The position numbers and the translations under genes were made by a program. From a virus, in the IMG/VR virus record IMGVR_UViG_3300009285_001158, positions 1 through 26,116 of that record: a DNA stretch of 26,116 nt; one strand, written 5' to 3'. How positions within the stretch are numbered: position 1 is the stretch's first letter; each line of letters starts with the position of its first letter. The notes below the pieces were generated by a model. The model worked only from the letters and a program-made list of their open reading frames with translations. It had not been told where the DNA came from and did not search any database. This document shows positions 1 through 26,116 of the stretch, piece by piece.

Positions 1-189
1 ACTTCGACAACAGGGCACCAGGTTGGCAAGATCATTTCCGCCTCCCCGGTCTTTCGATATCAGATGGTCCACACAGAAGAAATCTCGCATGGGACCCGGA
101 CAATCTATTGCAGATTGAGGCGTCGTTTGTTTACCACAATACCAGCACCTACCATTTGTTTTTGCCCATACTTGTATCTTCGTCGCCAT
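1..189 (-). CDS. HNH endonuclease, partial (runs off left edge)
   Basis: The 63 visible codons start at an ATG at 187-189 and run off the window without a stop, so the C-terminus is missing. The start has an AAGGAG ribosome-binding site 8 bases upstream. The protein shows CWYC at residues 15-18, a DH pair at 41-42 and GGGNDLANLVPCC at 49-61. This is the zinc-ribbon plus HNH arrangement of phage and McrA-like HNH nucleases, which cut DNA with one metal ion. The terminal His/Asn of the motif would lie off the window. HNH proteins often assist terminase in packaging, but this gene is not beside the terminase genes here, so it may equally be a free-standing homing-type nuclease. The family call is firm; the role is open. 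Confidence 0.85.
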   Translation of the reverse strand, partial: MATKIQVWAKTNGRCWYCGKQTTPQSAIDCPGPMRDFFCVDHLISKDRGGGNDLANLVPCCRS

Positions 190-209
190 GCTCTTTGCTC
201 CTTTTCTGT

Positions 210-270
210 GTCACACCTCCCGTTCGAGGGCCTGGAGGGAAGGAGGTGTGACGGAGGACCCTCCAGGCCC
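210..270 (-). repeat. Two interlocking perfect inverted repeats (pseudoknot or alternative hairpins)
   Basis: GTCACACCTCC at 210-220 pairs with GGAGGTGTGAC at 242-252 (11 bp). GGGCCTGGAGGG at 228-239 pairs with CCCTCCAGGCCC at 259-270 (12 bp). The left arm of the second stem lies in the loop of the first, so the stems interlock. They lie between the HTH gene and the HNH gene, about 9 bases above the HNH ribosome-binding site on the minus-strand transcript. Connecting loops of 7, 2 and 6 bases are short for stems this long, so mutually exclusive hairpins seem more likely than a full pseudoknot. No U-tract follows either stem. Confidence 0.75.
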
Positions 271-313
271 CTCGGCCCGCCCACAGTTTGCCTATGAGCA
301 GGCCGAGAAATCC

Positions 314-523
314 CTACGAGTACAAAGCGTTTGAAAGATCCTTTCTCAAACGGATAGCTCGTTGGCCGATCGCCTGCTTCGTAATCCCGGCCGATTCGCC
401 AATCTCTTTCAGGGTTGCGCCCCTTGACAATCGCCAGAGAACAACGAGATCGAACGGATCCTGCTTGCTCAGCCATCGATCGAAATGGATTAGGCACAAC
501 ACTGCATCTTCAACGTTGCTCAC
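314..523 (-). CDS. Small helix-turn-helix DNA-binding protein
   Basis: This is a 69-residue protein starting with GTG at 521-523, with AGAGGTGA a few bases upstream. Residues 36-60 read as a helix-turn-helix of the sigma-factor region 4 / MarR type (ATLKEIGESAGITKQAIGQR, then a basic tail IRLRKDL). It is almost all DNA-binding domain, as expected for a phage repressor or activator of early genes. It lies downstream of a predicted terminator at 621-659, so its expression probably depends on readthrough or on a promoter in 524-620 that I cannot identify with confidence. The target is unknown; the TTGACA-rich left region is one candidate. Confidence 0.7.
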   Translation of the reverse strand: MSNVEDAVLCLIHFDRWLSKQDPFDLVVLWRLSRGATLKEIGESAGITKQAIGQRAIRLRKDLSNALYS

Positions 524-620
524 ATTTCACCTCTCTGCGGACCGTTCGGGAGGGGCGGTGTTAGGAGTATGAGACGCACGCCAGACGTCTCAGCAATCAC
601 CACCACTCCCGATCGGTCCA
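524..620. other. Short non-coding stretch with a small hairpin
   Basis: This lies between the HTH start and the terminator. It holds a 7-bp hairpin, TGAGACG at 570-576 pairing with CGTCTCA at 586-592, with a 9-base loop. No convincing -35/-10 pair for the HTH gene was seen on the minus strand. Confidence 0.35.
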
Positions 621-659
621 CAAAACAAAAGCCCCAGGGCTGGAGTGCCATCCTGGGGC
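621..659 (-). terminator. Rho-independent terminator
   Basis: GCCCCAGG at 631-638 pairs with CCTGGGGC at 652-659. An inner TGG/CCA pairing closes a tetraloop. On the minus strand the stem is followed at once by TTTTGTTTTG (630-621), a good U-tract. It ends transcripts coming from the right, including a short RNA from the promoter at 712-740, and separates the HTH gene from the two genes above it. Confidence 0.8.
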
Positions 660-705
660 GGGTACCAAATCTCTTGCGGTTAGGTTGTTGTAGGTTCTTT
701 TTACA
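621..705 (-). ncRNA. Predicted small RNA (about 85 nt) with own promoter and terminator
   Basis: A promoter with TTGACA and an extended -10 at 712-740 places a start near 705. A strong intrinsic terminator ends at 621. The space between holds no credible gene on the minus strand. The result would be a short RNA with an unstructured A-rich 5' half and a G+C-rich terminator stem. It could act as an antisense regulator. Alternatively it could be an attenuated leader for the HTH gene, whose start lies 98 bases beyond the terminator. Inference from sequence signals only. Confidence 0.45.
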
Positions 706-711
706 GCTCCT

Positions 712-740
712 AGTCTACCACAAAATCACATTACTGTCAA
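712..740 (-). promoter_or_regulatory. Sigma-70-type promoter, leftward
   Basis: On the minus strand TTGACA (740-735) is followed after exactly 17 bases by TAGACT (717-712). A TG dinucleotide one base above the -10 makes it an extended -10. The -35 is a perfect match and the -10 is 4 of 6. It points at the terminator at 621-659. Confidence 0.6.
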
Positions 741-748
741 GTTTTGGC

Positions 749-1087
749 CTACGTCAAACAGAAAATGAGGCTAGAATCTGTGATTATCCGGCGCTGGATA
801 AGTCTTGTTTGACATAAGCCGGACAAATTTGTCAAGAGGTCCTCGTCTACGACCTTCTTGAGGACATCAGGGAGCAGGGCACGGTTGGCTGGATCTGTTC
901 CTAGGCCTATCTTGGCCTGCGCTAGATCGCGGGAAGAAATGCTTCCGCGGAAGCATTTTGTGGACTTGTCTTGTCCTATTTCAAGTAGGGCAAGCATATG
1001 GCTAACCCACTGGTGCATGTGCCCGAAGAATGCCCCCACCTTCTCCTGTGTCCAGTCGTTGTCGGTCATTTTTCTAAAACTGTCCAT
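749..1087 (-). CDS. Hypothetical protein, 112 residues
   Basis: I do not recognise this gene. The first ATG (1085-1087) lies 4 bases after the TAG of the upstream gene; an in-frame ATG at 1069 is an alternative, and neither has a clear ribosome-binding site. The N-terminus (TDNDWTQEKVGAFFGHMHQWVSHML) looks helical and amphipathic. The middle is charged (LPDVLKKVVDEDLL) and the C-terminus is basic then hydrophobic. No motif points to an enzyme. The first six codons are one arm of a perfect palindrome. The palindrome GACAAATTTGTC lies inside the gene at 822-833. It probably shares the promoter at 1560-1588 with the winged-helix gene. Confidence 0.5.
   Translation of the reverse strand: MDSFRKMTDNDWTQEKVGAFFGHMHQWVSHMLALLEIGQDKSTKCFRGSISSRDLAQAKIGLGTDPANRALLPDVLKKVVDEDLLTNLSGLCQTRLIQRRIITDSSLIFCLT
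822..833. promoter_or_regulatory. 12-bp palindrome GACAAATTTGTC, possible operator
   Basis: This perfect palindrome sits inside the 749-1087 gene. With its flank, the minus strand reads TTGACAAATTTGTC. The same TTGACAAATTTG core occurs at the promoter near 1586-1597. Shared cores at a promoter and a nearby palindrome suggest a regulator-binding site. The regulator is unknown. Confidence 0.4.
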
Positions 1088-1111
1088 TAGGCTAATGGAC
1101 AGTTTTAGAAA
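1071..1111. repeat. Perfect 41-bp palindrome (20-bp arms, one-base centre)
   Basis: The arm at 1071-1090 is the exact reverse complement of 1092-1111, with a single G at 1091 between them. It spans the junction of two genes. One arm encodes the last residues (SKTVH, stop) of the winged-helix-like protein; the other encodes the first residues (MDSFRK) of the next protein. In RNA it would form a long hairpin covering the downstream start codon. It may come from template-switch repair or be a control element. Confidence 0.85.
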
Positions 1112-1538
1112 GCGAATTCAAAGAACGCATAGCATCGGCCCTTTTCCCCCTGGCGGTGCCGGTCTGCCCGCCGGCGATTAGCCGTATTGCATGGGACCGG
1201 CCAAAGTCTGTGAGGACGAGGTATTTCGTCCGCTCTCCACACGGATCCCGCAAGCGCATAACCAGCCCCCGCATCTCCAACGAACATGCGGCCCGAAGAG
1301 CTGTCCGAGGCTCGGAGCCCCAGAAGTGGGACCTCTTATTGAACAGCGGTCCGCCACCAAAGACACTACATCTCTGTCGCCAGAGGATCGCTGGGCCGTG
1401 TTCGGTATCGACAGCCCCCGGAGCATCGTGGAAGGAACTGGCCCCTTGACGCCAAGCATCGTCATCGATGATAGTCTCAAACGCCTGAACGAGAATCGCC
1501 TTCTGAACTCGACTGAGTTTCGCTAATGGATTTCGCAT
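1092..1538 (-). CDS. Winged-helix-like putative transcriptional regulator
   Basis: This is a 148-residue protein starting at an ATG with GGAGG 5 bases upstream, directly below a strong promoter (1560-1588). Residues 79-120 (TALRAACSLEMRGLVMRLR, a loop with CGERTKYLVLTDFGRSHAI) fit the recognition helix, wing and LTxxGR signature of winged-helix regulators. The first 75 residues are not recognisable. The C-terminus is basic. Its place next to an operator-like promoter suggests it controls the early region, possibly itself. The winged-helix reading rests on a short motif, so treat it as probable. Confidence 0.6.
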   Translation of the reverse strand: MRNPLAKLSRVQKAILVQAFETIIDDDAWRQGASSFHDAPGAVDTEHGPAILWRQRCSVFGGGPLFNKRSHFWGSEPRTALRAACSLEMRGLVMRLRDPCGERTKYLVLTDFGRSHAIRLIAGGQTGTARGKRADAMRSLNSLSKTVH

Positions 1539-1559
1539 GTACGCCTCCGATTCATCTAC

Positions 1560-1588
1560 ATCTTAGCACACCTCTTTGATTATGTCAA
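1560..1588 (-). promoter_or_regulatory. Strong sigma-70-type promoter for the left regulatory genes
   Basis: On the minus strand TTGACA (1588-1583) is separated by exactly 17 bases from TAAGAT (1565-1560). TG one base above the -10 makes it an extended -10. The ATG of the 1092-1538 gene lies 21 bases below the -10, giving a very short leader that still holds its GGAGG. Confidence 0.75.
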
Positions 1589-1597
1589 ATTTGTCAA
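1583..1597 (-). promoter_or_regulatory. Tandem TTGACA repeats at the -35, possible operator
   Basis: The minus strand reads TTGACAAATTTGACA: two direct copies 9 bases apart. The lower copy is the -35 of the promoter. The core TTGACAAATTTG recurs within the 749-1087 gene at 824-835, where it forms a palindrome. This fits a repressor or activator site overlapping the promoter. Confidence 0.45.
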
Positions 1598-1665
1598 AAC
1601 TCCCCAGGTTCAAATGTGGGATACTTGACGGGGGTAAAGCTCCAAGAGTCACTATTACGCATTTA

Positions 1666-1681
1666 TGTGATTTCCGTCACA
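1666..1681. promoter_or_regulatory. CRP/FNR-like site TGTGA-N6-TCACA
   Basis: TGTGA at 1666-1670 and TCACA at 1677-1681 with a 6-base spacer match the classical CRP consensus arms exactly. It lies about 80 bases above the leftward promoter. Whether the host has a CRP-family protein that reads it is unknown. Confidence 0.35.
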
Positions 1682-1732
1682 CCCGATTATGAGGCTGCTG
1701 CTTGACATCAGGCTATGCGAAACCGACAGGTC

Positions 1733-1746
1733 ACACGCTAGCGTGT
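1733..1746. promoter_or_regulatory. 14-bp perfect palindrome ACACGCTAGCGTGT
   Basis: This is a perfect two-fold symmetric site in the left intergenic region, flanked by TTGACA copies at 1702 and 1752. It is typical in size for a dimeric repressor operator. No second copy was noticed. Confidence 0.35.
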
Positions 1747-1843
1747 ATATCTTGACAGGCCCGTTTTGACATGGTTAGGTTCAGGGTAGCTAAGCTCCAG
1801 ACGAATTTCTAATACTTCCCGGCGTCGGCTATACGCTATCTGC

Positions 1844-2113
1844 CTAATACCCCCACCCGTCCAACCACGCTCGGATGGCCCCGCTGCGGCTTACAAGGTC
1901 CGTTCGTCCCATGGACTCGACGGCGATGACGGCGAGCACTATGGCTGGGTCAACTTCCGGCTCCGCTCGATATACGAGACGGACAAACGGCAGTACCTGG
2001 GCGACGACCCAACCCTGAACGGGGGCTCCGGCTATCACAAAAAGTGATAACCCTATCACCAAAAGAGATCGCCTGACGCGATCCCACAAGCATTTCGTTT
2101 GGGGGTCCCTCAC
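1844..2113 (-). CDS. Truncated lytic transglycosylase (SLT-like), membrane-anchored
   Basis: This is an 89-residue protein starting with GTG (2111-2113) directly after the TAG of the holin-like gene, so probably translationally coupled. Residues 14-32 form a basic-then-hydrophobic signal anchor. VDPAIVLAVIAVESMG followed by DLVSRSGAI matches the start of the SLT lysozyme domain, with the catalytic Glu in AVESMG and the conserved SRSGA loop. A normal SLT domain continues with GLMQ and another 80-100 residues; here it ends after 11 more (tail AWLDGWGY). The other frames below the break show no GLMQ-like continuation, so a single frameshift does not explain it. It is either a decayed endolysin or a short exported remnant. 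The lysis context comes from its neighbour. Confidence 0.6.
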   Translation of the reverse strand: MRDPQTKCLWDRVRRSLLVIGLSLFVIAGAPVQGWVVAQVLPFVRLVYRAEPEVDPAIVLAVIAVESMGRTDLVSRSGAIRAWLDGWGY

Positions 2114-2464
2114 CTAGAATAGCCCTACAATCCAGGTAAGAACGCTTGGAGTCTGTTCCAGGACCGTGTGGATTGTATAGAGGCCCAGGAGGAGGACCAC
2201 CCAGCTCGCCTTTTTCCCCATGATGCTCCAAAGGTGGGGCGATTTCTGGTGATTCGAGACCAGGCTAGTTAGATCGGCCATCGTTTTGGTAAGGTCCGAA
2301 ATGGCTTTCAGGTTTGCAGCAATGCCGACATTAGCCTGCTCAGTGTAGGCTTCGATGGTGGTTACACGATTCATTAGCCCCTTCTGGCCGTTTCCAAGGA
2401 GCATCGTTTCCAATCGCTCAACCGCATTCAAAACGAGGTCGGTCTTCTGTGAAGTTGGTGTCAT
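2114..2464 (-). CDS. Holin-like protein with coiled coil and C-terminal membrane segment
   Basis: The 116-residue protein starts at an ATG with GAGGA 6 bases upstream. Residues 8-75 look like a helical coiled coil (VERLETMLL, ANLKAISDLTKTMADLTSLVSN). Residues 85-116 form one or two hydrophobic segments (WVVLLLGLYTIHTVL, VLTWIVGLF). This resembles XhlA-type haemolysin/holin accessory proteins, which have a soluble coiled coil and a C-terminal membrane anchor. It follows the tail genes and precedes a transglycosylase-like gene, the usual place for a holin. The family is not certain; a tail-associated membrane protein is an alternative. Confidence 0.55.
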   Translation of the reverse strand: MTPTSQKTDLVLNAVERLETMLLGNGQKGLMNRVTTIEAYTEQANVGIAANLKAISDLTKTMADLTSLVSNHQKSPHLWSIMGKKASWVVLLLGLYTIHTVLEQTPSVLTWIVGLF

Positions 2465-2473
2465 GGTATGTCC

Positions 2474-3151
2474 TCAGCGTATCCAGATGACCTGATTGCC
2501 ACCACGGGCTGGGGCGAGTAGCCAAACTCGGGTAGCCCAATAACGCAGGTTGGTGGGGTCCCAGGCCCAGTTGAAGGCGTCGGTCCCACCCGTAACCGCG
2601 TCGTGGGCTAGGGCGGCATTCACAATCCCATCTTGCGACGTAGCACCTACCTGAACTTTGGTTTGCCCACTCTGGGCTGTGTTGGTGTTGTCCGTGACCT
2701 CGCCAACCGAAAAGAGTTCCATTGCATAATGGTCTGCGCTCACTGTCACCACGTTCTGACCCTGCGGCGGAGAGCTACGCCCGCCCGCCGTGTAGGTCAC
2801 CGAATATACGGGACCGTTCTGCCGGACATTCCTAAAGGTCATTGTCCAGAACAGAGGGTAGCGGGCACCTTCCCACTGAAACACCACATTGGCAGCGACT
2901 GTTCCCGGATTCACTACATACCATACACTCGTAGCACCGATACCTCCGCCGTTCCCCTGGTTCAACTCATAGTTGGTCATCGCCACACCATTGTAAGTGG
3001 AGAGGGTGGGGGTTAGGGCGGAGCCTGCGGTCAAAATCACGAACATGATCGTGGACCCGGCTCCCGGCGTGAAGGCGTAGGTGGCATTCGTGCCGGGATC
3101 GGCCCCCCGATTATTGACCTGAGAGTTGATATAGGAGATCGGACTTGTCAT
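2474..3151 (-). CDS. Tail-tip/fibre-like beta-rich structural protein
   Basis: The 225-residue protein starts at an ATG sharing a base with the TAA of the upstream gene (TAATG). It is rich in Thr, Ser, Gly, Asn and Val with regular beta-strand patterning and no charged enzyme-like motifs, consistent with one beta-sandwich. Similar single-sandwich proteins occur near the receptor-binding end of phage tail operons. It sits last in the tail block, before the lysis pair. The exact role (fibre, decoration or tip) cannot be told. Confidence 0.6.
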   Translation of the reverse strand: MTSPISYINSQVNNRGADPGTNATYAFTPGAGSTIMFVILTAGSALTPTLSTYNGVAMTNYELNQGNGGGIGATSVWYVVNPGTVAANVVFQWEGARYPLFWTMTFRNVRQNGPVYSVTYTAGGRSSPPQGQNVVTVSADHYAMELFSVGEVTDNTNTAQSGQTKVQVGATSQDGIVNAALAHDAVTGGTDAFNWAWDPTNLRYWATRVWLLAPARGGNQVIWIR

Positions 3152-3624
3152 TACGAACTCCGGTTCAACACAAAGTTCACGGTCGCCTTCGTAATCAAAT
3201 CACAATCATCCACGTTGAATAGAAGAAGCGATCCAGCGGCCAGCCCCGTCGTCCAAGATGACAGCGCATTGCTAGCATATTGCCCTGTAGTTGTGGAGGC
3301 AATAAGGGAGTTGTCCGACGTGCAAATCTCGTTGGAGGCGACGGGCGGGAAATCGCTGGCGGACGCAATGTACCACGGATGAATGGCTATCCGACAGTCA
3401 GATGCATACCCCCCGTCAAGGAAGATGAAGGCGTCGGAAATGTTACATTTGACGGGAATGGGAACGGTCATGATCGTCCCCGTAGTAATGACGGCCCCCG
3501 CCCCATCAAACACCACAGCAAAGGCAATGGTCGTTAGAGCATCAAAGTTGTCCCCAATGCCATTCCAATCATCGGCAGTGGCCATATATCCCGTCGCTCG
3601 GGTGGGCATCGTATCGTAAGCCAT
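3151..3624 (-). CDS. Putative tail fibre/tip protein
   Basis: The 157-residue protein starts at an ATG with GGAG 7 bases upstream. The N-terminus (ATADDWNGIGDNFDAL) matches a short helix often seen at the start of phage tail proteins. The rest is beta-rich: FDGAGAVITTGTIMTVPIPV, then a strand-rich body with FPPVASNEICTSD and SSWTTGLAAGSLLLFNVD. I recognise this pattern from uncharacterised proteins in phage tail modules, where it probably forms a trimeric fibre or tip knob. It lies between a small basic protein and another beta-rich tail protein. Confidence 0.6.
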   Translation of the reverse strand: MAYDTMPTRATGYMATADDWNGIGDNFDALTTIAFAVVFDGAGAVITTGTIMTVPIPVKCNISDAFIFLDGGYASDCRIAIHPWYIASASDFPPVASNEICTSDNSLIASTTTGQYASNALSSWTTGLAAGSLLLFNVDDCDLITKATVNFVLNRSS

Positions 3625-3625
3625 G

Positions 3626-3793
3626 TTATGCTCCTCTAGACTTCTTTTTCTTCAGTAGGGCCACCAAGTCATCCTCTGGTGATCCCATTTTAGGAATGCG
3701 GTTCTTGATTTTCTTTGGGGGCTTCTTGAGAAACTTGCCCAGAAGAATTGGCGTAAAAGACGGAGATAAACGATCGGACAGGTGTTTGGACAT
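3626..3793 (-). CDS. Small lysine-rich protein, 55 residues
   Basis: The ATG at 3791-3793 overlaps the TAA of the hub C-terminal ORF by one base (TAATG), and the stop lies one base before the next gene. This tight fit supports it as a real gene despite its size. The protein has 13 Lys and 4 Arg, including GKFLKKPPKKIKNRIPK at residues 19-35 and LLKKKKS near the end, giving a strong positive charge. No family is recognised. It may bind DNA or other virion proteins at the tail tip. Confidence 0.65.
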   Translation of the reverse strand: MSKHLSDRLSPSFTPILLGKFLKKPPKKIKNRIPKMGSPEDDLVALLKKKKSRGA

Positions 3794-4836
3794 TAGAGTG
3801 CCAACCTTGTCGTCTGACCCAGCTCTGAATAGCCGGGGATACCCAGCCGCCAGGCGATGGCCGACCCTTCCGTCTGTTTGACATACAAGGAAACCTCCAG
3901 GGTGTCCTTGTCCCGTGCCAGGCAGGCCAGCCCATTCACAAAGAAGGACTCGTTGACCCCAGTTTGGGCCTCCGCCAGGGTAATCAGGTCTCCGGGCTCC
4001 AGGGCAAGGGCCTGCTTGAACACGGTGCTGTTGGGATCAGCTATGAACTTCAGAACCTCAATACGGGTATCAGGAGCACTGACCCGAGAGATGAGCCAAT
4101 CCGCAAACAGGGTGGCGAAGGCCGGATCGGATTCATAGGCCATATCCCAGTCCAGGACGTTGAGCCCGTAGGTCCTACGAGAATCTGCGTCTGCCGAGAT
4201 GCTATCCACGGGCTGGTATCTCTTTATGCGCTTCCCCTTCAGTTGGAACTTCGTGATATAACATTTAGCCGTCGTCGGATTGTGAAAAGTGGCCCCAGTA
4301 CCGCTGGCCCCGATTGTCAGATCCAGTACCACCTTGTCGCCCGCCGAGCCCATGTCGTATATATTGAGGATGTCGGATGCGGGCAATACGACGTTCCAAA
4401 GTACCACGTGACCCATCTCGTGGTTTGCAGGACCCAGAGTTACCTCAAACGGATTGGGGACGGATGTAGGCCAGTCGCAAATGTCGCTGACCGTCGTAAT
4501 GTTGGTCCCATTCAGGTAGTAATGAACCTGGTTATCCGTGCTGCCCCACGTAACCGCCACATTCTGAAGGTTGGTGCTGAAGAAGTCTGTAGCCGTAATG
4601 GTCCCCGTGTTGCTGGATGTGCCATAGGAAATCACCAAGGCGTCCGGCTTGGCATTGTCGGCGGCGGGGATGTAGACATCCAGCGCGTAAATACCGTCCG
4701 AGCCGTACTCCGCCTTGACGTGGAAGAGGTTGTAGGGATAGGGTTCGACATTGTAGCGATCGGAACTGATGGGCTTCACCCACAGGGAGAGAGTTCCTTC
4801 CGCCCCACTGAAATCAGTCGTAAGTGGATTAGTCAT
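3793..4836 (-). CDS. Tail hub C-terminal part with LamG-like half domain (in frame with the upstream ORF)
   Basis: This 347-residue ORF begins at ATG 4834-4836, two codons after the TGA that ends the large hub ORF and in the same frame. Residues 1-161 look like the later strands of a LamG/concanavalin-like lectin fold (GTLSLWVKP at 14-22, VAVTWGSTDNQVHYYLNG at 93-110, MGHVVLWNVVLPASDI at 141-156). The earlier strands of that fold lie before the TGA. Residues 168-322 resemble the C-terminal domain of siphovirus tail hub proteins (FQLKGKRI, YGLNVLDWDMAY, LEPGDLITLAEAQ). GGTGAT lies 5 bases above the ATG, so separate initiation is possible; readthrough would give one chain of about 1,748 residues. 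Confidence 0.7.
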   Translation of the reverse strand: MTNPLTTDFSGAEGTLSLWVKPISSDRYNVEPYPYNLFHVKAEYGSDGIYALDVYIPAADNAKPDALVISYGTSSNTGTITATDFFSTNLQNVAVTWGSTDNQVHYYLNGTNITTVSDICDWPTSVPNPFEVTLGPANHEMGHVVLWNVVLPASDILNIYDMGSAGDKVVLDLTIGASGTGATFHNPTTAKCYITKFQLKGKRIKRYQPVDSISADADSRRTYGLNVLDWDMAYESDPAFATLFADWLISRVSAPDTRIEVLKFIADPNSTVFKQALALEPGDLITLAEAQTGVNESFFVNGLACLARDKDTLEVSLYVKQTEGSAIAWRLGIPGYSELGQTTRLAL

Positions 4837-4845
4837 GTCCCATCA
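4837..4845 (-). other. In-frame TGA between two halves of the hub (possible readthrough or reinitiation site)
   Basis: Codons on the minus strand are CGG TGA TGG GAC ATG, with TGA at 4843-4845. Both flanking ORFs are in one frame, and a LamG-like domain plus the hub fold continue across the stop. Other genes here use TGA as a normal stop, so it is not a general Trp codon. Options are programmed readthrough, reinitiation at the ATG two codons on, a recent nonsense mutation, or an assembly error. Confidence 0.7.
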
Positions 4846-7800
4846 CCGTGTAGATTTGATGCCCGTAGATATTTTCGTTGGGGGCTTCAGATACGTCTTC
4901 TCGCTCCCGATAAACGTACTTACGCCCGTGACCCCCAATGACCCAGAAGCCCGCGGCGCATTGCTCTGTGCGGCATCACCCGCAGGCTGAAGCTCGTCTC
5001 GCAGAGCGATCGTCTCCGTATTCAAAAGCGTCCAGTAGCCAATAAGGTTGTCCGATGATGTAACCAGAATAGTCTCCCGGACATCTTCAGTCACATCCGA
5101 CCCGCCGGCTGTGCCGGTATGAACCTCGTAATCGACATTGCGAACCGGAGCCTTGACATCAATGGCCCCAATCACCTCATAGGCCAGGTCTACGTCTAGG
5201 TATTCGGCATACATGTAGAAGGTCCCGTTAGGGGGTATCTCGGGAATGCTGTCCGTATCCAAGGCGTAGATGACCTCATCCGCCGCATCAATCGATTGAG
5301 GATGGGCCGTAATGCGAACGAGGTTATATATCTTCGGCAAGGATTGGACGACCGATAGTTTGGTCATGTAGTCGCTGGAATTCGTGTCACTCAAGGACAT
5401 TACCGCACTTGGTAGAACTTGGCGGGCAGTGCGGTCATCGAATACGAAGGTCTCCCCTCGATCCCCATCAGAGGTCGCCCCGCCTCGGGTGTAGATATAT
5501 CCAGGCTCCGAGCGGGCAATTCGATTGAGTTCCCCCATCATCAAGGTTCCGGCATTAGACTCATCCACAGAGTAAACGAAGGAGTTGGCTCCCACATCAA
5601 TCTCGTTATCCTGTGGCCAAATGTCGGAGTAATCCAGAATGGCTCGGATGACCGTGCCCGAGAGCTGTTCGTTCTGTACTGGCACAGGTCCGATGGGGTA
5701 TTGGCCCGCCTTGCCCATCCAGTCGTGGGCCGATATCTCGACCGTCTTAGGTCCTGCAATGTCTGGATTGGGTTGGATATTGGTCAAATCACCAACGAAC
5801 TTGGTGAACTCATCGGCATTCGACGTGTTGACCCCATCCTCTAGGGTGATGGCGGTGGATGCCACTGTGGCCCCCAACTGCCAGTAAAAATCTGGGGGTC
5901 CGCTGGATAGGGTGTACAGCACGTCCTTCTGGAACTCGTTGCGGGTTGTGATGGCAGCTACTTCCTCGGCGGTTAGAGCCCTGTTGAAGATCCCCAGGTG
6001 TCCAAGGGAGCCAAGGAAGCAGGGGACCGCTTGGCTGTAGCAAGTCAGGATCTCCTGGTCAAAGTCGGTGCCCGAATAGTTCGGACAAGAAGAGTTACCC
6101 AACAACGCCCCGTCTAGATAGACTGAGATGCTGGTCCCCGGATCGACCGACACCACGACATGGAACCAGTCGGTGCTGGTGCCGACGGGGAACTTGGTCA
6201 GGAGCGTATCGGTCCCAACCGTAACGGCAGCCTCGATGGATCGGATTGTGTCGGTACTGTGGGCCGAGAGATTGACCCGGAGTTCGTCGGTGCCGTAGAA
6301 CGAATCGAAGTCGAACAGTTCGACATAGGTCGTGTCGGAGGATACACCCCCATCTGTACCAAATACCCAGGTCTCATTGTCGGCCACCTGGAACCACAGA
6401 TTGAGCGAGAAGTCCCCGCCCTTGTAGATAGCCGTGTTGGAGGTGCCCCCATCCGAGGTATACCGATAGTAGATACCGGAAGGGGTGCGATCCGTCGAGA
6501 GGGGATGGTAGAGCCCGTCTGCCAGACTGAAGTTCGTGTATCCGATAAAGGATGCATCGGTGTCCTGGTAGTAGCCAAGAATCATCCCATCAGCGTAATT
6601 GTCTGAGCCGTAGTCTGTGCCGTCGGATGACCACCCAGCATCGGTGCTCCAACTCCAATCAAACCCGTCACTATCGAGAACGTCGGATGTGGCGCTGTAG
6701 TCCGTTGCGTACTGCTTCCCGTCCGAAAGATAGGAGTTGTCGGTGGCATAGGTCCACGTGAACCCGTCACTATCATACCCGTCGTCCGTACAATAGGTAG
6801 CGACGAGACGCCCTAGATCGGTATTGTATCCAGCGTCGCTAGCGTAGGTCCAGGTGAACCCATCAGAATCGAAACCAGAGTTGGTGCAGTAGGTTGCAGG
6901 GCTGACACTGACCCCATCGCTATCAAACCCATTATCTGTGGCATATAATGTATAGGACGTGGAAAAGTAGTCGTCAGTGGCATATATGAAACCGTCGCTA
7001 TTGTATCCGGCGTCTGTGGCCACAGCAAACAAGTCCAGAATATTGGACGAGGTTACATCAGAGCCGTAACGGATACCGCCACCAACATTCGTAGCCAGAC
7101 CAAAGTTGGATGCATAGAGCAAGGTGATATCTGTCGATTCGAGAACGTCCACAAAGTCGGTAGCATCGTTGTCGCCCCCCCATATCTTATCTATGTTGGA
7201 TGACACACCCACATTGGACGCGGTGATGCCATCGGTAGCAAAGTCGGAAGCCAATTCAAATGCATTGGTGGTGGTAAGATACTTGTAACCCTCGACTTTG
7301 AAGAAGTAATCCTTCCCCCCACTCTCCGTCGATGTGGTTCTGGTAGCAGCATTTAGAAACGCAATGCCTGGGTAAGCGTTTGTGCCCGTCCCTTGAATGT
7401 TGATTCCATCAGTCCCCGGAGCATTGACATACATCTCCCAGATATAAGGCACGTTAGATGTAAGAGAGATTTGGTTGGCCCCAGTGAAGCCGAAGGTCCA
7501 GTAAGAGAAGTTAGTCGTTAGTGTATCCGTACCAAGAACATTTACTGAGACAGCTAGCTGTGCTCCTCGGGATGAGTCGGTTGCTCCATAGGTTCCGCTA
7601 TGAGCATAAACAAAGATGTTATAAGTCCCCGCCTCGCTCACGGTCGTAGGATACATAACACCCCACGCCGTAATTTGGCTTAGACGGTAGGTATCGGAGG
7701 CGTTGCGGAAGGATTCTCCGTAAAAAAGAGCACTTGTCGGCGTGTCTCCAAAGAGAACGTCTGTGGCGACCCCCGCCAACTGAGTGTAAACCGTCAGGTC

Positions 7801-9039
7801 TGTTGACCAGGTTTCGCTGGCCCACCCGCATGCCGCAGGTAGGTCAGAGGAGTTGGTCCAAATAGTATCGGAGGCCGCCACGAGGTCAGTAGCCACATCA
7901 TAGTCAGGAACATCAGATGCCTGTGCCCCATAATCGGATGCATAGATGTTGCTCGCCCAGCCAAGATGCGCGGGCAGGTCGCTGGATACCGCCCAGTAGT
8001 CGGAGGTTTGGAAAACGTAATAGGTCTCCCAGACGACATCAAAGTAGTCAACGAAGTTCGATGAGTTGTACCAATCTGAACCCATCCCTAGCGCGTTTGT
8101 TGATTCGATCTCATCCGAATCAACGCTCCATAGGTCCGTGGCGTGCCGATCAAGATCGTCACCATAACCGTAATCAGTAGCCCAGACTAGACCATCACTT
8201 CCATAACCAGAATCCGTACCCGACAAAAACACTTCGCCGGATGTATTGGTTGTAAATCCACCGTCGGTCGCGATTGCATTGCTGTTCCAGTCGGATGTTC
8301 CCTGTCCATTACTATCAAAGAAACCCCCACCATAGAAATCTGTCGCAAAGACTATATACTCATTCACCTCCCATACCCCGTCACTGTCATATCCGTCGTC
8401 TGTCGCGTAGGTCCAGGTGAAACCGTTGCTGTCAAAGCCGCTATCCGTACAATAGGTCGCAGCGTCCGATGAGCGCCAGCCGTTATCAGACGTGTATCCA
8501 TTATCCGTCGCATAGGTCCACGTAAAGCCATTCGAATCGTAGCCATCGTCACTACAATAGGTCGCCGGGTCTGACGATCTCCAGTTATTGTCGGACGTAT
8601 AGCCATTGTTCGTCGCCCAAATGAAACCATTGGAATCATAGCCGAGGTCGGTAGCGTAGACATCGTGCGCCCTGAAGAGGTCGCTGTCATAACCAAAGTT
8701 TGTGGCGTAGGCCGTCACATCCGAGCCATAGGTCTCCTGGAGCGACACCCACAGGATCTCGTAATTGCTATCGAGCAGGTCGCCCTCATAAGCGATCTTG
8801 ATGCGGTTCGACATGCCAAACCCGGCCCTACAGGAGGCATTGTCGGGGGAATACTGGCCCGTCCGATTGTTTAGGACCAAGGAGAGTACCCCACTCCCCG
8901 CAATGCGCTCATCAACATCATTGGACAGGATGCCGTAGTTCCATCGGATGCCGGGGCGCGCCAAAACGTCGCTGGTGATGTCTACCCATCCAGGGGTTCC
9001 GTCCGTCGTCAAATCAAGGTAGACGTGCGGAAGGTACAT
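4843..9039 (-). CDS. Giant tail hub/receptor-binding protein with Ser/Thr-Asp repeats, carbohydrate-binding-like and LamG-like insertions
   Basis: This 1398-residue protein follows the tape measure by one base of overlap. Residues 1-100 resemble the N-terminus of siphovirus hub proteins (GWVDITSDVLARPG, VLSLVLNNRTGQYSPDN). The matching hub continuation (FVGDLTNIQPNPDIAGPKTV, AHDWMGKAG) appears only at 1080-1330, so about 970 residues are inserted. The insert holds: a Ser/Thr-Asp/Asn-rich repeat zone (105-430); a beta-sandwich like carbohydrate-binding modules (about 430-587: GESF, SQITAWGVMYP, GTYNIFVYAHSG); a second Ser/Thr-Asp zone (596-815); and a LamG-like lectin domain (about 830-1032: FSLNLWFQV, WFHVVVSVDPGTSISVYLDG, LGIFNRALTAEEV). 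A second LamG-like domain starts at 1330 (LIGYWTLLN) and is cut by the TGA. The hub lies at the tail tip and the insertions probably bind host surface sugars. Confidence 0.8.
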   Translation of the reverse strand: MYLPHVYLDLTTDGTPGWVDITSDVLARPGIRWNYGILSNDVDERIAGSGVLSLVLNNRTGQYSPDNASCRAGFGMSNRIKIAYEGDLLDSNYEILWVSLQETYGSDVTAYATNFGYDSDLFRAHDVYATDLGYDSNGFIWATNNGYTSDNNWRSSDPATYCSDDGYDSNGFTWTYATDNGYTSDNGWRSSDAATYCTDSGFDSNGFTWTYATDDGYDSDGVWEVNEYIVFATDFYGGGFFDSNGQGTSDWNSNAIATDGGFTTNTSGEVFLSGTDSGYGSDGLVWATDYGYGDDLDRHATDLWSVDSDEIESTNALGMGSDWYNSSNFVDYFDVVWETYYVFQTSDYWAVSSDLPAHLGWASNIYASDYGAQASDVPDYDVATDLVAASDTIWTNSSDLPAACGWASETWSTDLTVYTQLAGVATDVLFGDTPTSALFYGESFRNASDTYRLSQITAWGVMYPTTVSEAGTYNIFVYAHSGTYGATDSSRGAQLAVSVNVLGTDTLTTNFSYWTFGFTGANQISLTSNVPYIWEMYVNAPGTDGINIQGTGTNAYPGIAFLNAATRTTSTESGGKDYFFKVEGYKYLTTTNAFELASDFATDGITASNVGVSSNIDKIWGGDNDATDFVDVLESTDITLLYASNFGLATNVGGGIRYGSDVTSSNILDLFAVATDAGYNSDGFIYATDDYFSTSYTLYATDNGFDSDGVSVSPATYCTNSGFDSDGFTWTYASDAGYNTDLGRLVATYCTDDGYDSDGFTWTYATDNSYLSDGKQYATDYSATSDVLDSDGFDWSWSTDAGWSSDGTDYGSDNYADGMILGYYQDTDASFIGYTNFSLADGLYHPLSTDRTPSGIYYRYTSDGGTSNTAIYKGGDFSLNLWFQVADNETWVFGTDGGVSSDTTYVELFDFDSFYGTDELRVNLSAHSTDTIRSIEAAVTVGTDTLLTKFPVGTSTDWFHVVVSVDPGTSISVYLDGALLGNSSCPNYSGTDFDQEILTCYSQAVPCFLGSLGHLGIFNRALTAEEVAAITTRNEFQKDVLYTLSSGPPDFYWQLGATVASTAITLEDGVNTSNADEFTKFVGDLTNIQPNPDIAGPKTVEISAHDWMGKAGQYPIGPVPVQNEQLSGTVIRAILDYSDIWPQDNEIDVGANSFVYSVDESNAGTLMMGELNRIARSEPGYIYTRGGATSDGDRGETFVFDDRTARQVLPSAVMSLSDTNSSDYMTKLSVVQSLPKIYNLVRITAHPQSIDAADEVIYALDTDSIPEIPPNGTFYMYAEYLDVDLAYEVIGAIDVKAPVRNVDYEVHTGTAGGSDVTEDVRETILVTSSDNLIGYWTLLNTETIALRDELQPAGDAAQSNAPRASGSLGVTGVSTFIGSEKTYLKPPTKISTGIKSTR
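6649..6945 (-). repeat. Repeat block B in the hub: three degenerate 32-34-residue units
   Basis: Residues 699-731, 732-763 and 764-797 align to the units of block A. Each starts Y-A-T/S-D, two contain ATYCT, and each ends in a DSDGF-type turn followed by an aromatic stretch (FTWT, FTWT, FDWSW). Block B lies on the other side of the beta-sandwich from block A. Confidence 0.75.
8410..8619 (-). repeat. Repeat block A in the hub: two adjacent 35-residue units
   Basis: Residues 141-175 and 176-210 are adjacent units identical at 28 of 35 positions (NGYTSDN, WRSSD, ATYC, DSNGFTWT). Their DNA differs at many third positions, so the duplication is old and the peptide is being conserved. Confidence 0.85.
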
Positions 9040-10607
9040 TACCGCCTCTTAGCCATAACGTCTCGGAGAGCCGTCGGGAGGCTACGAACTAGCCAGTGGA
9101 TATCGTCTCGGATCGCTCGCATGTCCTCCCCGGACCCGCCCCCACCTGCGCCTGCCGAATACCCAACGCCGGGGATAGACCCCGCCATAGCTGCCTGTGG
9201 TAGGCCAGACGACCCAGAGATGCCCTGAGCCATGCCCAGCATCATGTTCCGCCCAATCTCGGAAAAGAGTGTCGACGGAGAGTGGATACCCAGAACGGTC
9301 TTGGCTGCCCACCATGCGCCGGAGGCGGCTGCCACCACGACGTCAATCAAATCCTGCGCATGAGCTTGGACCCCCGAGATGATTCCCTGGATAATCCCCC
9401 AACCCACCTGGAACCAGTCCGTCGCAACAATTGCCTCTGCGATCTCCACCATCCATTCCCTGAACATACGGTATATGCCTTCAAAGATTGTGCGCAAGTC
9501 ATCGGGCAGGTGTTGAAGGTTTGTTATGAAGGCATCCCGAAATCCCCCGATGTTGAATGCCAGGGCTATAATGAGTCCAAGCAAGGCCGCCAGAGGAAGG
9601 GCCAAGATGAACACGGGGACAGCAAGAGCGCCGAGGGCTACCGCAATTGATGAAATCACGAAGGCAGCCCCGATAAGGCCCGCTACTATCAATAGGCCGA
9701 CACCAAGTCCCTTCAAAAACCCGAGAACTAGTTGACCTCGCTCACTTCTTGCCCAGTCCCCAAATCGTTCTAGGGTATTCAAGAAATTCTCAACAGTCGT
9801 TCGCATCTCGGGGCCAAGAGATTTGAGAATTTGGGCACGAACGGTCTCCCAGTCGCCGCCCAACATGGCCCGCACAATCACCACAAACCTGCCGGCATTT
9901 CTCTCCAGCCACGTTCCCAAATTGGAGAAGAACTCCTCTAAGGCTGGGGCATTCTCCTGGATGATTCGGGTAAAGCCCTCCATCACCGTCGATAAGGCGG
10001 GCATGAACGCATTGGCGATAACCATCCGAACGCCTAGAAATGAATCGTGCAGATTGTCCAGCGCTCCGTAGTATCGAAGGACAGCAGCCCGGTTCTCGTC
10101 AGTAACGATCAGCCCCCGATCCAGGCCCCGCACATAGGCCGCCAAGCCTTCCTCTCCCAGGTCCATGATACGAGCCATGTCGGTCCCCGAGCGTCCGAAG
10201 TTCTCCATCAAGAAGGTCGCCCGTTCAGTCGGATCGGTGAGAAGAGCGTATCGCCTGGCAAGTAGTTGAAGTCCCTCGACGGTAGGAGCAATCCCCCGCC
10301 GAGCCATAGTACGAAGAGCCATCGTTAGGCCATTGGCCTCGATGCGATTGTCGTCCGCCAGGTTATAGAGAATACTGGCCTCTTCGGACGTGATGCTAAA
10401 CGCCTGGGCCAAGTCGTTGATCGCCAGGGTGTAATCAACCGTCTGTCGAATTGATTCGCCTATTTGCCGTGCCAGCAAAACGCCTAATGCAACGGTTGCA
10501 GCCGTTATGGCTACCCCCAAAGCAAGAGCCCCCATCCGTAGGCTGCGAAACATGCCGGATAGGTTATCCTGGCCCTCGAATATGACTCGAACCCTCTCAT
10601 CAACCAT
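9039..10607 (-). CDS. Tape measure protein
   Basis: The 522-residue protein starts with ATG overlapping the end of the chaperone fusion ORF by 8 bases. It sets tail length and is threaded through the tail tube. Hydrophobic segments occur at about 23-50 and 296-355. The C-terminal VLGIHSPSTLFSEIG (438-452) followed by MMLGMAQGI is the characteristic tape-measure signature. The rest is helical. At about 1.5 angstrom per residue, 522 residues predicts a tail of roughly 80 nm, short for a siphovirus. No separate Dit-like gene lies between it and the hub; the hub follows directly. Confidence 0.9.
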   Translation of the reverse strand: MVDERVRVIFEGQDNLSGMFRSLRMGALALGVAITAATVALGVLLARQIGESIRQTVDYTLAINDLAQAFSITSEEASILYNLADDNRIEANGLTMALRTMARRGIAPTVEGLQLLARRYALLTDPTERATFLMENFGRSGTDMARIMDLGEEGLAAYVRGLDRGLIVTDENRAAVLRYYGALDNLHDSFLGVRMVIANAFMPALSTVMEGFTRIIQENAPALEEFFSNLGTWLERNAGRFVVIVRAMLGGDWETVRAQILKSLGPEMRTTVENFLNTLERFGDWARSERGQLVLGFLKGLGVGLLIVAGLIGAAFVISSIAVALGALAVPVFILALPLAALLGLIIALAFNIGGFRDAFITNLQHLPDDLRTIFEGIYRMFREWMVEIAEAIVATDWFQVGWGIIQGIISGVQAHAQDLIDVVVAAASGAWWAAKTVLGIHSPSTLFSEIGRNMMLGMAQGISGSSGLPQAAMAGSIPGVGYSAGAGGGGSGEDMRAIRDDIHWLVRSLPTALRDVMAKRR

Positions 10608-11102
10608 GTCGCCTCACTCCTGCATCCTTCTTGGCCTTATCCGCCAGACGCTTGCTCTCTTGGCCCTCGGCGGCTTTGAACTCCGACCATCGCTTCAGCC
10701 AAAGGGACGTACATTCTTCCTCGATAATCCAGGGCGGAACTGCATAGTCCTTCGCCATCAGATGGATAAGAACCCAATCCGGCACCCCATCGTTGGGGCC
10801 GTCTGCTAGCCACCGCCGGATGCGGCTTATGGTAAAGGGTCGGGTGTCGGCACCCCAGAAACCGACCCCAGCGCCGCACCAAGCTCTTTGGCTGACAGAC
10901 TATCTAGAAGTTGTCGGGCCTTCCGTCGATCCTTCGGCTCCGAAACCATCGTCAGTAGGAACTCAACGGCCGTATCGATTTCATCCGGCGAGTGCTTGGC
11001 AGGGTCCGACATAACAGCAGAGAACACGGACAACTTCTTGATGAAGCCAAAGAAGCCTGGCGTGTTCTCGTCGGGGAGCTTGATAACTAGTTGCTTGTCC
11101 AT
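10600..11102 (-). CDS. Tail assembly chaperone, frameshifted long form (gpGT-like)
   Basis: This is the -1 frameshift product of the chaperone gene. Ribosomes read the short form to the slippery site at 10833-10839, step back one base, and continue in the ORF ending at 10600. That adds 77 residues (TISRIRRWLADG through PDWVLIHLMAKDY to KKDAGVRRHG) for about 167 in all. The added part has no well-placed ribosome-binding site, as expected if it is made only by frameshifting. In lambda the GT protein recruits the tape measure to the tail initiator and the G:GT ratio is critical. Its position between tube and tape measure matches that system. Confidence 0.8.
10827..11102 (-). CDS. Tail assembly chaperone, short form (gpG-like)
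   Basis: The short form has 91 residues. The ATG at 11100-11102 is preferred because GGAGA lies 7 bases upstream; an ATG six bases earlier sits too close to it. The protein is helical and charged (DEIDTAVEFLLTMV, KARQLLDSLSAKELG), as in other tail chaperones. It ends with PTPDPLP just after the slippery heptamer. It lies between tube and tape measure, the standard place. The call rests on position, frameshift and size rather than a family motif. Confidence 0.8.
   Translation of the reverse strand: MDKQLVIKLPDENTPGFFGFIKKLSVFSAVMSDPAKHSPDEIDTAVEFLLTMVSEPKDRRKARQLLDSLSAKELGAALGSVSGVPTPDPLP
10833..10839 (-). promoter_or_regulatory. -1 programmed frameshift slippery site C CCT TTA
   Basis: On the minus strand the heptamer CCCTTTA is in the exact X XXY YYZ phase of the short chaperone frame (GAC CCT TTA CCA TAA). 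Slipping re-pairs the tRNAs on CCC TTT and opens the ORF ending at 10600. The 0-frame stop is two codons below the site. Confidence 0.85.
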
Positions 11103-11151
11103 GTTCATTCTCCAAGGTTGTGCGTTGGAAGGATGCGCACCCCCCTTAGAA

Positions 11152-12180
11152 TTACGGCGTCACAGCCCCATTCGTTACAGCAACCTTGAGCCAGTTCGCC
11201 ATCGTCGAATTGTAGGAACCCTGTAGGTTCAACTCCAACGAGACGATCCCATCCTGGTCTGTGAAGAGGGTTGGAGATTCCAACAGCGCGCCGGCAAAGT
11301 CGACTTGGAACAGCTTCAACGTTCCAGCAGTCCCGGTCGTAGCCTTGAGCCGGATGACTTTCTTCACCTTGGTCCCGCTGGTGATGATGCTGGACATGAA
11401 CCCTTGAGCCTCAGAGCCTAGTTGCAGAGTCAGGGCCAGTTTGCCTTCCCACCCAGCGTCCTTGTAGCTGCCCGGATTGAGGTCTCCCAGATGGAACTCC
11501 GGCTCGCGGTGAGTATCGACATCGAGGCTAAACTTGAAGGCGATGTCCGACATTAGCGTAGTCCCAACGGCATCCGTATCGTTGTTGATATAAACTGACC
11601 AGTGATCGCCCATGACCGGAACTACGGTACGATCAGCTTCTAGAGCGTCCGTTGATGCAGCTATGACTTTCTGACCTGCCAGATCCACCCGGATTTCGCT
11701 TGGCGCTCCTCGCTCCGCCGTGATGGACCAGGACTTGACGAAGCCGCCTACCATACGCCAGAAGTCAGAGCTGGCCGAGCCCGCATCCTGAAACTGGAGG
11801 TTATAAGTGGGGACAGCGGCCGCATCGGTCGCAAAGGCCGTCACGGGAGCCGCATAAGCTCGCAAGAAGCAGGAGTCTGAGTTGGTCGTAAAACCCCCAA
11901 CGTCGGTCGCCTCCAGCTTGCCAAAGGTTCCATTCATCCAGAAGCAGACGTCCTCGTAGGTCAGAAGCTGCGTGATGGAGCCTTCGGCGAACTCGCGGGT
12001 TCGCACTAGGAGGTCGCCAGGGCTGTAGCGCCCATCCAGCACATCGGGCGCTTCGGTCTCCATCTTAGGTACGATTTCCATTTCCTTGACGCCCATGAGC
12101 TTGGCCGACATCACATAGTCGGAGCCATACACGGTCTCCGTGGCGATGCGACCGATGAGCAAATCTCGTAAATATGCCAT
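11152..12180 (-). CDS. Major tail tube protein
   Basis: The 342-residue protein starts at an ATG with GGGAGG 6 bases upstream, a strong site suited to an abundant product. It is beta-rich (VKSWSITAERGAPSEIRVDL, KLFQVDFAGALLES, GIVSLELNLQGSY) with a C-terminal part typical of siphovirus tube proteins, in which beta-barrel subunits stack in rings. It lies directly before the chaperone and tape measure. The acidic GSD/ATD/SSD/STD dipeptides are more frequent than usual. A small hairpin (11120-11124 with 11136-11140) follows the stop. The call rests on fold pattern and position. Confidence 0.75.
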   Translation of the reverse strand: MAYLRDLLIGRIATETVYGSDYVMSAKLMGVKEMEIVPKMETEAPDVLDGRYSPGDLLVRTREFAEGSITQLLTYEDVCFWMNGTFGKLEATDVGGFTTNSDSCFLRAYAAPVTAFATDAAAVPTYNLQFQDAGSASSDFWRMVGGFVKSWSITAERGAPSEIRVDLAGQKVIAASTDALEADRTVVPVMGDHWSVYINNDTDAVGTTLMSDIAFKFSLDVDTHREPEFHLGDLNPGSYKDAGWEGKLALTLQLGSEAQGFMSSIITSGTKVKKVIRLKATTGTAGTLKLFQVDFAGALLESPTLFTDQDGIVSLELNLQGSYNSTMANWLKVAVTNGAVTP

Positions 12181-12192
12181 GTGTGGCCTCCC

Positions 12193-12657
12193 TTATGCAA
12201 TCACTTCGTCTACCGTGAGGATGACATCCACCCCGGCGACACTTAGGTTCCCTCCCGCAGGGAAGGTGAAAATCTGTGGGACAAACCGGATACTGGTAAC
12301 GTGCGACTGAGCCGTTAGCGACCTCTTCAGCCGCATCTGATTGATGTAGCTTGCAGCATACAAAGTCAGTTCATCAGCAAACTCTTGCCACCCCATCCCC
12401 ATCGTGGCGACGCGATAGTACAGCCGGTCTACGATCTTCCATGTTACGATAATCGTAGTTCCCAGAGATACAAAGGCCATCTCTGAGCCGGACTCGTTCG
12501 CAAACGCCTGCAACTTGCGCAAGGGCAAATCGTCCGCCTGGAGACTGTCCTTGACCGCCCCGATGGCCTCAACGTGAACCGTAACGTCCGATGAGGGGGT
12601 CGGGGTGATGTCGGTGGCGAGGGCAGCATAAATGCTGGAAATTGCCGAAGTTCCCAC
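12193..12657 (-). CDS. Putative tail terminator / neck protein
   Basis: The 154-residue protein starts with GTG overlapping the TAG of the connector gene (TAGTG). No clear family motif is visible. It is mixed alpha/beta, with LPLRKLQAFANESGSEMAF and a strand-rich C-terminus (VPQIFTFPAGGNLSVAGVDVILTVDEV). Its place between the gp6-like connector and the tube gene is where tail terminator or head-tail joining proteins lie. The role is inferred from position only. Confidence 0.5.
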   Translation of the reverse strand: MGTSAISSIYAALATDITPTPSSDVTVHVEAIGAVKDSLQADDLPLRKLQAFANESGSEMAFVSLGTTIIVTWKIVDRLYYRVATMGMGWQEFADELTLYAASYINQMRLKRSLTAQSHVTSIRFVPQIFTFPAGGNLSVAGVDVILTVDEVIA

Positions 12658-13265
12658 TACGCCATCCTCACTCTCTTATAACGGTCCAGGATAGTTGTCA
12701 CGTCCGCCGGCAGTCGAGTCGGCATGATAGTCATCCCGTCCCCCGTTAGAAGAGGTCGATCCAGGTCGGCACCAGTTTGCCGTTGCTGATAGATGTAGTA
12801 CGTGAGCCTTACGCAGGCATGTGCGATATCGGCGGGGGCCGTCTTGGAATAGGCCCAGTAGCCCTTGATCGAAATCGCATTCTCCCAGTCCCCATCGCTG
12901 GTCTCAAGATCCCAACTGTTGGTACTGTTATCCTTGAGCCTGATGCCATAGTAGGGCGTCTCATTCGTCGGTATGTAGACGAAGTTACTCGCCACGATGG
13001 CATCCGATCCAACTGTGATTGGGCTGGCGTCCGTGCCAACCCCGCAGAAGTCCTTGTCGAACATCAGGGTTACACCGTCATCCAGGACGCTATAGACATC
13101 GAGGTATCGGGTGCTGACCTCTGCGGATGTACATTCAAAGGTTCGGCCACAATACTGATCGATGATCGCCTCGGCCCGAGGGATGATGGTATTGAGGATA
13201 GGGGTAGCGTCCGTCGTCGTAAACTTTCCCCAGTCCAGAATGTCCGTAGCCGCACAGTAGGCCAT
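12657..13265 (-). CDS. Head-tail connector (gp6-like)
   Basis: The 202-residue protein is read from the ATG at 13263-13265, with GGAGA 6 bases upstream; a GTG six bases earlier is less well placed. The N-terminus (CAATDILDWGKF, then TPILNTIIPRAEAIIDQYCGRTF) is the helical pattern of the Phage_connect_1/gp6-like adaptor family, which rings the portal and joins head to tail. The middle is a longer beta-rich insertion (ASPITVGSDAIVASNFVYIP), and the end returns to helices (IAHACVRLTYYIYQQRQ). Order capsid, decoration, connector, neck, tube is standard. Confidence 0.75.
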   Translation of the reverse strand: MAYCAATDILDWGKFTTTDATPILNTIIPRAEAIIDQYCGRTFECTSAEVSTRYLDVYSVLDDGVTLMFDKDFCGVGTDASPITVGSDAIVASNFVYIPTNETPYYGIRLKDNSTNSWDLETSDGDWENAISIKGYWAYSKTAPADIAHACVRLTYYIYQQRQTGADLDRPLLTGDGMTIMPTRLPADVTTILDRYKRVRMA

Positions 13266-13284
13266 AACCACTCTCCAAGGGCTG

Positions 13285-13310
13285 GGGGAGGAGCCCCAAG
13301 GCCCCTCCCC
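13285..13310 (-). other. G+C-rich hairpin below the capsid/decoration genes
   Basis: GGGGAGG at 13285-13291 pairs with CCTCCCC at 13304-13310 (12-base loop). It lies in the only gap of note in the head-to-tail block, between the decoration-like gene and the connector. There is no U-tract, so it may stabilise or process the upstream capsid mRNA rather than terminate it. Confidence 0.5.
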
Positions 13311-13324
13311 GTCCCGTTATTCAG

Positions 13325-13792
13325 TTATGCAGCGGTTACCGACACGCTATACAGCGGCAGCGACGCATGTTGCGGCCAAGGAATGGCGATGACCTGCGCA
13401 TTCACGGACGCATCATTTGCGGCGATCCAAACGTGGAAGTATCCGGGCTGCGAAGACAAGCCCTTCAGATCCACGTCTACCCACAGCGAGCGGACCGCTC
13501 CACCTGCGAGGCCCAGAGCCGTGGTGAAGGTCAGAACGGCATTCGATGCGGACCAGATGTCCGTAGAGGTCGTTGCGTCTGAGCCTTCCCCAGTCGTGCT
13601 ATAGGCCACACTGATGCTGATGTTGGTTCCTTCCCCGATGGTCGTAGAGTGCGTAGCGAGGAAGAGAACCCCAGCCATACCGTCGAACCGGATGTTGGCA
13701 AACGCGGAACTAGAGTCCGACGTAATGCCGTCTGAGGTCAGCCCTCCGGTCATGCAAATGGGAGCACCCATCAAGTCAACTAGACGACTCAT
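13325..13792 (-). CDS. Putative capsid decoration or head structural protein
   Basis: The 155-residue protein lies 12 bases below the major capsid gene. It is small, beta-rich and Ser/Thr/Ala-rich (TTIGEGTNISISVAYSTTGEG, SNAVLTFTTALGLAGGAVRS, YFHVWIAANDASVNAQVIAIPWP) with no enzyme motif. Its size and position suit a decoration protein that cements or displays on the HK97 shell, but no family match is recognised. The TSDG/TSDS/GSD/STD dipeptides echo the hub repeats. Confidence 0.55.
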   Translation of the reverse strand: MSRLVDLMGAPICMTGGLTSDGITSDSSSAFANIRFDGMAGVLFLATHSTTIGEGTNISISVAYSTTGEGSDATTSTDIWSASNAVLTFTTALGLAGGAVRSLWVDVDLKGLSSQPGYFHVWIAANDASVNAQVIAIPWPQHASLPLYSVSVTAA

Positions 13793-13804
13793 GTTATCCT
13801 CCCC

Positions 13805-15052
13805 TTACGCAACCGTAGCGCCGACGCCGATGTTCCAGGCCTCTTCAACCGTCACCGTACCACTCTGGCGGAACGAGGTGAAGAAAGCGATCTCACCCGA
13901 CCCTTGGTACAAGAAGGGATTTCGTGCGATGCTGATGCCCTTGCGCTCTACTAGCGTGTAGTAGAACGGGGAACCGATTGCAATGAACCCGACGTTGTTG
14001 GTGTTGGTCGTGAGGTCGTCCTGCGTGAACACGGGCTTGCCGAGAAGATTCACTTCCCCGAGCCGAGGATCGATGGTCAGAAGATCGGCACTGCCCCACT
14101 CCATGCCCTTTGTGGTGCGGACCGAGAGAATGTCAGCCAGCGTAGCCGAAGCCATCAGCCAGGCTGCATCTGCACGGTACCCCTGAGGCAGATCGAAGTA
14201 ATGTCGCCAAAGGGCAGCACCACTCACGGTCATGAGCGGGGTTAGGTCAGAGTCCATCCCGGTATCGGTGTTGTACGTGAAGGCATCCGTATCCCCACTT
14301 TCAAAGATGCCCGAGTGCTGGTTCGTTCCGTTACCGACGGCGACGTAGTAGGCTTCCGTTGCCGCCATCGCCCGAGCCAAGCCCCGTCCGTAGTAGTCCA
14401 GGAGTCCGGCAACGTTGTCATCCAAGATTTCCTCGGAGAACCGCGTCACCTTTGTCCACTTCTGAACGGTCACCTGATTTTGGGCGAACACCGGATCGTT
14501 CGTGCTGTACGTACCGAGTTCGGCCGTCCGCGAGAACTTGGTAAGCGCCGTTGACTCTGCGGGCAGGTCCACGACCTTTAGGTCGGTCTGGAACACTCGC
14601 ACACCCATCTTGCGGGGGAACGAGATTGCGTCCCGCTTTTCGATGATCGTGCTATCGATGTCATCGGGCACAAGGTACTCGCCGGCAGCGCCGGTTGCCG
14701 AAGACATGGCCTTGCGTGACTCTTCGTCTACGCCCTGGCCAACCTCGCCGTCCCCAACCTGCTCCAGGGACCGCTTGGCTGCGACTTCATCGCCCGACCG
14801 CATCCAGTAGGCAAAGGCTTCCATATCGCCACTCTTCCCACCAGATCCGGGCTTGGCAACCTTCATGTGCACGGGGGCTGCCTTCTCTTCGATCCAGGTC
14901 TTGGCTTTCTTCTCACCCTCGGCCAGGCCACGCTCGTATGCGACCTTTTCGAGGGCTTCTTTCTCAGCAGCCTTAGCTGCCTTCTCGGATTGCCGAACGT
15001 CAAAGGCTTCGAGAGCCTTCGCAACGGCAAGCTCAAGCTCATTAGGTTCCAT
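13805..15052 (-). CDS. HK97-fold major capsid protein
   Basis: The 415-residue protein is read from ATG 15050-15052, with GGAGGA 7 bases upstream; a GTG 15 bases earlier is the alternative. Residues 1-55 form an Ala/Glu/Lys coiled coil, the delta-like scaffolding domain that the protease removes. The body shows the HK97 pattern: GEYLVPDDIDSTIIEK, KVVDLPAES, FSEEILDDNVAGLLDYY, the LPQGYRADAAWLMAS region, LLGKPVFTQDDL and FFTSFRQSGTVTVEEAWN. It forms the icosahedral shell, and it follows the protease. Confidence 0.9.
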   Translation of the reverse strand: MEPNELELAVAKALEAFDVRQSEKAAKAAEKEALEKVAYERGLAEGEKKAKTWIEEKAAPVHMKVAKPGSGGKSGDMEAFAYWMRSGDEVAAKRSLEQVGDGEVGQGVDEESRKAMSSATGAAGEYLVPDDIDSTIIEKRDAISFPRKMGVRVFQTDLKVVDLPAESTALTKFSRTAELGTYSTNDPVFAQNQVTVQKWTKVTRFSEEILDDNVAGLLDYYGRGLARAMAATEAYYVAVGNGTNQHSGIFESGDTDAFTYNTDTGMDSDLTPLMTVSGAALWRHYFDLPQGYRADAAWLMASATLADILSVRTTKGMEWGSADLLTIDPRLGEVNLLGKPVFTQDDLTTNTNNVGFIAIGSPFYYTLVERKGISIARNPFLYQGSGEIAFFTSFRQSGTVTVEEAWNIGVGATVA

Positions 15053-15066
15053 GGTAGTGTCCTCCA

Positions 15067-15882
15067 CTACTTTGGGCGCATCAGTCTGCGCGCCTCAACT
15101 ATGTAAAACGGATCAATCGACACTCGTTCTTTGCCCGAGCCATCGTCTTTCGTCGCATTCGCCTTTACTCCGTCAGGAGCCTCTGCGAACGCCTCTGGAA
15201 ATTCGATTCCCCGATGCGCGAACGCTGTCTTCAAGTGTGCAACGGCGTAATCGTTAGACGGTATACGCCTTCCCCCTGGGTCCGCATCCAACAGGCTCAA
15301 CTCCCCCAAGGGCCATACCAGGATTTCCCCAGTCCTGCGTAGGATGCGGGTCAGATACCCGATCGCCCCGCTGCTAGCCCGAGCCATGCCCTGCTTGGCA
15401 GCCTCGACAACCCGCTTGGCAAACTCATTGGTGTCGTCTATCACGACCTCGAACCAATGTCCGTCAGCCCGCTTGCCGATGTAGGTTGCCTCCCCGATAA
15501 CCTCGGGGAACATGACCTTGGTGTTGGCGGGATCTTCGCCATGGTTGTAGAAAACTGGCCTTCGATCTCCTGGCTTCAGTGCTAACTCAGTCCGCTCCGA
15601 GAAGAACTCCCCATCGACATCCTTACCGCCCATCGGCCCCCCGAAGGGAACACCCAGGACCTCTAGAACTTGGGGCGTCTTGCCAGCTACAACTTTGCCA
15701 GTAACCCCAGGATGGATAACCGTCTTGTTCTCGCTGGCCCAAATGGCGGCGATTTGATCCTCGGCCGCATCTCTCGTAGGATGGCAACCCAATGCCTTAC
15801 CAATAGGCTCCCCGTCCGAATCCTTGCGGTGGACACAATAGGGCTCGTCGTCCGGCCCCGTCTGGAAAACTCCGTATGGCAT
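15067..15882 (-). CDS. Prohead maturation protease (HK97/S78-like)
   Basis: The 271-residue protein starts at ATG 15880-15882 with GGAGGTAGGA upstream; the GTG 12 bases earlier overlaps the preceding gene and is less likely. Residues 1-52 resemble a small domain found in phage head proteins (PYCVHRKDSDGEPIGKALGC, AAEDQIAAIWASE). The protease core follows: YNHGED with candidate catalytic His114, IGEATYIGKRADGHWFEVVI, and ARASSGAIGYL with candidate nucleophile Ser170 or Ser171. It ends with WPLGELSLLD. It cleaves the capsid N-terminal domain inside the prohead and lies just upstream of the capsid gene. Confidence 0.8.
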   Translation of the reverse strand: MPYGVFQTGPDDEPYCVHRKDSDGEPIGKALGCHPTRDAAEDQIAAIWASENKTVIHPGVTGKVVAGKTPQVLEVLGVPFGGPMGGKDVDGEFFSERTELALKPGDRRPVFYNHGEDPANTKVMFPEVIGEATYIGKRADGHWFEVVIDDTNEFAKRVVEAAKQGMARASSGAIGYLTRILRRTGEILVWPLGELSLLDADPGGRRIPSNDYAVAHLKTAFAHRGIEFPEAFAEAPDGVKANATKDDGSGKERVSIDPFYIVEARRLMRPK

Positions 15883-15884
15883 TC

Positions 15885-16310
15885 CTACCTCCACGTGTCC
15901 TCAAAGATGGTGTGGAAGATCCTCTTCAACCTACCCAGGTTCTGCACAGCCAATACCTTCGCCACTTTCCAGCCTCTTGCCCCGGCCCAGGCCACCTGGT
16001 GGAGACCCGATAACCATCCCGAGTAGCTGGCGGTATTCTCCAGAAGGATCGGGGACGTGTCGTGTACCATCCACTTATGAAGCATGTCCTCTGAGGTTCG
16101 GTGGGCGGAAGTTCCAGTTACCATACCAACCCCTCGATCGTAATAAGGCGTTGGGGGCTGGTTTGCTTCGGTCTCGGGCGGATAAGGCGTAACCTCGCTC
16201 TCAACATCCTTGGCGTACATGAGGACGGCCTTATGAGCCAGATCGGCATCGGCCATTTTCGTAAACTTCCGCATCAGACGATCCAGGCCCTCAACTCGCG
16301 AGACGGTCAC
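15885..16310 (-). CDS. HK97 gp10-like head-tail/tail completion protein
   Basis: The 141-residue protein uses a GTG start (16308-16310) with GAGAGG 7 bases upstream. It overlaps the MuF gene by 20 bases. VEGLDRLMRKF at the N-terminus and the later YYDRGVGMVTGT, ENTASYSGWLSGLHQ and GWKVAKV follow the pattern of HK97 gp10-like proteins. Those usually lie between the connector and the tube; here it sits between MuF and protease, which is unusual. It could instead be a minor head protein with a similar fold. Confidence 0.55.
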   Translation of the reverse strand: MTVSRVEGLDRLMRKFTKMADADLAHKAVLMYAKDVESEVTPYPPETEANQPPTPYYDRGVGMVTGTSAHRTSEDMLHKWMVHDTSPILLENTASYSGWLSGLHQVAWAGARGWKVAKVLAVQNLGRLKRIFHTIFEDTWR

Positions 16311-17037
16311 GCTTCAGCCTCTCGTCAACGAACTGCTCAATGTGCTCCCAAGTTACTGTCTTCCGAGGATCGACCCACCGAACCGTAGAGGCGCATCGAC
16401 ACCCTATGTGCAGCGGGGGCATATCCTCCGCCTCGACTACCTGCCCATCCAAGGGCCGACATATCTCCTCACAAGCATCCTCAGCGGCATGGAAGATCGT
16501 CTCGACCTCAAATCCCTCGGCCTCCAGGTACTCTCGGGCCGCATCCTGTCCCAGGGACTGGGCTCGGGTCGTTTCCGTAACGCCTATCCGGGCCGCCCGA
16601 TCCTGAGGGAAGATCCCGCTGATTGCCTCCTCAAGGCCCTGCCGATTCAACTCCCCCCTATGCCAAAGGTTCATAACCTCCGCCAGCCGATCGGCACTCG
16701 TTCGGTTGATCCCCTGTACGAGATCGAATGCGTATAGTCGCACCCGATCCATGAGACCTGCGGGCGGGCTGACTATCCCCGTAGTTGGGCCGGACGAGAC
16801 TATGCCCGTAATGGGGATGGATGAAAGATAAGAGGCCAGCCCGCCCGCGGCCAGGAGGGAAATCAACCAAGGGAACTCGTGATCCTCTTGATCCCAAAAC
16901 CCCTGTTGAAGCACCTCATTGGGGTTTCGATCTAGGGCGTCGAGAATGCGCTGCTCTTGGGCTGTAAAGGTTCTACCAAACTTACGAATGAGTTTGGCCT
17001 CTAAAGCGTCCCGCTCAATTACGGAGAGCTTATCCAT
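16291..17037 (-). CDS. MuF/SPP1 gp7-like minor head protein
   Basis: This 248-residue protein lies directly below the portal gene. The C-terminal half carries the MuF signature: RIGVTETTRAQSLGQ (150-163), then a metal-binding-like set, CEEIC (189-193) and PPLHIGCRC with His210, Cys213 and Cys215. MuF proteins are injected or attach to the portal inside the capsid. The N-terminal 100 residues include a Gly/Ser/Pro/Ile linker with two copies of TGIVS (residues 77-81 and 86-90). No C-terminal toxin domain is present. Confidence 0.85.
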   Translation of the reverse strand: MDKLSVIERDALEAKLIRKFGRTFTAQEQRILDALDRNPNEVLQQGFWDQEDHEFPWLISLLAAGGLASYLSSIPITGIVSSGPTTGIVSPPAGLMDRVRLYAFDLVQGINRTSADRLAEVMNLWHRGELNRQGLEEAISGIFPQDRAARIGVTETTRAQSLGQDAAREYLEAEGFEVETIFHAAEDACEEICRPLDGQVVEAEDMPPLHIGCRCASTVRWVDPRKTVTWEHIEQFVDERLKRDRLAS

Positions 17038-17071
17038 TTATAGCTAATCCCGTCTCGAATGTGGCCGCAAT

Positions 17072-18655
17072 TCATAAATAACCCTGCCATGTCCTGACCT
17101 TCGTAAATACCTTGTTTACCTGATCCGAAGTCTTACAGGCCTCCAAGGAACCGAGGATTGAGTCCACCATAGGAGCGGGCAGAATCTCGGATTTGAATGC
17201 TATAGCCGGCGACTTGCCATCCTTCAAGCGCTTGATGGCCTTCCGGTTCCATTTGGCTAACTCATCCGCAGCAGTGCTATCTGGCATCCCAGGCATAGTC
17301 GGCTGGACGGGCTCAGGGGCCGCAACAGCCTCCGGCACATCAGCAGCGTCGTATCCCATCTCCAGACTGGCCACTTCGGGCCTGATGATTTTGGTCGTCA
17401 CTAACAGCGCCACCCGCTCTGCCTTCAGACTCTGGTCCTCTTGGAGCACCATTAGCTGGTCCCACTCCCAAACGAAGGTTTCGGCGCCCATGTCAGGGGC
17501 CAACTCGGCATTTATCACAGAGGCAATATATTCGCCATCAGGGACGATGGTCTCGGTATACAACCCCTTGCGCTGCTCGCCCGCCGTAGCATAGTTCGCC
17601 GCTTCCCATGCCCCCACGAGCACGGGAGGTACACCCAGAGATGCACAGATGGACTTGCGGGCCTCTTCTCGTACATCCTTCAATGCCAGCTTGTCAGGAG
17701 CGTAACCCATCTCCTTGGGCTCGGCTCCACCTCCAACGAATGCCGTCCCGCCAATGCTCTTGTTCTTGCCGTACATTTGCTTCCAGACGGCGGATAGGCG
17801 GTTTAGCTCATTTTGGTCCTGCGTGGGGGCCGACATAATAAACTGCGGCATGGCCCGGTTCTCAAAAAATGATTGCATGTGGTCGTCGGCGGCCGCCTCG
17901 ACTTGCATAGCCTTCCTACAAACTTCAAGGGGCGACAGGCCGATCAACTGGCTGTCGGGATTGTAACGATGGAAGTAAACAACATCTTGCCGAGCAAGGT
18001 CCCTCGGCACGCCCTGCGATCTGTAAATGAACCTCTCGATGCCCTCTGACCCAATCTTGGCCTCGACTGCCTTGGGGGATAGGCGCTGAATAAACACCGG
18101 CGCATTCTTCCCCTTACGAACCTTCAACCAATAGGCATTGCCATAAATACAAAGGTCCGCCTCGGTGTAACCAATCAACTCAAGCCAGTTGCACTCAGGA
18201 TTGACCTCTTTCAGCAGAGTGCCTAGGGCGCTGTCTTCCATAACAGTTTCACCATCCGCCCCCACAATCTGATAGGGGGCCTGGGCGAGCGCTTGACTCC
18301 TAATCTCAACACACCGATATGCCCAGGCACTCTTGCGATAGAACACATCGATGGCATCACTGCGCCCCTCAGCGAAGTCGATCCACCACCGGGCAGGGCG
18401 GACTGTCTTCCTGGCCTCGGGGTCCCATATCTGCGTCCCCTCAGCAAAGGCGATCGCCATATCGTGCTGGGCGTCAATGTCATCTTCCTCCAGCGCCCGT
18501 ACAACATAATCCGCCACAACCGGCTTGAAGATGGCCTTTCGCTCACCTGCCCGATTCTCCCAATGATCGAAATACTGCCTCTTCTCAATTCGCCGATCCT
18601 CGTCGGTCTTGGCCGACATCCGCTGATACTTAGGGGCTGCTTTCTTCGCTGCCAT
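17072..18655 (-). CDS. Portal protein (HK97 family)
   Basis: The 527-residue protein starts with ATG inside the TGATG junction with the large terminase. It forms the dodecameric ring at the packaging vertex. Characteristic stretches include YRCVEIRSQALAQAPYQIVG, WLELIGYTEADLCIYGNAYW, VVYFHRYNPDSQLIGLSPLE and RKSICASLGVPPVLVGAWE followed by a Tyr/Ala/Thr stretch. These match the core of phage portals. The C-terminal region (VPEAVAAPEPVQPTMPGMPD) is a Pro-rich linker leading to a helical tail. Length is a little above average. Confidence 0.9.
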   Translation of the reverse strand: MAAKKAAPKYQRMSAKTDEDRRIEKRQYFDHWENRAGERKAIFKPVVADYVVRALEEDDIDAQHDMAIAFAEGTQIWDPEARKTVRPARWWIDFAEGRSDAIDVFYRKSAWAYRCVEIRSQALAQAPYQIVGADGETVMEDSALGTLLKEVNPECNWLELIGYTEADLCIYGNAYWLKVRKGKNAPVFIQRLSPKAVEAKIGSEGIERFIYRSQGVPRDLARQDVVYFHRYNPDSQLIGLSPLEVCRKAMQVEAAADDHMQSFFENRAMPQFIMSAPTQDQNELNRLSAVWKQMYGKNKSIGGTAFVGGGAEPKEMGYAPDKLALKDVREEARKSICASLGVPPVLVGAWEAANYATAGEQRKGLYTETIVPDGEYIASVINAELAPDMGAETFVWEWDQLMVLQEDQSLKAERVALLVTTKIIRPEVASLEMGYDAADVPEAVAAPEPVQPTMPGMPDSTAADELAKWNRKAIKRLKDGKSPAIAFKSEILPAPMVDSILGSLEACKTSDQVNKVFTKVRTWQGYL

Positions 18656-19896
18656 CAGTCATCATCCTCGCCAGCCCCGGCCCACGACATCGGTATCCCG
18701 CCCGTGTTCTCGGCCCGCTCCAACATGATTGCCCGAGCCATCGGGATATCGTCATGCAGCCCAGCCGGAGCCCCATAAGTCGTGTTGCCCTGAGCGCTAA
18801 CCTTCATCTCGTAACTCTCCATCTCCCCGTTAGCGATTGGCCTGTCCAACCACTTCCAAGTCCCCCGCTCCAGGGCCAGTTGCAGCCGCCGGATAATCCG
18901 CCCCTTGCTCTCATGCGTCGTAGTGAACGCCTCAACGCTGACCCCATCCTCCCGTAACTGTTCGATGTTGGGACCACCAATAGAATTGGCTTCGGCCAAT
19001 AGAGAAGGATGCCAACGCTCAATATGCGCCTTGATACGGTCACGCTGAACAGGGTAGCCAATCTGGGTAAACCGGTCCAAGACAAGCTCCTTATTGCAAT
19101 CCGCACATCCAATTGACAAGACTGTGGCGTCATCTCTGCGTCCCCAATCCATCCCAGCTACCAGCCGATGTCCCTGGTGGGATCGGATGTCGGCATCGGT
19201 TGGAGAGTAGAGACTGGCGGAGAGGTTACGGAAGACCTGGCCCTCTCCCTCCAGGAACTCACCCAGGATCTCCTGACGATAGGCATCATCTGACATATCC
19301 CCGACAAGCTCTGCCAATGCCTCTTTAGAAATGTAGGGGTTGTCAAAAGTCGTTCCATGCCAGGCCGCCCAACGCCCCGTCTCATCCGCCTGGGCCTTCA
19401 AAAACAGCCGATAGGCGTGATTCTTGCGGCTGGGGCTCGTAATGAATACCCCATCCCCATCGTTGTCTAGGAGCATGGGCTGACCCACGACATCCCAAAC
19501 ATCCGGGTCCATGTAGGCATACTCGTCCAGTATCAGGATGTCGCAGTAGTCGCTCCGTAAAGTATCTGCGTCAAACCCCGTCTTGGCCCGAATGCTGCCA
19601 AACCCCGGCATCTCCAGCAGCCGCAAGGTTTCGTTCTTGTAAAGGAGCCCCTTGCCAATCTCGGGACCGAAGTGCCCCTTGACCAGCCCCCAGAACGCCT
19701 CTGTCTGGGTTTCCTTGGGGGCCGCATAAAGTACCCGCTTGCCCTCTACCATCCCCCTGGCCCCAATCATGCTGACTAGAGTCGTCTTCCCAAACCGCCT
19801 ACCGCAGACAACAACTTTACGCTTGGCCGGAGACCGAATGATCTCGTACTGCTTCGGGTGTGGCGTCAGGCGTAGCGTCCGAGTTACTTTGTCCAT
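18655..19896 (-). CDS. terL: Terminase large subunit
   Basis: The 413-residue protein starts at an ATG inside the terminase small gene (80-base overlap). The ATPase half has a Walker A, CGRRFGKTT at 31-39, and a Walker B, ILILDE at 120-125. The nuclease half has an RNase H-like acidic set: Asp250 in GMDWGRRDD, Glu302 in LLAEANSIGG, and His-Asp-Asp at 381-383. It pumps and cuts DNA at the portal. Order small, large, portal is standard. Headful or cos packaging cannot be told. Confidence 0.95.
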   Translation of the reverse strand: MDKVTRTLRLTPHPKQYEIIRSPAKRKVVVCGRRFGKTTLVSMIGARGMVEGKRVLYAAPKETQTEAFWGLVKGHFGPEIGKGLLYKNETLRLLEMPGFGSIRAKTGFDADTLRSDYCDILILDEYAYMDPDVWDVVGQPMLLDNDGDGVFITSPSRKNHAYRLFLKAQADETGRWAAWHGTTFDNPYISKEALAELVGDMSDDAYRQEILGEFLEGEGQVFRNLSASLYSPTDADIRSHQGHRLVAGMDWGRRDDATVLSIGCADCNKELVLDRFTQIGYPVQRDRIKAHIERWHPSLLAEANSIGGPNIEQLREDGVSVEAFTTTHESKGRIIRRLQLALERGTWKWLDRPIANGEMESYEMKVSAQGNTTYGAPAGLHDDIPMARAIMLERAENTGGIPMSWAGAGEDDD

Positions 19897-20263
19897 CCGG
19901 CTCCACTAACTCCATCTTCAACTCATAGGTAACTTTCTGATTTGAATTCAGGGTTAGCTCAGGCCCCCAGTCTTGCCTAAACCTGCGCTCCAGTAACTTG
20001 ACTGCCCCGCCCGGCTTCTCCCTCTCCGCCAACAGAATCCACTTGCGCTCGGCCTGAGCCATCGCCGCCTCAACGGTGTCAGAAAACTCGGGCTTGGTCT
20101 TGAGCCAGTCGTAGTAAGTCTCCCTGGTTATCTTGGCGGCAGCGCATGAGGCACGAACCGTACAACCCTGCGTCAACCACTCCAACAGGGTCTCTACTCG
20201 CTCATCATCCAACTTGGTTGGCCTGCCTGGTCTACGCCAGGACCTGGCTCTCACTCTCGCCAC
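19817..20263 (-). CDS. terS: Terminase small subunit
   Basis: The 148-residue protein starts with GTG at 20261-20263, with GAGG about 7 bases upstream. RRPGRPTKLDDERVETLLEWL followed by AASCAAAKITRETYYDWL-like sequence (residues 32-54) is the N-terminal helix-turn-helix typical of small terminases, used to recognise the packaging site. A helical AEREKPGGAVKLLERRF stretch follows. The C-terminus is Asp/Ser/Pro-rich and disordered-looking. It overlaps the preceding small gene by 32 bases and the large terminase by 80. Confidence 0.8.
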   Translation of the reverse strand: MARVRARSWRRPGRPTKLDDERVETLLEWLTQGCTVRASCAAAKITRETYYDWLKTKPEFSDTVEAAMAQAERKWILLAEREKPGGAVKLLERRFRQDWGPELTLNSNQKVTYELKMELVEPDGQSNSDATPDATPEAVRDHSVSGQA

Positions 20264-20411
20264 TTAGAACCTCGGGAGGGGCCTGCTCCGCATAGAACAA
20301 CTTGCCCGTTTCAACATACCGGGCATGAGCAGGCGGCATTCGAAGCTGTCGGAATGGATACTTGACAGCCCCGGATCTCTTCTTGGGAATGTAGTTGTGG
20401 AACAAACGCAT
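20232..20411 (-). CDS. Small basic hypothetical protein, 59 residues
   Basis: The ATG at 20409-20411 lies two bases after the TGA of the membrane protein gene, suggesting coupling. The N-terminus is basic and aromatic (MRLFHNYIPKKRSG, YPFRQLRMPP). No family is recognised. It may be a small packaging or regulatory protein. Its tight spacing and overlap with terS support it. Confidence 0.55.
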   Translation of the reverse strand: MRLFHNYIPKKRSGAVKYPFRQLRMPPAHARYVETGKLFYAEQAPPEVLSGESESQVLA

Positions 20412-20413
20412 GG

Positions 20414-20608
20414 TCACTTGGTGAACGCATCCTCCCAAGCCCATCCCAAAATCACCAAGGCAAAAACGGGCTGGATCGCGGCGATGATGAACTTGAGGTC
20501 AGCAGCAGCAGCGCCAGCATACTTGCCGACAAAGTAGATTGACAAGCTGCAAACCATGTCAAACACGGCAGTCCAGAACTTGGCACTCTTGAACATGCGA
20601 ACAAACAT
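20414..20608 (-). CDS. Small two-helix membrane protein, holin-like
   Basis: The 64-residue protein starts at ATG 20606-20608 with AGGAGG 6 bases upstream. Two hydrophobic segments are visible: FWTAVFDMVCSLSIYFVG (about 10-28) and FIIAAIQPVFALVILGWAW (about 39-57), separated by a small Gly/Ala/Asp turn. Both ends are charged. This is the size and shape of class II holins, but it opens the packaging operon rather than the lysis genes, so the role is unproved. It is the first gene below the 20609-20944 gap. Confidence 0.6.
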   Translation of the reverse strand: MFVRMFKSAKFWTAVFDMVCSLSIYFVGKYAGAAAADLKFIIAAIQPVFALVILGWAWEDAFTK

Positions 20609-20944
20609 CACCTGCCTCCTGGTTTGAATATCCTTGTGGGGAAGTTCTGAGAACTGCTCTTATCGTAACTTACAACGACCACCCCCCTTGTATACAAATT
20701 GGGGGTGTATCGTGCATAAACAATGGTCAATTAGCTTACAAAGGGGCCGGGGCTCCAACTTGTCCCGCATCGCAAGGCGCAAAGCGCCCGCAGCGTAGAC
20801 TCCGACTCTGGTTGCCCAGCGGAGCAGTCGGGCGCATTCTTGGGCCACTAGTGATGGGCACCGTACGTGGCTAGCAGCAACCTACGTTCTCCTGGCCCTC
20901 CAGGCCCGGCCCCACTCACCGTCTATATACTAATACGCCCTAGG
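20609..20944. other. Intergenic region ahead of the packaging operon
   Basis: These 336 bases have no supported gene; a 62-codon GTG ORF at 20660-20848 has no ribosome-binding site and is rejected. Contents: an ACCCCC/GGGGGT hairpin (20681-20706) around the palindrome TTGTATACAA; a GGCGC/GCGCC hairpin at 20776-20788; CCCTCCAGGCCC at 20896-20907, also found at 259-270; and the palindrome TAGGCTAGCCTA at 20941-20952. A late promoter is expected here, but no convincing sigma-70 pair was seen. A phage-specific promoter is possible. Confidence 0.5.
20681..20706. promoter_or_regulatory. Hairpin or operator around the palindrome TTGTATACAA
   Basis: ACCCCC at 20681-20686 pairs with GGGGGT at 20701-20706, and between them lies the 10-bp perfect palindrome TTGTATACAA (20688-20697). 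There is no U-tract on either strand. It lies about 75 bases above the first packaging-operon gene, so an operator or a phage promoter element is likelier than a terminator. Confidence 0.4.
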
Positions 20945-21250
20945 CTAGCCTAAGAAATCCCCCTCACTCTCGTCAAAAGAAACGAAATCGAAGGTACTCT
21001 CGATATTGGGCCGATCCCGCCCCAAGTCTCTCCTACGATTCTGCTCTGCCTGCTTCAAGAACCTGGCCCAGCTAGGCCAGCTACGAAGACTCTGGCCTAG
21101 GCCGTGCGCCTTACGACAGCCGAGACATGCCCACGACCGGCAACTGACGATCCTCCCGCAGATCGAGCAGCACTCACTAACCACTATATCCCTGACATCT
21201 AGACTTTCAGAAACGCCTGTCAAGGGGAGAAATCCATCCGTATCACTCAT
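20945..21250 (-). CDS. Cysteine-rich putative zinc-binding protein, 101 residues
   Basis: The ATG at 21248-21250 overlaps the methyltransferase stop (ATGA). Residues 27-45 hold six cysteines (CCSICG, then a Cys, then ACLGC), enough for a zinc ribbon with extra ligands. The rest is basic (RFLKQAEQNRRRDLGRDRP), then acidic at the C-terminus (FDESEGDF). No family is recognised. It is the last gene of the accessory cassette, before the intergenic gap. Confidence 0.6.
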   Translation of the reverse strand: MSDTDGFLPLTGVSESLDVRDIVVSECCSICGRIVSCRSWACLGCRKAHGLGQSLRSWPSWARFLKQAEQNRRRDLGRDRPNIESTFDFVSFDESEGDFLG

Positions 21251-21999
21251 CGCCTCACCCCTAACGCCTGGAAGGACAACCCACGATTGATTACCGCAAC
21301 ATCGACTGGTATCCACCCACTATGAATCAGGAGGCTCGGGAATAGCTTGGGGTCCCAAACTGTCATGTGGAAAGGAGCCCAGGCCCCCTCCGCTATTGGG
21401 GCCGGTACTTCGAATAGGATGGCCCCCTTGGACTCGACCCTTTGGCCCATCTCCTCCATGAACTCGACCGGGTTCGTCAGATGCTCTATGACATGGGTCA
21501 AGATAACGAGATCGAACTTGCCGGGGGCGGCCTCCAAGGTGCCATACACCCGAATATCCCGCCCTTGAGCAATCTTCTTGTCTAGATCGTTGAGTTCGAC
21601 CCCCACAACCTCACACCTGTACTCGGCCCGTAACTCATCCAGTATGACCCCACTGGCGCACCCATAGTCCAGCGCCCGGCGCACCTTCTGGACACCATGC
21701 CCCTTGAGGTAGTCGATGCTTCGCTCTGCCCGCTGAAGTTGAATAACCCGATCGTGCAGCGTTGGATAGGCAGGATCTCGATAATCCTGGGCATAGTAGC
21801 CCTGGATGAACTCGGGGCTGGGAACTCGGGGCCGATAGATAAGCCCGCACGCCTGGCAGAGAACCCAGTTTGGCGGCTCCTCCCGAGCAACGGCCGCCGA
21901 TACAGGAGCCTTGCAAAGAGGGCACCTCTCGACGGGGAGAGTCGATGCGGCCGCTATCAGCTCCCCACGCTCAATTACATCCACCTCACCAGTCCTCAA
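21247..21999 (-). CDS. Class I SAM-dependent methyltransferase with N-terminal zinc ribbon
   Basis: The 250-residue ORF begins with TTG at 21997-21999 inside the preceding gene; a GTG 15 bases on is an alternative, and neither has a strong ribosome-binding site. Residues 26-51 form a Cys4 ribbon (CPLC, CQAC). DYGCASG (111-117) is motif I, VVGVELND the acidic loop, and FDLVILTHVIEHL motif IV with the DLVILTHV pattern of Methyltransf_23-type enzymes. Family members commonly methylate sugars, quinones or small metabolites, and zinc-ribbon forms are frequent in nucleotide-sugar clusters. Beside a cytidylyltransferase and a glycosyltransferase-like gene, methylation of a surface sugar is plausible. 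The substrate is inferred. Confidence 0.8.
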   Translation of the reverse strand: MRTGEVDVIERGELIAAASTLPVERCPLCKAPVSAAVAREEPPNWVLCQACGLIYRPRVPSPEFIQGYYAQDYRDPAYPTLHDRVIQLQRAERSIDYLKGHGVQKVRRALDYGCASGVILDELRAEYRCEVVGVELNDLDKKIAQGRDIRVYGTLEAAPGKFDLVILTHVIEHLTNPVEFMEEMGQRVESKGAILFEVPAPIAEGAWAPFHMTVWDPKLFPSLLIHSGWIPVDVAVINRGLSFQALGVRR

Positions 22000-22693
22000 G
22001 ACGACCAGTTTCGAAGATCGTGCATTCGGTAGGATTCGACAGATTCACAATTCTCTTTTTGGCCTTGTCAAATTCCGCCTTAGCAATTGCTAGTATCCCA
22101 TCCGTATTGCGCCTCCAGGCCGCCGGGGTGTAAGGACCAGGCGCTACCTCAAACAGCGAAGCATAACCCTCGTCATCCTTGTAGAAGTGCTTCTGCTTGT
22201 CCTCGGGAGGTGGATACTTGTGATCCATCCCAACAATCAGGATTGGATCGAAGCCGAGCCAAAGGGCCATCTGAAGGATCGGATAGACCATCGTGTAGCC
22301 AATCCCGACACTGAAGTACGGCGTCTTGCTCCAAGTCTTGAGCCGATCTCCCGATACCCCATAGGCCTTGCCTCCCATCCATGTATAGCATTTGTTTGTG
22401 AAGGCGAACTCGTGGATCATCAGCCTGTTGATCCATGCCGCCTCACAGCGATCATCCAAAATGACTGGAAGGATCGTCGCCCGCTTCTCCGGAGTGTCAA
22501 GTTGGTTAGCTCCCATACCAAAGTAGAAGGTCGGGCAAAACGCCGGGTAAAGCATCGTTATTCGATTGCACCCCAGCGTCGGATACTTCTGAAGAAACTC
22601 CAGCGGAACATTTGCTAGGCCCGGCCCATTACAAATCAAGGTAGCAGTCTGGCCCTGGTAACTGCCCTTGAGAGCGGCGTTAGATTTCAGCAT
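21986..22693 (-). CDS. Putative glycosyltransferase-like protein (GT42 / MptE-DUF115-like fold)
   Basis: The 235-residue protein is read from the ATG at 22691-22693, with GGAG 6 bases upstream; in-frame ATGs at 22705 and 22711 lie inside the preceding gene. ATLICNGPGLANVP (17-30), GCNR (41-44) and the helix plus strand VYPILQMALWLGFDPILIVGMDHKY (136-160) follow the layout of the CMP-binding fold shared by GT42 sialyltransferases, Maf flagellin glycosyltransferases and MptE-like proteins: a GNGPSL-type loop, a later Cys-Asn pair, and a G-D motif after a helix. CstII-type enzymes use CMP-sialic acid, and a CMP-sialic-acid-synthetase-like gene lies two genes upstream. Transferase activity is not shown; the catalytic His was not assigned. 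Confidence 0.55.
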   Translation of the reverse strand: MLKSNAALKGSYQGQTATLICNGPGLANVPLEFLQKYPTLGCNRITMLYPAFCPTFYFGMGANQLDTPEKRATILPVILDDRCEAAWINRLMIHEFAFTNKCYTWMGGKAYGVSGDRLKTWSKTPYFSVGIGYTMVYPILQMALWLGFDPILIVGMDHKYPPPEDKQKHFYKDDEGYASLFEVAPGPYTPAAWRRNTDGILAIAKAEFDKAKKRIVNLSNPTECTIFETGRLEDW

Positions 22694-23864
22694 CGGCTTC
22701 TCCATAAACATCTGCCTCGACGATGGTGATTTGATTGTCCTGGGTGGCGTTCGCTAGCTCCTCAAGCTCCTTGCGAGCATCGGCCTCGAACCCCGCCAAA
22801 CTTACGGCCCGCCTAGTGCCCGTTGCGTCCACATAACCAAGCTCGGAAATCGCGGCGTGCATCCGAACCTCGTTGTGGTTGCGCCGGGCTTGCTGAAGTG
22901 CCCCGAAGATCGAGTTGATTTCCGAAATCTTGGCAAACTCATCACCAACAAGTTTGCCCATCTCACCCTGCATCTTCGCCATGCCATCCTTTGACAGGCC
23001 CTGCGTTACCTTGGCCCGATTTTGGAGTTCTACCTTCCGTCCCCGAATCAGATTCAACTCGCCCTGCGCCTTATCAAACGCCTTTGCCAGAGCGTTGACC
23101 TGAATCTCCATATGCATAGAAGTCAGCCCCGGAACCTTCTCGAACCCATACAACTGCTCACGATCCCCAAGCATCGTGCAGCCCGGCGGTAGATAGAACT
23201 CGACGCCCTTCCCAATACAAATCCCAGCCCAGAAGTTGGCATTTGGTTTTTGGTCCTGATATTCCGTTTTGCTGCTCATTTCCCATCCGTAGCCCTCGAT
23301 CCGCTTGGCCCCGAGATGAAGAGCCAAGGCAACCATGACGCCAAAGCTGTTGGTGAAGTAGCGGACGTTGGCAGCATTGACACCAAAGGACCCAACGATT
23401 TCATCCAGCGGGTAGGCGACCGCCCCAGGGATATCGACCTCCTGGTTGACGGTGTAGATGGGAAACGGGTAATCCATCTCGAAGCGCCGATGAACAGCCG
23501 GGTCGTATTCCCCCGTGCCCGCACACTCCGTGCAAACCTTGTCCCCCGCCTTACCGTTCCCGTGACAGACGAAGCAATCGCCCTTGACAGCCTTCATCCA
23601 CAAAGGATGATTTGGATGATTGAAGTTGCCTTCCCGAAGAAAATCCCAGCGGGGGTGGATCTGGAACCATCGGTCCCAACGCCGTAGATAGGGCTTCTTC
23701 TCCTCGTCCTTCTTGACACCCTTCGTGTGTCGAGGATGGTAACTCTCGTTCAACGACCAGATTTCCACACCAGGAATATCATACGGCGCGAGATGACGAC
23801 TCGATTCGGCCATCCCGACCAGCACGATGGTCTCACTACGAAGTTTCCAAGGATCAAGTGGCAT
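22680..23864 (-). CDS. Rossmann-like protein with inserted DnaJ-type zinc finger and C-terminal coiled coil
   Basis: The 394-residue protein is read from ATG 23862-23864, with GGGAGG 5 bases upstream; a longer reading (ATG at 23948) overlaps the previous gene heavily. The N-terminal ETIVLVGMAESSRHLAPYD (11-29) and the later YFTNSFGVMVALALHLGAKR (169-188) and GYGWEMSSKTEY (191-202) match a common uncharacterised phage Rossmann-like family with an IGLYGVDM-type motif. Between these halves lies CFVCHGNG (97-104) and CTECAGTG (111-118), a DnaJ-type CxxCxGxG pair that looks like an insertion. Residues 255-350 are helical and charged. Function is unknown; distant relation to DUF115/GT42-type folds is possible. 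Confidence 0.6.
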   Translation of the reverse strand: MPLDPWKLRSETIVLVGMAESSRHLAPYDIPGVEIWSLNESYHPRHTKGVKKDEEKKPYLRRWDRWFQIHPRWDFLREGNFNHPNHPLWMKAVKGDCFVCHGNGKAGDKVCTECAGTGEYDPAVHRRFEMDYPFPIYTVNQEVDIPGAVAYPLDEIVGSFGVNAANVRYFTNSFGVMVALALHLGAKRIEGYGWEMSSKTEYQDQKPNANFWAGICIGKGVEFYLPPGCTMLGDREQLYGFEKVPGLTSMHMEIQVNALAKAFDKAQGELNLIRGRKVELQNRAKVTQGLSKDGMAKMQGEMGKLVGDEFAKISEINSIFGALQQARRNHNEVRMHAAISELGYVDATGTRRAVSLAGFEADARKELEELANATQDNQITIVEADVYGEADAEI

Positions 23865-24060
23865 TTTCGCCTCCCACTTCTTTAGCCTGCCGGCACACCC
23901 AACACTTTGACCATAAAGGATTCGGGCTTCGTCCAACCACGAGTTCATACGGCATAAGCCTTAGCTGCCAATCGTGATGACAGGTCTTGCAACGAACCGC
24001 CACCTTGATTTGTTGCACCTCTAACCCGTTCGCTTCCAAAAACTCAATTACGCTGTTCAT
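23854..24060 (-). CDS. Small Cys4 zinc-finger protein, 68 residues
   Basis: The ATG at 24058-24060 overlaps the stop of the cytidylyltransferase (ATGA). Two CxxC pairs, CKTC (24-27) and CWVC (53-56), form a zinc ribbon with a 25-residue spacer. Residues 1-12 (NSVIEFLEANG) are helical. The gene overlaps the following gene by 11 bases. It may bind nucleic acid or act as a partner of the adjacent enzymes; no family is recognised. Confidence 0.65.
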   Translation of the reverse strand: MNSVIEFLEANGLEVQQIKVAVRCKTCHHDWQLRLMPYELVVGRSPNPLWSKCWVCRQAKEVGGENAT

Positions 24061-24737
24061 AGGTCCAATCCTTCCGCATAGGTCCAATCCTCGGGCGTAT
24101 CCAGGTCGATCGCATACTTGCGCGGGATCGTGTAGGGTAGGACTTTCTTCCCAGACATCGATCCCCCCGCCACCACATCCCCCCGCACGGCATCAACGCA
24201 ACCTACGTGCCACAGAACCTCAGGCAGCATTTGCCTGGGCATGTTGTATGCCTCGGGAATGTCAGGCAGATGAAGTAGGGGCTTGATGTATTCCCCATCC
24301 CGAAGCCAGAACTTGGCTGGGGGATGGGGGCTTTCAACAACCGTCCGAATGCTGTCAGCCCCGCCTAACACGCCCAAATCGAACAACATCTCGTCTACCA
24401 GATTCCAAGGCCGGATCGGGCAGGTCGGGCGGAGATGCACAAGATAGGCCGGGACCCTGCCCAGATACTCCAACGCGTGCTGAAAGACCCCCAGGTCTGG
24501 AGAAAGGTCTTGAGCCAACTCCATCGGGCGATAGATGACCTGCGCACCATAACTCCTAGAGATTGATGCGATCTCGTCGTCCTCCGTCGAAACATAGACG
24601 CAATCAATTCCGATACACCGATTGGCGTACTCAATGGACCAAACTAACAAAGGCTTCCCCCGGAACAACTTGATGTTCTTACGAGGTATTCCCTTCGAGC
24701 CGCCACGGGCCGGGATCAGAGCCACCACTTTATCCAT
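24057..24737 (-). CDS. neuA-like: CMP-N-acylneuraminate (nonulosonate) cytidylyltransferase
   Basis: The 226-residue protein starts with ATG in a TAATG junction with the exonuclease gene. VVALIPARGGSKGIPRKN (4-21) is the CTP-binding signature of NeuA/KdsB-type enzymes. VYVSTEDDEIA, HLRPTCPIR (the QPTSPLR-type motif), ADSIRTV and a C-terminal AIDLDTPEDW (210-219) complete the pattern. It joins CTP and a nonulosonic acid such as sialic, legionaminic or pseudaminic acid to give the CMP-sugar. No sugar-building genes (NeuB, NeuC) lie in the window, so the acid would come from the host. The 226-residue length is normal. This is the anchor of the proposed sugar module. Confidence 0.85.
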   Translation of the reverse strand: MDKVVALIPARGGSKGIPRKNIKLFRGKPLLVWSIEYANRCIGIDCVYVSTEDDEIASISRSYGAQVIYRPMELAQDLSPDLGVFQHALEYLGRVPAYLVHLRPTCPIRPWNLVDEMLFDLGVLGGADSIRTVVESPHPPAKFWLRDGEYIKPLLHLPDIPEAYNMPRQMLPEVLWHVGCVDAVRGDVVAGGSMSGKKVLPYTIPRKYAIDLDTPEDWTYAEGLDL

Positions 24738-25456
24738 TAGATGCTCCGCCGGGTGAACTTACTGAAGGGCTTCAAGATTTCGTAAACCTCCAACAGCACC
24801 ACCACATCAATGACGTTGTGCTCCAAAACGAGTTTCAGTGCCTTCGGACAACCGTACTTGGCTCGATTCCAGATTTCAATATCAAAGTATGTCTTCTTGT
24901 TCTCACATCCCAAAAACGTCGTTACTCGATCCAAACTCTTCCGGGTCAGTTCCAGGTTCTGGCGGGCGGCATAGAACAGATCGATCCCGATAAGGTCGCC
25001 GTAGACAGGAAACGAATGCCTCCAGCGCAACGCTCGGCTTCTGATGAAAGGAAGGTCATACTGGCTACCGTAAAAGGTGACCAGGACATCAAAACCCCGC
25101 ATGGCGTCGATAAGACTTTTGATGATCCGCCTATCAAAGGTCCAGTCCAGTATCTCTTTGCGAGTGATGACATCACTCTTTACCTTCGCCGCCTGATCGC
25201 AAATCGCCCAGGACAACATAATCCCGGCGTCGGCTTTCAGGGCGGATGCTTCAATATCCAAAAATCCTACCTTCTCGGCGTCTGTCCACTTCGGTTGTCT
25301 CCGATGCAACACGTAGACCCTATTCCTAAGCGCATCCTGGTTGCGGCCAGTCATAAGTTCTACAATCTCAGAATAGGGGATCTTCTTATTTCTTAGCTTC
25401 AAAAGCAGCCTATCTTCGGTGCTAGTCCATCGCTGGATATGACTCGACTTCATCAT
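24737..25456 (-). CDS. DnaQ/RNase H-like 3'-5' exonuclease with Myb-like N-terminus
   Basis: The 239-residue protein starts with ATGATG at 25456, overlapping the previous stop. Residues 8-52 (RWTSTEDRLLLKLRNKKIPY, RNQDALRNRV) look like a Myb/SANT-type DNA-binding domain. The exonuclease core follows: FLDIEAS (65-71) gives the DxE pair Asp67/Glu69, FYGSQYDLPF (128-137) gives Asp134, and EHNVIDVVVL (212-221) gives Asp217, as in the YprB/RNase H-like subfamily. It probably trims or degrades DNA during replication, repair or host takeover. The fused DNA-binding domain is uncommon. Confidence 0.8.
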   Translation of the reverse strand: MMKSSHIQRWTSTEDRLLLKLRNKKIPYSEIVELMTGRNQDALRNRVYVLHRRQPKWTDAEKVGFLDIEASALKADAGIMLSWAICDQAAKVKSDVITRKEILDWTFDRRIIKSLIDAMRGFDVLVTFYGSQYDLPFIRSRALRWRHSFPVYGDLIGIDLFYAARQNLELTRKSLDRVTTFLGCENKKTYFDIEIWNRAKYGCPKALKLVLEHNVIDVVVLLEVYEILKPFSKFTRRSI

Positions 25457-25623
25457 TCTTCCCTTTCCAGTTGCTTCTGTATAAGTTGAATCATGAACTC
25501 CAAGCGATCGACGAGTCGTTTTGTGGTAGCCTTGAAATCGGCAACTATTGGCCGGACTTTATCCTTCCGCCAGGGAAGTTCCGGAACCGGGTGAACATAC
25601 TTATGACCGTCTTCTTTCTTCAT
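25453..25623 (-). CDS. Small hypothetical protein, 56 residues
   Basis: The ATG at 25621-25623 has GAGGAGG 6 bases upstream and lies one base after the previous stop. The last residues overlap the exonuclease start (ATGA). The protein is charged (DGHKYVHPVPELPWRKDKVR) with a predicted helix near the end (VDRLEFMIQLIQKQLEREE). No family is recognised. Strong initiation signals make it real. Confidence 0.7.
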   Translation of the reverse strand: MKKEDGHKYVHPVPELPWRKDKVRPIVADFKATTKRLVDRLEFMIQLIQKQLEREE

Positions 25624-25624
25624 G

Positions 25625-25861
25625 CTAAGCCTCCTCGCCGTGCAGGGCGGCCCACGCCTTACGCCTACGTACCCATTCTTCCATCTTGGACATGGACGCG
25701 CCCTCAAAACAATCCGCATTGTCGATAAGCCATGCGGCCTCGGCAATGTCGGCCTCCCAGGCGTCGGCGGCTTCGGCCAGCGGATCCCGTACTCCCGGAG
25801 GAATGTTCGCCATTTCCGATATGATTTCGGCCACCAGACGCAGCTTCCTTGGCGTAATCAT
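25625..25861 (-). CDS. Small hypothetical protein, 78 residues
   Basis: The ATG at 25859-25861 has GGAGG 4 bases upstream and overlaps the previous gene's stop (ATGA), which decides the start against longer in-frame readings from 25960 and 25924. The protein is helical (KLRLVAEIISEMANI, LAEAADAWEADIAEAAWLID, KMEEWVRRRKAW). No family is recognised. Confidence 0.65.
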   Translation of the reverse strand: MITPRKLRLVAEIISEMANIPPGVRDPLAEAADAWEADIAEAAWLIDNADCFEGASMSKMEEWVRRRKAWAALHGEEA

Positions 25862-26028
25862 GCCGCCTCCCACAGGTAGGCGAAGGATGTGTCCGAGGAT
25901 TCCAAATTCGTCGTCATTACCCATTCCGATCGCTGGCTTTCGGTCATTTCGCCAAGCCACTCACTCCAGGCATCGGCATAGAACCACAGGCCGTCTGTCG
26001 AACGCCTAATCATTGCAGAGTCGCACAT
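25858..26028 (-). CDS. Small hypothetical protein, 56 residues
   Basis: The ATG at 26026-26028 has GGAAGG about 4 bases upstream; an ATG 15 bases further is an alternative. The stop at 25858-25860 overlaps the next ATG. The protein is rich in Trp, Ser and Glu (GLWFYADAWSEWLGEM, TESQRSEWVMTTN, AYLWEAA). No family is recognised. It overlaps the edge gene by 23 bases. Confidence 0.6.
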   Translation of the reverse strand: MCDSAMIRRSTDGLWFYADAWSEWLGEMTESQRSEWVMTTNLESSDTSFAYLWEAA

Positions 26029-26116
26029 AGCCACCTTCCAACCACCGCAGGGCCTTCGCTTCCGTTTGAAGGTACCCTACGATGGTCCATGAGACAACGC
26101 TTAGTTCGTCATCGTC
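26006..26116 (-). CDS. Partial hypothetical protein (C-terminal 36 residues)
   Basis: An open frame enters from the right edge and stops with TAG at 26006-26008. The 36 visible residues include VSWTIVGYLQTEAKALRWLE and end in YVRLCND. It overlaps the next gene by 23 bases, matching the packed style of the region. The start is outside the window and no function can be given. Confidence 0.5.
   Translation of the reverse strand, partial: DDDELSVVSWTIVGYLQTEAKALRWLEGGYVRLCND

Follow-up and report, generated by a model that had tools for sequence, protein, structure and literature searches.

What is the function of nearly 1,000 residues, many of them arranged in a short acidic repeat, that interrupt a single hairpin of a phage tail protein? 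The question is raised by the window analysed here, a stretch of 26,116 bases that makes up an entire IMG/VR virus record (IMGVR_UViG_3300009285_001158). A first-pass annotation had described, in what it called the hub of this phage, two zones of regularly spaced Ser/Thr-Asp or Ser/Thr-Asn pairs ([ST][DN] below) flanking a carbohydrate-binding-like domain, and had suggested a new solenoid or stalk that projects a receptor-binding domain.

Assignment of the repeat-bearing protein

Genes on the minus strand run in the order terminase, portal, capsid, adaptor, tail tube, tape measure and then the open reading frame in question, which spans 4843..9039, encodes 1,398 aa and directly abuts the tape-measure gene upstream of it (9039..10607, minus strand; phrog_58, E 1.4e-17). 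The full-length protein has no family match in Pfam or PHROG family searches. A match to phrog_5313 (E 6.8e-5) covers its first 104 residues, and the N part also matches the gene that follows the tape measure in the Streptomyces phages Cumberbatch and phiSASD1. With an alignment of N parts of the phrog_5313 and Streptomyces phage type we collected 53 hub relatives from viral contigs; a second scan returned no relative closer than those from the first. The N-terminal part of the window hub is 38% identical to relative L021 and 37% identical to L022, L025 and L027, the last being the hub of IMGVR_UViG_3300014914_000068 (at 6986-10042).

The N and C parts of the window hub match the same proteins, both in L025 (E 1e-10 and 3e-16) and in L027 (2e-10 and 7e-19). 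The fold was matched on a model of L025 rather than on the window protein itself. This model, built with 10 relatives (pLDDT 70.3, pTM 0.67), resembles the hub of phi812 over about 300 residues (9eug_E, Z 22.1), a baseplate chain of Agrobacterium phage Milano (Z 20.7), Mu gp44 (Z 18-19; 18.3 for 1wru) and T4 gp27 (1k28_D, 18.1). Because both ends of the protein match the same relatives, and the model of one of these folds like tail hubs, we regard as firm its assignment as the tail hub of a siphophage-type virus, with a predicted gp27/gp44/VgrG fold. The original description of the carrier as a hub is thus borne out, both by the relative's fold and by the position of the gene directly after the tape measure.

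The reading frame ends at an in-frame TGA (4843..4845, minus strand) that splits the hub gene and, within it, a second LamG-like domain (LamG2); the L027 gene is a single uninterrupted frame. The rest of LamG2 and the hub C-terminus follow in the same frame at 3793..4836 (minus strand, 347 aa), and their product is 28% identical to the C-terminus of L027 (E 1e-20). Readthrough, a real split, a mutation and an assembly error are all possible origins of this TGA. Recoding is unlikely, since several other genes here end in TGA, some of them with another stop 2-8 codons on.

A single insertion site in the hub

Comparison with the relatives places the N-terminal part of the hub core at aa 1-86 (8782..9039, minus strand), ending at the hairpin turn that bears the insertion. 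The core resumes at aa 1078-1398 (4846..5808, minus strand; 30% identity to L027, 235 aa, E 2e-20), a stretch that then runs into the start of LamG2. The alignment to L025 breaks off at residue 109 on the N side and picks up again at 112 on the C side (in the numbering of that alignment), equivalent to aa 86 and 1078 of the window hub, and in the L025 model the insertion site is the D95-G96 turn of a beta hairpin formed by strands 87-94 and 97-112. This turn comprises 2-3 residues in plain relatives, as against about 990 aa in the window hub, where it is filled, in order, by zone 1, a middle domain, zone 2 and a first LamG domain (LamG1); LamG2 occupies a second hub loop.

The middle domain (aa 431-595; 7255..7749, minus strand) is the one that had been called carbohydrate-binding-like, a designation we could not sustain: searches of Pfam, PHROGs and PDB sequences gave no significant match, whether to lectins, to carbohydrate-binding modules (CBMs) or to any other entry. 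The nameable lectin-type domain is instead LamG1, which follows zone 2 (aa 868-1028; 5956..6438, minus strand) and has a predicted ConA-like lectin/glucanase fold. Its match to PF13385 (Laminin_G_3; E 1.4e-12) scores 48.4 bits, above the gathering cut-off of 27.6, while the partial LamG2 lies just under that cut-off (E 6e-6, 26.9 bits).

In L027 the same hairpin turn holds a LamG-like insert of roughly 240 aa, and another such insert lies in a later loop, as in the window hub. The entry into the insert is also common to the two hubs, which have YGSDVT (window hub, aa 104-109; 8713..8730, minus strand) and YGADVT (L027) in the same loop; L027 is the only one of the 53 hubs with this peptide. 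YGSDVT recurs in the window hub at aa 658, inside zone 2. The simplest history that we infer is one in which an L027-like LamG loop gained repeats beside the entry peptide, and duplication of a zone then enclosed the middle domain on both sides. Since one insertion site can be compared across hubs that are plain (L025), LamG-decorated (L027) and decorated with 990 aa (window), the growth of such arms becomes testable.

Two zones of a short acidic repeat

Zone 1 (aa 105-430; 7750..8727) and zone 2 (aa 596-815; 6595..7254), both on the minus strand, contain far more [ST][DN] pairs than expected from their composition. The counts are 42 in zone 1 against 15.1 expected (5,000 shuffles, highest 27) and 30 in zone 2 against 12.0 (highest 23), so that both zones lie above every shuffle, and 30 of the pairs in zone 1 are [ST]D, in line with the original figure of about 30. 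The pairs are part of a fuller element, [FYW]-x-[ST]-[DN], found 23 times in zone 1 (2.7 expected) and 19 times in zone 2 (1.9 expected), and nine times per zone one copy follows another at a tandem step of 6 or 7 residues (18 in total, 0.0 expected). The earlier estimate was a pair about every 7 residues; the spacings observed are not uniform at 7 but fall at 6/7 and 13/15, and the repeat does not extend evenly over the whole zones, being densest at aa 104-290 and 640-815 and looser at aa 290-430. The turns that had been noticed recur as described, with four copies of ATYC and nine of D-x-[DN]-G in the protein.

The most similar neighbouring units, aa 145-179 and 180-214, are identical at 30/35 residues, rather than the 28/35 first counted, and at only 12/35 codons, which upholds the claim that adjacent units are alike despite differing codons; unit identity in shuffles of zone 1 reaches at most 11/35. 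The two zones are themselves related (107 aa ungapped, 36 identical). Synonymous and non-synonymous change between units, a comparison the first-pass annotation had proposed, gives dN of 0.26-0.79 and dS that is near saturation, either above 2 or inestimable for that reason, and Tandem Repeats Finder reports only a 23-base two-copy row in the repeat region. The repeats thus go back to old duplications that selection has maintained at the protein level, and are not a recent DNA repeat. A DNA-level or codon-pair artefact is ruled out by the mixed Ser/Thr codons before Asp and by the near-saturated synonymous sites.

Both zones are strongly acidic, with net charges of -50 (zone 1) and -33 (zone 2), Lys and Arg together amounting to 1.2% and 1.8% of residues, and Asp predominating over Glu (47 vs 7 and 36 vs 1; 83 vs 8 over both zones). 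They are high in Asp, Gly and Ser, contain few Pro, Glu and Lys residues, and have aromatic contents of 17.8% and 15.9%. Genome-wide acidity of the kind seen in halophiles is not supported, since this record's portal and terminase are ordinary (pI 5.3 and 5.6).

The statement that the repeat belongs to no named family agrees with our searches, in which it had no relative in Pfam, PHROGs or PDB (profile search to E 10) or in phage and plasmid records. DNA patterns derived from the repeat, which required near-exact words, returned from viral contigs either nothing or 13 matches without repeats, and the four matches to the repeat pattern in species genomes were three ORFs without the repeat and one 14-codon frame. 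The HMM-type check suggested earlier gave the same result: the repeat profile, which recovers its own record at E 1.8e-54 as a positive control, found no relative in 396 + 398 genomes of two phyla (794) or in 22 hub-relative records, and the collections may have left out records near the window. Decorated tail-tip proteins are known; the putative repeat arm is new among the collections searched.

A hub-wide preference and upstream sugar genes

Outside the zones the window hub has 49 [ST][DN] pairs, compared with 29.0 in shuffles (z 4.4), and the L027 hub, which has no tandem zones, has 49 compared with 31.0 (z 3.9). The preference in L021 has a z of 2.1, and the median across hubs longer than 350 aa is 0.0. 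Outside the zones it is [ST]D and [ST]N that are enriched, and not [ST]E or [ST]Q. This milder preference in the non-repeat parts of the hub and in L027 means that part of the [ST][DN] signal is not arm-specific. When the window hub and L027 are aligned, 3/23 and 4/13 of the [ST][DN] sites fall at common positions. Proteins at the tape-measure and tail-tube positions of the L027 record also lean to [ST][DN], with z about 2.

Upstream of the terminase gene, 24057-24737 (minus strand) encodes a homologue of PseF-like CMP-sugar (pseudaminic acid type) cytidylyltransferases, which matches TIGR03584 over its full length at E 3.8e-32, below the curated cut-off. It has one match only in the phage collection, a 34% identical protein annotated as CMP-sialic acid synthetase. 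Beside it, 21247-23948 (minus strand) encodes a methyltransferase, an MptE-like protein and a third protein, 422 aa long, that has a CxxC zinc-finger-like segment, and these genes possibly form a sugar-modification set together with the PseF-like gene. Weak N-terminal cytidylyltransferase matches are also present in L091 and L092 (frames of 395 and 347 aa), which come from records G007 and G013, the sources of hubs L029 and L036.

Proposed ordered arms and their alternatives

The explanation that we prefer as a whole, and to which we give about an even chance of being correct, is that the zones are ordered, cation-neutralised beta arms on the hub that display putative glycan-binding domains. 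Zones, middle domain and LamG1 share one hub hairpin, and the insert is expected to lie outside the hub channel, since nearly 1,000 residues per subunit are too many to fit inside; by analogy, the hub would be trimeric. Each zone would be an ordered chain of short beta steps made of an aromatic residue, a Ser/Thr and an Asp/Asn(-Gly) turn. Order rather than disorder is suggested by the 16-18% of aromatics, the strict phase, the 30/35 unit identity and a dN of 0.26-0.79 beside a dS above 2 or saturated. An AF2 prediction of the zone 1 core, with the internal repeats as a five-row alignment, has a pLDDT of 39.6 and stays below 50 throughout, which neither shows nor excludes a fold; so shallow an alignment is a sufficient cause of low values.

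Ca2+ or Mg2+ would probably neutralise and stiffen the zones, given that these are almost without positive residues. Against the model counts that the hub protein contains no canonical Ca2+ motif of the GGxGxD or DxDxDG type. Paired arms of this kind may hold the middle domain and LamG1 off the tail tip for contact with host-surface glycans, a display role suggested by the fact that LamG1 adjoins zone 2, and a stalk or solenoid projecting a binding domain, as first proposed, is plausible because the entire block is inserted in one hub hairpin. More tentatively, and as a possibility we think doubtful in its full detail, the zones may represent a new solenoid class, an acidic, cation-stiffened beta-coil in which each coil takes up about 13 residues and two aromatic-x-[ST]-[DN] steps. 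It would have grown from the YG[SA]DVT loop (as in L027) and, by duplication, come to flank a new domain, giving a cation-dependent hub arm.

It is also conceivable, if unlikely, that the zones themselves bind, with exposed ladders of aromatic, Asp and Ser/Thr residues gripping a repetitive host polysaccharide. The 42 [FYW]-x-[ST]-[DN] elements over both zones offer these residues at fixed spacings, a chemistry that fits stacking against sugars and hydrogen bonding to them, and a lectin-type domain is adjacent; however, Pfam, PHROGs and PDB gave no homologous family of polysaccharide-binding proteins or depolymerases, and zones so negatively charged would be ill suited to acidic capsules.

Quite unlikely, in our estimation, is the idea that the pairs are modification sites at which a phage or host enzyme attaches sugars to Ser/Thr, coating the tail tip with glycans. 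The preference for [ST][DN] outside the zones and in L027, mostly at differing positions, is what a local sequence signal would produce, and the phage encodes the PseF-like homologue, the MptE-like protein and the methyltransferase upstream of its terminase. We know of no [ST]D sequon, and such a sequon would not need an aromatic residue at -2 or a 6/7 phase. The sugar genes may target the host surface or other things, and the hubs L029 and L036, whose records have cytidylyltransferase-like matches, show no preference (5 pairs vs 8.2 and 10 vs 9.1). The hub-wide tendency nevertheless keeps a modification signal in play, and is a main reason why we put the arm model no higher than we do.

That the zones are flexible, disordered acidic linkers merely separating domains is less likely still, since their Asp, Gly and Ser content and low AF2 pLDDT would fit such linkers but their many aromatics, few Pro, Glu and Lys residues, exact phase and strong unit conservation despite synonymous saturation would not, and the shallow alignment suffices to explain the pLDDT.

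If the repeat instead folds into ordered arms in the way set out above, it would constitute a new acidic beta repeat with a short period, of interest to structure prediction and protein design.

Comparison with known systems

The zones were compared with several known repeats. RTX beta-rolls likewise consist of acidic Asp-turn repeats in tandem, but these are GGxGxDxUx nonapeptides, whereas the step here is 6/7 residues with an aromatic at a fixed place; with no GGxGxD in the protein and no PF00353 match, we rejected this family. Calcium loops like those of thrombospondin type 3 or dockerin were rejected for lack of DxDxDG, only nine D-S-[DN]-G turns being present, and SD-repeat (Sdr) or serine-rich stalks because the pairs are spaced 6-7 residues apart with aromatics, and do not form contiguous SD or S-x-S runs. 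The beta-gamma-crystallin motif [ND][ND]xx[ST]S occurs at aa 144, 151 and 179 only, with no Pfam match.

As a carrier, the window hub has in common with gp27, gp44, VgrG and the N-terminal hubs of siphophage Tal proteins the core fold (through its relative) and the position after the tape measure. It differs from them in the ~990 aa placed in one hairpin and in the second LamG insertion. A second group is formed by the phrog_5313 hubs with LamG-like domains, Cumberbatch gp18 (42% identity to the N part over 50 aa) and phiSASD1 gp38, which lie directly after the tape measure, have the same N-terminal hub part and carry an extra domain after the same region. In these hubs the extra domain begins directly after the hub strand, without [ST]D zones. 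The best whole-hub relative is L027, with LamG domains in the same two loops, the YG[AS]DVT entry and the hub-wide [ST][DN] preference, but without repeat zones, middle domain or break in its reading frame.

In its way of working, the proposed arrangement resembles the evolved Dit of lactococcal 936 phages, where a CBM inserted into a conserved tail-tip protein promotes host binding (PMC6669499). The carrier there is Dit rather than the hub, and it is without repeat arms; as another tail protein, evolved Dit supports the way of working and not membership of a family. The insert most likely helps the tail to reach and hold the host surface; loop decorations on tail-tip proteins help decide which hosts a phage can hold.
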